64,000 nucleotides of DNA from Faecalibacterium sp. An122 (lineage in GTDB: Bacteria; Bacillota; Clostridia; Oscillospirales; Ruminococcaceae), in contig NZ_NFLL01000002.1 in NCBI RefSeq assembly GCF_002160895.1, forward strand, positions 62,001-126,000. The letters are read 5' to 3'. The notes under the pieces were generated by a model, which searched no databases, was not told the origin of the DNA, and saw nothing but the letters and a program-made list of their open reading frames with translations. Of this stretch, positions 1-64,000 are shown in pieces (the first letter of the stretch is position 1; every line of letters begins with the position of its first letter). The position numbers and the translations under genes are program-made.

Positions 1-923
1 TCCCCCAGACATCCGCCCCGGAAAACAGCCACTACCCGGTGACCATCACCAACTACAACTACGCCGGCGAGCCGGTGACCTATACCTACACCCAGGCCCC
101 CCAGCGGGTGGTGGCGGTGTACCAGGGCTCCATCGAGAGCATGATCGCCCTGGGCCTGGAGGACCATGTGGTGGCCTCCTATGGCCTGGACAATGAGGTC
201 AAGGCCGAGTGGCAGGAGGGCTTTGCCCAAATGAACTACCAGGCCGATGTCTTTGCCCCCGACAAGGAGACGGTGACCCTGCTTCAGCCCGACCTGATCC
301 TGTCCTGGGGGTCCCTGTTCAGCGAGAAGAACCTGGGTGATACCGCCGCATGGAACGCCAAGGGAGTGGGAACCTACATGAACAGCAACACCTGCCCCGG
401 CGGCTCCCGCACCCTGGAAAACGAATACACCGACCTTCTGAACCTGGGCAAAATCTTTGACGTGGAGGACCGGGCCGAGGCCCTGGTGGCCGAAATGCGC
501 CAGGAGATCGAGTCCACCCTCCAGGCAGTGGAGGGCCGCCCGGCGGTGCGGACCGCCGTGGTGGAGCCCATCGGCGGGACGGTGACCAATTACGGGGCCA
601 ACACCCTGGCAGGGGATATGGTGACCCAGCTGGGAGGCCAGCTGGTCCAGCCCGAGGGCAGCGAAATGAGCAAGGAAGCCCTGGTCACCGCCGACCCCGA
701 GGTGATTTTCGTGGTGTATATGGCCTATTCGGGGGAGGACCCTGAGACGGTCATGGCCAGCCAGCTGGCGGCCATCACAGAGGACCCCGCCCTGGCCAGC
801 CTGTCGGCGGCGCAGAACGGCCGGGTATACCCGGTGATGCTGGGGGATATCTATGCCGCCGGCCCCCGCACGGTGGACGGCATCCGCACCATTGCCGCCG
901 GCCTGTATGGGGATGCAGCCTGA
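1..923 (+). CDS. ABC transporter substrate-binding protein, BtuF/FepB type (5' truncated by window edge)
   Basis: Periplasmic-binding-protein fold of the metal-chelate/cobalamin class, which captures a corrinoid or siderophore at the cell surface for the permease encoded next. The frame is open from the first bases of the window, so the signal peptide and lipobox are missing; about 305 residues remain. Family signs are the opening PQRVVAVYQGSIESMIALG strand-helix segment, the LLQPDLILSWG segment and the C-terminal helix after GPRTVDGIRTIAAGL. The stop codon overlaps the permease start by one base (TGATG at 921-925). Position at the head of the cobalamin operon makes a corrinoid the likely ligand. 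That is inference from context, because iron-siderophore binders look the same at this level. Confidence 0.85.
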   Translation, partial: PQTSAPENSHYPVTITNYNYAGEPVTYTYTQAPQRVVAVYQGSIESMIALGLEDHVVASYGLDNEVKAEWQEGFAQMNYQADVFAPDKETVTLLQPDLILSWGSLFSEKNLGDTAAWNAKGVGTYMNSNTCPGGSRTLENEYTDLLNLGKIFDVEDRAEALVAEMRQEIESTLQAVEGRPAVRTAVVEPIGGTVTNYGANTLAGDMVTQLGGQLVQPEGSEMSKEALVTADPEVIFVVYMAYSGEDPETVMASQLAAITEDPALASLSAAQNGRVYPVMLGDIYAAGPRTVDGIRTIAAGLYGDAA

Positions 924-1999
924 TGGCCCGCCGGAGCTTTCGGCCCGCCTTCGGGCTGACGCTGGCCCTTTTGGGAGCGGCGCTGCCTTTGTCTTTTCTG
1001 GCGGCGGTGTGCATGGGCACCAACCCGCTGCCCGCCGGCCAGGTCTACGCCGTCCTCCGGGATGAACTGGCCTGGAAGGTGCTGGGCCGGCCCATCCCGG
1101 AGGGCTGGGGTCCCGGCACCCCCATCCACGACGTGGTGTGGCTGATCCGGCTGCCCCGGCTGGTGCTGGCCGCGGCGGTGGGATGCTGTCTGTCCCTGTG
1201 CGGCGCGGTGATGCAGGCGGTGGTCCAGAACCCTCTGGCCGACCCCTATGTGCTGGGGATTTCCTCCGGGGCGTCGCTGGGGGCCTCCCTGGCCCTGCTG
1301 CTGGGGGTAGGCGCCGCCTTTGGAGAGAATTTTGTGGGCGTCATGGCCTTTCTGGGGGCCATGGGAGTGTCGGCGGCGGTGGTCCTGCTGGCCAACGCCG
1401 GCGGCCGGCCCAGCACCGTCAAGCTCCTGCTGGCCGGGGCGGCCCTGTCGGCGGTCTGCGGGGCCTTCTCCAACTTCCTGATCTACCAGGCCGGCCCCGA
1501 CCGGGCCGCCAGCCAGATTGTCCGCTGGACCATGGGAAGCCTGGCGGGGGCGTCCTGGCCGGTGAACGGCGTTTTGCTGGCCGCCGCCCTGGGCGGCACC
1601 GCCTTTTTCCTCACCCAGTGCCGCCCCCTCAATCTGATGCTGCTGGGGGAGGACACCGCCCTGACCCTGGGGGTCTCCCTGCGCCGCCGGCGGATGGTCT
1701 ACCTGGCGGCGGCCTCCCTGCTGGTGGGGCTGTCGGTCTGGGCGGCGGGAATCATCGGCTTTGTGGGCCTGGTGATTCCCCATCTGGTGCGGCTGGCCTT
1801 CGGTAGCGATCATCGCCGCCTGATTCCTCTGTCGGCGCTGGGCGGGGCGCTGTTCCTGCTGTGGGCCGACGTCCTCTGCCGGGTGATTCTGCCCGGCAAC
1901 GAGCTGCCGGTGGGCATCCTGACCGCCATGCTGGGCGCCCCGGTGTTTCTGGGCCTGATGGCCCGCAGCCGCTACGGTTTTGGAGGGCCCAACCCATGA
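923..1999 (+). CDS. FecCD/BtuC-family ABC transporter permease
   Basis: Integral membrane permease of 358 residues that forms the translocation pore of a vitamin B12 or siderophore importer. It is strongly hydrophobic throughout, with about ten predicted membrane segments. It has the FecCD-typical stretches RLPRLVLAAAVGCCLSLCGA (residues about 73-92), QNPLADPYVLGISSGASLGA and, near the C-terminus, the GFVGLVIPHLVR coupling helix that contacts the ATPase. It starts at an ATG overlapping the stop of the binding protein, and its own TGA overlaps the ATG of the ATPase gene (ATGA). The three genes therefore form a translationally coupled FCD transporter. Corrinoid specificity is inferred from the downstream cobalamin genes. 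Confidence 0.93.
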   Translation: MARRSFRPAFGLTLALLGAALPLSFLAAVCMGTNPLPAGQVYAVLRDELAWKVLGRPIPEGWGPGTPIHDVVWLIRLPRLVLAAAVGCCLSLCGAVMQAVVQNPLADPYVLGISSGASLGASLALLLGVGAAFGENFVGVMAFLGAMGVSAAVVLLANAGGRPSTVKLLLAGAALSAVCGAFSNFLIYQAGPDRAASQIVRWTMGSLAGASWPVNGVLLAAALGGTAFFLTQCRPLNLMLLGEDTALTLGVSLRRRRMVYLAAASLLVGLSVWAAGIIGFVGLVIPHLVRLAFGSDHRRLIPLSALGGALFLLWADVLCRVILPGNELPVGILTAMLGAPVFLGLMARSRYGFGGPNP

Positions 2000-2769
2000 A
2001 ACTGGAAACCAAAGCCCTCCGCGCCGCCGCCGGCGGCCGGGAAATCCTCCACGGCATCGACCTGACCGCCCACACGGGGCAGTTTGTGGGATTGATCGGC
2101 CCCAACGGCAGCGGCAAATCCACCCTCCTCAAATGCATCTACCGCACCCTTGCCCCCACCGGCGGGGCGGTACTGCTGGATGGCCGGCCCCTGCAGGACT
2201 ATACCCTCCGCCAGTCGGCCCAAAAGATCGGGGTGGTGGCCCAGCACAATGCCTATGCCTTTGATTTCACGGTGGAGGAACTGGTGCTGATGGGCCGTGC
2301 GCCCCACCAGAAACCCCTCCAGCGGGACACCGCCGCCGACCGGCAGATAGCTGCCGACGCCCTGACGGCGGTGGGAATGGCCGGCATGGAAAAACGCAGC
2401 TTCGGGACCTTGTCGGGCGGGGAGCGCCAGCGGGTGATGCTGGCCCGGGCCCTGGCCCAGCAGACGAAGTGCCTTTTGCTGGACGAGCCCACCAACCACC
2501 TGGATATTCAGTACCAGCTGTCCATGATGGAGCTGGTGCGGGGTCTGGGCCTGACGGTGGTGGCGGCGCTGCACGATTTGAATTTGGCGGCGGCCTATTG
2601 CGACTGGCTGTACGCTTTGAAGGACGGGGAACTGGCCGGCAGCGGCACGCCCCGGGATGTACTCACACCACAGTTGATCCGGCAGGTCTACCATGTGGAC
2701 GCCCGGGTCACCGAAATGGACGGCCGGCCCGCCATCTGGTACCGGCCCATGAAAGGAGCCAACCCATGA
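1996..2769 (+). CDS. ABC transporter ATP-binding protein, BtuD/FecE type
   Basis: Cytoplasmic ATPase of 257 residues that powers the preceding FecCD permease. Walker A is GPNGSGKST (residues about 35-43), the Q-loop follows at VVAQHN, the ABC signature is LSGGERQRVMLARAL, Walker B is CLLLDEPTNHLD and the switch histidine lies in ALHDLNLA. The start was placed at the ATG at 1996, which overlaps the permease stop as ATGA. An upstream in-frame extension lies inside the permease gene and does not look like an ABC domain. The stop again overlaps the next gene (cbiK) as ATGA, tying the importer to the biosynthetic operon. Confidence 0.95.
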   Translation: MKLETKALRAAAGGREILHGIDLTAHTGQFVGLIGPNGSGKSTLLKCIYRTLAPTGGAVLLDGRPLQDYTLRQSAQKIGVVAQHNAYAFDFTVEELVLMGRAPHQKPLQRDTAADRQIAADALTAVGMAGMEKRSFGTLSGGERQRVMLARALAQQTKCLLLDEPTNHLDIQYQLSMMELVRGLGLTVVAALHDLNLAAAYCDWLYALKDGELAGSGTPRDVLTPQLIRQVYHVDARVTEMDGRPAIWYRPMKGANP

Positions 2770-3533
2770 AACAAGCCCTTATCTGCGTCAGTTTTGGCAC
2801 CACAGTGCCCTCGGCCCGCCAGGAGATCGAGGCGGTGGAACAGGCCCTGTCCGCCGCCGCTCCGGAGCGGGTCATGGTCCGGGCCTTCACCAGCGGCATG
2901 ATCCGCCGGGTGCTGGCCGGGCGGGGCCAGCCGGTGCCCAGCCTGCCCGAGGCATTGGAATCGCTGCGCCGGGACGGGGTGGAGGACGTGTTTGTCCAGC
3001 CCACCCACTTCCTCTGCGGCGTCGAATATGATAAACTAAGGGCCGAAGCCCTGTTCGCCGCCTCCGGCTTTGCCCGGCTGCGGGTGGGCCGGCCCCTGCT
3101 GGCCTCCACCGAAGACCTGCGGGCGGTGGCCGCCATGGTGGCGGACCGTTTCCCCGCCGAGGCGGGCCGGGCGGTGGTCCTGATGGGCCACGGCTCCACC
3201 CACTTTGCCAACGTGGTGTATCCGGCCATCCAGACCATTTTTGAGCTGGCCGGTCGGCCGGATATCCGCGTGGGTACGGTGGAGGGCTGGCCCACCCTGG
3301 AGGAAGTGCGCGAGACCCTGCGCAGTATGAAGGTGGAACGGGTCCACCTGGCCCCCCTGATGCTGGTGGCCGGGGACCATGCCCTCAACGACATGGCCGG
3401 GGAGGGCCCCGACAGCTGGAAAACCCTGCTGGAGCAGGACGGCTATGCCGTCACCGCCACCCTGGAGGGTCTGGGCCGCCGGGAGGAGATCCAGGCCTTG
3501 TATGCCGCCCACCTGACCCAGGACCTGAACTAA
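2766..3533 (+). CDS. cbiK: Sirohydrochlorin cobaltochelatase CbiK
   Basis: Inserts Co2+ into sirohydrochlorin, the committing step of the anaerobic (early cobalt) cobalamin route. The 255-residue length fits CbiK rather than the shorter CbiX-S or longer CbiX-L. The metal-binding and catalytic residues expected of CbiK are visible: the His in LMGHGSTHFAN near residue 141, the Glu in VGTVEGWPT near 175 and the His in VAGDHALNDMAG near 207. The N-terminal strand ALICVSFGTT is typical. It starts at an ATG overlapping the ATPase stop. No signal peptide is present, so this is a cytoplasmic form, unlike the exported CbiK of some sulfate reducers. Confidence 0.95.
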   Translation: MKQALICVSFGTTVPSARQEIEAVEQALSAAAPERVMVRAFTSGMIRRVLAGRGQPVPSLPEALESLRRDGVEDVFVQPTHFLCGVEYDKLRAEALFAASGFARLRVGRPLLASTEDLRAVAAMVADRFPAEAGRAVVLMGHGSTHFANVVYPAIQTIFELAGRPDIRVGTVEGWPTLEEVRETLRSMKVERVHLAPLMLVAGDHALNDMAGEGPDSWKTLLEQDGYAVTATLEGLGRREEIQALYAAHLTQDLN

Positions 3534-3558
3534 ACGCATCCGCAAGGAGGAACAGGCC

Positions 3559-4707
3559 GTGGCCTTTGAACATTACATCCGCAGCGGCCAGAAGATGCTG
3601 CGCTGCGGCTATACCACCGGCACCTGCGCCGCTTTGGCGGCGTCGGGGGCGGCGCGGCTTCTGCTGCTGGGTGAGATGCCCGAAACCCTCTCTCTGCCCA
3701 CCCCCAAGGGCTGGACGGTGGAGGTTTGCCCCGAGGGCCTGGCCCGCACGAAGGACGGGGCGGTCTGCTCGGTCCGCAAGGACGGGGGCGACGACGCCGA
3801 CGTCACCCATGGAATGCTGGTGACCGCGCTGGTGCGGCGGACGGAGGAACCGGGGGTCCGCATCGACGGCGGGGAAGGGGTGGGCCGGGTCACCCGGCCC
3901 GGCCTGGATCAGCCGGTGGGGGCCGCCGCCATCAACCATGTTCCCCGGCAGATGATCGCCCAGGCGGTGAAAAACATCTGCCGCGAGGCGGGCTATGCCG
4001 GCGGGGTGGAGGTGATTGTCTCCATCCCCGGCGGGGAGGAGCGGGCCAAACGGACCTTCAACCCCCTGCTGGGCATCGAAGGCGGCCTGTCGGTGCTGGG
4101 GACTTCGGGAATCGTGGAACCCATGAGCGAACAGGCCATTGTGGACACCATTGCGGTGGAGGTGCGCCAGGCCGCCCAGACCAGCCGCCGGCTGATTCTG
4201 ACCCCCGGCAACTATGGGGCGGACTTTCTGGCGGCCCACGGCCTGGACGGGCTGGGCGTGCCGGTGGTGCGGTGTTCCAACTTCATCGGCGACGCTCTGG
4301 ACATGGCCGCCGCCGAGGGCTTTGCCCAGGTGCTTCTGGCGGGCCATATCGGCAAGCTGGTCAAGCTGGCCGGGGGGATCATGAACACCCACTCCCGCCA
4401 GGCCGACGGCCGCTGTGAGCTGTTCTGTGCCCATGCGGCGGTGGCCGGGGCCAGCCGGAGCCTCTGCGCCCGGCTGATGGAAGCCGCCACCACCGACGCC
4501 TGCATTGCCCTGCTGGAAGAGGAAAACCTCCGTCCGCCGGTGCTGGCCAGCCTCACCGCCGCCGCCCAGCGCCATGTGGAGCGCCGGGCCGCCGGCGCCT
4601 ATGAGGCGGGGATCCTGCTTTTTTCCAACGTATACGGCACCCTGGGGGTCAGCCCTCAGGCCGAGGCCATCATCCATAGCTGGAGGGAAGAACATCATGA
4701 ACAATAA
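3559..4707 (+). CDS. cbiD: Cobalt-precorrin-5B C1-methyltransferase CbiD
   Basis: Methylates C-1 of cobalt-precorrin-5B with SAM in the anaerobic corrin ring pathway. It has 382 residues, normal for CbiD. It opens with the family hallmark LRCGYTTGTCAALAA near residues 16-30, and contains EVIVSIPGGEERAKRTFNPLLG and the glycine-rich GTSGIVEPMSEQA region. The start is GTG at 3559 with AAGGAGG eight bases upstream. The 3' end overlaps the next gene (cbiL) by 11 bases in another frame. CbiD is specific to the oxygen-independent pathway, so it supports an anaerobic lifestyle. Confidence 0.96.
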   Translation: MAFEHYIRSGQKMLRCGYTTGTCAALAASGAARLLLLGEMPETLSLPTPKGWTVEVCPEGLARTKDGAVCSVRKDGGDDADVTHGMLVTALVRRTEEPGVRIDGGEGVGRVTRPGLDQPVGAAAINHVPRQMIAQAVKNICREAGYAGGVEVIVSIPGGEERAKRTFNPLLGIEGGLSVLGTSGIVEPMSEQAIVDTIAVEVRQAAQTSRRLILTPGNYGADFLAAHGLDGLGVPVVRCSNFIGDALDMAAAEGFAQVLLAGHIGKLVKLAGGIMNTHSRQADGRCELFCAHAAVAGASRSLCARLMEAATTDACIALLEEENLRPPVLASLTAAAQRHVERRAAGAYEAGILLFSNVYGTLGVSPQAEAIIHSWREEHHEQ

Positions 4708-5404
4708 AGGTACACTCTATGGGGTGGGCGTCGGCCCGGGGGACCCCGAACTTCTCACCCTGAAAGCGGTGCGGATCATCGGGGAATGCCCGGTGATTGC
4801 CGCCCCCCGCACCGCCGGGGGCAACCAGATCGCCCTGGACATCGCCCGCCAGGCGGTGGACCTGGAGGGAAAAGAAATTCTCCCTCTGGATATCTCTATG
4901 TCCCCCGACCCGGCCAAGCGGAAAGCCTCCTATGACGCGGCCATGGCCCTGGTCCGGGACCGGCTGGAGGCCGGCCGGGATGTGGCCATGCTGAACATCG
5001 GGGATGTGTCCATCTACGCCACCTGCTCCTACCTCATGGAACACCTGGCCGAGGAGGGCTTTGCCACCGCCCGGGTGGCGGGAGTGCCCAGCTTCTGCGC
5101 GTCGGCGGCCCGGCTGAACATCAGCCTCACCGAGATCGACACCCCGCTGCACATCATTCCCAGCGGCCAGGAGGAAGATCTGGCGGCGGCCCTGGACTGG
5201 CCCGGCACCAAGATCCTGATGAAGAGCGCCCGCCGCCTGCCCCAGGTGCTGAACACCCTGGAGCAGAAGGGCCTGTCGGACCGCAGCGCTTTGGTGGCCA
5301 ACTGCGGCCTGCCGGGGGAGCTGGTGCTGCCCAGCCTGGACCAGGACGCCGTCCGCGCCCTGGACGCCGGGTACTTTGTGACCATTGTGGTCAAGGAGGG
5401 GTGA
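4697..5404 (+). CDS. cbiL: Cobalt-factor II / precorrin-2 C20-methyltransferase CbiL
   Basis: Tetrapyrrole methylase of 235 residues that transfers the C-20 methyl group to cobalt-factor II. Family signs are the N-terminal GVGVGPGDPELLTLKAVR motif (residues 9-26), AMLNIGDVSIYATCSYL in the SAM-binding middle part, and ARVAGVPSFCASAARL. The ATG at 4697 has GGAGGG at 4682-4687 and lies inside the 3' end of cbiD, an 11-base overlap. It is the methylase immediately after CbiD, and the next gene CbiF acts later in the same pathway, so gene order does not follow reaction order. Confidence 0.94.
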   Translation: MNNKGTLYGVGVGPGDPELLTLKAVRIIGECPVIAAPRTAGGNQIALDIARQAVDLEGKEILPLDISMSPDPAKRKASYDAAMALVRDRLEAGRDVAMLNIGDVSIYATCSYLMEHLAEEGFATARVAGVPSFCASAARLNISLTEIDTPLHIIPSGQEEDLAAALDWPGTKILMKSARRLPQVLNTLEQKGLSDRSALVANCGLPGELVLPSLDQDAVRALDAGYFVTIVVKEG

Positions 5405-5408
5405 GAAG

Positions 5409-6167
5409 ATGGTACATTTTGTGGGAGCAGGGCCGGGAGCCCCCGACCTGCTGACCCTGCGGGGGGCCAAACTGCTGGGCGAAGCGGGATGCATCATCTA
5501 CGCCGGCAGCCTGGTGAATCCGGCCCTGCTGGAGATGGCGCCGGAGGGCTGCCCCATCTACAACAGCGCCGAAATGACCCTGGAACAGGTTCTGGACACC
5601 ATCCGGGCCGCCGAGGCCGACGGTCGGGACACCGTCCGGCTCCACACCGGGGACCCCTGCGTCTATGGGGCCATCCGGGAACAGATGGACGCCCTGGACG
5701 ACGCCGGCATCCCCTGGGACGACACCCCGGGGGTGTCCAGCTTCTGCGGGGCGGCGGCGGCTCTCGGGGCAGAATACACCCTGCCGGGGGTGAGCCAGAG
5801 CGTCATCATCACCCGGCTGACAGGCCGGACCCCGGTGCCTGAGAAAGAAAGCCTGGCCTCCATGGCTTCCCATGGGGCCTCCATGGTGCTGTTCCTGTCG
5901 TCGGGGATGCTGCCCCAGGTCCAGGAGGAGCTGCTGAAGGGGGCCTATACCCCCGACACCCCCGCCGCCATCGTCTATAAGGCCACCTGGCCGGAGGAAA
6001 AAATCGTCCGGTGCACCGTGGGCACCCTGGCGGCCAAAGGGGCCGAGGCCGGCATCCGCAAGACCGCTCTGGTGCTGGTGGGGGGCTTTTTGGGGCAGGG
6101 GGGCTATGAGCGGAGCAAGCTCTACGACCCCTCGTTCACCACCGAATACCGGGAGGCCTCCCTGTGA
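5409..6167 (+). CDS. cbiF: Cobalt-precorrin-4 C11-methyltransferase CbiF
   Basis: SAM-dependent methylase of 252 residues acting at C-11 of cobalt-precorrin-4. It shows the MVHFVGAGPGAPDLLTLRG start typical of CbiF/CobM, RLHTGDPCVYGAI in the SAM site and PGVSSFCGAAAALGAEYTLPG. The ATG at 5409 was preferred to upstream in-frame codons because AAGGAGG lies at 5394-5400, nine bases before it. The stop overlaps the cbiG GTG start (GTGA). Catalytic and substrate-binding features look intact. Confidence 0.95.
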   Translation: MVHFVGAGPGAPDLLTLRGAKLLGEAGCIIYAGSLVNPALLEMAPEGCPIYNSAEMTLEQVLDTIRAAEADGRDTVRLHTGDPCVYGAIREQMDALDDAGIPWDDTPGVSSFCGAAAALGAEYTLPGVSQSVIITRLTGRTPVPEKESLASMASHGASMVLFLSSGMLPQVQEELLKGAYTPDTPAAIVYKATWPEEKIVRCTVGTLAAKGAEAGIRKTALVLVGGFLGQGGYERSKLYDPSFTTEYREASL

Positions 6168-7162
6168 GGCTGTATTATCTGGCCTTCAGCGCCCGGGGTC
6201 TGGCTCTGGCCGAAAATTTGGCCCGCGCCCTGGGCGGGGAGGCGGTCCGCTGCGGCGGGCCGGTGACCCTGGCCGGCTGGACGGCGGAACATTTCGCCTC
6301 CGGGGCGGGGCTGGTGTATGTGGGGGCCTGCGGCATCGCCGTCCGGGCGGTGGCCCCCCACCTGGTCCATAAGGCCGAGGACCCCGCCGTGGTGGCGGTG
6401 GACGAGCAGGGACACTTTGCGGTGCCCCTGGTGTCGGGCCATCTGGGCGGGGCCAACGCTCTGGCCCGGTCCATCGCCAAAGTCTGCGGCGCGGTGCCGG
6501 TGCTGACCACCGCCACCGATGCCGGGGGACTGTTCCCGGTGGACGACTGGGCCCGGGCGCAGGGCTGCGTCATCCCGCGGCCCGAAACCATCAAGTACTT
6601 TTCCGCCGCCATCCTGGCGGGGAAAACCTGCTGCATCTACAGCGACTGGCCCATTGCCGGCGCACCCCCCGCCGGGGTGGAGCTGACGGGGGACAAGTCG
6701 GCCTGCGACGCCGCCGTCACCCTTACCGACCCCGGCCCGGGCCCCCTCTGGATTGCCCCGCGGGCCGCTGTACTGGGAATGGGCTGCCGCCGGGGCGTGC
6801 CGGTCCAGCGGCTGGAACAAGCTGTGCAGCAGGCCCTTGCAGTGGCCGGCATCCCGGCCCAGGCGGTGGCCATGGTCTGTACCATTGACCTCAAAGCCCG
6901 GGAACCGGGGCTTTTGGACCTCTGCCGGGCCCACGGCTGGCCCCTGCGGACCTTTTCGGCGCAGCAGCTGGAACAGGTGGAAGGAACCTTCACCCCCTCG
7001 GCCTTTGTGGCCCGGACGGTGGGGGTGGACAACGTGTGTGAGCGGGCCGCCGTGCTGGGCGCAGAGGGCGGGCCGCTGCAAATACCCAAACAGGCCGGGG
7101 ACGGCGCGACGCTGGCCCTGGCCGCAAAGGCTTTTGAGCCGGATTGGAAGTGGATGGAATGA
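6164..7162 (+). CDS. cbiG: Cobalt-precorrin-5A hydrolase CbiG
   Basis: Opens the delta-lactone of cobalt-precorrin-5A and releases acetaldehyde, a reaction found only in the anaerobic pathway. The 332-residue protein contains the N-terminal CbiG domain with VYVGACGIAVRAVAPHL (about residues 48-64), the central SGHLGGANALAR and TTATDAGGLFPVD segments, and a C-terminal domain beginning at AAVLGMGCRRGVP. The start is GTG overlapping the cbiF stop as GTGA. The C-terminal domain is fused as usual, and both halves are present without frameshift. Confidence 0.94.
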   Translation: MRLYYLAFSARGLALAENLARALGGEAVRCGGPVTLAGWTAEHFASGAGLVYVGACGIAVRAVAPHLVHKAEDPAVVAVDEQGHFAVPLVSGHLGGANALARSIAKVCGAVPVLTTATDAGGLFPVDDWARAQGCVIPRPETIKYFSAAILAGKTCCIYSDWPIAGAPPAGVELTGDKSACDAAVTLTDPGPGPLWIAPRAAVLGMGCRRGVPVQRLEQAVQQALAVAGIPAQAVAMVCTIDLKAREPGLLDLCRAHGWPLRTFSAQQLEQVEGTFTPSAFVARTVGVDNVCERAAVLGAEGGPLQIPKQAGDGATLALAAKAFEPDWKWME

Positions 7163-7890
7163 ACAAAGTCTATGTAGTGGGCCTGGGGCCCGGCAGCGCA
7201 TTGGGAATGACGGCGGCGGCCCGTGCCGCCCTGCAGGAGGCGGATGTCATCTGCGGATACACGGTGTATCTGGACCTGGTGGCCCCCCTGTTCCCGGGCA
7301 AGGAGATGCGCTCCACCCCCATGACCAAGGAGATCGACCGGTGCCGGATGGCGCTGGAGCTGGCCGCCGAGGGCCGCACCGCGGCTCTGGTGTGCAGCGG
7401 CGATGCGGGGGTGTACGGCATGGCCTCGCCCCTGCTGGAACTGGCGGGGAACTATCCCATGGTGGAGGTGGAAGTGGTTCCCGGCGTGACCGCGGCCCTG
7501 GCCGGGGCGGCGGTGCTGGGTGCGCCTCTGGGGCATGACTTCTGCACCGTGTCCCTGTCCGACCTGCTGACCCCCTGGGAGATGGTGGAAAAGCGGCTGC
7601 GGGCCGCGGCGGCGGGGGATTTTGTCCTCTGCCTGTATAACCCCGCCTCCCACCGGCGGAAAGATACCCTCCGCCGGGCCTGTGAGATCCTGCTGGATGC
7701 GGGCCTGCGCCCCGACACCGCCTGCGGCTGGGTGCGGAATATTGCCCGGGGCGGCCAGACCGCCCGCCTGCTGACCCTGGAAGAGCTGCACAGCGCCGAG
7801 CTGGATATGTTCACCACCGTCTTTGTGGGCTCCTCCGAGACCCGGGTCCAGAACGGATGCCTCATCACCCCGCGGGGGTACCGGAAATGA
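7159..7890 (+). CDS. cbiH: Cobalt-precorrin-3B (cobalt-factor III) C17-methyltransferase CbiH
   Basis: Methylates C-17 and drives ring contraction of cobalt-factor III. The protein has 243 residues with the methylase start VYVVGLGPGSALGMT, VCSGDAGVYGMASPLLE in the SAM site, VVPGVTAALAGAAVLGAPLG and the C-terminal LCLYNPASHRRKD. The ATG at 7159 lies within the last codons of cbiG (TGGAATGA overlap), and the stop overlaps the cbiJ ATG as ATGA. It is a single-domain CbiH and is not fused to CbiG or to a ferredoxin domain as in some other species. Confidence 0.95.
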   Translation: MNKVYVVGLGPGSALGMTAAARAALQEADVICGYTVYLDLVAPLFPGKEMRSTPMTKEIDRCRMALELAAEGRTAALVCSGDAGVYGMASPLLELAGNYPMVEVEVVPGVTAALAGAAVLGAPLGHDFCTVSLSDLLTPWEMVEKRLRAAAAGDFVLCLYNPASHRRKDTLRRACEILLDAGLRPDTACGWVRNIARGGQTARLLTLEELHSAELDMFTTVFVGSSETRVQNGCLITPRGYRK

Positions 7891-8639
7891 CAGGGATTGC
7901 CGTATTCAGCGGCACCACCGAGGGGCGGACCCTCTCCCATCAGCTGGCGGCGGAAGGAATCCCGGTCACCGTCTGCGTGGCCACCGAATACGGCCAGATC
8001 CAGCAGGGGGAAGCCCCGGGCATCACGGTTCACACCGGCCGGCTGGACCCTGCCGGCATGGCGGCTCTGGTGGCGGGGGCGGCCCTCTGTGTGGACGCCA
8101 CCCACCCCTACGCCGCCCAGGCTAGCGCCAACATCCGGACGGCCTGTGAACAGGCCGGGGTGCCCTGTCTCCGGCTGCTCCGCCCCGCCAGCCCTCTGCC
8201 CGAGGACGCCCTGACCGCCCCCGATGCGGCTTCGGCGGCCCGGCTGCTGGCCGGCACCCAGGGAAATATTCTGCTGACCACCGGGGCCAAGGAGCTGGTG
8301 GTCTTTGGGCCTCTGGGAGGCCAGCGGCTGATCGCCCGGGTCCTGCCCAGCCATGAAGGGCTGGACGCCTGCGCGGCGGCGGGCATCCCGGCCCGGAACA
8401 TCGTGGCCATGCAGGGGCCCTTCACCCGGGAGATGAACGAAGCCCTTTTGCGGCAGTTCTCGGCCCGGTATCTGGTCACCAAGGACGGCGGCGAGGCCGG
8501 AGGCTTTGGAGCCAAAGTGGAAGCCGCCCGGGCAGCGGGGGCCACCCTGGTGGTGATCCGTCGTCCCGCCGACGGCGGCGCATCCTATGAGGAAGTATTG
8601 GGCCAGTGCAGAAAGGCGGTGGCATCATGGAACAGGTAA
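7887..8639 (+). CDS. cbiJ: Cobalt-precorrin-6A reductase CbiJ
   Basis: NAD(P)H-dependent reductase of the corrin macrocycle, 250 residues. Hallmarks are the N-terminal IAVFSGTTEGRTLSHQL, CVDATHPYAAQASANIR near residues 72-88, TGAKELVVF and LVTKDGGEAGGFGAKVEAA toward the end. The start chosen is the ATG at 7887 that overlaps the cbiH stop; a start ten codons earlier would lie wholly within cbiH and adds no conserved sequence. The 3' end overlaps cbiET by 13 bases. Confidence 0.93.
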   Translation: MTGIAVFSGTTEGRTLSHQLAAEGIPVTVCVATEYGQIQQGEAPGITVHTGRLDPAGMAALVAGAALCVDATHPYAAQASANIRTACEQAGVPCLRLLRPASPLPEDALTAPDAASAARLLAGTQGNILLTTGAKELVVFGPLGGQRLIARVLPSHEGLDACAAAGIPARNIVAMQGPFTREMNEALLRQFSARYLVTKDGGEAGGFGAKVEAARAAGATLVVIRRPADGGASYEEVLGQCRKAVASWNR

Positions 8640-9823
8640 CGCTGGTGGGAATGGGGGCTTCGGCCGCCACCCTCACCGCCGAGGCCGCCCGGGCCCTGGC
8701 TGAGGCGGTGCGGATTGTGGGGGCCAGGCGCCTTTTGGATGCCCTGCCCCAGGACCTGACCGCCGAGAGAGTCGCCGCCGCCCGGGCCGATGACGTGCTG
8801 GCGGCGGTGCTGGATTCCCCGGGGCCCTGCGTGGCCCTCTACAGCGGGGACACCGGGTTTTACTCGGGGGCGGTGGGCCTGCTGGAACGGCTGGCCCAGA
8901 GAAACATCCCTGCCCGGGTGCTGCCGGGACTTTCCAGCGTCCAGCTGCTGGCCGCCTGTCTGGGCCGCCCCTGGCAGGACTGGAAACTGGTGTCGGCCCA
9001 CGGCACCGCCTGTGACCCGGTGGCCGCTGTCTGCAGTGGACAGCCGGTGTTTTTCCTCACCGGCGGAAAGGACACCGGCCCCGCCGACCTTTGCGCCCGC
9101 CTGGCTGAGGCCGGACTGGGGGATTTGCCGGTGACGGTGGGGGAGAACCTGGCCTGCCCCGGCGAGACCATTACCGCCGGCACGGCCGGAGAACTGGCCG
9201 GCCGGACCTTCGGCCCCCTGGCGGTGCTGCTGATGGAACCGGTCTCCCGGGCTCCGGCCCGGACCCCGGGCTGGCCCGACGAGACCTTTGTGCGGGCCGA
9301 GGCCATCCCCATGACCAAACAGGCCGTCCGGGCCCAGGTGCTGGCCAAACTGGCCATCCGCCCCGGGGAGACGGTCTGGGACATCGGGGCCGGCACCGGC
9401 AGCGTCAGCTTGGAACTGGCCTTTGCCAACGGCGGGGCCCCGGTGTGGGCGGTGGAATGCCTGCCCGAGGCCTGTGACCTCATCCGGGAGAACCGCCGCC
9501 GTCTGGGCGGCTGGAACGTCCGGGTGGTGGAGGGCCGAGCCCCTGCGGCTCTGGAGGGCCTACCCGCCCCCGACGCCGTCTTTATCGGGGGCACCCGGGG
9601 AGAGATAGGGGAGATTCTGGCCGCCGTGTATCGGTCGAACCCCGCCGCCCGGGTCTGCATCACCGCCGTGACGGTGGAGACCCTGGCCTCGGCCGTGGCG
9701 GCCCTGACGGCTCTGGGCCGGACGGTGCAGGTCAGCCAGATTGCGGCCTCCCATACCGGGAGCGGAAAAATCCATCTCCTCCGGGCCGAAAACCCGATTT
9801 TCATTCTCACCGCACAGGATTAA
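8627..9823 (+). CDS. cbiET: Bifunctional cobalt-precorrin-7 C5-methyltransferase / C15-methyltransferase-decarboxylase CbiET
   Basis: A fusion of two enzymes that are separate (CbiE and CbiT) in Salmonella. The N-terminal half (residues 1 to about 200) is a tetrapyrrole methylase with VTLVGMGASAATLTAEAA and ALYSGDTGFYSGAVGLLERL. The C-terminal half (about 210-398) is a class I methyltransferase with the SAM motif VWDIGAGTGSVSLELA and the CbiT entry segment FVRAEAIPMTKQAVRA. The fused form resembles CobL of the aerobic pathway, but all neighbours are of the anaerobic type. The ATG at 8627 has AAAGGCGG upstream inside cbiJ. It ends with TAAAGGAGG, which forms the ribosome binding site of cbiA. 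Confidence 0.95.
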   Translation: MEQVTLVGMGASAATLTAEAARALAEAVRIVGARRLLDALPQDLTAERVAAARADDVLAAVLDSPGPCVALYSGDTGFYSGAVGLLERLAQRNIPARVLPGLSSVQLLAACLGRPWQDWKLVSAHGTACDPVAAVCSGQPVFFLTGGKDTGPADLCARLAEAGLGDLPVTVGENLACPGETITAGTAGELAGRTFGPLAVLLMEPVSRAPARTPGWPDETFVRAEAIPMTKQAVRAQVLAKLAIRPGETVWDIGAGTGSVSLELAFANGGAPVWAVECLPEACDLIRENRRRLGGWNVRVVEGRAPAALEGLPAPDAVFIGGTRGEIGEILAAVYRSNPAARVCITAVTVETLASAVAALTALGRTVQVSQIAASHTGSGKIHLLRAENPIFILTAQD

Positions 9824-9838
9824 AGGAGGGCTGCGGCC

Positions 9839-11194
9839 ATGGAAAACCCAAAGATTCCCCAGCTGATGGCGGCGGCCATGGCCTCGGGCAGCGGCAAGAC
9901 CACGGTGGTCTGCGCCCTGCTGCGGGCGCTGCGGCGGCGGGGGATGAAGCCCTGCGCCTTCAAGTGCGGCCCCGATTACATCGACCCTATGTTTCACCGG
10001 GCGGCTTTGGAGGTGCCCAGCTGCAACCTGGATCTGTACCTCACGCCGCCCCAGCGGCTGCGAACCCTCTATGAGGCCCGGTTGGCGGGCCGTGGGGCGG
10101 CGGTGGTGGAGTCGGCCATGGGGTACTACGACGGCGCAGGTCTCACTGACGCCGCCAGCGGCTGGCAGGTGGCGGACACGCTGGATTTGCCGGTGATGCT
10201 GGTGGTGCGGCCTGGGGGCGCCAGTCTGACCCTGGCGGCCCAGATCAAGGGATTGCAGGCTTTCCGGCAAAACAGTCACCTGGCGGCTCTGCTGCTGAAC
10301 GACTGCTCGGCGGCCTACGCCGCCCGGCTGGCCCCCCTGCTGGAACAGGAGACCGGCCTGCCGGTGGTGGGCTGCCTGCCCCGGCTGGAGGCCGCCCAAC
10401 TGCCCAGCCGCCACCTGGGCCTGTACACCGCCCAGGAAATCCAGGACCTGACCGGCCGTCTGGACGCTCTGGCGGATGCTTTGGAGGCCAACGCCGACCT
10501 GGACAAGCTGCTGGATCTGTGCCGCCGGCCGGCGCCGGTCGGCGCGCCCCAGCCTCTGCCCCCGGTGCGGGCCCGCATTGCAGTGGCCCGGGACGCGGCC
10601 TTCTCCTTCTGCTATCCCGAAGGGCTGGAAGCCCTGCGGCAGGCGGGGGCGGAGTGCGTCTTTTTCAGCCCTATGGCGGATGCGGCCCTGCCCGAGGCCG
10701 ACGGCCTCTATCTGCCCGGCGGGTACCCTGAGCTGCACGCTCGGGCCCTGAGCCAAAATCAGCCCATGCGCCGGGCCATTGCGGAGGCAGTAAAGGCCGG
10801 GATGCCCACCGTGGCCGAGTGCGGAGGCTTTCTCTACCTGGGCCAGAGCCTGGCGGATGAGGCCGGGACGGTGTGGCCCATGGCAGGAGTATTGCCCGGA
10901 GAAGGAATCCGGGTGGGACGGCTGGTGCGGTTCGGCTATGCGGCCCTCACTGCCCGGGAGGACAGCCTTTTGTTCCGGGCGGGGGAGACCGCTCCGGCCC
11001 ATGAGTTCCACCACTGGGACTCCACCCGGCCGGGAGAGGCCTTCGAGGCCCAAAAGCCGGACGGCCGCCGCTGGGCCTGCGGGTATAGTTCCCCCAGCCT
11101 GTACGCCGGATTCCCGCATCTGTACTTTGCGGGCCAGCCCCGGCTGGCGGAACGGTTTGCCGCCGCGGCGGCAGCCTATCGAAAGGGAAGGTGA
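9839..11194 (+). CDS. cbiA: Cobyrinate a,c-diamide synthase CbiA
   Basis: ATP- and glutamine-dependent amidation of side chains a and c, 451 residues. The N-terminal dethiobiotin-synthetase-like domain carries the P-loop ASGSGKTTVVCALLRALRRR, followed by FKCGPDYIDPMFH, the CbiA signature. The C-terminal class I glutamine amidotransferase domain has the nucleophile Cys in TVAECGGFLYLG (about residue 328) and a His in FHHWDST. The start ATG at 9839 is preceded by AAAGGAGG. The gene is separated from cbiET by only 15 bases. Confidence 0.96.
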   Translation: MENPKIPQLMAAAMASGSGKTTVVCALLRALRRRGMKPCAFKCGPDYIDPMFHRAALEVPSCNLDLYLTPPQRLRTLYEARLAGRGAAVVESAMGYYDGAGLTDAASGWQVADTLDLPVMLVVRPGGASLTLAAQIKGLQAFRQNSHLAALLLNDCSAAYAARLAPLLEQETGLPVVGCLPRLEAAQLPSRHLGLYTAQEIQDLTGRLDALADALEANADLDKLLDLCRRPAPVGAPQPLPPVRARIAVARDAAFSFCYPEGLEALRQAGAECVFFSPMADAALPEADGLYLPGGYPELHARALSQNQPMRRAIAEAVKAGMPTVAECGGFLYLGQSLADEAGTVWPMAGVLPGEGIRVGRLVRFGYAALTAREDSLLFRAGETAPAHEFHHWDSTRPGEAFEAQKPDGRRWACGYSSPSLYAGFPHLYFAGQPRLAERFAAAAAAYRKGR

Positions 11195-11199
11195 AGAAA

Positions 11200-12282
11200 A
11201 TGGAACAGTTAGAGCACATCGAAACCCTGTTGGAACGGGCCTCGGCCCCGGCGGATGAGACCGCCCGGTCGGCGGCCCATCAGCGCTGGGCCAGCCTGGC
11301 CCACCCGCTGGGCAGTCTGGGCCTGCTGGAGACCATGCTGGAAGATGCGGCAGCCCTCACCGGCAGCGCCGAGCTGTGTTTTGACAAGCGGGCGGTGCTG
11401 GTGCTCTGCGCCGACAATGGAGTGGTGGCCCAGGGGGTCACCCAGACCGGGCCGGAGGTCACCGCAGCAGTGGCCCGGGGCTTTGCGGCAGGGGAGAGCC
11501 CCGTCTGCCGGATGGCCCACGCCGCCCGGTGCGCCGTGGTGCCGGTGGACATGGGCATTCTGAACTTTCCCCCCACAGAGGGGGTGCTGTCCTGCCGTGT
11601 GGGCAATGGCACCGGAGATATTACCTGCGGCCCGGCCATGACCCGGGCCCAGGCGGAACAGGCGGTGCTGGCCGGGGCGGCCCTGGTGGCCCGCCAGGCG
11701 GAGGCCGGAGTGAATCTTCTGGCCACCGGCGAAATGGGCATCGGCAACACCACCACCTCGGCGGCGGTGGCCTGCGCTCTGCTGGACCGCCCGGCGGAGG
11801 ACTTTGTGGGCCGGGGCGCCGGCCTGTCGGACGCCGGCCTGGCCCGCAAGCGGATCGCCGTCCGGCGGGCGCTGGAAGTCAACCACCCCGACCCCGCCGA
11901 TCCCCTGGACGTGCTGGCCAAGGTGGGGGGCTTTGACCTGGCGGGCCTGTGCGGCGTTTTTCTGGGGGGCGCGGCGTACCGGGTGCCGGTATTGGCCGAC
12001 GGCCTCATCAGTACGGTGGCGGCTCTGTGTGCGGTGCGGCTCTGCCCCGGCGCGGCCAAGGCGGTGTTTGCCAGCCATGTGTCGGCGGAGCCGGCCGGCC
12101 GTGCGGTGCTGGACGCTCTGGGCAAACAGCCCCTCATCACCGCCGGGATGCGGCTGGGAGAGGGGACCGGTGCGGTGGCCTCCATCCCCCTGTGGGATAT
12201 GGCCCGGGCGGTCTACGCCGAGAGCTACAGCTTTGACCAGTGCGGGGTGGAGGCCTACCAGCCCCAGGGAGAAGGTGTGTGA
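11200..12282 (+). CDS. cobT: Nicotinate-nucleotide--dimethylbenzimidazole phosphoribosyltransferase CobT
   Basis: Activates the lower-ligand base to its alpha-ribotide using nicotinate mononucleotide. It has 360 residues, with the GEMGIGNTTTSAAVAC phosphate-binding motif (near residue 172) and the catalytic Glu in RLGEGTGAV near the C-terminus. I chose the ATG at 11200, which has AAAGGGAAGG spaced eight bases upstream. A GTG nine bases earlier overlaps the cbiA stop (GTGA) and is a possible alternative start, but it has no usable spacing. No dimethylbenzimidazole synthesis gene (bluB or bza) lies in the window, so the base must be made elsewhere or salvaged. Confidence 0.95.
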   Translation: MEQLEHIETLLERASAPADETARSAAHQRWASLAHPLGSLGLLETMLEDAAALTGSAELCFDKRAVLVLCADNGVVAQGVTQTGPEVTAAVARGFAAGESPVCRMAHAARCAVVPVDMGILNFPPTEGVLSCRVGNGTGDITCGPAMTRAQAEQAVLAGAALVARQAEAGVNLLATGEMGIGNTTTSAAVACALLDRPAEDFVGRGAGLSDAGLARKRIAVRRALEVNHPDPADPLDVLAKVGGFDLAGLCGVFLGGAAYRVPVLADGLISTVAALCAVRLCPGAAKAVFASHVSAEPAGRAVLDALGKQPLITAGMRLGEGTGAVASIPLWDMARAVYAESYSFDQCGVEAYQPQGEGV

Positions 12283-12283
12283 G

Positions 12284-12814
12284 ATGCTGACGCTGGTGAT
12301 TGGTGGGTCGGCCTCGGGAAAAAGCGAATACGCCGAAAGCCTGGTGCTGGCGGCGGGGCCGGGGCCCCGGTACTATCTGGCCACCATGGAGCCCATGGAC
12401 GGCGAGTGCCATGCCCGGATTGACCGCCACCGGCTCATGCGGGCCGAGAAAGGCTTTGTGACGGTGGAACGGTACACCGGCCTGGCGGGATTGACCCTGC
12501 CCGGGCCGGGCGGGACGGTGCTGCTAGAAGATCTGGGCAACCTGGCGGCCAATGAGCTGTACAGCCCGGCGGGAGCCGGCCCGGAAGGGGCTCTGGACGC
12601 CATTCTGGGCGGAATCGAACATCTGCGGGTGCAGTGCCGCGCACTGGTGGTGGTCTCCAACGAGATCTTTGCCGGCGGGCGGGACTACGCCCCGGGAACC
12701 GAGGACTATCTCAGCCTGATGGCCCGGGCGCACCGGGCGCTGGCGGCCCGGGCCGACCGGGTCTGCGAGGTGGTCTGCGGGCTGCCGTATTACTACAAGG
12801 GGGCAGAGGAATGA
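12284..12814 (+). CDS. cobU: Adenosylcobinamide kinase / adenosylcobinamide-phosphate guanylyltransferase CobU (full-length paralog)
   Basis: Phosphorylates adenosylcobinamide and transfers GMP to it. The 176-residue protein has the P-loop GGSASGKSEYAE (residues 7-18) and the ARIDRHRLMR segment that supplies the GMP-accepting His. The C-terminal SNEI...AHRALAARADRV...VCGLPYYYKG region matches the CobU tail. The loop after SNE departs from the canonical EVGxGIVP pattern; it reads EIFAGGRDYAPGTED. A second, shorter CobU-like gene with that canonical loop lies at 13726. The ATG at 12284 comes just after the cobT stop, and the stop overlaps cobS as ATGA. Confidence 0.9.
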   Translation: MLTLVIGGSASGKSEYAESLVLAAGPGPRYYLATMEPMDGECHARIDRHRLMRAEKGFVTVERYTGLAGLTLPGPGGTVLLEDLGNLAANELYSPAGAGPEGALDAILGGIEHLRVQCRALVVVSNEIFAGGRDYAPGTEDYLSLMARAHRALAARADRVCEVVCGLPYYYKGAEE

Positions 12815-13698
12815 ACAAGGAAACCATGGAAAAGGCCCGGGAAAAAATCCGGGCAGGCTGGGCGCGGGGAACGGCCCGGGTGAAGGACTGGACCGAACGG
12901 GCCGGCGCAAAGATGCCGGGCCGGCTGAAAATCATGGGCCAGACGGTATCGGTGGCCTTCGGGATGTTCTCGGCGGTGCCGGTGCCCCAGCCCATCTGGA
13001 ACGAACAGAACATGCGGTACGCCCTGTGCGCCTTCCCCCTGGTGGGAGTGGTGTGCGGCGCGGCTGCCGGGATCTGGGGCTGGCTGGCGGCCTCGCTGGA
13101 ACTGCCGGTGCTGCTGCGGGCGGCGGTGTTCTGCCTGCTGCCGGTGTGGATCACCGGCGGGATTCATCTGGACGGCTACGCCGACACCTGCGACGCCCTG
13201 GCCAGCTACGGCGACCAGGAAAAACGCCTTTCCATCCTCAAGGACTCCCACTGCGGGGCCTTTGCGGTGATCCGGCTGTGCAGCTGGTTTGTGCTGAGCT
13301 TTGCCCTGTGGGGAACCCTGCCCCTGACCCCTAAAGCAGTGGGCTGCATGCAGCTGGGCTTTGTGCTGGAACGGGCGATTTCGGGCTGGGCGGTGGCCGC
13401 CCTGCCGCTGGCCAAACACAGCGGCCTGGCCTATACCTTTTCCACCGCCGCCGACCGCAGGCGGGTGAAAGCCATCCTCACCGGGGTGATTCTGGTGGTA
13501 TCCATGATCCTGGTGGGGGCCGGGGGCGCCTCGGGCTGGGCGGTGCTGGCCGCCGCCCTGGCGGCCCTGGGCCGGTATACCGTGGTGTCCCGGCGGGACT
13601 TCGGCGGTATCACCGGGGACCTGGCCGGATGGTTCCTCCAGCGGTGTGAGCTGTGGATGCTGGCCGCCCTGACAGCGGTGCAGCTGGCGGGCCTTTGA
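12811..13698 (+). CDS. cobS: Adenosylcobinamide-GDP ribazoletransferase (cobalamin synthase) CobS
   Basis: Membrane enzyme that joins adenosylcobinamide-GDP with alpha-ribazole (phosphate) to give the complete cobamide. The core starts near residue 45 (SVAFGMFSAVPVP) and has several membrane segments plus the metal-binding signature LDGYADTCDAL near residues 119-129. The protein is 295 residues, about 40 longer than common CobS proteins. The extra part is a charged, Lys/Arg/Glu-rich N-terminal helix (residues 1-43) rich in REKIRAGWARG-type sequence. The ATG overlapping the cobU stop includes this extension; a later Met near residue 36 could be an alternative start. Confidence 0.92.
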   Translation: MNKETMEKAREKIRAGWARGTARVKDWTERAGAKMPGRLKIMGQTVSVAFGMFSAVPVPQPIWNEQNMRYALCAFPLVGVVCGAAAGIWGWLAASLELPVLLRAAVFCLLPVWITGGIHLDGYADTCDALASYGDQEKRLSILKDSHCGAFAVIRLCSWFVLSFALWGTLPLTPKAVGCMQLGFVLERAISGWAVAALPLAKHSGLAYTFSTAADRRRVKAILTGVILVVSMILVGAGGASGWAVLAAALAALGRYTVVSRRDFGGITGDLAGWFLQRCELWMLAALTAVQLAGL

Positions 13699-13725
13699 GG
13701 CCCGCAGAGAGGGGGAAAGGGTAAA

Positions 13726-14064
13726 ATGATGCTGATTACCGGCCCGCTCTGGAGTGGGAAGCGGGCTTTTGCCTGCCGTGTGCTGGGCTGCACCCCGGAG
13801 GAACTGTCCTCCCGCGCCGTCTGGGATGCCCAGGACCTGGCGGCAGACTGCGAGAATCTGGAAGCCCTGGCGGAGGAATTGTCCGCCCGGGAGGCGGTCC
13901 TGATGACCGAGGTGGGGGCCGGCGTGGTGCCGGCCGACCCCGCCCAGCGGGCCAGCCGGGAAGCGGCGGGCCGCCTGGCCTGCCTGCTGGCGGCCCGGGC
14001 CGACTGCGTGGTGCGGGTGTTCTGCGGGCTGCCGCTGGTATTGAAAGGAGAGTGTGCACTGTGA
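13726..14064 (+). CDS. Minimal CobU-like protein (second adenosylcobinamide kinase/guanylyltransferase paralog)
   Basis: A 112-residue protein that looks like CobU with its middle removed. The N-terminus MMLITGPLWSGKRAFACRVL keeps a P-loop-like GPLWSGKR. The C-terminal half has EVGAGVVPADPAQRASREAAG followed by LAARADCVVRVFCGLPLVLKG, the canonical CobU guanylyltransferase tail. The RIxRHxxxR segment that carries the GMP-histidine is absent. The neighbouring full-length CobU has that segment but a divergent tail loop, so the two proteins are complementary in what they retain. It may be a partner subunit, a P-loop regulator or a decaying duplicate. The frame is intact, and the stop overlaps the cobC start (GTGA). 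Confidence 0.75.
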   Translation: MMLITGPLWSGKRAFACRVLGCTPEELSSRAVWDAQDLAADCENLEALAEELSAREAVLMTEVGAGVVPADPAQRASREAAGRLACLLAARADCVVRVFCGLPLVLKGECAL

Positions 14065-14669
14065 AAATCTATTTGCTGCGCCATGGCGTGACCGAGTACA
14101 ATACCCAGAAGCGCTATCAGGGACAGCGGGATATCCCCCTGTCCACCAAGGGCCGGGCCATGCTGCGCCGGGCCGATTTTGACCCCGAGGTGGTCTATGT
14201 CAGCCCCCTGACCCGGGCCCGCCAGACCGCCAAGATTTTGTTCCCGGAGGCCCGCCAGGTGGTGGTGCCCGATCTGCGGGAAATGAACTTCGGCACCTTT
14301 GAGGGCCGCAACTACATCGAGATGGAGCAGGACCCCGACTATCTGGCCTGGGTGGCCTCCAACTGTGAGAGCACCTGCCCCGACGGCGAGCGGAAAGAGG
14401 ACTTTTCGGCCCGGGTCTGCGCGGCCTTTGCCCGTCTGGTGGACCAGGCCTTTGCCGAGGGAAAGGACCAGCTGGTGATTCTGGCTCATGGCGGCACCCA
14501 GATGGCCTCCATGGAGCGGTATGCCCTGCCCCGCAAGACCTACCATGAATGGTGCGGCCCCAACGCCGGCGGCTTTGTGCTGGAGGGGGACGCCGACACC
14601 TGGCAGAAAGAACACCATCTGCGCTGCCTGGGCACCGTCCAGTATACCCGCCCGGAGGCTGAATGCTGA
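14061..14669 (+). CDS. cobC: Alpha-ribazole phosphatase CobC (histidine phosphatase family)
   Basis: Removes phosphate from alpha-ribazole-5'-phosphate or from cobalamin-5'-phosphate. The 202-residue protein has the phosphatase signature LLRHGVTEYN (residues about 5-14, His nucleophile), REMNFGTFEGRN, and the second catalytic His in VILAHGGTQ. The GTG at 14061 is favoured because AAAGGAG at 14044-14050 is spaced ten bases from it; a GTG nine bases earlier is too close to that site. The start overlaps the previous stop as GTGA. Assignment to CobC rather than a general phosphoglycerate-mutase-like enzyme rests on the operon. Confidence 0.88.
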   Translation: MKIYLLRHGVTEYNTQKRYQGQRDIPLSTKGRAMLRRADFDPEVVYVSPLTRARQTAKILFPEARQVVVPDLREMNFGTFEGRNYIEMEQDPDYLAWVASNCESTCPDGERKEDFSARVCAAFARLVDQAFAEGKDQLVILAHGGTQMASMERYALPRKTYHEWCGPNAGGFVLEGDADTWQKEHHLRCLGTVQYTRPEAEC

Positions 14670-15640
14670 CGGCGCTGGCGGTGCTGGGAGGCTTTGGGCT
14701 GGATTTGCTGCTGGCCGACCCGGCCTGGATGCCCCACCCGGTGGTGCTGATGGGCAAAATCATTGCCCGGCTGGAACAGCTGCTGCGGCGGATCTTTCCC
14801 GACACCCCCGCCGGACAGCAGACGGCGGGGCGGGTGCTGGCGGCGGTTCTGCCTCTGGGCACCTGGGCTGTCACGGCGGCGGTCTGCGCCCTGGCTTATC
14901 ACATCCACCCGGCTTTGGGCTTTGGGGTGGAACTGCTGTGGTGCTGGCAGGCGCTGGCCCTGCAGGGGCTGGCCGACGAGAGCAGCCGGGTCTATCCGCC
15001 CCTGAAAGCCGGGGACCTGCCGGCGGCCCGGCGTCAGGTGAGCCGGATTGTGGGCCGGGACACGGCGGCCCTGTCGTCGGAAGGAGTGGCCAAGGCCGCC
15101 GTGGAGACGGTGGCCGAGAACTTCTCGGACGGGGTGCTGGCGCCGCTGTTTTACCTGCTGATCGGGGGCGCGCCCCTGGGCCTGGCCTATAAGGCCGTCA
15201 ACACCATGGACAGCATGGTGGGCTACAAAAACCAGCGGTATCTCTACTTTGGCCGGGCTGCGGCCCATCTGGACGACGCGGCCAACTGGATTCCCGCCCG
15301 GCTGGCGGCCCTGGTCTGGATTGCGGCCTCGGCCCTGGCCGGCTTTGACGCCAAAAATGCCTTCCGCATCTGGCGGCGGGACCGCCGCTGCCACGCCAGC
15401 CCCAATTCGGCCCAGACCGAATCGGCCTGCGCCGGAGCCCTGGGGGTCCAGCTGGCAGGTCCGGCCTGGTATTTTGGGGAATATTATGACAAGCCCACCA
15501 TCGGCGACCCCGGCCGCCCGGTGGAGCCGGAGGACATTCTCCGGGCCGACCGGATTCTCTACCTGGCGGGATTCCTGGCTCTGGGTCTGGGTCTGGCCCT
15601 CCGGCTGGGTGTGTGGTTTGGGCTGAGGTGGTGGCTATGA
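14663..15640 (+). CDS. cbiB: Adenosylcobinamide-phosphate synthase CbiB
   Basis: Membrane enzyme that attaches (R)-1-amino-2-propanol phosphate to adenosylcobyric acid. It has 325 residues with several hydrophobic segments. Typical CbiB stretches are LLLADPAWMPHPVVLMGK near residues 14-31, VETVAENFSDGVLAPLFY in the middle, and YKAVNTMDSMVGYKN. The ATG at 14663 lies seven bases inside the end of cobC. The aminopropanol phosphate donor comes from the decarboxylase encoded by the next gene. Confidence 0.95.
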   Translation: MLTALAVLGGFGLDLLLADPAWMPHPVVLMGKIIARLEQLLRRIFPDTPAGQQTAGRVLAAVLPLGTWAVTAAVCALAYHIHPALGFGVELLWCWQALALQGLADESSRVYPPLKAGDLPAARRQVSRIVGRDTAALSSEGVAKAAVETVAENFSDGVLAPLFYLLIGGAPLGLAYKAVNTMDSMVGYKNQRYLYFGRAAAHLDDAANWIPARLAALVWIAASALAGFDAKNAFRIWRRDRRCHASPNSAQTESACAGALGVQLAGPAWYFGEYYDKPTIGDPGRPVEPEDILRADRILYLAGFLALGLGLALRLGVWFGLRWWL

Positions 15641-16710
15641 AGCAGAATGTGACGCTGACCCACGGCGGGGACTGGGCGGGCTTTGCGGCCCAGTACGGCC
15701 CCGACGCCCCGCTGCTGGACTGTTCGGCCAATGTCAGCCCGCTGGGCCTGCCGGAAGGGGTGGCCCGGGCCTTGACCTCCTGCGCCGACCGGTGCACCCG
15801 CTACCCGGACCCCCTCTGCCGCGCCCTGCGGGAGGCCATCGGCCAGGCGGAGGGCCTGCCGCCGGAATGGATTCTCTGCGGCAACGGCGCCGCAGATGTG
15901 ATCTGGCGGGCGGCGCTGGCCCTGAGGCCCAAACAGGCCCTGGTGACCGCGCCCACCTTTGCGGAATACCAGGAAGCCCTGGAACAGTCCGCCGGATGCA
16001 ATGTGGAACACTATGCCCTGCGGGAAGAAAAGGACTTTGCCCTGGACGAGGGGATTCTGGAGGCCATCCGCCCCGGGGTGGAGATGGTCTTTCTCTGTGA
16101 GCCCAACAACCCCACCGGCCGCACCACCCCCCGGCCCCTGCTGGAACGGATTCTGACCCGCTGCCGGGAGGTGGGGGCGGTGCTGGCCCTGGACGAGTGC
16201 TTCGGGGATTTTCTGGCCGACCCCGACGCCCACACGCTGAAAGGCAGACTGAAGGATTTTCCCAACCTGCTGATTTTCAAGGCCTTCACCAAGATTTACG
16301 GCATGGCGGGGGTGCGGCTGGGCTATGCTCTGTCCGCCAATGAGGACCTGCTGGACCGGATGCGCCGGGCCGGCCAGCCCTGGGCGGTGTCCACCCCGGC
16401 CCAGGAGGCGGGTCTGGCTGCTTTGAACGAAACGGCCTATGTGGAGCGGGTGCGGGCCCTGATCGGGGCCCAGCGGCCCCGGCTGGCAGCGGGCTTGCGG
16501 GCTTTGGGCTGCCGGGTGGTGGAAGGCGAGGCCAACTATCTGCTGTTCCGCTGCGAAAAGCCCCTGATAGATCCTCTGCGGCAGCGTGGGATTTTGCTGC
16601 GCAGCTGCGGCAATTATCAGGGCCTGGACGATGCATGGTACCGGACGGCGGTCCGCACCGGGCCGGAAAATGACCGCCTGCTGGCGGCTTTGAAGGAGGT
16701 GCTGGGATGA
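15637..16710 (+). CDS. cobD: L-threonine-O-3-phosphate decarboxylase CobD
   Basis: PLP enzyme of the class I/II aminotransferase fold that decarboxylates threonine phosphate to aminopropanol phosphate for CbiB. The 357-residue protein opens with a THGGDWAGFAAQYG segment typical of CobD. It has the CEPNNPTGRTTP loop, the ALDECFGDF aspartate that contacts the PLP ring nitrogen, and the Schiff-base Lys in IFKAFTKIYGMAGVRLGYA. The start is the ATG at 15637 (overlapping the cbiB stop) with a GAGGTGG upstream; a longer in-frame start would lie inside cbiB. Histidinol-phosphate aminotransferase is the nearest alternative, but the context favours CobD. Confidence 0.93.
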   Translation: MKQNVTLTHGGDWAGFAAQYGPDAPLLDCSANVSPLGLPEGVARALTSCADRCTRYPDPLCRALREAIGQAEGLPPEWILCGNGAADVIWRAALALRPKQALVTAPTFAEYQEALEQSAGCNVEHYALREEKDFALDEGILEAIRPGVEMVFLCEPNNPTGRTTPRPLLERILTRCREVGAVLALDECFGDFLADPDAHTLKGRLKDFPNLLIFKAFTKIYGMAGVRLGYALSANEDLLDRMRRAGQPWAVSTPAQEAGLAALNETAYVERVRALIGAQRPRLAAGLRALGCRVVEGEANYLLFRCEKPLIDPLRQRGILLRSCGNYQGLDDAWYRTAVRTGPENDRLLAALKEVLG

Positions 16711-18188
16711 AAAAGACCCGCTGCATCATGGTGCAGGGGACCATGTCGGGGGCAGGCAAAAGCCTGCTGTGTGCAGCCCTGTGCCGGATTTTCCATCAGG
16801 ACGGGCTGCGGTGCGCCCCCTTCAAGAGCCAGAACATGGCCCTGAACAGCTACGTCACCCGGGACGGCCTGGAGATGGGCCGGGCCCAGGTGGTGCAGGC
16901 TATGGCCGCCGGGGTGGAGCCGGATGTGCGGATGAATCCCATCCTGCTGAAACCCTGCAGCGACGTGGGCAGCCAGGTGATTGTCAACGGCGAGGTCCGG
17001 GGCCAGATGCCGGCCCGGGACTATTTCCGGTACAAAAAGCAGCTGGTGCCCGAGATTCTGGCGGCCTATCACAGCCTGGCGGAGGAAAACGACGTCATCG
17101 TCATTGAGGGGGCGGGCAGCCCCGCCGAAATCAACCTCAAGGCCGACGATATCGTCAATATGGGCCTGGCCAGGCTGGTGGATGCGCCGGTGCTGCTGGC
17201 GGGAGACATCGACCGGGGCGGGGTGTTCGCCCAGCTGTACGGCACGGTGGCCCTGCTGGAACCGGAGGAACGGGCCCGGGTCAAAGGCCTGATTATCAAC
17301 AAATTCCGGGGCGATGTGGAAATCCTGCGCCCCGGCCTGGCCCCTCTGGAGGAAAAGACCGGGGTGCCGGTCATCGGGGTGGTGCCCTATGTGCGGACCG
17401 AGATCGACGACGAGGACTCTCTGGCCCCGTCCCTGGGCCGCACCGAGGCCCACAAGCCTCTGGACGCCGCGGTGATCCGGCTGCCCCGGATCTCCAACTT
17501 CACCGACTTTTCCCCCCTGGAACAGCATCCGCTGCTGGGGGTGCGGTATGTCAGCGGCACCCAGACGCTGGGCCGGCCCGACGTGGTGATTCTGCCCGGG
17601 ACCAAGAGCACCCTGGACGACCTGGTCTGGCTGCGGGAGAACGGCCTGGAAGCCGTCATCCTGAAGCTGGCCGCCGCCGGCGTGCCGGTGATGGGGATTT
17701 GCGGCGGGTATCAGATGCTGGGCCGCACCCTCTCCGATCCCGAGGGCACCGAGGGCGGCGTTCCCGGGGCGGTGGTGCGGGGTCTGGGCCTGCTGCCGGT
17801 GGATACGGTATTCTGTGCCCAAAAGACCCGCACCCGGGTGGAAGCCCGGGCCCTGGCGGGGCCCTTCGCAGGGGCCCGGCTGGAGGGCTACGAAATCCAC
17901 ATGGGCAAGACCCGGGTGGATGGGGAACCCTTCTGCCGCCTGGAAGACGGCCGGGCCGAGGGCTGTGCGGCGGGCAATGTCTACGGCACCTACCTCCACG
18001 GCCTGTTTGACACCGGCGAGGCCACCGCCCGCCTGGCGGACCTTTTGTGCAAAACCAAGGGCATCGACCCGGCCGGGGCGGCGCCTTTGTCCCACCGGGC
18101 GTTCCAGGAGCGGGAATTTGACCGCCTGGCCGAAGCGGTCCGGGCCGCGCTGGACATGGACGCCATTTATCGAATGATGGAGGGCTGA
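16707..18188 (+). CDS. cbiP: Adenosylcobyric acid synthase CbiP (CobQ)
   Basis: Glutamine-dependent amidation of side chains b, d, e and g. The 493-residue protein begins with the P-loop MVQGTMSGAGKSLLCAALCR and the CobQ-specific FKSQNMALNSYVT (residues about 38-50). Further on are EGAGSPAEINL and GDIDRGGVFAQLYGT. The C-terminal glutamine amidotransferase domain has its nucleophile in MGICGGYQMLG (Cys near residue 333) and a His in TYLHGLFD. The start overlaps the cobD stop as ATGA. Length and all motifs are standard. Confidence 0.97.
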   Translation: MKKTRCIMVQGTMSGAGKSLLCAALCRIFHQDGLRCAPFKSQNMALNSYVTRDGLEMGRAQVVQAMAAGVEPDVRMNPILLKPCSDVGSQVIVNGEVRGQMPARDYFRYKKQLVPEILAAYHSLAEENDVIVIEGAGSPAEINLKADDIVNMGLARLVDAPVLLAGDIDRGGVFAQLYGTVALLEPEERARVKGLIINKFRGDVEILRPGLAPLEEKTGVPVIGVVPYVRTEIDDEDSLAPSLGRTEAHKPLDAAVIRLPRISNFTDFSPLEQHPLLGVRYVSGTQTLGRPDVVILPGTKSTLDDLVWLRENGLEAVILKLAAAGVPVMGICGGYQMLGRTLSDPEGTEGGVPGAVVRGLGLLPVDTVFCAQKTRTRVEARALAGPFAGARLEGYEIHMGKTRVDGEPFCRLEDGRAEGCAAGNVYGTYLHGLFDTGEATARLADLLCKTKGIDPAGAAPLSHRAFQEREFDRLAEAVRAALDMDAIYRMMEG

Positions 18189-18190
18189 CA

Positions 18191-18703
18191 ATGGAACTGG
18201 GAATGGTACACCTCTACTGGGGAGAAGGCAAGGGAAAGACCACCGCCGCCATGGGCCTGGCCCTGCGGGCCCTGGGCAATGGATGCCGGGTGGTGGTGGT
18301 GCAGTTTTTGAAGGGAGCCGACACCGGCGAAATCCCTCTGCTGCGGCAGCTGGGGGCCGAGGTTTACCGGGGCAAGGCGGGGCAGAAGTTTGTCTTTCAG
18401 ATGAACGACGCCGAAAAAGCCGCCACCCGGGCCCTGCAAAATGAGAATCTGCGGGCCGCGCTGGCCCGCCCGGCGGACCTGCTGGTGCTGGATGAGGCCT
18501 GCGCCGCCTGGGAACTGAACATGGTGGACCGGCAGCTGCTGGAACAGGCGGTGCGGGAACGCCCGGCGGGGCAGGAGATTGTCCTCACCGGCCGCAAGCC
18601 CGCCCCCTGGATGGAGGAGCTGGCCGACTATTCCACCGAGATGCACTGCTGGCGCCACCCCTACGAAAAAGGGGTCAAAGCCCGGAAAGGGGTGGAATTT
18701 TGA
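18191..18703 (+). CDS. cobO: Corrinoid adenosyltransferase CobO/BtuR type
   Basis: Adds the upper 5'-deoxyadenosyl ligand to cob(I)yrinic acid diamide or cobinamide using ATP. The 170-residue protein has the family P-loop WGEGKGKTTAAMGLALRALG (residues 10-29), VVVQFLKG, and LLVLDEACAAWELNMVD. It ends with MHCWRHPYEKGVKARKGVEF, the usual C-terminus. It starts two bases after the cbiP stop, and its stop overlaps the cbiC TTG start. It is not related to the PduO or EutT adenosyltransferase families. Confidence 0.95.
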   Translation: MELGMVHLYWGEGKGKTTAAMGLALRALGNGCRVVVVQFLKGADTGEIPLLRQLGAEVYRGKAGQKFVFQMNDAEKAATRALQNENLRAALARPADLLVLDEACAAWELNMVDRQLLEQAVRERPAGQEIVLTGRKPAPWMEELADYSTEMHCWRHPYEKGVKARKGVEF

Positions 18704-19380
18704 GCGAACAAACCCATAAACTGCCCGGCGACATCGAGCGGACCAGCCTGGCCATCATTGCGGAGGAGCTGGCCCAGCGGGGTCTGACTCCGCCGCCTGA
18801 GAATGAGGCGGTGGTCCGCCGGGTGGTCCACGCCACGGCGGATTTCGAGTACGCCGAAAATCTCCGGTTCACCCCGGAGGCGGTCCGGCGGGGGGCGGAA
18901 GCCCTGGCCGCCGGGGCAGTTATCGTCACCGACACCAATATGGCCCTGGCGGGGGTGAGCAAGCCGGCCCTGGTCAAACTGGGCGGAGCGGCCTTCTGCT
19001 ATATGGCCGACCCGGCGGTGGCAGCCGCCGCCAAAGAGGCGGGCACCACCCGGGCGGTGGCGGCCATGAAGTATGCCGCCCGGCAGCACCCGGGGGCAGT
19101 GTTTGCGGTGGGCAACGCCCCCACCGCCCTCTTTGCCCTCTGTGACGCCATGGAGGCGGGGGATTTCCGCCCGGCCCTCATCATCGGGGTGCCGGTGGGC
19201 TTTGTCAACGTGGTGGAGAGCAAGGAACGGCTGATGTCCCTGTGCGAAAAGCTGGGGGTGCCGGCCATTGCCGCCATGGGCCGCAAGGGGGGCAGCAGCG
19301 TGGCGGCGGCTGTCTGCAACGCCCTGCTGTACACCGCCGCCGGCCAGCTGGACCCCGCCGCCCGGGGCTGGCAGGGCTGA
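18700..19380 (+). CDS. cbiC: Cobalt-precorrin-8 methylmutase CbiC
   Basis: Moves the methyl group from C-11 to C-12 to give cobyrinic acid. The 226-residue protein has the catalytic His in RVVHATADFEYAENLRF (His44), VIVTDTNMALAGVSK near residues 73-87, and GNAPTALFALCDAMEAG. The start is a TTG overlapping the cobO stop (TTGA), with GGAAAGGGG upstream. It is the last corrin-ring gene of the operon even though the enzyme acts midway in the pathway. Confidence 0.95.
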   Translation: MSEQTHKLPGDIERTSLAIIAEELAQRGLTPPPENEAVVRRVVHATADFEYAENLRFTPEAVRRGAEALAAGAVIVTDTNMALAGVSKPALVKLGGAAFCYMADPAVAAAAKEAGTTRAVAAMKYAARQHPGAVFAVGNAPTALFALCDAMEAGDFRPALIIGVPVGFVNVVESKERLMSLCEKLGVPAIAAMGRKGGSSVAAAVCNALLYTAAGQLDPAARGWQG

Positions 19381-19405
19381 GGAAACGGGAAAGGAGTTGT
19401 TTCCA

Positions 19406-20119
19406 ATGGATGAACAAGCCGCGCGCTGGCCGGTGCTGAACCGGGACCAGATCAAGTACATCGCCATGTTCACCATGCTGCTGAACCACATCGCCAATAT
19501 CTTTCTGGCCCCCGGCCTTCTGTATGAGGTGATGGTGGACATCGGCTATTTCACCGCGCCGGTCATGTGCTGGTTTCTGGTGGAGGGATACGGCTACACC
19601 CGCTCCAAGAAAAAATATGCCCTCCGGCTGGCAGGGTTCGCCCTGCTGTCCCAGCTGCCCTTCAGCCTGGCCTTCAGCCAGGGAACAGGCATCCAGTTCC
19701 AGGGTCTGAACATGCTGTTCACCCTCCTGATCTGCTTTGGCCTTCTGGAGGTGCGGGAGCGCCTGGCCCCCGGTCTGCGGCGCAAAACTGCCCTGACGGG
19801 TCTGGTGCTGCTGTCCTGCATCTGCGACTGGGCTTTGCTGGCTCCCTGCTACACCCTCCTGTTCGCCTGGGCCAGGGGTTCCCGCCGGCGGACCATCCAG
19901 GCCTTTGGCTGGGCCGCGGTCCTCTTTGCCGTCATGGGCCTGCTGAGCCAGACCGGACCCTGGGGCGCCCTGGGGGTGGTGCTGGCAGGCTTTGTCATCC
20001 TGTGCCTCTACAATGGCCGGCGGGCCGAGAAGGGCCGCCGGTTCGCCCAGTGGTTTTTCTACCTGTTCTACCCGGTCCACCTGCTGGTGCTGGGCCTGAT
20101 CCGTCTCGCCCTGCTGTGA
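19406..20119 (+). CDS. TraX-like integral membrane protein
   Basis: A 237-residue membrane protein with about seven to eight hydrophobic segments. It resembles the TraX family, named after the F-pilin acetyltransferase and related to membrane acyltransferases. Visible signs are the N-terminal LNRDQIKYIAMFTMLLNHIA (about residues 11-30), with the conserved His near the start of helix 1. The short positively charged loop GYTRSKKKYALRLA and the terminal FYLFYPVHLLVLGLIR are also present. AAGGAG precedes the ATG at 19406. It sits 25 bases after cbiC and before the terminator, so it is probably co-transcribed with the cobalamin genes, although no link to cobamide metabolism is known to me. No conjugation genes are nearby. 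Confidence 0.75.
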   Translation: MDEQAARWPVLNRDQIKYIAMFTMLLNHIANIFLAPGLLYEVMVDIGYFTAPVMCWFLVEGYGYTRSKKKYALRLAGFALLSQLPFSLAFSQGTGIQFQGLNMLFTLLICFGLLEVRERLAPGLRRKTALTGLVLLSCICDWALLAPCYTLLFAWARGSRRRTIQAFGWAAVLFAVMGLLSQTGPWGALGVVLAGFVILCLYNGRRAEKGRRFAQWFFYLFYPVHLLVLGLIRLALL

Positions 20120-20147
20120 GGCCCGGGAACATCCTCTGAAACCAGAA

Positions 20148-20200
20148 AAATCCGCATCCCTCCGGCCAAAACGGCACAGGAAAGATGCGGATTTCTTTTT
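20148..20200. terminator. Bidirectional intrinsic terminator between converging operons
   Basis: An 11-bp perfect stem (AAATCCGCATC at 20148-20158 with GATGCGGATTT at 20184-20194) is followed by CTTTTT on the plus strand and, on the minus strand, by TTTTT from the A run at 20146-20150. It ends the cobalamin operon and the convergent FMN-binding protein gene. Confidence 0.88.
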
Positions 20201-20224
20201 GTTCAGAAAAAAGGGGACAGGCGC

Positions 20225-21214
20225 TTACTTGGCCACCTTGGACAGAGCGTCGTTCACGGCGTCAATGATGCCCTGGCTGGAGAAGGATGCGCCGGCAGCC
20301 AGATCCACGTCGGTGGACTGGGCCTTGATGATGGTGTCGGGGATGGTCTCAAAGGCGGGGTCGGACACGCCGGCGGTCTCGCCGTGGGACAGCACTTCGA
20401 TCTTGCTGATCTTGTCGCCGTCCATGGTGACCTTGACCTTGATGGTGCCGCCAAAGCCTTCGCCCTCACCGATGTACTCATTGTCGGCCAGAGCCTCCTC
20501 GGCGGTGTTCTCAGCCAGGGCGGCATCCATGTAGCCGAAGTGGATGTTCAGCAGCTCGGCGGTCTTGCGGGCCACGTCGGCGCTGACGCCGCCGCAGCGG
20601 GCCATACGGCGGGGATCGCTCATCTCGGTGATGCCGGCGGCGTTCATAAAGGTGGTGACGCTGTCGGAGCAGTTCACGGTCTTGGCGATGGTGGGGGTTT
20701 CGGCCGTGATCTCAGGCTGATAGATGGGGAGATTGGTGGAGGTGTACCAGCTGAACAGCTCCTTGGTGATGGCCGAAGCGTCCTCCGGAGAGCACATCAG
20801 GCCGATGACGGCGGCTGCGCCGCCCAGAGAGCCGCAGAGGGTGCCGGCGCCGTAGCCTGCCTTGCCGTTGACGAACATCTCGGCGGGGATGGCAGTGTAG
20901 GGGAAGCCGACCTTTTCCTTCAGCTCGGTCAGCAGAGCGTTGGACACTGCAAAGCAGCAGCCGTTCTGATAGAAGCTCTCATAGCCCAGTTCTTGCACCC
21001 GGTCCAGATCGAATTCACAGGAAGGATAGGGATGGGCCGGAATGGTGGCTTCTGCGGCAGCAGCGGTGGCCGTGGCCTCAGAGGACGCGGCAGAGGATGC
21101 TGCGGTGGAGCTGGCGGCGGGCTGAGAGCAGCCGGTCAGACCGAGCAGAGCCAGGCCGCCCAGGGACAGGCCGGTCTGCTTCAGGAACGTTCTGCGGGTT
21201 TCCAACTTGGACAT
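20225..21214 (-). CDS. Tat-type lipoprotein with C_GCAxxG_C_C and FMN-binding domains
   Basis: The 329-residue protein begins with a twin-arginine signal (RRTFLKQTGLSLGGLALLG) ending in a lipobox LTGC, so it should be exported folded and lipid-anchored. A Ser/Ala/Thr-rich linker follows. The middle domain (about 75-230) has scattered cysteines in the order NGCC, TLCGS, MCS, VNCSD and ARCGG, typical of the C_GCAxxG_C_C putative redox family. The C-terminal 90 residues look like a small FMN-binding domain (EGEGFGGTIKVKV). The start at 21214 has GGAGGA nine bases upstream, and a consensus promoter precedes it. Extracytoplasmic electron transfer is the likely role; the partner is unknown. Confidence 0.82.
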   Translation of the reverse strand: MSKLETRRTFLKQTGLSLGGLALLGLTGCSQPAASSTAASSAASSEATATAAAAEATIPAHPYPSCEFDLDRVQELGYESFYQNGCCFAVSNALLTELKEKVGFPYTAIPAEMFVNGKAGYGAGTLCGSLGGAAAVIGLMCSPEDASAITKELFSWYTSTNLPIYQPEITAETPTIAKTVNCSDSVTTFMNAAGITEMSDPRRMARCGGVSADVARKTAELLNIHFGYMDAALAENTAEEALADNEYIGEGEGFGGTIKVKVTMDGDKISKIEVLSHGETAGVSDPAFETIPDTIIKAQSTDVDLAAGASFSSQGIIDAVNDALSKVAK

Positions 21215-21241
21215 GATACAATCTCCTCCATATAAGTCCAT

Positions 21242-21285
21242 GAAAGTCATAAAAGCCAGAGACTTTCGTGTGAGTCAAAGGCTTT
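21242..21285 (-). promoter_or_regulatory. Leader with two mutually exclusive hairpins before the FMN-binding lipoprotein
   Basis: In the short leader, AAAGCC (21285-21280) can pair with GGCTTT (21257-21252), with GACT/AGTC continuing the stem. GAAAGTC (21267-21261) can instead pair with GACTTTC (21248-21242) just upstream of the ribosome binding site. The two hairpins share bases and cannot form together. Regulation by this switch is inference. Confidence 0.4.
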
Positions 21286-21291
21286 AGTGAT

Positions 21292-21319
21292 ATTATACAC
21301 TTTCGGCGGTGATTGTCAA
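21292..21319 (-). promoter_or_regulatory. Sigma-A promoter for the FMN-binding lipoprotein
   Basis: Minus-strand TTGACA (21319-21314), a 16-base spacer and TATAAT (21297-21292). Both hexamers are perfect matches, in a short AT-rich stretch. Confidence 0.85.
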
Positions 21320-21365
21320 ATAATTTTCAAGCAAATGGATGATGTATTCTACGGGCGCCTCCGGC

Positions 21366-21866
21366 TCAGTCTTTTTTGCGGATTTCAAAGGGCAGATCGT
21401 AGAGTTTTTCCTGCCGCACGCAGCGGAATCCGGTGTCCCGCAGGTCTTTGCGGATGGTGATGGAGTTGAGGCAGTCATAGCCCAGACGGCGGTACAGCCG
21501 GATGGCGCCCTCGTTCCGGGCGACGGCCTCGATGTGGACCGCGTCGGAATAGGCCCGGACCATCTCCTCTGCCTGACGGATGACCTCGGTGCCGATGCCC
21601 TGGTTCTGCCAGGCGGGCAGGATGAACAGCTCCTCCAGCCAGTCGATGGGGCCGCCCCGACTGCCCAGATGGAGAAAGCCCACCACCTGCCCCTGGCGCT
21701 GGATCAGATAAAAGGCGTGGCCATCGCCGGTCCAGGCCTTCAGGTCCCGGGCGGCCTCCTCGGCGGTCTGCTCCACATGGCTGTGGCGCAGCCAGAAGGC
21801 CTGGATCAGGGAGAGGGCGGTGTCGGTTTCGTTTTGGTAGGGTTTGAGCTGGATGACAGCGGACAT
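21366..21866 (-). CDS. GNAT family N-acetyltransferase
   Basis: A 166-residue single-domain acetyl-CoA-dependent acetyltransferase. The acetyl-CoA pyrophosphate loop is in LFILPAWQNQGIGTEVIRQA (about residues 80-99), with the usual preceding beta strand and the later RNEGAIRLYRRLGY segment. The substrate cannot be told from sequence. It lies between tRNA-Gly and the FMN-binding gene on the same strand. The tRNA terminator separates it from the tRNA, and the FMN-binding gene has its own promoter. Confidence 0.85.
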   Translation of the reverse strand: MSAVIQLKPYQNETDTALSLIQAFWLRHSHVEQTAEEAARDLKAWTGDGHAFYLIQRQGQVVGFLHLGSRGGPIDWLEELFILPAWQNQGIGTEVIRQAEEMVRAYSDAVHIEAVARNEGAIRLYRRLGYDCLNSITIRKDLRDTGFRCVRQEKLYDLPFEIRKKD

Positions 21867-21903
21867 GATGGGCCTCCTTGGGGTTCACGGGAAAAAGAAC
21901 GAC

Positions 21904-21935
21904 AAAAAAGCCCCGCAGGCCGAAACCTGTGGGGC
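21904..21935 (-). terminator. Intrinsic terminator downstream of tRNA-Gly
   Basis: On the minus strand GCCCCACAGG (21935-21926) pairs with CCTGCGGGGC (21919-21910) with one mismatch, followed by TTTTTT (21909-21904). Confidence 0.85.
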
Positions 21936-21938
21936 GAT

Positions 21939-22013
21939 TGGAGCGGGTAATCGGAATCGAACCGACCTCCACAGCTTGGAAGGCTGTTATACTAGCCGAT
22001 GTACTATACCCGC
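21939..22013 (-). tRNA. tRNA-Gly (anticodon UCC)
   Basis: The minus strand folds as a complete cloverleaf. Acceptor strands GCGGGTA (22013-22007) and TACCCGC (21949-21943) pair over seven bases. The anticodon loop CTTCCAA gives anticodon TCC, the T arm contains GGTTCGATTCC, the discriminator base is U as expected for glycine tRNA, and the 3' CCA is encoded at 21941-21939. A promoter and terminator flank it, so it is transcribed alone or with the following gene by readthrough. Confidence 0.96.
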
Positions 22014-22026
22014 ATGTGTGAGTAGT

Positions 22027-22055
22027 ATTTTACCACACTTTTTTCAAAAAGTCCA
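22027..22055 (-). promoter_or_regulatory. Promoter of tRNA-Gly
   Basis: Minus-strand TGGACT (22055-22050), a 17-base spacer and TAAAAT (22032-22027), ending about 13 bases before the tRNA 5' end. Confidence 0.7.
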
Positions 22056-22078
22056 GAGCGAAAAATGAAAAATCCTGC

Positions 22079-22107
22079 TTTACACCGGTCCGGCTTTCCG
22101 GTAAGAT
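22079..22107 (+). promoter_or_regulatory. Promoter of the AlkD-like gene
   Basis: TTTACA (22079-22084), a 17-base spacer and TAAGAT (22102-22107), followed by AAAGGAGG and the ATG at 22129. Confidence 0.7.
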
Positions 22108-22128
22108 AGGGGAAAGGAGGGGTGTTCC

Positions 22129-22824
22129 ATGTCCGATGCGGCCCAGCAGATCCGCCAAAAACTCTTTGCCATGCAGGATGAGAGCTATCAGGCCTTTCAG
22201 TGCAGACTGATGCCCACCGTTCCGCCCGAAAGGGTGATCGGGGTTCGGATTCCGGCTCTGCGGGCCCTGGCCAGGGAGCTGGCCGGCACCCCCGAAGGGG
22301 AGGCCTTTCTGGGCCAGCTGCCCCACGCCTACTATGAGGAGGACAACCTCCACGGCTTCCTTTTGGAGCGAATCCGGGACTACGACGCAGCCTTGGCGGG
22401 GGTGGAGGCCTTCTTGCCCTACATCGACAACTGGGCCACCTGCGACACCACCAGCCCCAGGGTATTCGCCAAAAACACCGACCGCCTGCTGGAACCGGTG
22501 CGGCGGTGGATGGGTTCCGACCGGGTCTATACCGTCCGCTATGGTCTGGGGATGCTGATGCGCTATTATCTGGACGATGGGTTCCGGCCCGAGTACCTGG
22601 AATGGGCGGGGGCGGTGGATTCGGAGGAGTATTATGTGCGGATGATGGTGGCCTGGTTCTTTGCCACCGCCCTGGCCAAACAGCCCGAGGCCGCCTGGCC
22701 CTGGGTGGCCGAGCCCCGGCTGTCCCCCTGGGTCCGGGCCAAGGCCATCCAGAAAGCTCTGGAAAGCCGCCGCATCACCCCGGAACAAAAACAGGCCCTC
22801 CGGGCCCTGCGGGACAGCCTCTGA
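22129..22824 (+). CDS. DNA alkylation repair protein (AlkD-like HEAT-repeat glycosylase)
   Basis: A 231-residue all-helical protein of the AlkD family, which excises N3- and N7-alkylated purines without base flipping. Family features are the N-terminal MPTVPPERVIGVRIPALRAL segment, the YIDNWATCDTTSPRVF motif holding the catalytic Asp (residue about 106), and SDRVYTVRYGLGMLMRYYLD and YYVRMMVAWFFATAL helices. It has a strong AAAGGAGGGG ribosome binding site and its own promoter, and is flanked by unrelated genes. AlkC and other HEAT proteins are less likely because of the NWxxCD motif. Confidence 0.87.
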   Translation: MSDAAQQIRQKLFAMQDESYQAFQCRLMPTVPPERVIGVRIPALRALARELAGTPEGEAFLGQLPHAYYEEDNLHGFLLERIRDYDAALAGVEAFLPYIDNWATCDTTSPRVFAKNTDRLLEPVRRWMGSDRVYTVRYGLGMLMRYYLDDGFRPEYLEWAGAVDSEEYYVRMMVAWFFATALAKQPEAAWPWVAEPRLSPWVRAKAIQKALESRRITPEQKQALRALRDSL

Positions 22825-22909
22825 GGGCCATTTCCCGGGGAAATAGCCGCCCCCGTTCCCTGGCACCGGCCTTTTGGCAAATACCCGGCGGCGGAAGATG
22901 CTTTTCCTG

Positions 22910-22938
22910 TTTACTTTGGGCCGGTTTTATTGTAAAAT
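22910..22938 (+). promoter_or_regulatory. Promoter of the pyrH operon
   Basis: TTTACT (22910-22915), a 17-base spacer and TAAAAT (22933-22938), about 40 bases upstream of the pyrH ATG. Confidence 0.75.
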
Positions 22939-22980
22939 AGGCACAATGAGAATCTCAATTTGCGCGGAGTGATAAATTGT

Positions 22981-23691
22981 ATGGCACTGAAATATAATCG
23001 TATTCTTCTCAAGATCAGCGGCGAGGCCCTGGGCGGCGACAAGGGCTCGGGCTTTGACGAGGCCGCCATGGACTCCATCTGCGGCGGCGTCAAGAAGGCC
23101 TATGACCTGGGCGTCCAGATCGGCATCGTGGTGGGCGGCGGCAACTTCTGGCGCGGCCGCACCAGCGGCAAGATGGAGCGCACCCTGGCCGACAAGATCG
23201 GAATGCTGGCCACCGTCATGAACGCTCTGGCCGTCTCGGACAAGCTGGCCCAGCTGGGGGTTCCCGCCGAGGTCTTCACCTCCATCGAGATGCCCAAGGT
23301 GGCCCCGGTCTTTGACCGTAAGGCCGCTCTGGACGCCATGAACGCCGGCAAGGTGGCTATTTTCGGCGGCGGCACCGGCAACCCCTTCTTCTCCACCGAT
23401 ACCGCCACCGCTCTGCGGGGCGTGGAGGTGTCCGCCGATGTGATGTTCAAGGCCACCATGGTGGACGGCGTCTATGACAAGGACCCCCACAAGTACCCCG
23501 ACGCCAAGAAGTACGATACCCTCACCTTCACCAAGGTGCTGGAGGATCAGCTGGCCGTCATGGACGGCACCGCCGCTACCCTCTGCCGGGAAAATCACCT
23601 GCCCATCCTGGTGTTTGACCTGGCTGACCCCGACAACATCGCCCGGGCTGTCCAGGGCGAAAATGTGGGCACTCTGGTCTACGAGGAGTAA
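22981..23691 (+). CDS. pyrH: UMP kinase PyrH
   Basis: Phosphorylates UMP to UDP for pyrimidine nucleotide supply; hexameric and allosteric in bacteria. The 236-residue protein begins MALKYNRILLKISGEALGG, has IVVGGGNFWRGR (about residues 52-63) for nucleotide binding, IFGGGTGNPFFSTDTATALR (about 124-143), and DGVYDKDPHKYPDAKKY. The ATG at 22981 fits the family start; GGAG lies upstream. It opens the conserved Firmicute block pyrH-frr-uppS-cdsA-dxr-rseP. rpsB and tsf, which often precede pyrH, are not upstream here. Confidence 0.97.
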   Translation: MALKYNRILLKISGEALGGDKGSGFDEAAMDSICGGVKKAYDLGVQIGIVVGGGNFWRGRTSGKMERTLADKIGMLATVMNALAVSDKLAQLGVPAEVFTSIEMPKVAPVFDRKAALDAMNAGKVAIFGGGTGNPFFSTDTATALRGVEVSADVMFKATMVDGVYDKDPHKYPDAKKYDTLTFTKVLEDQLAVMDGTAATLCRENHLPILVFDLADPDNIARAVQGENVGTLVYEE

Positions 23692-23856
23692 CCCGGCGCT
23701 ATACTAATCTGAAAGAACTTGCTCCCTCCGTCCGGGCCCCGGCCCGCGGGGCGAGCCGCGGCGAAGAGCTTTTCGCCGCAGCGCGATGCTGGAATCAGGA
23801 TCAGACTGGGCGCGCAGCCCGGCAGGATTACGATAACGAACAGGAGATAGACGACT

Positions 23857-24411
23857 ATGAGCAGCAATACCAAGGTGTTTGAGGACAAGATGAAAAGCGC
23901 GGTGGAGCATCTGGAGCGGGAGCTGGCCGCTGTCCGCGCCGGCCGGGCCAACCCCGCCGTCCTGGATAAGGTGACGGTGGACTACTATGGTTCCCCCACC
24001 CCCATCCAGCAGGTGGCTTCGGTGGCCGTCAGCGAGGCCCGCACCCTGACCATCACCCCGTGGGACCGCTCTCTGCTGCGTCCCATCAGCAAGGCCATCC
24101 AGGCCAGCGACGTGGGCATCAACCCCATTGACGACGGCCAGACCATCCGCCTGAACTTCCCCGCACCCAACGAGGAACGCCGCCGCCAGCTGGCCAAGGA
24201 CGTGGCCAAGATGGGCGAGGAGGCCAAGGTGGCCATCCGCAACGTCCGCCGCGACGCCATGGATAAGGCCAAGGCCATGAAGAAGGCCGGCGAGCTGACC
24301 GAGGACAGCCAGAAGACCATGGAAGAAGATGTCCAGAAGGTCACCGACAAGTTCATCAAGCTGGTCGACAAGGCAGTCGAGGAAAAGCAGAAGGAAATCA
24401 TGTCGGTCTGA
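23857..24411 (+). CDS. frr: Ribosome recycling factor Frr
   Basis: Splits post-termination ribosomes together with EF-G. The 184-residue length is standard. The sequence shows KMKSAVEHLERELAAVRAGR (the coiled domain I start), NPAVLDKVTVDYYGSPTPIQ in domain II, and EERRRQLAKDVAKMGEEAKV followed by IRNVRRDAMDK. It is separated from pyrH by 165 bases containing a GC-rich hairpin (23758-23779) without a T run and a TATACT that might be a weak internal promoter. Confidence 0.97.
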   Translation: MSSNTKVFEDKMKSAVEHLERELAAVRAGRANPAVLDKVTVDYYGSPTPIQQVASVAVSEARTLTITPWDRSLLRPISKAIQASDVGINPIDDGQTIRLNFPAPNEERRRQLAKDVAKMGEEAKVAIRNVRRDAMDKAKAMKKAGELTEDSQKTMEEDVQKVTDKFIKLVDKAVEEKQKEIMSV

Positions 24412-24516
24412 TCGATCACAAGCAAAGGAACAGGAGGTGCCGTGTGCTGGGAGGTGCGCGGCACTTTTTGCGATAACCGGCCGGGGAAGTGCCGGACGGG
24501 ACAGGAGGTTGAAACA

Positions 24517-25233
24517 ATGCCGCAGCATCCCGATTCATTTGCACGCGGGCTGTCGGTGGGAATCATCATGGACGGCAACGGCCGCTGGGCCAAAAAGCGG
24601 GGCCTGCCCCGCACCGCCGGCCATAAAAAGGGCGCCGAGGTGTTCCAGCAGATCGCCGATTACTGCGACCAGCTGGGCCTGGCGTCGGTGTATTTCTATG
24701 CCTTTTCCACCGAAAACTGGAAGCGCCCCGCCGACGAGGTGGGGGCTATTATGAAGCTGCTGGGGGAATATCTTATCAAGGCCTTTGATTACAAGAGCCG
24801 CAACAATAAGATTGTCTTTCTGGGGGACCGCACGGCCCTGGAGCCCCGCTACCAGAAGCTGATGAACGAGATCGAGGAGGGCACCGCCGACCGCACCGGC
24901 ATGGTGCTGAACATCGCCGTCAACTACGGCGGCCGCCAGGAGATTGTCCGGGCGGCCCAGGCCCTGGCCCGTCAGGCCGCCGCCGGTCAGCTGGACCCCG
25001 CCTCCATCACCGAGGAAATGCTGTCGGCCCATATGTATACCGCCGGTCAGCGGGACCCCGACCTGATCCTTCGCCCCAGCGGGGAGAAGCGGCTGTCCAA
25101 CTTCATGCTGTGGCAGGCCGCCTACTCCGAGCTGGTGGAGATGGACGTCCTCTGGCCCGACTTCACCCCGGCCGACCTGGACGCCGCCATTGAGGAGTAC
25201 AACCGGCGCTCCCGCCGGTTCGGCGGCATCTGA
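24517..25233 (+). CDS. uppS: Isoprenyl transferase UppS (undecaprenyl diphosphate synthase)
   Basis: Condenses isopentenyl diphosphate units onto farnesyl diphosphate to make the C55 lipid carrier for peptidoglycan. The 238-residue protein has the signature VGIIMDGNGRWAKKRGLPR near residues 14-32 with the catalytic Asp, FYAFSTENWKRP, and the C-terminal DLILRPSGEKRLSNFMLWQ and YSELVEMDVLWPDF motifs. I placed the start at the ATG at 24517, which has ACAGGAGG eight bases upstream. A longer in-frame start upstream has no family similarity. Confidence 0.96.
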   Translation: MPQHPDSFARGLSVGIIMDGNGRWAKKRGLPRTAGHKKGAEVFQQIADYCDQLGLASVYFYAFSTENWKRPADEVGAIMKLLGEYLIKAFDYKSRNNKIVFLGDRTALEPRYQKLMNEIEEGTADRTGMVLNIAVNYGGRQEIVRAAQALARQAAAGQLDPASITEEMLSAHMYTAGQRDPDLILRPSGEKRLSNFMLWQAAYSELVEMDVLWPDFTPADLDAAIEEYNRRSRRFGGI

Positions 25234-25262
25234 CCGGGGACACCTCGAAGTAAGGAGAAACG

Positions 25263-26123
25263 ATGAAAACACGAGTGATTACAGCCCTGGTGGGCATTGC
25301 CGTCCTGGTTCTGGTCATGCTGACCTTCAACACCATGGTGTTCAACCTGGTGGTGGCCGCCGTCGCCCTGATTGGAATGCACGAGGTCTACGCCGCCCTG
25401 GGTTTTGACCGGAAGGACTGGCTACTGTACGCCGTTCTGGTGCCCTACACCCTGCTGGTGATGCTGTCCAGCTACCAGGTCGCCCGGGGAATGGTGATGG
25501 CGGTTTCCTTCGCCCTGATGCTGTTCTACTGCATCTATCTGGTGGTGCGCAACGGCAGCGTCAGCTATCAAAAAGTCAGCGGCCTGGTGCTTTTTTCAGG
25601 GATTATCCTGTTCTGCTTTTACTCCCTGATCCACCTGAAGATGCTGCTGCCGGTGGAGGAGTACAGCTACGACGCCATCTTCTTTATCCTGCTGATCCTC
25701 TGCTTTGCCTGGGGCGGGGATACCTGCGCCTATTTCGCCGGCCGCGCCTTCGGCAAGCATAAGCTCTGCCCCAAGGTCAGCCCCAAAAAGACGGTGGAGG
25801 GCGCCATCGGCGGCGTGCTGGGCACCATGCTGTTCGGCGTCATCATCACGGTGATTTACTCCCTGCTGGCCGACCGCACCGAGGCCTTTACCCGCAGCAA
25901 CATCGGCGTGTCCATGTACGTCATCATCGCTCTGCTGGGCGTGGTGGCCGCGGTGCTGGGCATTTACGGCGACCTGTTCGCCAGCGTGGTCAAGCGCCAG
26001 TGCGGCATCAAGGATTACGGCACCATCTTCCCCGGCCACGGAGGCATCCTGGACCGGTTTGACAGCGTCATGTTCATTGCGCCTTTTGTGTCCATGGTGA
26101 TTACCGCCATGTTCTACCGCTGA
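25263..26123 (+). CDS. cdsA: Phosphatidate cytidylyltransferase CdsA
   Basis: Makes CDP-diacylglycerol from phosphatidic acid and CTP, the branch point for bacterial phospholipids. The 286-residue protein has about eight membrane segments. It carries the C-terminal family signature: KRQCGIKDYGTIFPGHGG followed by ILDRFDS (residues about 240-265). AAGGAG precedes the ATG. Its position between uppS and dxr is the common Firmicute arrangement. Confidence 0.95.
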   Translation: MKTRVITALVGIAVLVLVMLTFNTMVFNLVVAAVALIGMHEVYAALGFDRKDWLLYAVLVPYTLLVMLSSYQVARGMVMAVSFALMLFYCIYLVVRNGSVSYQKVSGLVLFSGIILFCFYSLIHLKMLLPVEEYSYDAIFFILLILCFAWGGDTCAYFAGRAFGKHKLCPKVSPKKTVEGAIGGVLGTMLFGVIITVIYSLLADRTEAFTRSNIGVSMYVIIALLGVVAAVLGIYGDLFASVVKRQCGIKDYGTIFPGHGGILDRFDSVMFIAPFVSMVITAMFYR

Positions 26124-26150
26124 GGCGCTCCAAAAGGAAAGAAGGCTCCT

Positions 26151-27302
26151 ATGGCAAAAAAGATTACTCTGCTGGGCTCCACCGGCTCCATCGGCACCCA
26201 GAGCCTGGACGTGGTCCGGGCCGAGGGCTATGAGGTGTTTGGCCTGTCGGCCCACAGCCAGGTGGATCTGCTTGTGCGTCAGATCGAAGAATTTCACCCC
26301 CAGGTGGTCTGCATGACCAGCCCGGACGCCGCCGATCGGCTGGACGCCGCCCTGGCGGGCCGCGCCGGCGCACCCCGGCTGCTGCGGGGTCCCGAGGGCC
26401 TGCGGGAGCTGGCCGCCCTGGACGGCCCCGATGTGGTGCTGAACAGCGTGGTGGGCATCGCGGGCCTGGGGGCCTCCCTCAGCGCCATCGAGAGCGGCCA
26501 CGACCTGGCCCTGGCCAATAAGGAAAGCCTGGTCACCGGCGGTCACCTGGTCACCCAGGCGGTGGAGCGCTGCGGCGTCAAGCTGCTGCCGGTGGACAGC
26601 GAGCATTCGGCCATCTTCCAGTGCCTGCAGGACACCGAGAGCGCCAAGTCCCTCACCAAAATCCTGCTGACGGCCTCGGGCGGGCCCTTCTTTGGGATGA
26701 CCACCGACCAGCTGCGGGGCAAGACCAAGGCGGATGCCCTCCGCCATCCCAACTGGAATATGGGGGCCAAAATTACCATCGACAGCGCCACCCTCATGAA
26801 CAAGGGCCTGGAACTGATCGAGGCGGTGTGGCTGTTCGGCCTGCCCCCCGAGAAAATCCAGATCGTGGTCCAGCGCCAGAGCATCATCCACTCGGCGGTC
26901 CAGTTCAGCGACAACTCGGTGATTGCCCAGCTGGGCGTGCCGGATATGCGTATCCCCATCCAGTATGCCCTGACCTGGCCCCGCCGCGGCGGGCCGGTGG
27001 CTCCCGAGCTGGACTTTGCAGCCCTCAAGGTGCTGACCTTCGATGTGGCCGACGAGGAGACCTTCCGCTGCCTGGCGGCCTGCAAAAAGGCCATCGCCAA
27101 GGGCGGCCTGGGCCCCTGCGCCGCCAACGGCGCCAACGAGGAGGCCGTCAAGCTGTTCCTGGAGGATAAGATCGGCTTTTTGGATATCGGCCGCCTGGTG
27201 GAGGCGGTGGTGGACAGCGACCGCTTCGGCGGCAGCTATACCCTGGCGGATGTGTACGAGTGCGACCGGATGGCCCGGGCCTTTGTCCACAGCCACCTGT
27301 AA
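26151..27302 (+). CDS. dxr: 1-deoxy-D-xylulose-5-phosphate reductoisomerase Dxr
   Basis: Converts DXP to MEP with NADPH in the non-mevalonate isoprenoid pathway. The 383-residue protein has the NADPH-binding LLGSTGSIGTQSLDVV (residues 7-22), LANKESLVTGGHLV, and the metal and substrate loop VDSEHSAIFQCL. The flexible loop LTASGGPFFG follows, then NMGAKITIDSATLMNKGLEL. It supplies precursors for UppS in the same operon, together with IspG downstream. Confidence 0.97.
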   Translation: MAKKITLLGSTGSIGTQSLDVVRAEGYEVFGLSAHSQVDLLVRQIEEFHPQVVCMTSPDAADRLDAALAGRAGAPRLLRGPEGLRELAALDGPDVVLNSVVGIAGLGASLSAIESGHDLALANKESLVTGGHLVTQAVERCGVKLLPVDSEHSAIFQCLQDTESAKSLTKILLTASGGPFFGMTTDQLRGKTKADALRHPNWNMGAKITIDSATLMNKGLELIEAVWLFGLPPEKIQIVVQRQSIIHSAVQFSDNSVIAQLGVPDMRIPIQYALTWPRRGGPVAPELDFAALKVLTFDVADEETFRCLAACKKAIAKGGLGPCAANGANEEAVKLFLEDKIGFLDIGRLVEAVVDSDRFGGSYTLADVYECDRMARAFVHSHL

Positions 27303-27331
27303 AAACTGAGAGCCCCGGCGAGAGGGGGCAG

Positions 27332-27348
27332 GCGGCGCGGGGCGCCGC
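27332..27348 (+). other. GC-rich hairpin between dxr and rseP
   Basis: GCGGCGC (27332-27338), loop GGG, GCGCCGC (27342-27348) is a perfect 7-bp stem in the dxr-rseP gap. No T run follows, so it is not an intrinsic terminator. It could stabilise or separate mRNA segments. Confidence 0.45.
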
Positions 27349-27360
27349 AGAGGGAAATCT

Positions 27361-28479
27361 ATGTCAATGCTGATAACCTTTCTGGCGTCTGTGCTGGTGT
27401 TCGGCGCGGTCATCGCCATCCATGAGCTGGGGCACTTCGGCGCCGCCAAGCTCTCGGGCATCCAGGTGAACGAGTATTCCATCGGAATGGGCCCGACCCT
27501 GTTCAAAAAGATCATCGGGAGTACCCAGTACACCCTCCGGCTGCTGCCCATCGGCGGCTATGTGGCCATGGAAGGGGAGGGCAGCCCCGAGGCCAACGCG
27601 GCCCAGCGGGAGCGGGACGGGGAGGACCAGGAGGAAGAGGAGGACCTGTGCCCCATTCCCCCTGAGTTGCGCACCGGCATTCCCTTCCCAGAGGCCGCCA
27701 TCTGGAAGCGGGCCCTGGTGATGGTGGCCGGCCCCCTGATGAATTTTGTGCTGGGATTTGTGGTGCTGCTGGGCCTGATTTCGTTCCGGTCCGACCCCAT
27801 CGCCAGCCGGGTCATCTACAACATCGCCGACGGGGCCCGCTGCGGTCAGACCGGCCTGCAGGCCGGGGACGAGATTGTGGCGGTCAACGGCCGGCGGTGC
27901 TTCATCGCCAACGACATTCTGTACGAACTGGTCCGCACCCAGAACACCCAGGCCGACTTCACCGTCCGCCGGGACGGCAAACTGGTCCAGCTGCAGGGGG
28001 TTCAGTTTGACAGCTACACCGACGAAAACGGCAACAGCCGGATGGATATCGGCTTCACCGTTTACGCTTTGAAAAAAACGCCGGTCAATATACTGAAAGA
28101 GATCTTCAACAGCGAGCTCTATTATGGGCGGATCATCTTCACATCCCTCATCGACCTGCTGCGGGGCCGGGAGAGCATCAACAACCTGTCGGGCCCGGTG
28201 GGCATTGTGTCCGCCATCAGCCAGGCCGCCAGCTACGGCCTCACCGACCTGCTGGAGCTGCTGGTCCTCATCACCGTCAACCTGGGCGTCCTTAACCTGC
28301 TGCCCATTCCGGCGCTGGACGGCGGACGTCTGGTCTTTCTGGCGGTGGAGGCCGTCCTCCGGCGGCCTGTGTCCCAGCGGGTCCAGGAAAATCTCACCCT
28401 GGCGACCTTCATTCTGCTGTTCGGCCTGATGATCTTCGCCACCTACAACGACGTGCTGCGTCTCATCACCGGCGCCTGA
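27361..28479 (+). CDS. rseP: RIP metalloprotease RseP/RasP (site-2 protease)
   Basis: Intramembrane zinc protease that cleaves membrane-bound anti-sigma factors and signal-peptide remnants. The 372-residue protein has the zinc motif AIHELGHFGAAK in the first membrane helix (His at about 21 and 25), a PDZ domain around residues 160-240 (GLQAGDEIVAVNGRR), and the third zinc ligand in LLPIPALDGGRLVF. A short acidic insert (GEDQEEEEDL, about residues 83-92) follows the first helix and is a lineage feature. AGAGGGA precedes the ATG. Confidence 0.95.
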   Translation: MSMLITFLASVLVFGAVIAIHELGHFGAAKLSGIQVNEYSIGMGPTLFKKIIGSTQYTLRLLPIGGYVAMEGEGSPEANAAQRERDGEDQEEEEDLCPIPPELRTGIPFPEAAIWKRALVMVAGPLMNFVLGFVVLLGLISFRSDPIASRVIYNIADGARCGQTGLQAGDEIVAVNGRRCFIANDILYELVRTQNTQADFTVRRDGKLVQLQGVQFDSYTDENGNSRMDIGFTVYALKKTPVNILKEIFNSELYYGRIIFTSLIDLLRGRESINNLSGPVGIVSAISQAASYGLTDLLELLVLITVNLGVLNLLPIPALDGGRLVFLAVEAVLRRPVSQRVQENLTLATFILLFGLMIFATYNDVLRLITGA

Positions 28480-28501
28480 CCCATCAACAGGAGGTATCCC
28501 C

Positions 28502-29548
28502 ATGCGCCAGCTCAAGCGTGAAGTTAAAATCGGCAATCTCACCATCGGCGGCAACCACGCCATCGCCGTCCAGACCATGCTCAACGTCCCCGTGGAGGAC
28601 ATTGAGGGCAACGTGGCCCAGGCCAAACGATGCGAGGCGGCGGGCTGCCAGATTCTGCGGGTGACCTGTCCCACCCCCGCCGACGCCAAGTGCATCGAGG
28701 CGGTGAAAAAGGCGGTGAATATCCCCATTGTGGCGGATATTCACTTTGACTACCGGGCCGCTCTGGCCTGCGCCGCCGTGGGCGTGGATAAAATCCGCAT
28801 CAACCCCGGCAACATCGGCGACGACGACCGGGTGAAGGAAGTGGTCCGGGCCTGCCGGGCCGGAAACATCCCCATCCGCATCGGCGTCAATGGCGGCAGC
28901 CTAGAAAAGCACATCCTGGCCCAGTACGGCGCGCCGGTGCCCGAGGCCATGGTGGAGAGCGCCCTGTACCATGTGCGCCTGCTGGAAAAGTTTGATTTCC
29001 ACGATATTGTCATCTCCATCAAGAGCTCCAACGTCCCCCGGATGATGGAGGCCTACCGGCAGCTGTCGGCGGTCACCGACTACCCCCTCCACGTGGGAGT
29101 CACCGAGGCCGGCACCTACCAGATGGGCCTGCTGAAATCCGGCATGGGCATCGGCGGGCTGCTGCTGGAAGGCATCGGCGACACCATCCGGGTGTCCCTG
29201 GCGGCCGAACCCGAGAAGGAAGTGGAGGCCGGCTACAACATTCTGCGGGCGGTGGGATTCCCGGTGGCGGGCCCCGAGGTGATTACCTGCCCCACCTGCG
29301 GCCGCACCCAGTACCCCTGCACCGAAATCGCCAACGAGGTGGAGCGCCGGCTCCAGGGCTATAAAAAGCCCATCAAGGTGGCGGTGATGGGCTGTGTGGT
29401 CAATGGCCCCGGCGAAGCCCGGGAGGCCGATATCGGCATCGCCGGCGGCAAGGGCGAGGCCCTGCTGTTTGTCCATGGCGAGCCGGTCCGCAAGCTGACC
29501 GGGGACAATATCCTGGACCAGTTCATGGAGGAGATCTATAAACTATGA
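28502..29548 (+). CDS. ispG: (E)-4-hydroxy-3-methylbut-2-enyl-diphosphate synthase IspG
   Basis: 4Fe-4S enzyme of the MEP pathway that converts MEcPP to HMBPP. The 348-residue protein shows the N-terminal IGGNHAIAVQTMLN, PIVADIHFDYRAAL (residues about 79-92), KIRINPGNIG, and the cluster-binding cysteines in VITCPTCGRTQYPC plus VMGCVVNGPGEA. ACAGGAGG precedes the ATG. It follows rseP, where many Firmicutes instead have prolyl-tRNA synthetase. Its stop overlaps the next GNAT gene (ATGA). Confidence 0.97.
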   Translation: MRQLKREVKIGNLTIGGNHAIAVQTMLNVPVEDIEGNVAQAKRCEAAGCQILRVTCPTPADAKCIEAVKKAVNIPIVADIHFDYRAALACAAVGVDKIRINPGNIGDDDRVKEVVRACRAGNIPIRIGVNGGSLEKHILAQYGAPVPEAMVESALYHVRLLEKFDFHDIVISIKSSNVPRMMEAYRQLSAVTDYPLHVGVTEAGTYQMGLLKSGMGIGGLLLEGIGDTIRVSLAAEPEKEVEAGYNILRAVGFPVAGPEVITCPTCGRTQYPCTEIANEVERRLQGYKKPIKVAVMGCVVNGPGEAREADIGIAGGKGEALLFVHGEPVRKLTGDNILDQFMEEIYKL

Positions 29549-30051
29549 GGAAAGCTGTGACAGCCCTTCGGATTGCCCCGGCGGCCCCCGCCCAGGTGGC
29601 CCCCATGCTGGCCCTCTGCCGCGGAGCGGCGGCCCGGCCTGACTGCCCCTGGGATGAATGGTACCCCGATGAAGCCACCCTGGCCGCCGACCAGGCCCAG
29701 GGTAGGCTTTTTTGCGCCTGGGGGCCGGCAGGGCAGCTGATGGGAGGCTATGCCCTGGCCTTTGACCCCGAGACCGACGCCCTGCCCTGCTGGGACCGCA
29801 CCCTGGAGCCCGCCGGCGAGGTGGCGCGGCTGGTGGTGGCCCCCGCCTGGGAAAACCAGGGCCTGGGCCGGCGCCTTCTGGCCGATGCCATGGCGCGGCT
29901 GGCGGCACAGGGATGCCGCAGCTGCCGCATCCTGGTGGGCCGGGGGAATGTCCGGGCCCTGCGGGCGTATGCCGGGCTGGGATTCCGCCGCGCAGGGGAG
30001 GCCCGGCTGTACGAAATGGACTTTGACTGCTTTGAAAAAGAGCTGTTTTAG
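29545..30051 (+). CDS. GNAT family N-acetyltransferase
   Basis: A 168-residue acetyltransferase with the acetyl-CoA loop in RLVVAPAWENQGLGRRLLAD (about residues 94-113). RGNVRALRAYAGLGFRRAGE in the C-terminal strand-helix is typical of the family. It is translationally coupled to ispG by an ATGA overlap and sits 12 bases before polC. The substrate is unknown; a housekeeping role such as protein or antibiotic acetylation cannot be told from the sequence. Confidence 0.83.
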   Translation: MRKAVTALRIAPAAPAQVAPMLALCRGAAARPDCPWDEWYPDEATLAADQAQGRLFCAWGPAGQLMGGYALAFDPETDALPCWDRTLEPAGEVARLVVAPAWENQGLGRRLLADAMARLAAQGCRSCRILVGRGNVRALRAYAGLGFRRAGEARLYEMDFDCFEKELF

Positions 30052-30063
30052 AGGAGAAACGCA

Positions 30064-33000
30064 TTGAAACCACTGGTATCCCAGCTTTGGCCCCAGTTCA
30101 TGGCCGACCCCGACTTTGCCGCCTGTTTCGGCAGGGTGATTGTGGAGCACGCCCTGATGCTGCGGACCGAGCAAAAGGTGATTTTTACCCTGCAGAGTGC
30201 CGCGCCGCTGGACAAGGGCCTGTGTGCGCGGCTTTTGGCGTCTCTGCAGCCCGATTATGAGGGCTATGAGCTGTTGATCCACAACTGCTACCCCTACGCC
30301 AGCCTCACCGAGGAGACCCTGCAGGACCTCTTTGAGGAGATGAAAAAGGACAGCATCCCCATCAACGGCTTTCTGGACCGGTGCACCCTGGCTCTGGAGG
30401 GCAAACACATCACGGTGGGGGTCCGCAACGGCACCGGTTTTCTGCAGGATTTGGAGTTTGACCGCCTGCTGGCCGACCGGGTGGAGAGCCATACCGGCGA
30501 GCGCCCCACCGTGACCCTGGTGTCGGCCGCCGGAGAGGCCGAGCGCCGGGAGCTGGAAAAGAAGCTGGAAGAAAAGGCGGCGCCGCCGGTGGTCCAGTTC
30601 GAGGCCAAGCGCACCGGCCCCACCATCCAGGTGGAGGGCCTGGACCTGACCGACAAGCCGGTCCAGATCTTCCACGGCAAGATGTTCAAGCCCAAGGACC
30701 TGACCCCCCTGAAAAATCTGGGCGGCGAGGGCGGCAAGTGCATGATCTGGGGCGATGTCTTTGCCACCGAGGTGAAGGGCAGCTTCCGCAAGATGTACAG
30801 CGTCTCCATCACCGACTATACCGGCTCCATCAACCTGAAGGTCCGGGCCCAGGAAGGGGAGGACTGCTCCAAGTGGGAAGGCATCAAGAACGGCACCACC
30901 CTGCTGGTGCGGGGCGACTGCGCCTACGACAAGTATGAGCACGACTACATCGTCTATCCCTACGACGTCCTGATTGTGGAGCGCCGCCATCGGGAGGACC
31001 ATGCCCCCCAGAAGCGGGTGGAGCTCCACCTGCATACCAAACTGTCGGCCCTGGACGGCTTCTGTGACCCGGGCGGCATCGTCAAGCTGGCCCATAAGAT
31101 GGGCCATCCCGCCATCGCCATCACCGACCACGGCGTCTGCCAGGGCTATCCCGAGGCCATGCTGGCCGCCGACGACATCCATAAATCCGACCCCAATTTC
31201 AAACTGATCTATGGCTGTGAGGCCTATTTTGTGGACGACATGGTCCCCTGTGTCTACGGCACCCAGGACCAGCCCCTGAAAGGGGAGTTCTGCGTCTTTG
31301 ACACCGAGACCACCGGCCTGGACCCCGGCTGTGAGTACTTGACCGAAATCGGCGCGGTGCTGGTGCGGGACGGGGAAGTGGTGGACGAGTTCGACACCTT
31401 TGTCAAGCCCCCCAAGTCCATCACCCCCAAGATCACCGAGCTCACCGGCATCACCAACGAGATGGTAGCCGACGCCCCCCTGGAAGGGGAGGCGCTGCAG
31501 GCGTTTCTGGATTTTGCCGGGGGGCGGGTGCTGGTGGCCCACAACGCCAACGGCTTTGACATCCGCTTTATGCGGGCGGCGGCCAAGCGCAGCGGCATCA
31601 AGTTTGAGCCCACCTACATCGACACCCTGACCATGGCCCAGACCATGTACCCCGGCCTCCACAACTACAAACAGGGCACCATCAACAAACACCTGGAGCT
31701 GCCCGACTATGAGGCCCACCGGGCCTGTGAGGACGCCGGGGCCCTGGGCCGGATTTTCTGCGTCATGCTGCGGGATCTGGAAGAAAAACAGATCACCGAT
31801 ATCAGCGGCATCAACACCGGCCTGGGCGGCAACCGGGAAGTCCTCAAGAAGAAATACTACCACATCATCCTGCTGGTGAAAAACCAGTCGGGCCTGAAAA
31901 ACCTCTACCAGATCGTCAGCAAGGCCCATCTGGATTACTTCTTCAAAAAGCCGCGGGTGCCCCGCAGCCTGCTGAACCAGTACCGGGAAGGCCTGCTCAT
32001 CACCTCGGCCTGTGAGGCGGGTGAGCTGTACCGGGCCATCGTGGACGAGCGGCCCTATGAGGAACTGAAAAAGATCGCGGCCTATTACGATATCCTGGAA
32101 GTGCAGCCCCTGGGCAACAACGCCTATATGGTCCGAGAGGGCCGGGTGGACAGCATCGAGCGGGTGAAGGACTTCAACCGGACGGTGATCCGGCTGGGCG
32201 AGGACCTGCACAAGCCGGTCATCGCCACCGGCGACGTCCATTTCCAGGAGCCGGAGGACGCCATCTACCGGACGGTGATGCAGGCGGCCGGCGGCTACAA
32301 GGACGCCGACCATCAGCCGCCTCTGTACTACCGCACCACCGAGGATATGCTGGCCCAGTTCGACTACCTGCCCCCGGAAAAGGCCCTGGAAATCGTGGTC
32401 ACCAACCCCAACAAGATTGCGGCCATGGTGGACAACACCGTCCGGGCCATCCCCCGGGGCACCTATCCCCCCAGCATCGAGGGCGCGGAGGAACAGCTGC
32501 GTGAGGCTACCTGGAAACGGGCCAAAGAGGACTATGGCGACCCCCTGCCCGATCTGGTGAGGGAACGGCTCCAGAAGGAGCTGGACTCCATCTGCGGCCA
32601 CGGATACGCGGTTCTGTACGTCATCGCGGTCAAGCTGGTGGCCTATTCCAATGCCGGCGGCTACCAGGTGGGCAGCCGAGGCTCGGTTGGCTCCTCGGCT
32701 GTGGCCCACTTCTCGGGTATTTCCGAGGTCAACAGCCTGCCGCCCCACTACCGCTGCCCCAAGTGCAAGCACAGCGAATTCATCACCGACGGCAGCGTGG
32801 AGGACGGCTTCGACCTGCCCGACAAGGACTGCCCCGTCTGCGGCACCCCCATGCTGGTGGACGGCCACGACATCCCCTTTGAGACCTTCCTGGGCTTCTA
32901 CGGCGACAAGGAGCCGGATATCGACCTGAACTTCTCGGGCGAGTACCAGAGCAGCGTCCACCGCTACACCGAGGAACTGTTCGGCAAGGAGAACGTCTTT

Positions 33001-34353
33001 AAGGCGGGCACCGTCTCGGGCATTCAGGATAAAACCGCTTACGGCTACGTCAAGCGGTATCTGGAAGAGCGGGGGATGACGGTCAACCACGCCGAGGAAA
33101 ACCGCCTGACCCTGGGCTGCACCGGCGTCAAACGCACCACCGGCCAGCACCCCGGCGGCATGGTGGTTGTGCCGGCCACCAGTCAGATTTACGATTTCTG
33201 CCCCATTCAGCACCCCGCCGACGACGTGGCCGGCGGCCTGCTGACCACCCATTTCGAATTCAAATACCTCCACGACACCCTTCTCAAACTGGACGAGCTG
33301 GGCCACGATATGCCCACCTTCTACAAGTACTTTGAGGAGTATACCGGGGTGCCGGTGGACAGCATCCCCATGAACGACCCCAAGGTCTACAGCCTGCTGA
33401 CCAGTCCCGAGGCGTTGGGCGTCACCCCGGAGCAGATCGACAGCCAGACCGGCACCTTCGGCATCCCCGAGATGGGCACCAACTTTGTCCGTCAGATGCT
33501 GGTGGAGGCCCGGCCCAAGAACTTCTCCGAGCTGATCCAGATTTCGGGCCTGTCCCACGGCACCGACGTCTGGACCAACAACGCCGACGAACTGATCCGC
33601 AACGGCACCTGTACCATTGCGGAGGTCATCGGCTGCCGCGACAGCATCATGCTGTACCTGATCCGCAAGGGCCTGGAACCCAAGATGTCCTTTGACATCA
33701 TGGAGGCGGTCCGAAAGGGCAAGGTGGCCAAGGGCGGCTTCCAGCCCGGCTGGGAGGAGGCCATGCGGGAACACGATGTCCCCGACTGGTACATCGAGTC
33801 CTGCCGCAAGATCAAATATATGTTCCCCAAGGCCCACGCGGTGGCCTACCTGATGAGCGCCATCCGGCTGATGTGGTACAAGCTGTATTATCCGCAGGCG
33901 TTCTACGCAGTGTATTTTACCGTTCGCGGCGACGACATCGACTATGAGGCGGCTGTGGGCGGCCCCGACGTGGCCCGCGCCCACATGAACGAGGTAAACC
34001 GCCGCCTCAAGGAGGAAAAGAACGCCAAGGATGAAGACCTGCTGGTGTCCCTCCAGCTGGTCAATGAGATGCTGATGCGGGGATATGAGTTCCTGCCCAT
34101 CCAGATCGGCAAGAGCCGGGGCATCAAGTACGTGCTGGAGGACGACAAGGTCCGGCTGCCCTTTGCGGCCATCAAGGGCCTGGGCGCCAGCGCGGCGCTG
34201 GCGCTGGAAAACGTCACCATTCATGGAGAGGACTACCTCTCGGTGGAGGAGCTGCAGCAGGCCGCCGGCGTCACCAGTGCGGTCATCGACCGCCTGCGCC
34301 AGGTGGGCGCCCTGGGCGATCTGCCCGAGAGCAGCCAGGTGTCTTTCTTCTGA
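30064..34353 (+). CDS. polC: DNA polymerase III subunit alpha, PolC type
   Basis: The replicative polymerase of low-GC Gram-positives, 1429 residues. In order it has an N-terminal domain, an OB-fold (about 225-320) and a PHP domain starting at ELHLHTKLSALDGFCDPGG. That PHP domain is interrupted by a DEDDh proofreading exonuclease (VFDTETTGLDPG at about 415, with HRACEDAGALGRIF). The polymerase palm follows, with the catalytic acidic pair in PDIDLNFSGEYQ. The PolC-specific zinc finger is CPKCKH...CPVCG near residues 898-932. The start is TTG with GAGGAGAAA upstream. No frameshift is seen. Confidence 0.97.
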   Translation: MKPLVSQLWPQFMADPDFAACFGRVIVEHALMLRTEQKVIFTLQSAAPLDKGLCARLLASLQPDYEGYELLIHNCYPYASLTEETLQDLFEEMKKDSIPINGFLDRCTLALEGKHITVGVRNGTGFLQDLEFDRLLADRVESHTGERPTVTLVSAAGEAERRELEKKLEEKAAPPVVQFEAKRTGPTIQVEGLDLTDKPVQIFHGKMFKPKDLTPLKNLGGEGGKCMIWGDVFATEVKGSFRKMYSVSITDYTGSINLKVRAQEGEDCSKWEGIKNGTTLLVRGDCAYDKYEHDYIVYPYDVLIVERRHREDHAPQKRVELHLHTKLSALDGFCDPGGIVKLAHKMGHPAIAITDHGVCQGYPEAMLAADDIHKSDPNFKLIYGCEAYFVDDMVPCVYGTQDQPLKGEFCVFDTETTGLDPGCEYLTEIGAVLVRDGEVVDEFDTFVKPPKSITPKITELTGITNEMVADAPLEGEALQAFLDFAGGRVLVAHNANGFDIRFMRAAAKRSGIKFEPTYIDTLTMAQTMYPGLHNYKQGTINKHLELPDYEAHRACEDAGALGRIFCVMLRDLEEKQITDISGINTGLGGNREVLKKKYYHIILLVKNQSGLKNLYQIVSKAHLDYFFKKPRVPRSLLNQYREGLLITSACEAGELYRAIVDERPYEELKKIAAYYDILEVQPLGNNAYMVREGRVDSIERVKDFNRTVIRLGEDLHKPVIATGDVHFQEPEDAIYRTVMQAAGGYKDADHQPPLYYRTTEDMLAQFDYLPPEKALEIVVTNPNKIAAMVDNTVRAIPRGTYPPSIEGAEEQLREATWKRAKEDYGDPLPDLVRERLQKELDSICGHGYAVLYVIAVKLVAYSNAGGYQVGSRGSVGSSAVAHFSGISEVNSLPPHYRCPKCKHSEFITDGSVEDGFDLPDKDCPVCGTPMLVDGHDIPFETFLGFYGDKEPDIDLNFSGEYQSSVHRYTEELFGKENVFKAGTVSGIQDKTAYGYVKRYLEERGMTVNHAEENRLTLGCTGVKRTTGQHPGGMVVVPATSQIYDFCPIQHPADDVAGGLLTTHFEFKYLHDTLLKLDELGHDMPTFYKYFEEYTGVPVDSIPMNDPKVYSLLTSPEALGVTPEQIDSQTGTFGIPEMGTNFVRQMLVEARPKNFSELIQISGLSHGTDVWTNNADELIRNGTCTIAEVIGCRDSIMLYLIRKGLEPKMSFDIMEAVRKGKVAKGGFQPGWEEAMREHDVPDWYIESCRKIKYMFPKAHAVAYLMSAIRLMWYKLYYPQAFYAVYFTVRGDDIDYEAAVGGPDVARAHMNEVNRRLKEEKNAKDEDLLVSLQLVNEMLMRGYEFLPIQIGKSRGIKYVLEDDKVRLPFAAIKGLGASAALALENVTIHGEDYLSVEELQQAAGVTSAVIDRLRQVGALGDLPESSQVSFF

Positions 34354-34375
34354 CCCGGACCCAAAAACAAACAAA

Positions 34376-34418
34376 AAACAGCCCGCTCTGCCGGTTTTGC
34401 CGGAGGGCGGGCTGTTTG
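34376..34418. terminator. Bidirectional terminator between polC and the potassium-transport operon
   Basis: AAACAGCCCGC (34376-34386) pairs with GCGGGCTGTTT (34407-34417), with an inner CCGG/CCGG stem. T residues follow on the plus strand; an A-rich stretch at 34363-34378 gives the T run on the minus strand. Confidence 0.88.
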
Positions 34419-34444
34419 CTTTGATGGGGAAAACGGGGAGGGGA

Positions 34445-35125
34445 TCAGTGGTTATCCAGCCACTCGATCAGGTTGTTGGCAGCGTTCTTGCCGCCCGACA
34501 CAAAGAGAATGTCCCCTTCCTGGAAAACGGTGTGGGGGCCGACGGTCTCGTTGACCTTGCCGCCGTTCTCGATGGCGATAATGTTCAGGCCGAACTGGCC
34601 GCGCAGGTTCACATCCACGACGGTGCGGCCGATCATCTTGGGGGGAACGGCCAGCTTGGAGATGCTCACCCGCTCGCTCAGCTGGACAAAGTCCAGCATG
34701 CCGGTGGTCTCCAGCCGGTGGGCCAGACGGATGGCCATGTCGTGCTCGGGATAGACCACCTGGGCGCCCAGCTTCCGCAGGACCTGGCCCTGCTCCTCGC
34801 TGGCGGCCTTGGCGATGACGTTGGGGATGCCCAGGCTCACCAGGTGCAGGGTGGTCAGGATGGACACGTCCATCTTCTCGCCGATGCAGACCACCGCCAC
34901 ATCACAGTTCTGGATGCCGGTCTCCTCCAGGGTCTTTTTGTCCAGGCCCTTGACCACATAGGCGCTCTCGGTGTAATCCCGCATGATGCGGACCTTTTCC
35001 TCGTCCTGGTCCAGAACCACCAGGTCCTCGCCGGCCTCGGCCAGCTCAATGGCCAGGGCCATGCCGAACCGTCCCAGGCCCACAATGCCATAGGACGCTT
35101 TTGCTTTCTTCGATTTGCCAAACAT
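34445..35125 (-). CDS. ktrA: Potassium uptake regulatory subunit, KtrA/TrkA family
   Basis: Cytosolic RCK protein that gates the membrane K+ channel subunit encoded just upstream. It has 226 residues. The RCK_N Rossmann domain starts at YGIVGLGRFGMALAIELAEA (residues 12-31) with the acidic end of strand 2 in LVVLDQDEEK. The RCK_C domain begins near VSISKLAVPPKMIGRTV. RCK_C domains of this type often bind c-di-AMP, but no direct evidence is visible here. The ATG at 35125 lies 14 bases after the ktrB stop, with AGGAGGAAA upstream. Confidence 0.92.
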   Translation of the reverse strand: MFGKSKKAKASYGIVGLGRFGMALAIELAEAGEDLVVLDQDEEKVRIMRDYTESAYVVKGLDKKTLEETGIQNCDVAVVCIGEKMDVSILTTLHLVSLGIPNVIAKAASEEQGQVLRKLGAQVVYPEHDMAIRLAHRLETTGMLDFVQLSERVSISKLAVPPKMIGRTVVDVNLRGQFGLNIIAIENGGKVNETVGPHTVFQEGDILFVSGGKNAANNLIEWLDNH

Positions 35126-35139
35126 GTTGTTTCCTCCTG

Positions 35140-36438
35140 TCAGCCGATGGCGATGTTGCCCTCGGGGTAGCGGATGCGTTCGCCCTTGTCAAAGTACCAG
35201 ACCGAGGCGATGGTCAGGGGGCCAAGGCGGCCAATATACATGGTAAGGATGGACACCAGCTTGGCGGGCACCCCCAGGGTGGTGGTGATGCCGGTCGAAA
35301 GGCCGACGGTGCCAAAGGCGCTGGTGAGCTCGAACAGGGCGTCGACCAGCCGCAGCTGCGGCTCAAAGACCATGGTCAGCCAGGTGCCGGTCAGCACCAC
35401 GCTGATGGCGATCAGGGTGATGACCGCGGCCTTGCGGAAGGCGCCGGAGGGGATGGAGTAGCGGAAAGCCTTCTCGCCCCGGTTGGTGGCGGCCGACTTG
35501 ATGCCCTGCAGCAGGACGAAGAAGGTGCTGGTCTTGATGCCGCCGCCGGTCGATCCGGGGGAGGCGCCGATGAACATCAGCACGATCAGCACCAGCAGGC
35601 CGGCGCTGTTCCACTCGCCCAGCGCGTAGGTCGAAAAGCCGGCGGTACGGGCCGATACGCTGTGGAAGAAGGCTGCCAGCCAGGTGATGTCCTCGGTCAG
35701 CTTGAGCAGCACCGCGCCCACCACGATCAGCACCGCGCTGACCGAGATGACCACCTTGGTGTGCATCGAGAACTTCTTCCAGCGGAAGCGGTTGTGCAGC
35801 ACGTCCCGGATGACCAGAAAGCCGATGCCGCCGAAGATGATCAGCCCGCAGGTGATCAGGTTGAGGGGCACGTTGTCCCGGTAGGGGATCAGGTTCTGGT
35901 AGTTGCCCAGGATATCAAAGCCCGAGTTGTTGAAGGCTGCGACCGAGTGGAAGATGCTGATCCACAGCGCCCGCAGGGGCGGGTAATCCTGCACAAAGAC
36001 CAGAAAGCTGAGCGCCGCGCCCGCGCCCTCGAAACAGAGGGTCATCAGGAAGATGCTCTTGAGGAAGCGGAGGATGCCCTGGGCCGAATCGAGGTTGAGG
36101 GCCTCCTGCAGGACGCTGCGCTCCTTCAGGTTGATCTTGCGGCCCATCGCCAGGATGATGCCCGCGCCCACCGAAGTGACGCCCAGGCCGCCCACCTGGA
36201 TCAGCAGCATCAGGATGAACTGCCCGATGAAGGTGAAGGTGTCGCCCGCGTCGGTGGCGATCAGGCCGGTGACGCAGACCGCGCTCGTCGAGGTGTAGAG
36301 GGTGTCGATGTAGGCTACGTCCACGCCTTCCTGTACGCTGAAAGGCATGATGAGCAGCACCGAACCCAGCAGGATCACCAGTGCAAAGCCCAGGGCAATG
36401 ACCCGCACCGGCGACTGCTTTTTGATGAACTCAAACAT
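35140..36438 (-). CDS. ktrB: Potassium uptake transmembrane subunit, KtrB/TrkH family
   Basis: Pore-forming K+ (probably Na+-coupled) transporter of 432 residues with four M1-P-M2 repeats. The pore loops are recognisable: TSTSAVCVTGLIATDAGDTF (first), SVAAFNNSGFD (second), SVSARTAGFST (third) and TSAFGTVGLSTG (fourth). Each contains the selectivity-filter Gly. The glycine-rich IGASPGSTGGGIKTSTF gating loop is also present. It is the first gene of a two-gene operon with ktrA, and AAGGAG precedes its ATG. Confidence 0.94.
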   Translation of the reverse strand: MFEFIKKQSPVRVIALGFALVILLGSVLLIMPFSVQEGVDVAYIDTLYTSTSAVCVTGLIATDAGDTFTFIGQFILMLLIQVGGLGVTSVGAGIILAMGRKINLKERSVLQEALNLDSAQGILRFLKSIFLMTLCFEGAGAALSFLVFVQDYPPLRALWISIFHSVAAFNNSGFDILGNYQNLIPYRDNVPLNLITCGLIIFGGIGFLVIRDVLHNRFRWKKFSMHTKVVISVSAVLIVVGAVLLKLTEDITWLAAFFHSVSARTAGFSTYALGEWNSAGLLVLIVLMFIGASPGSTGGGIKTSTFFVLLQGIKSAATNRGEKAFRYSIPSGAFRKAAVITLIAISVVLTGTWLTMVFEPQLRLVDALFELTSAFGTVGLSTGITTTLGVPAKLVSILTMYIGRLGPLTIASVWYFDKGERIRYPEGNIAIG

Positions 36439-36552
36439 AAAATCTCCTTGCTTGCCGTTGCGGCCCGTGCGCCGGGCCGCGCCATTGAAGACTGGGGATC
36501 GCGGCTCGAAAGGCCGGTTTGTTCAGGAAACTGACCTGTCGAGTTACCCCAT

Positions 36553-36561
36553 AGTATAGCA
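36553..36561 (-). promoter_or_regulatory. Extended -10 promoter candidate for ktrB-ktrA
   Basis: The minus strand reads TGCTATACT, an extended -10 (TGn plus TATACT), about 110 bases upstream of the ktrB ATG. No good -35 is visible. The leader contains a GCGGCCC/GGGCCGC hairpin near the start codon. Confidence 0.5.
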
Positions 36562-36643
36562 GGAAATATCCAAAAGGGAAGAGCCTTTTTTCGCTTTTCT
36601 GGAAAAAAGCGGGGTGAAAGTTTTTCGGTTTCCACATTACTGC

Positions 36644-36695
36644 TTTGAAAAGGGGCCTGTGCCCCCAAAGGCGGGAACACAGGCCCATTTCAAAA
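36644..36695 (-). terminator. Terminator downstream of the P-type ATPase
   Basis: On the minus strand GGGCCTGTG (36686-36678) pairs with CACAGGCCC (36661-36653), with flanking TTTGAAA/TTTCAAA extending the stem and CTTTTC at its 3' side. The T run is short, so termination may be partial. Confidence 0.6.
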
Positions 36696-36719
36696 AGGCA
36701 GGGAGGAAAGCGCGCAGGC

Positions 36720-39368
<2,649 letters not shown>

Positions 39369-39583
39369 TCTCGATATTCTCCCTCCTGGGGTGGATCGGA
39401 AAACGCATCCACACTGTCTCATTCTGCCCCAAAGTGCATCTGCCGCGCTGCGGCTGCCTTTTTTGGAAGAAGGATTCCATGTGTTTGCATTCTCAGACCC
39501 GCCCTGATTGTGCGCATGGGGGCCGCCCCGGGGCGCTGCGCCGCAGCAGCGGGCAGCCCGGGACCGTCGGTTTTTCAGAAAAC
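39369..39583 (-). other. Long leader segment between riboswitch terminator and ATPase start codon
   Basis: About 215 bases of transcribed leader follow the riboswitch terminator. It contains a GC-rich hairpin-forming stretch around 39510-39560 and a hairpin GTGGAT/ATCCAC (39412-39407 with 39398-39393 on the minus strand) just before the AGGAGG site. It also holds a second copy of sequence blocks found in the riboswitch 3' half. No coding region with a ribosome binding site was found in it. Confidence 0.5.
39392..39426 (-). repeat. Direct repeat of riboswitch 3' blocks (copy 2; copy 1 at 39600-39632)
   Basis: On the minus strand CAGAATGAGAC and CCGATCCA occur in this order twice: at 39632-39622 / 39607-39600 and again at 39426-39416 / 39399-39392, with spacers of 14 and 16 bases. 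Copy 1 includes the conserved GAGAC of the yybP-ykoY aptamer. Copy 2 has no matching aptamer 5' half. Confidence 0.7.
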
Positions 39584-39713
39584 AAAAAGACCCCTGCACT
39601 GGATCGGTTTCCGGTGCATGAGTCTCATTCTGATCAAAGCTGCCCGAACTCATTCACAGATGAGTCGTCCTGACGGGCTGGCCTCGCGTTTTCACGCGGA
39701 ATTACTCCCTCAT
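39584..39713 (-). promoter_or_regulatory. yybP-ykoY (Mn2+) riboswitch with overlapping intrinsic terminator
   Basis: The transcript starts with ATGAGGGAGTA (39713-39703), matching the conserved GGGGAGUA of loop 1. A small hairpin and the GCCCGTCA...TGAGTTCGGGC arm follow. The aptamer closes with GAGACTCAT (39626-39618), whose CTCAT pairs with the first ATGAG to form P1; GAGAC is the second conserved loop. GACTCATGCAC (39624-39614) can instead pair with GTGCAGGGGTC (39599-39589), followed by TTTTT: an intrinsic terminator that consumes the 3' strand of P1. Ligand binding would stabilise P1 and turn expression on, as for known Mn2+-sensing members. Confidence 0.88.
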
Positions 39714-39722
39714 GTGTACATG

Positions 39723-39751
39723 ATTATAGAGGATGAGGGAAGATTTGTCAA
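39723..39751 (-). promoter_or_regulatory. Consensus sigma-A promoter of the ATPase
   Basis: Minus-strand TTGACA (39751-39746), a 17-base spacer and TATAAT (39728-39723), a perfect consensus. Transcription would begin near 39716, right at the riboswitch P1. Confidence 0.92.
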
Positions 39752-39787
39752 TAAGCAAACCCGTTTCTTTGTAAAACAGGCAAGCGC

Positions 39788-39846
39788 CCGGGCCCGCCGC
39801 ATTCCCATGCCCGCGGGCCCGGAGGCCTGTCCCATAGACAGCCTCC
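39788..39846 (-). terminator. Tandem hairpins downstream of the DAK2 gene
   Basis: Two back-to-back stems: GGAGGCTGTC/GACAGGCCTCC (39846-39821) and CCGGGCCCG/CGGGCCCGG (39822-39788). CCTGTTTTAC lies 3' on the minus strand. The U tract is weak and displaced, so this is a probable but imperfect terminator. Confidence 0.5.
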
Positions 39847-39876
39847 GGCACCGGTCAGGGGGCATACAGCTGCGTC

Positions 39877-41583
39877 TTACTCGACGCTGATCATATAATA
39901 GTAGACAGGCTGGCCGCCGCGGATGTGGCTGACTTCCACATGGCTGGGGCACTTGGCCTTGACGATTTCGGTGGTGCGCTCGGCGTCCTCATCACTGACG
40001 TCGCAGCCCGAGATGATGGTCACAAAGCTGGAATCCTTCTTGCACATGCTGCGGGCCAGACGGTAGGTGGCCTTGGTCAGGTCGCTGGAAGTGGCCACAA
40101 TCTTGCCGTTCTCCAGGGACATGATGTCGCCCTTGCGGATGCGGCGGCCGTCGTACTCGCTGTCGCGGGCGGCGTAGGTGATGAGGCCGGTGGAGACGTT
40201 GTCGGCGGCCTTCATCATGTTGATGGTGTTGGTCTCCACCGAGGCGGTGGGATCAAAGTTCAGCATGGCGGTGATGCCCATGGGGATGGTGCGGGTGGGC
40301 AGGACCACCACACGGCGGTCGGCCAGCTTTTCAGCCTGCTCGGCGGCCATGATGATGTTCTTGTTGTTGGGCAGCACAAAGACGGTCTTGGCCGGCACGC
40401 TCTGGACGGCAGCCAGGATGTCCTCGGTGGCGGGGTTCATGGTCTGGCCGCCCGACACCACGGCATCCACCGACAGGTCGGCAAAGACGGCCTTCAGGCC
40501 CTCGCCGGCGGCCACGGCCACAAAGCCATAGTCACGGCTGGGATCTACGGCTGCGTAGACGAACTCGCTGGCGATGGCGTCGGAAGCGCGCTGCTTCTGC
40601 TCGGCCTCGGCCTGCTTCTCCAGGCTCTTGCCCTGCTTCTGGCGGGCCAGGAACTGCTCGTGCATGTTCTCGATCTTGAAGTTGGTCAGGTAGCCGTACT
40701 TGATGGCCTCGGTGAGGATCTTGCCGGGGTCGGCGGTGTGGACGTGCAGGTTGATGACATCGTCATCCTCGATGCAGACCACGCTGTCGCCGTTGGACTC
40801 GGCAAAGGCGCGCATCTTGGCGGCGCTGGCACCGTCGTCCTTGTGGATCAGGAACTGGGTGCAGTAGCCGTTCTTGATGTCCTCCACCTTCATCAGGTCG
40901 TCGGTAAAGACGCCGCGGCCGGCGTTGGCGGTGGACAGCTTGGCCTTGTGCTGGGTCTCCTCGGCGGGAGGAATGATGTCCTCGCCGTGGAACACCTTGC
41001 CCATGCCCTCAAAGATAATCATGATGCCCTGGCCCCCTGCGTCCACGACGCCGGCCTTCTTCAGGACGGGCAGCAGGTTGGGGGTGTCCTCCAGGGCGCG
41101 CTGGCCGGCAGCCAGCACCAGATCCCACAGCTCGGCCACATCGGCGATCTTGCTGGCCTTGGCCTCCTCGGAGGCGATGCGGGCCACCGTCAGGATGGTG
41201 CCCTCGGTGGGCTTCATGACGGCCTTGTAGGCGGCCTCCACGCCCTTCTCCAGAGCCAGGACCAGATCGTCGGCGCCGGCCTCCTTCTTGCCCTCCAGGG
41301 CCTTGGAGAAGCCGCGGAACAGCAGGCTGGTGATGACGCCCGAGTTGCCGCGGGCGCCCCGCAGCATGGCGGAAGCGGCGGTCTTGGCGGCCTCGCCCAC
41401 GGTGCAGTCAGCGCCCAGAGCTTCCAGCTCGCGGACGGCAGCGCCCACCGTCATGCCCATGTTGGTGCCGGTGTCGCCGTCGGGCACGGGGAAGACGTTC
41501 AGCTCGTCCACGCGGGAGCGCTGGTTGTTGATGTTGTTTGCGCCTGAAATGATGGCGTCACGCAGAATTTTACCACTAATCAT
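39877..41583 (-). CDS. fakA: DAK2 domain fatty acid kinase, FakA/YloV family
   Basis: ATP-binding subunit that phosphorylates fatty acids presented by a FakB protein, feeding exogenous acids into phospholipids. The 568-residue protein has an N-terminal DAK2/DhaL-like domain with the Mg-binding Asp cluster in NVFPVPDGDTGTNMGMTVG (residues about 29-47) and ARGNSGVITSLLFRGFSKAL. The middle segment is QGIMIIFEGMG, and the C-terminal DegV-like domain has VFVLPNNKNIIMAAEQA. It is preceded by an Asp23 gene as in the yloU-yloV pair. No fakB gene is in the window. Confidence 0.93.
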   Translation of the reverse strand: MISGKILRDAIISGANNINNQRSRVDELNVFPVPDGDTGTNMGMTVGAAVRELEALGADCTVGEAAKTAASAMLRGARGNSGVITSLLFRGFSKALEGKKEAGADDLVLALEKGVEAAYKAVMKPTEGTILTVARIASEEAKASKIADVAELWDLVLAAGQRALEDTPNLLPVLKKAGVVDAGGQGIMIIFEGMGKVFHGEDIIPPAEETQHKAKLSTANAGRGVFTDDLMKVEDIKNGYCTQFLIHKDDGASAAKMRAFAESNGDSVVCIEDDDVINLHVHTADPGKILTEAIKYGYLTNFKIENMHEQFLARQKQGKSLEKQAEAEQKQRASDAIASEFVYAAVDPSRDYGFVAVAAGEGLKAVFADLSVDAVVSGGQTMNPATEDILAAVQSVPAKTVFVLPNNKNIIMAAEQAEKLADRRVVVLPTRTIPMGITAMLNFDPTASVETNTINMMKAADNVSTGLITYAARDSEYDGRRIRKGDIMSLENGKIVATSSDLTKATYRLARSMCKKDSSFVTIISGCDVSDEDAERTTEIVKAKCPSHVEVSHIRGGQPVYYYMISVE

Positions 41584-41639
41584 TGCTTTTTACTCCTTGT
41601 CAGCCCACGGGCGCGCCCGGGGAGTTGTGTTTGGTCAGA

Positions 41640-41990
41640 TCAGGCAATCACGTCGTCCACCGACACGATCACGCGGGCCACGCGCAGGCCGGTGGCATGC
41701 TCCACTTCATCCTGCACGCGATGGGTAATGCTCTGGGCTGCGGTGGAAATGTTCAGCCCATAGCCGACAGCGATGTGGATCTCGATGACCAGACGGCCAT
41801 TCTCAGGGGTGACACGGACGCCCTTCTCGGCGAAATCCTCGCCGCGCACCAGGCTTTTGACCGTGTCGGCCACCCCGCGGGGCGCCATAGCGGCCACGCC
41901 GTAGCAGCTCTTGGCGGCTTCGCCTACCAGCGTCGAGAAGTACTCGGCGGAAAAGCGGACATCGCCCAAGGGAAAATGCGTAGTGATCAT
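41640..41990 (-). CDS. Asp23/Gls24 family envelope stress protein (YloU-like)
   Basis: A 116-residue Asp23-domain protein; relatives localise to the inner face of the membrane in Gram-positives. The sequence shows the family pattern in SCYGVAAMAPRGVADTVKS and the VRVTPENGRLVIEIHIAVGYG strands. The ATG at 41990 has AAGGAG upstream. The DAK2 gene follows after 56 bases, the usual yloU-yloV arrangement. A short AAGCG/CGCTT hairpin followed by an AT-rich stretch lies between it and the upstream solute-binding gene, so it may have its own promoter there (TTGCAG, spacer, TATTAA). Confidence 0.9.
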   Translation of the reverse strand: MITTHFPLGDVRFSAEYFSTLVGEAAKSCYGVAAMAPRGVADTVKSLVRGEDFAEKGVRVTPENGRLVIEIHIAVGYGLNISTAAQSITHRVQDEVEHATGLRVARVIVSVDDVIA

Positions 41991-42042
41991 AATCGCTCTG
42001 CTCCTTCTTATTAAAATTTGAATTTAATAAAGCGTTTTGCGC

Positions 42043-43575
42043 TTACTCTGCAATGGAAAGGCTGGCCAGCGAATAATACAAATCGCTGACGCTGGACACC
42101 ACGCCGCTGGTGCGTCGGTTGGAAACGGTGACCCCGCCCCTCCACAGCAGAGGAATATAGGGCATCTGTTCGGCGAAAAGACTCTCGAATGCACCGGCCG
42201 TGGAGCTGTCGGCCCGCATCAGGTTGTAGGCGTCCAGCAGCTGCTGGGTGACGGCCAGACCATAGCGGGCGCTGCCGCTCCAGAACGGCGAGAGGTCAAT
42301 ATTATTATACAACTTCATTTCACCGATGTACAGTTCAAATTCGCGGCTCTGAATCATCTGCAGATACGCGTTGAAATCCTCGGCCTGGGTGAGGGTGACT
42401 TCGATGCCCGCCTCGGCCCATTGCTGCTGCAGCAGACGGGCCGCATAGATCCGGTCGGCCGAGCTGCCGCACACCAGAATACTGACGCTGGCCCGCTGTC
42501 CAGCGGCGTTCTGGTAGTAGCCGGAGGCCTCGTCCAGGGTGTAGCCCAGGGCCGCCATGGCGGCGGGCAGGGCGTTGGGATCGGACTCAGCCGAGATGAC
42601 CTGCTGGCCCCGGGCACACTCATACAGCCCGTTGAGGGCGCCGGTGGCGGGGGTGGCGCTGGCGTAGCGGTCGGCCAGGTCCTGGCGGGACAGGGCAGTG
42701 CTCAGCAGGACGCGGCCCTGGCTGGTGGAGCACAGGGGATTGTCCGCCGAGCCGTTCACCCCCAGGAACAACAGGGTGTTGGTGCGGAAATAGCTCTCAG
42801 AGGTGGCCACCGCCGAGGAGGCGCTCTCCTCCGCCAGATAAAAGCTGATCTGGCCCATGGCCAGCTGGGAGACCAGTTCGGCGTAGTCGCTGACAGGGGT
42901 CAGCCAGATGGTGTCGGGCCCTTCCTCCGGGAAAGGCGCCCGGGGATTGGGGGTGAGGGTGTTTTCCTCTGCCCCATAGGTGTAGCGCCCGCTGGGGGTG
43001 GGCTGGGGGGAGGCCACCTCGGCTGCCTTCAGGATGGGCAGATCCAGCAGATAGCCAAACAGGCTGTCGGGGGAGGCCAGGGTCAGCACAACGGTGTCGC
43101 TGCCCACGGCCTGGGCGTCGGTGAGGTTGGCCAGCCGTCCGGCATAAAAGCCGCTGGCCTTGGCGGCCAGAAGGCTGGCGGCTACGTCATCGGCGGTGAT
43201 GGGAACCCCGTCGGCAAAGGTGTAGCCGCTGCGCAGCCGGATGGTGACGGTGGTGCCGGTGGACACCACCGACTCGGCCAGCCGCATTTCCAGCTCCATC
43301 CGGGGGGAGATGCGGACCAGCTTTTCAAAAACCAGCCCCGCCACCTGTTCGGTGAGGGTGTTGGTGTTCAGGTAAGGGTTATAGTTGCCCTCGCTCACCG
43401 CAATGGCGAAGCGGGCCGGCTGACTCTGGCTGGCGCCGGACCCGTCCGTCCCCGAGGCTGCGCTCTCTGCCTCCGACGAGGAGGGCTGCAGGACGGCAGG
43501 TCGGGAACAACTGGCCAGCACCAGACAGGCCAGCACCGCCGCTGTGCCGCGGCGGACGAAGGAAAACAGGTGCAT
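42043..43575 (-). CDS. Family 5 extracellular solute-binding lipoprotein (peptide/nickel type), orphan
   Basis: A 510-residue lipoprotein with signal peptide FVRRGTAAVLACLVLASC (lipobox LASC) and a Ser/Ala/Glu-rich linker. The SBP_bac_5 domain shows GLVFEKLVRISPRMELEMRL, IRLRSGYTFADGVPITADDV and C-terminal QMPYIPLLWRGG. Such proteins bind oligopeptides, nickel chelates or heme for Dpp/Opp-type importers. No permease or ATPase genes are adjacent, so it must work with a distant transporter or as a sensor. The ATG at 43575 has AAGGAGG upstream; a longer start is unlikely because it lacks a signal sequence arrangement. Confidence 0.88.
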   Translation of the reverse strand: MHLFSFVRRGTAAVLACLVLASCSRPAVLQPSSSEAESAASGTDGSGASQSQPARFAIAVSEGNYNPYLNTNTLTEQVAGLVFEKLVRISPRMELEMRLAESVVSTGTTVTIRLRSGYTFADGVPITADDVAASLLAAKASGFYAGRLANLTDAQAVGSDTVVLTLASPDSLFGYLLDLPILKAAEVASPQPTPSGRYTYGAEENTLTPNPRAPFPEEGPDTIWLTPVSDYAELVSQLAMGQISFYLAEESASSAVATSESYFRTNTLLFLGVNGSADNPLCSTSQGRVLLSTALSRQDLADRYASATPATGALNGLYECARGQQVISAESDPNALPAAMAALGYTLDEASGYYQNAAGQRASVSILVCGSSADRIYAARLLQQQWAEAGIEVTLTQAEDFNAYLQMIQSREFELYIGEMKLYNNIDLSPFWSGSARYGLAVTQQLLDAYNLMRADSSTAGAFESLFAEQMPYIPLLWRGGVTVSNRRTSGVVSSVSDLYYSLASLSIAE

Positions 43576-43906
43576 GGGCTTTCCGGCCTCCTTTGGCAAG
43601 ATTCGGCGCAGAGGTCTGCTATACTGAACAGGTGAGCAGACGGCGCGCCCAGGGATAACTTTAGTATAGCACAAAACCGCAGCTTGTGCATGGATTTGGC
43701 ATGGATTTTCGAAAAAGTTGAAGGGCAGTTGTGAATAAAATCTAAAAAATCTGTGCGGAACTTTATTTTGCTGTGCGAAAGTGCTAAAATAGGAAGGAGA
43801 AAGGGGGCGGACGCCATGGACGGAACCCCCCTGTGGCCATGCGCCGCAGACAGACTTTATTCAGACCCGGCCAACCGACAATTATACAAGCAGGAGCTTC
43901 ATCGAA
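43576..43906. promoter_or_regulatory. Divergent promoter region between the solute-binding gene and the CBS gene
   Basis: No gene is seen in these 331 bases. On the minus strand an extended -10 TGCTATACT (43671-43663) serves the solute-binding gene. An inverted repeat GCTATACT (43617-43624) / AGTATAGC (43663-43670) flanks its transcription start. On the plus strand TTTATT (43762-43767), 17 bases and TAAAAT (43785-43790, with upstream TGC) form a plausible promoter for the CBS gene. Confidence 0.55.
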
Positions 43907-44371
43907 ATGAATATTTTGTTTTTCCTGTCCCCCAAACAGGACCTGATGTACGTTTACGACGACTTCACCCTCCGGCAGACCCTGGAGAAGTGGGAGAACA
44001 ACCGCTATGCATCCATTCCCATCCTGAACCGGAAAGGGGAATATGTGGGCACCCTTACCGAGGGAGATTTGCTGTGGGGGATCAAGCGGTACCACGGCCT
44101 GGACATTGAGGGGGCCGAGGATATCCCCATCAGCAGCTTTGAGCGCAAGAGGGATTACCTGCCGGTGACGGTCAACACCAGCATGGACCAGCTGATTGAG
44201 GCCGCCATGAACCAGAACTTTGTGCCGGTGGTGGATGACCGGGGCGTGTTCATCGGGATTGTCCGCCGCCAGGCCATCATCCGCTATTGCTACGACAAAT
44301 CCCGCCGGTGCGAACAGGCAAACAGCCCGGACCAGAACGCCGGCATGGCGGTCTGCACCGCCCGCAACTGA
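43907..44371 (+). CDS. CBS-domain pair protein
   Basis: A 154-residue soluble protein made of one Bateman module. CBS1 spans about residues 1-60 (FTLRQTLEKWENNRYASIPI then LNRKGEYVGTLTEGDLL) and CBS2 about 78-130 (VNTSMDQLIEAAMNQNFVPV then VDDRGVFIGIVRRQAII). Such modules usually bind adenosine nucleotides and act as energy sensors or partners of other proteins. CAGGAGC lies upstream of the ATG. The C-terminal tail (CEQANSPDQNAG) is not conserved in the domain. The partner is unknown. Confidence 0.87.
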   Translation: MNILFFLSPKQDLMYVYDDFTLRQTLEKWENNRYASIPILNRKGEYVGTLTEGDLLWGIKRYHGLDIEGAEDIPISSFERKRDYLPVTVNTSMDQLIEAAMNQNFVPVVDDRGVFIGIVRRQAIIRYCYDKSRRCEQANSPDQNAGMAVCTARN

Positions 44372-44385
44372 ACAAGATCGCTTCA

Positions 44386-44412
44386 CCCCTGCCGCCCGGC
44401 GGGGGTTTTTTT
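44386..44412 (+). terminator. Terminator after the CBS gene
   Basis: CCCC(T)GCC (44386-44393), loop GCCC, GGCGGGG (44398-44404) and then TTTTTTT (44406-44412). Confidence 0.8.
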
Positions 44413-44566
44413 CTGCCCCCGGAGGGTCCATCCCATCAAATTTTGCGCCAAAAGCCGCAGAAAAAACTTGAAAGTACAGTTTATAGGGCTTTTGTTCTGG
44501 TATTCTCTTGTCAGGACGAGGGAGGGAACCCTCCCCGAAACATCCGACAGAGAGGAGAGACAGAAG

Positions 44567-44683
44567 ATGAGCGAAATCGAGATCCGGTATGTGGGCGGAC
44601 ATGTGGAGGTATACAGCAGAAATGGGGCGTTCCTCTTCTCTGCCGACAACCTGCGGGAGGCCATGGAGGAGCTGCAGAGCTGA
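44567..44683 (+). CDS. 38-residue small protein of unknown function
   Basis: A short gene with a good ribosome binding site (AGAGGAGAG at 44551-44559) eight bases before its ATG, starting MSEIEIRYVGGHVEVY. The product is acidic with no membrane segment and looks like a beta-hairpin followed by a helix (DNLREAMEELQS). A longer in-frame start about 100 bases upstream would lack a ribosome binding site. It sits between the CBS gene terminator and the promoter of the antiporter. I do not recognise a family; coding is supported by the ribosome binding site and the intact frame. Confidence 0.6.
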   Translation: MSEIEIRYVGGHVEVYSRNGAFLFSADNLREAMEELQS

Positions 44684-44692
44684 AAAAAGTCC

Positions 44693-44721
44693 TTTACAAA
44701 CCGGCAGCGGGGGTGTATAAT
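44693..44721 (+). promoter_or_regulatory. Sigma-A promoter of the antiporter leader
   Basis: TTTACA (44693-44698), a 17-base spacer and TATAAT (44716-44721). Transcription would begin near 44728 and pass through the fluoride riboswitch. It lies just after the stop of the 38-residue gene. Confidence 0.9.
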
Positions 44722-44773
44722 CTCCCGCGGAGACGTCCCCGCCGGCCCGTTCCGGGCCCGCAGATGGGGCGTG

Positions 44774-44835
44774 CGCCGGGGAATGAAGTTCTCCCCAGGG
44801 CAACCTGAACCGCTTGAACAAGCTGATGACTTCTG
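44774..44835 (+). promoter_or_regulatory. Fluoride (crcB motif) riboswitch aptamer
   Basis: The first stem is GGGGA (44778-44782) with TCCCC (44792-44796), enclosing ATGAAGTT. A small inserted AGG-GCAA-CCT hairpin (44797-44806) follows, then the conserved GAACCGC. The second stem is GCTT/AAGC (44812-44823), followed by the invariant TGATGACTTC. The loop GAAGT (44785-44789) pairs with ACTTC (44829-44833) to form the pseudoknot of the fluoride aptamer. This matches the layout I know from the Thermotoga and Bacillus crcB RNAs. Upstream, ACGTCCCC/GGGGCGT and GGCCCG/CGGGCC form an additional leader stem. The downstream gene class (cation/proton antiporter) is a known fluoride regulon member. Confidence 0.9.
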
Positions 44836-44869
44836 TGATTGCAAGGTCGCAGAAGGCATCGGCTTTTTT
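44822..44869 (+). terminator. Regulatory terminator of the fluoride riboswitch
   Basis: GCTGATGACTTCTGTGA (44822-44838) pairs with TCGCAGAAGGCATCGGC (44847-44863) over 17 positions with one A-G mismatch, followed by TTTTTT (44864-44869). The left arm contains the aptamer's UGAUGACUUC, so pseudoknot and terminator exclude each other and fluoride would switch expression on. Confidence 0.92.
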
Positions 44870-44905
44870 GCGTCCTGTCCCGATTCGATAGGAGGAAACG
44901 ATTTT

Positions 44906-46114
44906 ATGCTCACATCTCTGGCGTTCATTTTCCTGGTGGGGCTGGCTTTGGCGGCGCTGTGCCAGCGTCTGCACCTGCCCCGCATCATCGGGATGCTGTT
45001 CACCGGCATCCTGCTGGGTCCCTATGTGCTGAACGTGCTGGACCCGTCCATCCTGTCCATCTCGGCCGACCTGCGGCAGATGGCTCTGATTATCATTCTG
45101 CTCAAGGCGGGCCTGTCCCTGGACCTGGCCGACCTGAAAAAGGTGGGCCGGCCGGCGGTGATGATGGCCTGCGTCCCGGCCAGCTTTGAGATTTTGGCCT
45201 TCTTTCTGCTGGCCCCGGCCATTCTGGGGGTGAACCGCATCGAGGCCGCCGTCATGGGCGCGGTGCTGGGCGCGGTGTCCCCGGCGGTGGTGGTGCCCCG
45301 GATGGTCCAGCTGATGGACAGCCGCTACGGCACCGGCAAGAGCATCCCTCAGATGGTGCTGGCGGGAGCTTCCTGCGACGACATCTATGTGATCGTCCTC
45401 TTTTCCTCCTTTGTGAGCATGGCCCAGGGCGGCGCGGCCCATGTGATGGACTTTGTGAATATTCCGGTGTCCATTGTGCTGGGGGTGCTGCTGGGCGCTG
45501 CGGCGGGCTGGCTGCTGAGCCAGTTCTTTGAGACCGCTTACGCCCACAAGCACTATGTCCGCAACAGCATGAAGGTGATTGTGGTGCTGGGGGTGTCCTT
45601 TTTGCTGATGGCGGTGGAGACCTGGCTGGAGGGGATTGTGTCGGTGTCGGGCCTGCTGGCGGTGGTCAGCATGGCCTGTGTCCTGAAAATCCGCAGCACC
45701 AGCTTTGTGTCCAAGCGCCTGAGCGAAAAATTCGGCAAGCTGTGGCTGGCCGCTGAGGTGATCCTGTTCGTCCTGGTGGGCGCGTCGGTGGATATCCGCT
45801 ACACCCTCACCGCCGGACCTGCCGCCGTTCGGATGATTCTGGCGGCGCTGGCCTTCCGGTCGGTGGGCGTGGCCCTCTGCGTGGCCGGCACCCAGCTGAC
45901 CTGGAAAGAGCGGCTGTTCTGCATGATCGCCTACCTGCCCAAGGCCACCGTCCAGGCGGCCATCGGCTCGGTGCCCCTGGCCATGGGCCTGCCCTGCGGT
46001 CAGATGGTGCTGTCGGTGGCGGTGCTGGCCATCCTCATCACCGCCCCGCTGGGCGCTCTGGGGATGGACCTGACCTACAGGAAACTCCTGACCAGAGAAC
46101 CCGAGACAACTTGA
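44906..46114 (+). CDS. Cation/proton antiporter (Na+/H+ exchanger family), fluoride-riboswitch controlled
   Basis: Membrane antiporter of 402 residues with about twelve hydrophobic segments of the Na_H_Exchanger fold. It begins LTSLAFIFLVGLALAALCQR and has LPRIIGMLFTGILLGPYVL, ALIIILLKAGLSLDLADLKK and GAVLGAVSPAVVVPRMVQL. It also has ASCDDIYVIVLFSSF, which carries paired aspartates in the expected ion-binding region. The ATG at 44906 has AGGAGG eight bases upstream. Expression is governed by the fluoride riboswitch, so the physiological role is probably tolerance to fluoride or to the acid load of HF entry. Ion selectivity cannot be read from the sequence. Confidence 0.9.
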   Translation: MLTSLAFIFLVGLALAALCQRLHLPRIIGMLFTGILLGPYVLNVLDPSILSISADLRQMALIIILLKAGLSLDLADLKKVGRPAVMMACVPASFEILAFFLLAPAILGVNRIEAAVMGAVLGAVSPAVVVPRMVQLMDSRYGTGKSIPQMVLAGASCDDIYVIVLFSSFVSMAQGGAAHVMDFVNIPVSIVLGVLLGAAAGWLLSQFFETAYAHKHYVRNSMKVIVVLGVSFLLMAVETWLEGIVSVSGLLAVVSMACVLKIRSTSFVSKRLSEKFGKLWLAAEVILFVLVGASVDIRYTLTAGPAAVRMILAALAFRSVGVALCVAGTQLTWKERLFCMIAYLPKATVQAAIGSVPLAMGLPCGQMVLSVAVLAILITAPLGALGMDLTYRKLLTREPETT

Positions 46115-46119
46115 AAAAA

Positions 46120-46154
46120 GCCCCGGCAGCTGGATGGCGCCGGGGCTCTTTTTT
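46120..46154. terminator. Bidirectional terminator between antiporter and SDR genes
   Basis: GCCCCGGC (46120-46127) pairs with GCCGGGGC (46139-46146), followed by TCTTTTTT. The AAAAAA at 46114-46119 provides the T run for the opposite strand. Confidence 0.9.
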
Positions 46155-46158
46155 GAGG

Positions 46159-46842
46159 TTACAGGGTGCCCACCGGCAGGGTGACGCCGTTGATCTTGGC
46201 GGCGTCCTGGCTCAGCAGGAACAGGATGGCCGGCACCACATCGGCGGGGCTGACGGGGCCGGGCTCCCCGGTCTCGGTCTGGAACGGCCCGGCCTGGACG
46301 CAGTTGACGGTGAGGCCGGCGGAGGCGTACTCGTCCGCCAGAGAACGGGCCAGGCCGGTGAGGGCGTTCTGGACCACCGAGGCGGAAGCGGTCTGCCCGG
46401 CGGGAACGCCCGGCAGGGCGCCGCTCAGCTGGAACAGCACCCGGCCGGCGCCGGCGGCAGCCATCCGGGGCAGGAAGGTCTTGCACAGCAGCAGGGCGCT
46501 GTCCAGCTGGACAGCCCGCTCCTCGGCAAAACGCTCCTCGTCAAAGCAGGCGTAAGCGGCGGGAATGGTCCGCAGCCCGGCCAGATGAATCAGATGGGTG
46601 GGGGCGGGGTAGGTATCGGTCAGATCGCTGAGGAATGCCCGTACCGCCAGCGGCTGGGTGAAATCCACGTCGTAGGGGCGGATGAAGCCGGGGCGGGCCT
46701 GGCACAGCCCCGCCAGCCGGGAGAGATCGCCGCAGCCCTGGGCCAGGATCAGATCTCCTTCCGCCAGAGTGGACAACAGCCGCTCCATCAGGGCCAGGCC
46801 CAGGGGAGAGGTGGCGCCGGTTATCAAATAAATGTTGGACAT
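46159..46842 (-). CDS. SDR-fold protein lacking the catalytic YxxxK motif
   Basis: A 227-residue short-chain dehydrogenase/reductase fold. The nucleotide-binding glycine motif LITGATSPLGLALMERLL (residues 6-23), the HLAG strand (NNAG position) and the Ser in FQLSGALPG are present. Where active SDRs have YxxxK, this protein reads GQTASASVVQNALTGLARS, without Tyr or Lys at the right spacing. The C-terminal VNCVQAGPFQTE corresponds to the usual PG motif. It is therefore probably a non-catalytic or altered-chemistry SDR. It is monocistronic on the minus strand with CCAGGAGGG upstream of its ATG. Confidence 0.8.
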   Translation of the reverse strand: MSNIYLITGATSPLGLALMERLLSTLAEGDLILAQGCGDLSRLAGLCQARPGFIRPYDVDFTQPLAVRAFLSDLTDTYPAPTHLIHLAGLRTIPAAYACFDEERFAEERAVQLDSALLLCKTFLPRMAAAGAGRVLFQLSGALPGVPAGQTASASVVQNALTGLARSLADEYASAGLTVNCVQAGPFQTETGEPGPVSPADVVPAILFLLSQDAAKINGVTLPVGTL

Positions 46843-46915
46843 AAAAAGCCCTCCTGGTAAGTTACAAAATTCTTACAAGTCAGTATACCCTAACAGGCGG
46901 GCCGCTGTCAACCGT

Positions 46916-47305
46916 TCAGGCGCCCAGATCTTCCAGCAGGGTCTCCAGCTCCTGGCGGCTCCAGACCAGATACCCCGCCTTGAACCGCAGCGCGTCCTGT
47001 TCGGGCAGCAGGTTGACGTAGATGTCGGTCAGCTCCAGCCGCTGGCGGGGAGTGCCGTCGGCGGTGCAGCTGTACACCGCCAGCCGCCCGCCCTCGTCGC
47101 AGAGATAGTAGCCCTCCTGCTGGGTTTCCTGGGGCACGTCCGCCAGGGAGTTGCCCGCCCGCAGGCTGGGGGTGCTGCTGGAGGAGGACGAGCTGGGGGA
47201 AACCGAAGAAGCGGACCGGGGCGGCATGGTGGCCATCCAGTACAGGCTGAAGACGATGGTGAAGGCACACAGGCCATAATAGAGATAATACCAAAGTTTA
47301 CGCAT
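46916..47305 (-). CDS. Membrane-anchored protein with BofC C-terminal-like domain
   Basis: A 129-residue protein with one N-terminal membrane segment (LWYYLYYGLCAFTIVFSLYW), a Ser-rich linker of about 25 residues and a small extracytoplasmic domain. That domain (EGYYLCDEGGRLAVYSC, then IYVNLLPEQDALRFKAG and QELETLLEDLG) follows the pattern of the BofC C-terminal domain family in Clostridia. BofC in Bacillus inhibits the SpoIVB protease during sporulation, but these short clostridial homologues have no assigned role. The start at 47305 has AAGGAGC upstream; a longer frame start lacks a ribosome binding site. Confidence 0.72.
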   Translation of the reverse strand: MRKLWYYLYYGLCAFTIVFSLYWMATMPPRSASSVSPSSSSSSSTPSLRAGNSLADVPQETQQEGYYLCDEGGRLAVYSCTADGTPRQRLELTDIYVNLLPEQDALRFKAGYLVWSRQELETLLEDLGA

Positions 47306-47408
47306 AAAAGCCGGGCTCCTTTCGGCGATAGTATGGGCAAAAGGGGCCCATTTCACACAATAGATGCCAAATTTCACAGCGGGGTGCTGTACTTTCACCG
47401 GATAAGTG

Positions 47409-47417
47409 TGTTATAAT
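47409..47417 (+). promoter_or_regulatory. Extended -10 promoter of the class A PBP
   Basis: TGTTATAAT, a TGn extended -10 with perfect TATAAT, about 135 bases upstream of the ATG. No clear -35 is seen. Confidence 0.65.
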
Positions 47418-47551
47418 AACACGCAGGACTGTGCGCCGCCAGGCATGGACGGCGGCCGCAGAAAACGCCGAAGATCATCCCTCTGCCGCCGGGCGGCAGA
47501 CGGGGAACAGATAACCGGAACAATCCGGATAAGGAGGCAATTTGCATCGCT

Positions 47552-50089
47552 ATGAATGAAATGAGGCGCATTCACCGCAGCGACAGCACGGGCAGCGGCA
47601 GCCACAGCGCCGCGTCGGGCTCGGGCCGCCGGGTGGTCAACACCACCCACAGCCGCAAAGAGTCTGCACAATCCGCGCCGTCGGGCAGCGGGCGGCCCCC
47701 CCGTGAGCCGGGTGACCCCCAGCGGGGCCGCGGGCCCAAAAAGCAAAAGAAAGGCCATCCCATCCTGCGGGGTGTGATGCGGGTCATCGCCACCCTGTTC
47801 TGCCTGGGCATCATGGCCGGGTGTGCCCTGGCGGTCTGCCTGGTCTTTTATGTGGTGCAGGCCACCGCCAACGACGGCGACCTGCTCAACCTGGACAACA
47901 TCGAGCTGAGCCAGTCCAGCGTGGTGATGGCCACCGACCCCGATACCGGGGAACAGATCGAGTACGCCACCCTGCGCTCCAGCAACAGCCACCGGATGTG
48001 GGTGGATCTGGAACAGATCCCCACCTACCTCCAGTACGCCTTCATCTGCACCGAGGACAAGGACTTCTACAGTGAGCCCGGCTTCAACCTCAAGCGGACG
48101 GTGGGCGCCATGATCAACGAGTATATCATCCCCATCTACAGCTCCAAACAGGGCGCGTCCACCATCGAGCAGCAGCTCATCAAGAACCTGACCGATGATG
48201 ACAGCGCCAGCGGCATCGAGGGCGCCCTGCGCAAGGTGCGCGAGATTTACCGCGCCTATACCCTCTACCGAAACTACTCCAAGGAGACCATTCTGGAGGC
48301 GTACCTCAACACCATCAGCTTCACCGGCACCATCCAGGGCGTCCAGACGGCGGCTCTGGAATATTTCAACAAGGATGTCAGCCAGCTGACTCTGTGGGAG
48401 TGCGCCACCATCGCCTCCATCACCAAGAACCCCACCAACTACAACCCCTACACCAACCCCGAGAACCTGATCAACCGCCGGAATTTCATCCTTTATAATA
48501 TGTGGGATCAGGGGGTCATCTCGGAGGACGTCTACCGCGAGGCCATCGCCCAGCCCCTGGTGCTGGCGGAGGAGGACGCCTCCAAGACCACAGCCACCAA
48601 CAACTCCTACTTCACCGACGCCCTGTTTGAGGAAGTGGTGGAGGACATCATGGAGAAGGAGGGCATCACCGAGGCGGCCGCCCAGCAGATGCTGTACACC
48701 GGCGGTTTCACCATCGAGGCCACCGTCAATCCCAAGATCCAGACCCAGATGGAAGAGCTGATGCTCAACACTGGCGACGCCTACTTCCCGGCGGGCTGGC
48801 ATGAGGAGCCGGTGTCCTCCCTGTCGGAGGACGACACCCCCGTCTACAACGCCGACGGCACCCTCAAGACCACCACCGCCGAGGACGGCACCGTCACCTA
48901 CTACCGCAACGTCCGCACCCAGGCGGCCATGGTTATGCTGGATTACGACGGCAACGTGGTGGCCATGGTGGGCGGCCTGGGCGAAAAGACCCGGGACCTG
49001 ACCCTGAACCGCGCCTACAGCGTCACCCGCCAGACCGGTTCGTCCATCAAGCCCATCGGCGCCTACGCCCTGGGCATCGAGTATGGCCTGGTCAACTGGT
49101 CCACCATGCTCAACAACTCGCCCCTCTACCTCAAGAGCGACATGGTCATCCGTGACGACGACTACTGCCGCCGGAACGGCCTGTCCGGCCTGTCCGACCA
49201 GGCTCTGCGGGCTTACCCCAACGCATGGCGCAGCTGGCCCCAGAACTACGGCGGCAACTACGGCGACAACCAGGATGTTCCCCTGTGGAACGGTCTGGCC
49301 CGCTCCCTGAACACCATCGCCGTCCGTGTGGGCGACCTGGTGGGCGCCAGCACCATCTTCAACTTCGTCTATAACACCCTCCAGCTGGATACCCTGGACC
49401 CGGTCAACGACGTCGGCCTGGCCCCCATGGTCATGGGCAGCCAGACCCACGGCGTCACGCCGCTGGCTCTGGCGGCGGCCTTCCAGATCTTCTACGACGG
49501 CCAGTACACCACACCGCACCTGTACAGCCGGGTTCTGGACCGGGACGGCAACATCTATCTGGAGAACAACGCCACCAGCTACCAGGCTCTGACCCCCCAG
49601 ACCGCCACCATCATGAACCAGCTGCTGCAGAACGTCCTGTACAGCAGCGTCGGTACCGCAGCCGGCCGCTATCCCACCACCGGCGGAATGCGCTCCTTCG
49701 GTAAGACCGGTACCACCACCGATGAAAAGGACCTGTGGTTTGTGGGCGGCACCCCCTACTACGTCACCGCCGTCTGGTGGGGCTATGACTCCCCCTACGA
49801 CATGACCAAGACCCTGGGCAGCCAGGCCAAGACCCGCACCTGCGTCGAGGCCTGGAAGGCGCTCATGAACGAGGTCCAGGAAGGCTACGCCTACAAGGAA
49901 TTCCCGGTGGCCGACGGCGTGGTCCAGCGGTCCTACTGCACCCAGAGCGGCCTGCTGGCCGCTTCGGGCTGTCCCAGCACCGCGGTCGGTTACTACAAGG
50001 CCGATGACCTGCCCGCCACCTGCAACTACGACCACAGCGGCGGCGTCGTGCCTGCATCGGTGGACACCGAGGGCGTGGATACCGACTGA
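47552..50089 (+). CDS. Class A penicillin-binding protein (transglycosylase/transpeptidase)
   Basis: Bifunctional peptidoglycan synthase of 845 residues. It has a basic, Ser/Gly-rich cytoplasmic tail (about 1-72), one membrane anchor (VIATLFCLGIMAGCALAVCL) and a GT51 domain with FICTEDKDFYSEPGFNLKR (catalytic Glu) and GASTIEQQLIKNL. The transpeptidase domain has the nucleophile Ser in TGSSIKPIGAY, the SLN triad in ARSLNTIAVR and the GKTGTTTDEKDLWFVGG box. AAGGAGG lies upstream of the ATG. The protein ends with a short acidic tail after a Cys-containing segment (YCTQSGLLAASGCPS). Function is well supported. Confidence 0.94.
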   Translation: MNEMRRIHRSDSTGSGSHSAASGSGRRVVNTTHSRKESAQSAPSGSGRPPREPGDPQRGRGPKKQKKGHPILRGVMRVIATLFCLGIMAGCALAVCLVFYVVQATANDGDLLNLDNIELSQSSVVMATDPDTGEQIEYATLRSSNSHRMWVDLEQIPTYLQYAFICTEDKDFYSEPGFNLKRTVGAMINEYIIPIYSSKQGASTIEQQLIKNLTDDDSASGIEGALRKVREIYRAYTLYRNYSKETILEAYLNTISFTGTIQGVQTAALEYFNKDVSQLTLWECATIASITKNPTNYNPYTNPENLINRRNFILYNMWDQGVISEDVYREAIAQPLVLAEEDASKTTATNNSYFTDALFEEVVEDIMEKEGITEAAAQQMLYTGGFTIEATVNPKIQTQMEELMLNTGDAYFPAGWHEEPVSSLSEDDTPVYNADGTLKTTTAEDGTVTYYRNVRTQAAMVMLDYDGNVVAMVGGLGEKTRDLTLNRAYSVTRQTGSSIKPIGAYALGIEYGLVNWSTMLNNSPLYLKSDMVIRDDDYCRRNGLSGLSDQALRAYPNAWRSWPQNYGGNYGDNQDVPLWNGLARSLNTIAVRVGDLVGASTIFNFVYNTLQLDTLDPVNDVGLAPMVMGSQTHGVTPLALAAAFQIFYDGQYTTPHLYSRVLDRDGNIYLENNATSYQALTPQTATIMNQLLQNVLYSSVGTAAGRYPTTGGMRSFGKTGTTTDEKDLWFVGGTPYYVTAVWWGYDSPYDMTKTLGSQAKTRTCVEAWKALMNEVQEGYAYKEFPVADGVVQRSYCTQSGLLAASGCPSTAVGYYKADDLPATCNYDHSGGVVPASVDTEGVDTD

Positions 50090-50118
50090 TTCGGGGCAAT
50101 TCGGACACCTAAACCGTG

Positions 50119-50132
50119 TTCACTCAAGTGAA
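50119..50132. promoter_or_regulatory. Perfect 14-bp palindrome upstream of the threonine/lysine operon
   Basis: TTCACTCAAGTGAA reads the same on both strands. It lies about 35 bases upstream of the -35 of the operon promoter. It could be an operator; no regulator gene is adjacent. Confidence 0.4.
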
Positions 50133-50154
50133 AACTGGCGATTCTGCCAAAAAC

Positions 50155-50189
50155 GCATCCGTCCTCTTGCATTGCAGGGGGGCGGATGC
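50155..50189 (+). terminator. Hairpin downstream of the PBP gene overlapping the next promoter
   Basis: GCATCCG (50155-50161) pairs with CGGATGC (50183-50189) with further G-C pairs inside, followed by TATTATATTT. It may end PBP transcription, but the T run is interrupted and the same bases form the -35 to -10 spacer of the next promoter. Confidence 0.5.
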
Positions 50190-50195
50190 TATTAT
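50167..50195 (+). promoter_or_regulatory. Promoter of the ACT-hom-thrB-lysC operon
   Basis: TTGCAT (50167-50172), a 17-base spacer and TATTAT (50190-50195), about 40 bases before the ACT gene. Confidence 0.65.
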
Positions 50196-50234
50196 ATTTC
50201 CTGCAAGAACAGTTGTGCTTGAGAGGTGAACAGA

Positions 50235-50666
50235 TTGGAGCGCCGATTTTATCTTGTAGACGCGCAGGTGCTGCCGGAGGTTTTTCTGAAGGTGATCCGC
50301 GCCAAAGAGTTGCTGGCCAGCGGCCAGGCCCGGAATATTTCCGCGGCCACCCGCAGCGTGGGGCTATCCCGCAGCGCATTTTATAAGTACAAAGACTGCA
50401 TTTTCGACTCAGAGAACGGGCGGGAGCTCATCACCGTGATGGCCACCCTCCGGGACGAGACCGGTGCTCTGCAGAGCCTGCTGGCCGGCATCAGCAGCGC
50501 CGGGGCCAGCATCGTCACCATCAACCAGGCCACCCCCGAGAACGGGACGGCCCAGGTGGCGGTGACCATCCGCACCGACACCATGCAGATGACCCCCGAC
50601 GAGCTGGCCGCCATGCTGGGCCGCCAGAGCACCGTGGTCGGGGTCCGGCTGGGCTACGACGTCTGA
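50235..50666 (+). CDS. ACT domain protein, PheB/UPF0735 family
   Basis: A 143-residue protein with an N-terminal helical part (RRFYLVDAQVLPEVFLKVIR then AKELLASG, and VGLSRSAFYKYKDCIF) and a C-terminal ACT domain (VMATLRDETGALQSLLAGIS). ACT domains bind amino acids; members of this family are commonly found beside phenylalanine or threonine biosynthesis genes, which suggests a regulatory role. I chose the TTG at 50235, giving the family start MERRFYLV with GAGAGGTG seven bases upstream. A GTG nine bases earlier is too close to that site. It leads the hom-thrB-lysC operon. Confidence 0.87.
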   Translation: MERRFYLVDAQVLPEVFLKVIRAKELLASGQARNISAATRSVGLSRSAFYKYKDCIFDSENGRELITVMATLRDETGALQSLLAGISSAGASIVTINQATPENGTAQVAVTIRTDTMQMTPDELAAMLGRQSTVVGVRLGYDV

Positions 50667-50702
50667 GCCGCAAAACAGAAGGATAGGAGCGAGGGCAAGA
50701 CT

Positions 50703-51938
50703 ATGGCTAAGATTGCAATTTTAGGGTTCGGCACTGTGGGCAGCGGCGTGTATGAGGTTTTGAACCGCAACGCCGCCAGCGTGGCCCGCCGGGCCGGCGA
50801 GCCGGTGGAGGTCAAGTACATTCTGGATGTGCGGGATTTCTCGGACCGTCCCGACGCGGCCCTGTTTGTCAAGAACATCGACGTCATTCTGGCAGACCCC
50901 GAGGTCAAGGTGGTGGTGGAAACCATCGGCGGCACCCGCTTCGCCTATCCCTATGTGAAGCAGGCCCTGGAGAGCGGCCGCAGCGTCTGTACCTCCAACA
51001 AGGAGATGGTGGCCACCTATGGCGCCGAGCTGCTGGCCCTGGCCAAGAGCCATAACTGCGCCTTCCTGTTTGAGGCTTCGGTGGGCGGCGGCACCCCCAT
51101 CATCACCCCCATGCACCAGTGCCTGGCCGCCAACGTCATCACCGAGGTGGAGGGCATCGTCAACGGCACCACCAACTTTATGCTCACCAAGATGGCCCGG
51201 GAGAATATGGGCTTTGATGAGGCCCTCAAGATCGCCCAGCAGCTGGGCTATGCCGAGACCAAGGACCCCAGCGACGACGTGGACGGCCGCGACGCCTGCC
51301 GCAAGATCGCGATTCTGTCCTCGCTGGTCTGCGGGCATCACGTCTACCCCCAGAACATCCCCACCCGCGGCATCCGTGACGTGACGGTGGAGGATATCCA
51401 GGCCGCCGACAAGCTGGGCTGCGTCATCAAGCTCATCGCCTGGATGAAGCTGCTGCCCGGCGGCGGTGTGGCCGCCGGCGTGGAGCCCTGCCTGGTGCCC
51501 AAGGTCAACCAGCTGGCCGGCGTGGACGACGTGTTCAACGCCGTCAAGGTCAAGGGCGATATGCTGGGCGACGTGGTCTTTTACGGCAAGGGCGCCGGCA
51601 AGCTTCCTACCGCCAGCGCGGTGGTGGCCGACGTGGTGGACGCCCTGAAACACGGGGTCCAGATGCACGACAGCCTTTTCTGGCAGCCCGCCCAGCCGGC
51701 GGAGGGGATGCTCACCGACCCCGCCCCCGCGGCATACTATGTGCGTGTGGAGGGGGCCGCGCCGGCGGTGGTGGAAGCCATTTACGGCAAGGGCCGTCTG
51801 GTGGCGGAACACTTCGACGGCTGCGCCTACCTGGTTGAGAAGGCGGACGCCTCCGCCCTGGAGGAAGCAGCCCGGAAGATCGGCGCCGTGGGCGGCAGCG
51901 TCAAGCTGGTGCTCCGCCGCCTGCCCGAGGAAGAATAA
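50703..51938 (+). CDS. hom: Homoserine dehydrogenase Hom
   Basis: Reduces aspartate semialdehyde to homoserine for threonine and methionine. The 411-residue protein has the NAD(P)-binding AILGFGTVGSGVYEVLNRN (residues 4-22), TSNKEMVATYGAELLALAK, the substrate region VEGIVNGTTNFMLTKM, and LGYAETKDPSDDVDGRDAC (about 180-198) with the catalytic acidic residues. The C-terminal 75 residues fit an ACT domain for threonine feedback (YYVRVEGAAPAVVEAIYGKG). It lies between the ACT gene and thrB in the operon. Confidence 0.96.
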   Translation: MAKIAILGFGTVGSGVYEVLNRNAASVARRAGEPVEVKYILDVRDFSDRPDAALFVKNIDVILADPEVKVVVETIGGTRFAYPYVKQALESGRSVCTSNKEMVATYGAELLALAKSHNCAFLFEASVGGGTPIITPMHQCLAANVITEVEGIVNGTTNFMLTKMARENMGFDEALKIAQQLGYAETKDPSDDVDGRDACRKIAILSSLVCGHHVYPQNIPTRGIRDVTVEDIQAADKLGCVIKLIAWMKLLPGGGVAAGVEPCLVPKVNQLAGVDDVFNAVKVKGDMLGDVVFYGKGAGKLPTASAVVADVVDALKHGVQMHDSLFWQPAQPAEGMLTDPAPAAYYVRVEGAAPAVVEAIYGKGRLVAEHFDGCAYLVEKADASALEEAARKIGAVGGSVKLVLRRLPEEE

Positions 51939-51956
51939 AGAGGGGAGAGACGGAAG

Positions 51957-52862
51957 ATGAAAATTAAGGTATCCGTCCCGGCCACCAGCGCCAACGTGGG
52001 CTCGGGCTTCGACGCCCTGGGCCTGGCCGTGACCCTGTACAATACCGCAACCTTTGAGGAGAGCGACAAACTGGATATTTCGGCGGCAGACGGCACCCGC
52101 ATCCCCCGCAACGAGTCCAACCTGATCTATCGCTCGGCCAAGAGCCTGTTTGACCGGGTGGGCAAAAAGATGCCGCCCCTCAAGATCGTCCAGACCAACC
52201 CCATCCCCATGGCCCGGGGCCTGGGCTCCTCGTCGGCCTGCATCATCGCGGGCCTGCTGGGCGCCAACCGGATGCTGGGGGATGTGCTCAACACCCAGGA
52301 ACTGCTGACCCTGGCCACCGCCATCGAGGGCCACCCCGACAACGTGGCCCCGGCTCTGCTGGGCGGCCTGACCTCCAGCGTCTTTGAGGATGGGCAGGTC
52401 TATTCGGTCAAGCGGGATGTGGACCCCAGCCTCTGCTTTGCGGCCATCGTGCCCGACTACAAGCTGCTGACCGAGGCGGCCCGGGCGGCTCTGCCGGCCC
52501 AGGTGCCCCACAAGGATGCGGTCTATAACCTGTCCCGGGCGGCGCTGCTGCCGGCGGCCTTCTGCGACGGGCGGCACGATCTGCTCCCCATCGCCACCGG
52601 CGACCGCCTCCACCAGCCCTACCGCATCCCCCTGATGCCGGGGTCCAAAGAGGTCTTTGCCCTGGCCAAAGAGTGCGGAGCTCTGGCTGTTTATGTCTCG
52701 GGCGCAGGCAGCACCGTCATGGCGGTGGCCGAGCGCAGCGGGGCGGAGAAGTTCTACGCCGGTCTGGAGCAGGGCCTGGAGGCTCTGGAAGGGCTGGACG
52801 GATGTGAAGCATTTACACTGCTGCGCCTGGACGCGGACAACACCGGCGCGACAGTTGAATGA
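51957..52862 (+). CDS. thrB: Homoserine kinase ThrB
   Basis: GHMP-family kinase that makes O-phosphohomoserine. The 301-residue protein begins with VSVPATSANVGSGFDALGLA (residues 4-23) and has the ATP-binding loop PMARGLGSSSACIIAGLLGA (about 83-102). The C-terminal motif is YVSGAGSTVMAVAE. It starts 18 bases after hom with GGGGAGAG upstream. Threonine synthase (thrC) is not in the window, so the pathway is completed elsewhere. Confidence 0.96.
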   Translation: MKIKVSVPATSANVGSGFDALGLAVTLYNTATFEESDKLDISAADGTRIPRNESNLIYRSAKSLFDRVGKKMPPLKIVQTNPIPMARGLGSSSACIIAGLLGANRMLGDVLNTQELLTLATAIEGHPDNVAPALLGGLTSSVFEDGQVYSVKRDVDPSLCFAAIVPDYKLLTEAARAALPAQVPHKDAVYNLSRAALLPAAFCDGRHDLLPIATGDRLHQPYRIPLMPGSKEVFALAKECGALAVYVSGAGSTVMAVAERSGAEKFYAGLEQGLEALEGLDGCEAFTLLRLDADNTGATVE

Positions 52863-52945
52863 CAGAGGGAAAAGGGAAGAACCAAAACCATTTGGGGATG
52901 AACGCCCACTGTTGACAGAGGAAGAAAAAGAGGAGAGTGACAAGT

Positions 52946-54145
52946 ATGGCGTTGATCGTACAAAAGTTCGGCGGCTCATCGGTCCGTGACCGCGAGCGTA
53001 TTTTCAACGTGGCGCGCATTGTGGCCAACACCCACAACGCAGGCAACGACGTGGTGGTTGTGGTGTCCGCCCAGGGCGACACCACCGACGACCTGATCGC
53101 AAAGGCGGCAGAGATTACCCATAATCCCTCCGCCCGTGAGATGGATATGCTGATGGCCTCGGGCGAACAGATCAGCATCGCCCTGCTGGCCATGGCGCTG
53201 AATGAGATCGGCTGCCACGCCACCAGCCTCACCGGCTGGCAGGCAGGCTTCCGCACCGACCGTGCCTACACCAAGGCCCGCATCAAGCGGATGGATACCG
53301 AGCGGATCACCTCGGAGCTGGAGCGCAACCGCGTGGTGGTTGTGGCCGGCTTCCAGGGTCTGAACAAGCTGGATGACATCACCACCCTGGGCCGCGGCGG
53401 CTCGGATACCAGCGCAGTGGCCATTGCAGCGGCCCTGCACGCCGACCGGTGCCAGATCTTCACCGATGTGGAGGGCGTCTACACCGCCGACCCCCGCAAG
53501 GTGCGCAACGCCCGCAAGCTGCCTGAGATCACCTTTGACGAGATGCTGGAGCTGGCCAGCCTGGGCGCTCAGGTGCTGAACAACCGCAGCGTGGAGCTTG
53601 CCAAGAAATACAATGTCGAGCTGGAGGTCCTCTCCAGTCTGAACCCGGTGCCGGGCACAGTGGTTAAGGAGGTTGCAAAAGAAATGGAAGGTATGCTGAT
53701 TAAGGGTGTTGCAAAAGACACCGATGTGGCCGTTATCACCATCATGAACGTCCCCGACGAACCCGGCATGAGCTTTAAGATCTTCGGCATGCTGGCCCAG
53801 AAGAAGGTCAACGTGGACATCATCCTGCAGTCCACCGGCCGCGGCGGCAAGAAGGACATCATCTTCACCTGCTCCCAGGGCGATGCCCCCATTGCGGTCC
53901 GCGCTCTGAAGGAGAGCGGCAAGTTCTCTGAGGTCAGCTGCGACAACAGCTACGCCAAGGTGTCCATCGTGGGCGCCGGCATGCAGAGCCACAGCGGTGT
54001 GGCCGCCAGCATGTTCGAGGCCCTGTCCAACAGTAACATCAACATCCACATGATCTCCACCAGTGAGATCAAGATTTCCTGCATCATCGACAAGGATGAG
54101 GCCGACCGCGCTGTCAGCGCTATCCACGACAGCCTGTTCCACTGA
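52946..54145 (+). CDS. lysC: Aspartate kinase LysC
   Basis: First enzyme of the aspartate family pathway; 399 residues. The kinase domain has IVQKFGGSSVRDRERIFNVA at the start, VVAGFQGLNKLDDITTLGRG for catalysis (about residues 133-152) and DVEGVYTADPRKV. Two C-terminal ACT domains follow (about 264-399), which typically bind lysine and/or threonine. AGGAGAG precedes the ATG at 52946; a start three codons earlier has poorer spacing. Placement after hom and thrB gives a single operon for homoserine and threonine supply. No lysine riboswitch or T-box is visible before it. Confidence 0.96.
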   Translation: MALIVQKFGGSSVRDRERIFNVARIVANTHNAGNDVVVVVSAQGDTTDDLIAKAAEITHNPSAREMDMLMASGEQISIALLAMALNEIGCHATSLTGWQAGFRTDRAYTKARIKRMDTERITSELERNRVVVVAGFQGLNKLDDITTLGRGGSDTSAVAIAAALHADRCQIFTDVEGVYTADPRKVRNARKLPEITFDEMLELASLGAQVLNNRSVELAKKYNVELEVLSSLNPVPGTVVKEVAKEMEGMLIKGVAKDTDVAVITIMNVPDEPGMSFKIFGMLAQKKVNVDIILQSTGRGGKKDIIFTCSQGDAPIAVRALKESGKFSEVSCDNSYAKVSIVGAGMQSHSGVAASMFEALSNSNINIHMISTSEIKISCIIDKDEADRAVSAIHDSLFH

Positions 54146-54194
54146 TTCCGCCGCTTTTGCAGAAAACCCCGCGAAGGGGCAGAAAATGAGCGTC

Positions 54195-54260
54195 TTTTAC
54201 GGCAGATTGTGCGCCTGGCCAGCGGCCAAGTACACGGTCTGCCGTAAAATTTTGCTTTTT
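54195..54260 (+). terminator. Terminator of the hom-thrB-lysC operon
   Basis: TTTTACGGCAGA (54195-54206) pairs perfectly with TCTGCCGTAAAA (54238-54249), with an inner TGGCC/GGCCA stem, followed by TTTTGCTTTTTTG. Two further GC-rich hairpins flank it: CCCC/GGGG at about 54165-54178 and CCCAGCCC/GGGCTGGG at about 54271-54302. No gene is seen in 54146-54452. Confidence 0.85.
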
Positions 54261-54356
54261 TGCAGGGGAAACCCAGCCCGGCCCCCGGCGGGGCGGGGCT
54301 GGGGACGCAGGCCGCTTTTGCCGCGCTGTGACACAATTTTTTAACTTTTTTCATCG

Positions 54357-54385
54357 TTTACAGACCGACACAAAAGCGGTATACT
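54357..54385 (+). promoter_or_regulatory. Sigma-A promoter of the M15-like gene
   Basis: TTTACA (54357-54362), a 17-base spacer and TATACT (54380-54385), about 70 bases before the ATG. Confidence 0.85.
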
Positions 54386-54452
54386 AACATCCGAGCTCTG
54401 CGGGGGCCCGTCCCCCGGCCCGGAGCGCGGACTACCAAACGATGGAGCAATC

Positions 54453-55286
54453 ATGGAACAGAAACAACGACCCCCGGCAGGAACCGCCGGCAGGTCCCGC
54501 CTGACGCGGGAACAGTGGCTGGCGCGCCGCCGTCGCCGCCGCATCCGGCTGATCCGCAACTGGATTCTTTTTTTGTCGGCCTGCGCCGTCCTGGTGGGGC
54601 TGATGACCGGCGTGATTCTCTGGGCCCTGCCCCAGATCAGCGGCATGCTGGGCAAGCATCAGGAATTCACCGCCCCCACCTACGATTTGTCGGGCTATGT
54701 CTTTGACCCCGACGACCCCTATCTGGTTCTGGTGAACAACAACCTTCCCCTGGAACAGACCGAGGCCCCCATTCTGGAGGTGGCCGACGAGTCCACCGGC
54801 CAGCAGCTGGAACAGCAGGCCGCCGCTGCCTGGAAGGCCATGGCGGCCGCCGCTCGGGAAGTGGGGATTGAGCTCACCCTGACCGAGGGCTACCAGACCC
54901 CCGAGCGCCAGCAGGAGGCCTTTGACGCCCGCAAACAGACCTATCTTCAGGAAGGAAAGAGCGAGGAGGAGGCCGACGCCCGCGCGGCGGCCATCGTGCC
55001 CCGGCCCGGCTGCAATGAGAGCGGCACCGGCCTGGCGGCAGATATCACCTCGGCGGATTACCCCGCCCTGGACACCGGCTTCGCCGACACCGACGCTTTC
55101 CGCTGGCTGAAAGCCTACGCCGCCGACTATGGCTTCATCCTCCGCTGGCCGGAGGACTGCCAGGCCGTCACCGGCATGGTGTATCAGCCCTGGCACTGGC
55201 GCTATGTGGGTGTGGACAACGCCCGCGCCATCGCCGCCAGCGGCCTGTCCCTGGAGGAATTTGTGGCGGTGCATCAGCTCAGCTGA
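54453..55286 (+). CDS. M15B (VanY/LdcB)-like cell-wall protein with substituted active-site residues
   Basis: A 277-residue membrane-anchored extracytoplasmic protein. It has a basic N-terminus with RRRRRIRLIRNW, one membrane helix (ILFLSACAVLVGLMTGVILW) and a D-Ala-D-Ala carboxypeptidase domain from about residue 80. In active relatives the motifs are SxHxxGxAxD and ExWHxxYV. Here they read NESGTGLAADI, with Ser190 in place of the first zinc-ligand His, and QPWHWRYVG, with Gln245 in place of the catalytic Glu. The Asp and the second His remain. Peptidoglycan binding or a structural role is more likely than normal peptidase activity. It has its own promoter and precedes the M16 pair. Confidence 0.82.
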   Translation: MEQKQRPPAGTAGRSRLTREQWLARRRRRRIRLIRNWILFLSACAVLVGLMTGVILWALPQISGMLGKHQEFTAPTYDLSGYVFDPDDPYLVLVNNNLPLEQTEAPILEVADESTGQQLEQQAAAAWKAMAAAAREVGIELTLTEGYQTPERQQEAFDARKQTYLQEGKSEEEADARAAAIVPRPGCNESGTGLAADITSADYPALDTGFADTDAFRWLKAYAADYGFILRWPEDCQAVTGMVYQPWHWRYVGVDNARAIAASGLSLEEFVAVHQLS

Positions 55287-55348
55287 GCCCGCACCTTTTG
55301 CGATGACACATATACGGCCCGGGGAGACGGGCCAGGAGGATAGACAGA

Positions 55349-56629
55349 TTGGAACGTAAGCAGCTTGCACCTGGGGTGCATCTCTCCTGCGATCCGGCCG
55401 AGAAACTCAACCGCTGCCGGATCAGCATTCACTTTACTTTTCCCGCCCAGCGGGACACCGCCACCGCCCACGCCCTGCTGCCGCTGGTGATGGAGCGGGG
55501 TTACGCCGGCTGTCCCGACATGACCGGCCTGACCAAAAAGCTGGCCCGCCTCTATGGGGCGGACCTGACGGTGGACGGCCGCCCCATGGGGGCCAACCGG
55601 AACCTGTGCATCAGCGTCACCGGCATCAAGAACCGGTTTGCCCTGGCCGGGGAGGACCTGAGCCAGGAATACACCCAGCTGGTGCTGGGGGTGGCCTTCC
55701 ATCCCTGCATGGCGGACGGCGCCTTTGACGCCGAGGCGGTGGCCATCGAAAAACAGATGCTCCGCCAGTCCCTGGAGGACGAACTGAACGACAAGCGGCT
55801 GTACTGCATGCGCCAGACCGCCCGGGAATTCTATGGGGACAGCCCCATGGGCATCCGCCAGGAGGGCTATCTGGAAGAAGTGGACGGCCTCACCGGGGCC
55901 GACCTGGCCGCCGCCTATGAGGACATGCTCCGCACCGCCTCCATTGAATTGATGGTGTTGGGCTGCACCCCCGACGAGACCGCCCGCATCGAGGCAGCTT
56001 TCCGGGCTGAGCTGGACAAGATTTCCCGCCGTCCCCAGCCCATGGCCCCCTTCCTGGCCATGCCCCGCCAGACCACCGTCCACAAGACCGAATACTTTGA
56101 TATGGTCCAGGCCAAGCTGTGCATGGCCTTCACCCTGGGCCAGCCCATGGACCTGGCCGACCTGGCGGCCTGCCGCCTGGCCATGGCTCTCTACGGCGGC
56201 AGCGTCACCAGCCGCCTGTTCCTGAATGTCCGGGAGCGGGATCACCTGTGCTATTACTGCGCCTCCTCCTTCCAGAGCTTCACCGGCAGCATGACGGTGT
56301 CCAGCGGCATCGAGCCGGGGGACGCCGCCCGGGCCGAGGAGGCCATCCTGAACGAGCTGGCCGACCTGTGCACCGGCCCCATCACCGACCAGGAGCTGGA
56401 GGACTGCCGCCGGGGCCTCATCGACGGGCTGGAAGGGGTGGAGGACTCCCTCAGCAGCCTGGAGAGCTGGTACGGCATGGAAATCATCCGGGGCGGGGCC
56501 ATTACCACCCCCGCCCAGGCCCGGGCCGACCTGGCCGCCGTCACCGTGGACCAGGTCCGGGCGGTGCTGCGGCGGTTCAGCCTGTCGGTCAGCTATCTCT
56601 TGACCAAAAAGGAGGGGCCCTATGTCTGA
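55349..56629 (+). CDS. yfmF: M16 peptidase-like protein YfmF (non-catalytic partner)
   Basis: A 426-residue M16-fold protein paired with YfmH; in Bacillus the pair is linked to EF-P modification. The HxxEH zinc motif of active M16 peptidases is absent: the corresponding region reads ATAHALLPLVMERGYAG. The fold pattern is otherwise kept, including VLGVAFHP and RLFLNVRERDHLCYYCASSF, which corresponds to the C-terminal substrate-binding region. It starts at TTG 55349 with AGGAGG upstream and overlaps yfmH by 8 bases, supporting a heteromeric partnership. Confidence 0.88.
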   Translation: MERKQLAPGVHLSCDPAEKLNRCRISIHFTFPAQRDTATAHALLPLVMERGYAGCPDMTGLTKKLARLYGADLTVDGRPMGANRNLCISVTGIKNRFALAGEDLSQEYTQLVLGVAFHPCMADGAFDAEAVAIEKQMLRQSLEDELNDKRLYCMRQTAREFYGDSPMGIRQEGYLEEVDGLTGADLAAAYEDMLRTASIELMVLGCTPDETARIEAAFRAELDKISRRPQPMAPFLAMPRQTTVHKTEYFDMVQAKLCMAFTLGQPMDLADLAACRLAMALYGGSVTSRLFLNVRERDHLCYYCASSFQSFTGSMTVSSGIEPGDAARAEEAILNELADLCTGPITDQELEDCRRGLIDGLEGVEDSLSSLESWYGMEIIRGGAITTPAQARADLAAVTVDQVRAVLRRFSLSVSYLLTKKEGPYV

Positions 56630-57923
56630 GCATCTGCGCGCCATTCTGGACTGTGCCGGGAATGAACGGTACGTCCTGCCCTCGGGCCTCACCGTTCTGG
56701 TGCGGCCCATGCCCGGCTACGCCGCCGCCCACGCCATCGTGGCGGCGCGGTTCGGCTCCATTGACCTTCATTTCCGGCTGGGGGAGGAGGAACTGACCCT
56801 CCCCGCCGGCGTGGCCCACTACCTGGAACACAAGATGTTTGAGGACCAGGAAGGGGATGCTTTCGCCCAGTTCGCCCGCACCGGCGCCAACGCCAACGCT
56901 TTCACCAGCTTTGACCGCACCTGCTACTATTTCACCGCCACCAACGCGGTGGACGAGAGCCTGGACGTCCTGCTGAACATGGTGACCCATCCCTATTTCA
57001 CCGACGAGACGGTGGCCAAGGAGCAGGGAATCATCGCCCAGGAGATCAAGATGTATGAGGACAGCCCCGACTGGCGTCTGATTACCGAGCTGTGCCAGTG
57101 CCTGTACTATACCCACCCCATCCGCAGCGACATTGCGGGCAGCTGCGAGAGCATCGCCCGGATTACCCCCGCCATGCTCTACGACTGCTGCCGGGCCTTC
57201 TATGCCCCCTCCAACCTGGTGCTGGCCGCGGCGGGCAACATCACCGCCCAGCGGGTGCTGGACGCCTGTGCCCGGGCCGGGCTGGACAAGCCCGCCGCCG
57301 CTCCGGCGGCCCGGCGCCTGTTTGACCCCGAGCCCATGACCCTGCCCTGCGCCGAAAAGACCCTGAAAATGGCGGTGGCCAAGCCCTGCTTCGGCATCGG
57401 CTTCAAGGAGGAGCCTCTGGCCCCCGGCGACGGCCGCACCGAGGCTTTGTACGATTTGATCCTCTGCTGCGTCAGCGGGGGAATGTCCCGGCTGTACCGC
57501 CGCCTCTACGATGAGGGTCTGGTGAACCCCGGCTTTGGGGGCGAGGTGCTGCGGGTGGACGGCTGCTGCTGCATCCTGTTCACCGGCGAGAGCGACACCC
57601 CCGACACGGTGGAACAGCTGCTGCTGGAGGAGATCGAGCGGATTCGCGCCGAAGGGGTGGACCGGGAGATCTTTACCCTGTGCAAAAACGAAAAGTACGG
57701 CCAGCTGGTGGAAAACCTGGAAAATGTGGAGGATTCCGCCAGCCAGATGGCAGACTTTGCCCTCATGGGCCAGACGGTGGCCCAGCAGATCGAGATGCTG
57801 GCCGGCCTCACCCCCGAGGACGCCGACGCCGCTTTGCAGCGGATTTTGCAGCCCGGCCGGATGGCCCGGGTGCGGATTCTGCCCGACGGCTCCGCCGCCC
57901 CCGATTCCGACGAGACCGACTGA
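56622..57923 (+). CDS. yfmH: M16 zinc metallopeptidase YfmH
   Basis: Catalytic member of the YfmF/YfmH pair, 433 residues. It has the inverted zinc motif in VAHYLEHKMFED (HYLEH, about residues 66-70), followed about 75 residues later by the third ligand Glu within QGIIAQEIKMYEDSPDW. The C-terminal half has GGMSRLYRRLYDEGLV, typical of M16 C-terminal domains. The ATG lies within the 3' end of yfmF after AAGGAGG. It acts in the cytoplasm, as no signal peptide is seen. The exact substrate is not defined by sequence. Confidence 0.9.
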   Translation: MSEHLRAILDCAGNERYVLPSGLTVLVRPMPGYAAAHAIVAARFGSIDLHFRLGEEELTLPAGVAHYLEHKMFEDQEGDAFAQFARTGANANAFTSFDRTCYYFTATNAVDESLDVLLNMVTHPYFTDETVAKEQGIIAQEIKMYEDSPDWRLITELCQCLYYTHPIRSDIAGSCESIARITPAMLYDCCRAFYAPSNLVLAAAGNITAQRVLDACARAGLDKPAAAPAARRLFDPEPMTLPCAEKTLKMAVAKPCFGIGFKEEPLAPGDGRTEALYDLILCCVSGGMSRLYRRLYDEGLVNPGFGGEVLRVDGCCCILFTGESDTPDTVEQLLLEEIERIRAEGVDREIFTLCKNEKYGQLVENLENVEDSASQMADFALMGQTVAQQIEMLAGLTPEDADAALQRILQPGRMARVRILPDGSAAPDSDETD

Positions 57924-57945
57924 AACCCCAAGGAGGTACGTAATT

Positions 57946-59046
57946 ATGACAAATCTTGTGACCTTTCCCGGGCTGGGCCTCAGCTTTGAGATCAGCCGGG
58001 TCGCCTTCACCATTGGGGGCGTGAACATCTACTGGTACGGCGTGGTCATCGCTGTGGGCCTTGTGCTGGCTATGATCTTTGCTATGCGCCACTGCACCGA
58101 GTTCGGCATCGACGGCGATTCCATGGTGGACGTCCTGGTGGTGGGCGTGGTGCTGGGCATCCTGTCCGCCCGTGCCTACTATGTGGCCATGGCCCCCTTC
58201 AAGTACCAATCCATCCGGGAGATCCTGTCCCTCCGAGACGGCGGTCTGGCCATCTATGGCGGCATCATCGGGGCGGTGGTCTTTGGCGGCCTGGCCTGCA
58301 AATGGCGCAAGGTGCCGGTGCTGCCCATGTTTGACCTGACCGGCATGGGCTTCCTCATCGGCCAGTGCCTGGGCCGCTGGGGCAACTTCTTCAACCAGGA
58401 GGCTTTCGGCTGCAACACCACCCTGCCCTGGGGCATGTACAGCGCCGCCACCGAGGCCTATCTGCGGGGCAGCACCGTGACGGTGCCCGCCGGCGTCACC
58501 ATCGACCCCACCATGCCGGTGCACCCCACCTTCCTGTATGAGAGCATCTGGTGCCTGGTGGGCTTTGTGGCGCTGCGGTTCCACATGAAAAAACGCCGTT
58601 TCAACGGCGATATCGCCCTGCTGTATGCCATCTGGTACGGCCTGGGCCGGTTCTGGATCGAGGGCCTGCGGACTGACAGCCTGCTGCTGGTGCCCTCCAT
58701 GGGCCTGCGTGCGTCCCAGCTGGTGGCGGCCATCGCTGTGGTGGGCGGCATCATCGCCGAGGTGATCCTCCGCCGCAAGTGCAAGGATCAGACCCTCATG
58801 GTGCATCTGGCCATCACGGCGGACAACCGCAAACTGCAGGCCCAGGTGGCCAAAAAGGAGGGCGTCGCCGTCAAGGACGTGGTCCTGCCGGTGGAGGAGG
58901 CTTATGCCGGCCTGTCCCGTGCAGAGTTTGCCGACCGCACCAAGACCTACAATGACCAGCTGAAGGAAATGCTGGAAGCCCGCCTGAAGGGCGAGCCCCA
59001 GCCCGACGCCCATACCGACGCGGACACCGGCGCCGACGGCCAGTAA
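57946..59046 (+). CDS. lgt: Prolipoprotein diacylglyceryl transferase Lgt
   Basis: Transfers diacylglycerol from phosphatidylglycerol to the lipobox Cys of prolipoproteins at the membrane. The 366-residue protein has seven membrane segments, the N-terminal NIYWYGVVIAVGLVLAM, LSARAYYVAMAPF, GGLAIYGGIIGAV, and the family signature GQCLGRWGNFFNQEAFG (about residues 142-158). HPTFLYESIW follows. A hydrophilic C-terminal tail of about 80 residues (after RRKCKDQT), ending in an Asp/Ala-rich stretch, is longer than in most Lgt proteins. The ATG at 57946 has AAGGAGGT at nine bases. Confidence 0.95.
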   Translation: MTNLVTFPGLGLSFEISRVAFTIGGVNIYWYGVVIAVGLVLAMIFAMRHCTEFGIDGDSMVDVLVVGVVLGILSARAYYVAMAPFKYQSIREILSLRDGGLAIYGGIIGAVVFGGLACKWRKVPVLPMFDLTGMGFLIGQCLGRWGNFFNQEAFGCNTTLPWGMYSAATEAYLRGSTVTVPAGVTIDPTMPVHPTFLYESIWCLVGFVALRFHMKKRRFNGDIALLYAIWYGLGRFWIEGLRTDSLLLVPSMGLRASQLVAAIAVVGGIIAEVILRRKCKDQTLMVHLAITADNRKLQAQVAKKEGVAVKDVVLPVEEAYAGLSRAEFADRTKTYNDQLKEMLEARLKGEPQPDAHTDADTGADGQ

Positions 59047-59106
59047 GGCCCCGGCGGATGGTGCTCTCTCACAAAAAGCAGTCCGGTTTTTTGTGCTTTG
59101 TGCCGA

Positions 59107-59135
59107 TGGACGGGAAAATGCGATTGTGATAGAAT
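59107..59135 (+). promoter_or_regulatory. Promoter candidate of the beta-glucoside PTS operon
   Basis: TGGACG (59107-59112), a 17-base spacer and TAGAAT (59130-59135), placed just upstream of the antiterminator RNA element. Confidence 0.6.
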
Positions 59136-59147
59136 AAGGAAGAAATC

Positions 59148-59174
59148 AAGGCGTTACTCCCCGGAGGCGCTACT
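59148..59174 (+). promoter_or_regulatory. RAT-like antiterminator target of the BglG-type protein
   Basis: AAGGCGTTACTCC then CCG then GAGGCGCTACTT folds as AAG/CTT and CTCC/GGAG stems around a central asymmetric internal region with GTTACT and AGGCGC. It resembles BglG/LicT ribonucleic antiterminator sites in layout. Its 3' half is also the 5' arm of the terminator that follows, so the two structures are mutually exclusive. Confidence 0.65.
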
Positions 59175-59234
59175 TGTACATCTGCCCCTTAGAGGGGGTA
59201 GGTGTATGTTGTAGTCGCTTCAGGGGATTTTTTT
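59158..59234 (+). terminator. Strong regulated terminator in the PTS operon leader
   Basis: TCCCC, GGAGGCG, CTAC and TACATCTGCCCC (59158-59187) pair in order with GGGGTAGGTGTA, GTAG, CGCTTC and GGGGA (59193-59227), with small internal loops. TTTTTTT follows (59228-59234). It lies between the promoter and the antiterminator gene and overlaps the RAT-like element. Confidence 0.85.
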
Positions 59235-59291
59235 ATTGGTTTGAGCGGTGCCCGCGTGACCGGGCCGGCCGGGGAGGAAAGTGGTTCCGAC

Positions 59292-60119
59292 GTGCGCATC
59301 ATCAAAAAGATCAACAACAACGCAGCGCTGGGGCTGGATGGCAGCGGCACCGAAGTGGTGGTGCTGGGCAAGGGGATCGGCTTTGCCGACATGCCCTACG
59401 AACTGACCGATTATTCCAAGATACAGCGTACTTTTTACGATATGGACCCCCGCTATGTCCAGATGGCGGCCGGCATCCCGGACGCGGTGCTGGAGGCCAG
59501 CGCCGACATTGCCGAGCTGGCCGAGATGGAGCTGGAGTGCGAGCTGAACCCCAATTTGCCCTTCACACTGGCGGACCATCTGAACTTTGCACAGGAGCGG
59601 CTGCGCAGCGGCACCGTCCTGTCCACGCCGCTGTCCTACGACGTGCGGCACCTGTACCCCAAAGAGGCCGCCCTGGGCCGCAGGGCCCTGGACATCATGG
59701 AAGCCTATACCGGCACCCGCCTGCCCGACTGTGAGGCGGTGAGCGTGGCCCTCCACCTCATCAACGCCGAGAACGAGTCGGGGGATATCCATTCCACCAT
59801 GCTGGCCCTCAAGATCACCGAGGACGTGGACGCCATCATTGAGAAGGAGCTGCACATCCGGCTGGACAAGGACAGCTTTCAGTATTCCCGGTTCGCCATG
59901 CACCTGCGCTACCTGATCCAGCGGCTGATGAGCGGCCGCCAGGTGGAGGACCAGGCCGTGGGCCTGCTGGGCCAGATGCGGCGGGAATACCCCCAGATTT
60001 ATGTCTGCGCCAAAGCGGTGGTGGAGTATTTCGCCTCCGCCTGGAGCTGGCAGTGCAACGACGAAGAACTTTTGTACCTGATGCTGCACATCTACCGCGT
60101 GCAGCAGAAAGGGGACTGA
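59292..60119 (+). CDS. PRD-containing transcription antiterminator, BglG/LicT family
   Basis: RNA-binding antiterminator of 275 residues controlled by PTS phosphorylation. The CAT RNA-binding domain is residues 1 to about 58 (MRIIKKINNNAALGLDGSG). PRD1 and PRD2 follow, and all four conserved histidines can be seen: ADHLNFA and VALHLINAE in PRD1, FAMHLRYL and LMLHIYRV in PRD2. I chose the GTG at 59292 because it gives the family start and lies after the leader terminator; upstream in-frame codons lie inside the terminator. GGGGAGGAA is upstream. It should act on the RAT-like site in its own leader and so control itself, the EIIBC and the glucosidase. Confidence 0.9.
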   Translation: MRIIKKINNNAALGLDGSGTEVVVLGKGIGFADMPYELTDYSKIQRTFYDMDPRYVQMAAGIPDAVLEASADIAELAEMELECELNPNLPFTLADHLNFAQERLRSGTVLSTPLSYDVRHLYPKEAALGRRALDIMEAYTGTRLPDCEAVSVALHLINAENESGDIHSTMLALKITEDVDAIIEKELHIRLDKDSFQYSRFAMHLRYLIQRLMSGRQVEDQAVGLLGQMRREYPQIYVCAKAVVEYFASAWSWQCNDEELLYLMLHIYRVQQKGD

Positions 60120-60200
60120 CAGGCCCTGCCTGTCCCGCAATCAGAATGGACCGGTCTATGGCGCGCGTGGCCCGGTGCAGATAAAAAGGAGAGATCAACC

Positions 60201-61820
60201 GTGAATCAGGAGCAGTTTTTGCAGCAGGTATACCCGTACATCGGCGGCCAGGCCAACGTGGGCCGTTGGCAGGCCAGCGGAGACAAGCTGTATATCACCG
60301 TCAAGGACCGCAGCATGGTGGATCTCGCATCGGTACGCGGGGTGCCCGGCGTGGCGGCGGCAGAACTGGGCCGCAGCCGCCTGAGCATCACGGTACAACC
60401 AGACTCTCAGGAGGAATTGTACATGGCTAAAAAAGGAAACTACGACGAGCTGGCCAAAAAGATCATCGCCCTGGTGGGCGGTGAGGCCAACATCGCCAAC
60501 GTCACCCACTGCATCACCCGCCTGCGCTTCAATCTGAAGGACGAGAGCAAGGCCGACACCGAGGCCATCCGCAGCACCCCGGGCGTGGTGGGCGTCACCT
60601 CGGCCAACGGCCAGTATCAGGTCATCATCGGCGCCGAGGTCACCCAGGTGTATGAGAAAGTGGCGGCCCAGCTCCACAATCTGGAGGGCGGCTCTGCCGC
60701 TCCCGCCAAGCAGGAGGGCTCCTTCGTCAGCCGCCTGATCGACACCATCACCGGCATCTTCACCCCCATCCTGCCCCCGCTGACCGCCGCCGGCATGCTG
60801 AAGGCCGTTCTGGCCATCCTGGTGGCCTTCAAGCTGGTGGACAGCGCCTCCAGCACCTACCAGGTCATCAACTTCATGGCCGACGCCACCTTCTACTTCC
60901 TGCCCATCCTGCTGGCCAACTCGGCCGCCAAAAAGCTGGGCTGCAACCCCTACCTGGCCATGATGCTGGGCGGCATCCTCATCCACCCCAACTTTGTCAG
61001 CATGGTCACCGCCTCCAAAGAGACCGGTGACGCCATCACCGTCTTTGGCCTGCCCATCTACAACGCCACCTACTCCTCCTCGGTCATTCCCATCCTGCTG
61101 GGCGTGCTGCTGATGTCCAAGGTGGAGCCTCTGGCCAACAAGTTTGCACCCAAGGCGGTCCGCTTCTTCACCGCACCGCTGATCACCATGCTGGTGGTGG
61201 GCATCGCCACCCTGTGCGTCCTGGGCCCCATCGGCTACGTGATCTCCAACATCCTGGCCTCCGCCATCAACGGCCTGAGCGCCATCGCTCCCTGGCTGGC
61301 TCCCACCATCAACGGCGCGCTGCTGCCCTTCCTGGTCATGACCGGCACCCACCACGCTCTGACCCCCATTGGCATCAACAACCGTATGACCATCGGCTTC
61401 GACACCATCATCTACCCGGGCCAGCTGGCCTCCAACATCGCTCAGGGCGCCGCTGCTCTGGCTGTCTCCTTTAAGACCAAGAACATGGAGCTGAAGGAGC
61501 TGACCTCCTCCACCGGCATCACCGCCGTCTGCGGCATCACCGAGCCGGTGCTGTACGGCGTCACCATGAAGATCCGCACCAACATGATCGCCGCCATGGT
61601 GGGCGGCGGTGTGGGCGGCTTCTTCATGGGCCTGATGAACACCAAGAACTACTCCGGCGGTTCTCCGGGCCTGTTGACCCTGCCCAGCTACATCGGCCTG
61701 GATGCACCCATGAGCAACTTCTACTTTGCCTGCGCCGGCGCAGCCATCGCCTTTGTGGTGGGCTTCGTGGTGTCCTTCATCCTGTACAAGGACCCCGTGG
61801 AAGGCCAGGAAAACGCCTGA
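60201..61820 (+). CDS. PTS beta-glucoside-type transporter subunit EIIBC with an extra degenerate EIIB domain
   Basis: Membrane sugar phosphotransferase component of 539 residues. Residues 76-160 are a canonical EIIB domain with the phosphorylatable Cys104 in NVTHCITRLRF. Residues 190-530 are the EIIC glucoside domain (GIFTPILPPLTAAGMLKAVL, GGILIHPNF, TGTHHALTPIG, GITEPVLYGV). Residues 1-73 are a second EIIB-like domain (YIGGQANV, GVPGVAAAEL) in which Ser26 stands at the Cys position. AGGAGG plus an in-frame ATG at 60423 would yield the canonical EIIBC alone. No EIIA domain is fused. Co-transcribed with the antiterminator and a 6-phospho-beta-glucosidase. Confidence 0.9.
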   Translation: MNQEQFLQQVYPYIGGQANVGRWQASGDKLYITVKDRSMVDLASVRGVPGVAAAELGRSRLSITVQPDSQEELYMAKKGNYDELAKKIIALVGGEANIANVTHCITRLRFNLKDESKADTEAIRSTPGVVGVTSANGQYQVIIGAEVTQVYEKVAAQLHNLEGGSAAPAKQEGSFVSRLIDTITGIFTPILPPLTAAGMLKAVLAILVAFKLVDSASSTYQVINFMADATFYFLPILLANSAAKKLGCNPYLAMMLGGILIHPNFVSMVTASKETGDAITVFGLPIYNATYSSSVIPILLGVLLMSKVEPLANKFAPKAVRFFTAPLITMLVVGIATLCVLGPIGYVISNILASAINGLSAIAPWLAPTINGALLPFLVMTGTHHALTPIGINNRMTIGFDTIIYPGQLASNIAQGAAALAVSFKTKNMELKELTSSTGITAVCGITEPVLYGVTMKIRTNMIAAMVGGGVGGFFMGLMNTKNYSGGSPGLLTLPSYIGLDAPMSNFYFACAGAAIAFVVGFVVSFILYKDPVEGQENA

Positions 61821-63257
<1,437 letters not shown>

Positions 63258-63282
63258 GCCCCTGCATGACACTCTGAAGACG

Positions 63283-63319
63283 GCCGCCCGGGTGGAGATT
63301 CCGCAGGGCGGCCATTTTT
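63283..63319 (+). terminator. Terminator of the beta-glucoside operon
   Basis: GGCCGCCC (63283-63290) pairs with GGGCGGCC (63306-63313), followed by ATTTTTG. Confidence 0.88.
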
Positions 63320-63416
63320 GGCTGGAAAACCCCGGCCCCGGCGGCCGGCCGGGACGGCTCCCCGCCGAAACCACGCTGCAAGGCGAAAAGATTCGCCGGA
63401 AAATCCGAAAAACCCC

Positions 63417-63445
63417 TTGCAATGCCCCCGATTTTCTGGTATACT
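63417..63445 (+). promoter_or_regulatory. Sigma-A promoter of rplU-rpmA
   Basis: TTGCAA (63417-63422), a 17-base spacer and TATACT (63440-63445). Confidence 0.85.
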
Positions 63446-63533
63446 GTATCAGCCGCTTGGCGTGGGCGCCCAAAATGGCCCGGATGCGGGCCTGCCTTGA
63501 CAGCCAGCGAGTACACAGAAAAGGATGAAACAC
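63446..63533 (+). other. Structured leader of rplU
   Basis: About 80 transcribed bases before L21 contain GGGCGCCC and a GGCCCG-GATG-CGGGCC hairpin. Ribosomal protein leaders for L21 exist in Firmicutes, but I cannot match this one to a known consensus. Confidence 0.35.
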
Positions 63534-63845
63534 ATGTACGCAATCATTGTTACCGGCGGTAAGCAGTACCGCGTGGAGCAGGGCGACATCGTCTACATTG
63601 AAAAGCTGGACGTTGAGGCTGACTCCGAAGTGAAGTTCGATCAGGTCCTCGCTGTGGGCGAGGAAGGCTCGGTGAAGGTGGGCGCTCCCGTCGTGGAGGG
63701 TGCTTCGGTCACTGCCAAGGTCATCAAGAATGGCAAGGGCAAAAAGCTGAACATCATCACCTATCGTCCCAAGAAGCACAGTGCTCGCCGCATGGGCCAT
63801 CGTCAGCCCTACACCAAGGTTGAGATCACTGCGATCAACGGCTAA
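63534..63845 (+). CDS. rplU: 50S ribosomal protein L21
   Basis: Structural protein of the large subunit, 103 residues. It starts [20 protein letters not shown] and ends with the RNA-binding [19 protein letters not shown] region. Starting at 63534 gives the standard length and a well-spaced AAAAGGATG; an ATG nine bases earlier is inside that site. The next gene is rpmA, 14 bases away. Confidence 0.97.
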
Positions 63846-63859
63846 GGAGGAAGTATACA

Positions 63860-64000
63860 ATGGCACACAAGAAAGGCGTAGGCAGCACCAAGAACGGCCG
63901 CGACTCCATGGCCCAGCGTCTGGGCGTGAAGCGTGCCGATGGGCAGAAGGTTCTGGCTGGCAACATCCTGGTCCGGCAGCGCGGCACCCACATTCAGCCG
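63860..64000 (+). CDS. rpmA: 50S ribosomal protein L27 (3' truncated by window edge)
   Basis: Large-subunit protein whose N-terminus reaches the peptidyl transferase centre. The visible 47 residues read [20 protein letters not shown] and [20 protein letters not shown], a clear match. AAGGAGG lies ten bases before the ATG. Many Firmicutes make L27 with an extra N-terminal segment (LxxxLQFFAHKKG) that the Prp protease removes, and encode prp between rplU and rpmA. Here the protein starts directly at MAHKKG and only 14 bases separate it from rplU. Confidence 0.96.

Follow-up and report, generated by a model that had tools for sequence, protein, structure and literature searches.

A transcriptional fluoride ON riboswitch very probably controls an NHA2-like cation/proton antiporter of the CPA superfamily, a reading from sequence to which a probability of roughly 0.93 is assigned. 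The aptamer match, the terminator, the overlap of aptamer and terminator, the gene family, and the conserved pairing of riboswitch and antiporter are directly supported. The features are as follows, with positions counted in the window, i.e., the whole 64 kb stretch of DNA that was analysed.

44693..44721, + strand: sigma-70-type promoter-like site, TTTACA / 17 bases / TATAAT (consensus scan, 11 of 12 bases)
44770..44842, + strand: fluoride riboswitch aptamer (RF01734 match, model positions 1-64)
44778..44796, + strand: stem 1, GGGGA 44778-44782 / TCCCC 44792-44796 (sequence and covariance-model structure)
44785..44789, + strand: 5' pseudoknot strand GAAGT, inside the stem 1 loop
44797..44806, + strand: extra hairpin, AGG 44797-44799, GCAA, CCT 44804-44806, between stems 1 and 2 (insertion relative to the Rfam model)
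44807..44823, + strand: GAACCGC 44807-44813 and stem 2, GCTT 44812-44815 / AAGC 44820-44823 (sequence and covariance-model alignment)
44824..44833, + strand: conserved TGATGACTTC (sequence and covariance-model alignment)
44829..44833, + strand: 3' pseudoknot strand ACTTC, at the end of TGATGACTTC and also in the left arm of the terminator
44820..44869, + strand: intrinsic terminator, 44820-44840 / 44845-44865, with T-run 44864-44869 (fold of 44818-44873)
44890..44895, + strand: ribosome-binding site AGGAGG (sequence)
44906..46114, + strand: cation/proton antiporter of 402 aa, Na_H_Exchanger family, NHA2/SLC9B-like (PF00999; 7b4l_A, E 1.9e-37)

The entire window was searched on both strands with cmscan against 4227 Rfam families, and two matches exceeded their gathering scores: one tRNA, and the Fluoride family RF01734 at 44770-44842 (+), which scores 43.4 bits (gathering score 34) at an E-value of 1e-8. 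A preliminary description of this DNA had named a fluoride riboswitch of the crcB layout and proposed the Rfam fluoride model as its check; the match bears this out, and each part it had listed (the stems, GAACCGC, TGATGACTTC, the GAAGT/ACTTC pseudoknot and the AGG-GCAA-CCT hairpin) was located in the sequence. The RNA shares with RF01734, the crcB RNA motif, two stems, a loop pseudoknot, the GAACCGC and TGATGACTTC cores and an overlapping terminator; it differs from the model by the short hairpin between the stems, which is common in relatives. That the resemblance arose by chance and no riboswitch exists has a negligible probability: an E-value of 1e-8 across the whole window and all of Rfam rules it out, the promoter-like site ahead, the terminator behind and the conservation at orthologous loci also speak against it, and no point in its favour was found.

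The host was compared with 149 relatives; of these 150 genomes, 40 contain an RF01734 match at E <=0.001 (35 of these over the cut-off). The loci of 42 of the 45 riboswitch matches were fetched, leaving out G115:C65, G094:C97 and G013:C121, and 37 of 43 aptamers (the 42 and a second copy from the host) were placed in an alignment, A1, which omits L080, L100, L101, L102, L103 and L003. Among these 37 aptamers the stem 1 helix is 98.0% paired and nearly invariant, stem 2 is 87.2% paired, and the pseudoknot helix is 98.4% paired, being mostly invariant and hence offering little covariation to judge by. The pseudoknot strands of the window copy, GAAGT at 44785-44789 and ACTTC at 44829-44833, are both present, as membership in RF01734 demands.

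The promoter-like site is the only one in 44380-46200, where shuffled sequence gives a mean of 0.3, and its TTTACA-17-TATAAT arrangement, with 11 of 12 consensus bases, agrees with the 17-base spacing described before; a transcript would be expected to start near 44728. When 44720-44873 was folded, the 5' strand of stem 1 paired with 44723-44726; these bases lie just upstream of the expected start and are probably outside the RNA, and an earlier start would permit competition with stem 1. The leader between the expected start and the aptamer (44728-44777, about 50 bases) is G+C-rich, and a strong hairpin is possible in its fold. By eye, the relatives L009, L020, L024 and L033 have a TATAAT-like box within about 10 bases of the first stem of the aptamer. 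Just upstream of the riboswitch promoter lies a reading frame of 38 residues (44567-44683) with a ribosome-binding-like site and no Pfam match at E <=0.001.

Folded alone, 44818-44873 forms a terminator hairpin of 20 pairs that runs into TTTTTT; its energy of -28.2 kcal/mol (z -5.11) was equalled by none of 200 shuffles. The span 44820-44865 includes 44824-44833, so that the expression platform overlaps the aptamer, a feature of RF01734 members. The left arm holds the AAGC of stem 2 and TGATGACTTC, hence the 3' pseudoknot strand as well, and the aptamer and the terminator are therefore mutually exclusive. The preliminary description was right that this arm reuses the 3' core of the aptamer; its coordinates, 44822-44838, are corrected to 44820-44840. 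A simple terminator scan did not list the riboswitch hairpin, its sole listing being 44385-44406, probably because of single mismatches within the hairpin. By script, a downstream hairpin that takes in the aptamer core and is followed by a T-run was identified at 37 of 42 loci whose core is recognisable (the misses being G117, the first copy of G134, G072, G122 and G036) and at 25 of the 26 loci with an antiporter, where the G072 locus was missed because the script picked a longer fold. Overlapping terminators are already noted in the available part of the paper that first described the motif (PMC2864571). The available text of a 2026 study models covariation across the entire riboswitch, with a conserved aptamer-terminator overlap, and reports that 323 of 1901 fluoride riboswitch sequences (17%) worked when termination by E. 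coli polymerase was assayed in vitro (PMC13273304); a good aptamer match is thus no proof of switching.

In the proposed mechanism, RNA polymerase would start near 44728 and the aptamer would be made first. Without fluoride, the 3' half of the aptamer (AAGCTGATGACTTCTG) would be drawn into the terminator hairpin, and transcription would stop at the T-run ahead of the antiporter gene. The fluoride riboswitch class binds fluoride through magnesium, and with fluoride bound in this manner the pseudoknot between the stem 1 loop and ACTTC would hold, the terminator would be blocked and the antiporter would be made. Sequence and conservation thereby support the earlier proposal of an ON switch acting through a terminator that overlaps the aptamer, with the antiporter as its target; fluoride binding, control of termination, and the direction and role of transport are predictions. 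The antiporter probably helps to restore ion and pH balance after entry of HF, which releases protons and leaves fluoride in the cell. The physiological role given to the antiporter in the preliminary description was overstated, as it follows from gene position. Fluoride defence may also not depend on the antiporter alone, since the host encodes a CLC protein similar to one that is under riboswitch control.

It is highly improbable that the riboswitch has decayed, leaving a constitutive terminator that merely attenuates the antiporter. Decay does seem to occur in relatives, G036 having a sub-threshold aptamer (31.4 bits) ahead of an antiporter remnant, and the second copy in the host genome has lost otherwise invariant bases and kept its terminator; however, the window copy scores 43.4 bits by Rfam's own model, over the gathering score.

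The pairing of a fluoride riboswitch with an antiporter has precedent. As given in the available part of a 2024 review, Na+/H+ antiporters are the next-most-common genes behind fluoride riboswitches after exporters (PMC11139923), and the available text on Clostridioides difficile describes an operon of a CLC gene and an NhaP-type antiporter gene behind a fluoride riboswitch (PMC11477304); these sources bear out the preliminary description's statement that the link to antiporters is known from the literature. In the C. difficile case, as described there, the CLC gene shares an operon with the antiporter, whereas the window antiporter is alone behind its switch and the next gene lies on the opposite strand. 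Set against the published riboswitch-controlled Na+/H+ antiporters, as far as these sources describe them, the window has the same pairing, and no difference in kind was found.

Downstream genes at the 42 loci were assigned by grouping them with BLAST, and only one or more representatives of a group were searched against Pfam. The next gene is an antiporter orthologue at 26 loci (including that of G061, which lacks its middle), a decayed antiporter remnant at one (G036), CrcB at six and CLC at two; at the remaining loci it is a NifU-like gene followed by a GGGtGRT gene (four), an MFS transporter (one), a MutS-domain protein (one) or nothing relevant (one, G021, whose 24.9-bit match is no convincing riboswitch and is counted among the 42). 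The riboswitch of G094, outside the 42, lies beside a CLC gene. Thirty genomes possess the antiporter orthologue, and in 26 of them it follows a fluoride riboswitch; the orthologues without a detectable aptamer are those of G027, G076, G023 and G014, the last two being partial genes. Across the wider phylum, RF01734 matches 156 of 398 genomes, and 10 of 20 long-form loci carry an antiporter 37-70% identical to that of the window. In G036, the locus L101 (G036:C20:22801-28372) consists of the sub-threshold aptamer followed by an antiporter remnant of 47 residues that contains a stop, and the genome has CrcB and CLC matches. G063 has three fluoride riboswitches, ahead of an MFS transporter, a MutS domain V protein and CrcB (L094, which is G063:C40:34398-41962, and L086).

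The antiporter product matches PF00999 with 154 bits against a curated cut-off of 26.2; this is its sole Pfam match at E <=0.001, and it has no match to the CrcB/Fluc or CLC-F profiles. It falls far below the NCBIfam cut-offs of PRK05326 (potassium/proton; 60.1 against 355 bits) and TIGR00932 (CPA2; 53.3 against 238.3 bits) and is filed in neither. Nearest by sequence among solved structures is NHA2/SLC9B2 (7b4l, 7p1i), an animal protein, at E 1.9e-37 over about 380 aligned residues. The two proteins have the SxDDI and LPKATVQAAIGSV motifs in common; NHA2/SLC9B2 has 537 residues with a longer N-terminus, whereas the bacterial protein, a predicted cation/proton antiporter, has 402. D158, D159 and K346 align with the NHA2 motifs SxDDI and LPKATVQAAIGSV, and among the orthologues behind riboswitches D158 and D159 are invariant in all 25 that have letters there, and K346 in 26 of 26. 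The paired aspartates and the lysine of cation/proton antiporters serve ion exchange, and their invariance in NHA2-like motifs argues for ordinary cation/proton exchange, the activity that the sequence favours for this protein. Sequence does not settle the direction of antiporter transport during fluoride stress, and the role is a predicted one.

A different reading accepts the riboswitch as described and has the antiporter-family protein itself export fluoride, replacing CrcB or CLC-F; this is very unlikely. CrcB is matched in 0 of the 30 genomes with an antiporter orthologue and in 16 of the 120 others (Fisher p 0.04, uncorrected for relatedness and the sole nominally significant contrast), where the 30 are the rows down to E 1.4e-52, the remnant of G036 (a genome with CrcB) is uncounted, and the sets were copied by hand. 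CLC-family matches occur in 12 of the 30 and 59 of the 120, and PF00654 cannot separate fluoride from chloride CLCs. Neither exporter family is matched in 18 of the 30 genomes; however, 56 of the 120 genomes without the orthologue lack both as well (Fisher p 0.22, uncorrected for relatedness). Also against a fluoride-exporting antiporter, the orthologues keep the DD and K residues of cation/proton antiporters without variation, and the one CLC protein of the host is 45% identical to a riboswitch-controlled CLC of G055 and has its GMGLV and GREGV motifs. Motifs of this type mark fluoride exporters. For replacement of the exporters by the antiporter, the CrcB exclusion is suggestive, but the lack of both families is not significantly enriched, and the idea is a weak one. 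It is accordingly unlikely, with a probability somewhat below one in ten, that the NHA2-like clade would be a dedicated fluoride-defence transporter replacing known exporters and possibly moving fluoride itself; a fluoride-responsive switch ahead of an ordinary cation/proton antiporter is the preferred reading.

The extra hairpin between stems 1 and 2 is very probably a real helix, judging by its pattern of base changes. In the 37 aptamers, 82.6% of its cells are paired, and two-sided changes are seen at each of the four pairs, one example pair being AU in 13, CG in 7, GC in 5, UA in 4 and unpaired in 7. Covariation over the whole four-helix structure is 0.198, compared with 0.098 when shuffled (0 of 500 shuffles reach the observed value) and at most 0.105 for slid versions, these controls leaving relatedness in place. 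At least three contiguous pairs are possible in 36 of the 37 aptamers, against a shuffled mean of 22.9 (0 of 300 shuffles reach 36), and at least four in 26, against 10.1 when shuffled; given the mean of 22.9, three pairs alone mean little, and the two-sided changes are the stronger evidence. The hairpin noted in the preliminary description is thus present, but it is not special to this RNA, and the candidate explanation that it is peculiar to the window or to antiporter genes was rejected, as the aptamers able to form it include ones ahead of CrcB, CLC, MFS and MutS-domain genes. The sample from the wider phylum, 20 members, was fetched for long match and gives no frequency; L286 and L289 among them carry extra bases in stem 2. 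At least three pairs are possible in 18 of 18 (shuffled 14.4, a count of 18 arising in none of 300 shuffles), although 7 of these stretches extend into stem 2, and the hairpin likely recurs outside the order. In a narrow literature search, limited to the source text available, no published description of the hairpin was found, and no novelty is claimed.

The second RF01734 match of the host scores 23.8 bits, below the cut-off (L003 2053-2133; contig C6 16052-16132). Behind it are a NifU-like gene (PF01592, 20.8 bits, just under the cut-off of 22) and, next in the operon, a GGGtGRT gene (PF14057, 656.7 bits). This copy departs from A1 at invariant or nearly invariant bases, among them one that leaves stem 1 mismatched and one that turns TGATGAC into TGACGAC, and keeps a promoter-like site and terminator; the G122 riboswitch, which precedes CrcB, has the same T-to-C change. 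The second riboswitch of the host may be decaying or altered. Among the five nearest relatives of the NifU-like protein, those in G004, G013, G016 and G134 (87-93% identical) are directly behind over-threshold fluoride riboswitches, and the one in G008 (91%) has no fluoride riboswitch upstream. Altogether the association with the NifU-like/GGGtGRT pair occurs in 5 of 150 genomes including the host (L003, L066, L076, L077 and L080). At L077 (G134:C25:14461-21864) the order is riboswitch, NifU-like gene, GGGtGRT gene, riboswitch, antiporter. A widespread link was not supported, as a scan with model R1 gave a convincing aptamer at none of the 80 loci named in relatives (the highest score was 14.4 bits, E 0.23; upstream DNA sometimes short, 211 bases at the least). 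The R1 score for the window is no independent evidence, since the window copy and its relatives are themselves part of A1. Among the papers available to the search, none had both 'fluoride riboswitch' and 'NifU'. In the available parts of two papers, on Bacteroides and Clostridium, GGGtGRT proteins are listed in tables of genes whose expression depends on iron (PMC10434189, PMC5395762).

Altogether, the window riboswitch and antiporter are a typical member of an arrangement that is already published and that related bacteria commonly have. Within this group, fluoride riboswitches precede one antiporter clade more often than they precede exporters (26 loci against 6 with CrcB and 2 with CLC, among 42). 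The NifU-like and GGGtGRT genes are a possible fluoride-regulon pair, through which the response to fluoride may gain a step related to iron-sulphur. The window provides a fully legible example of known regulatory logic, by which the antiporter's part in fluoride resistance, suggested by association, becomes directly testable.
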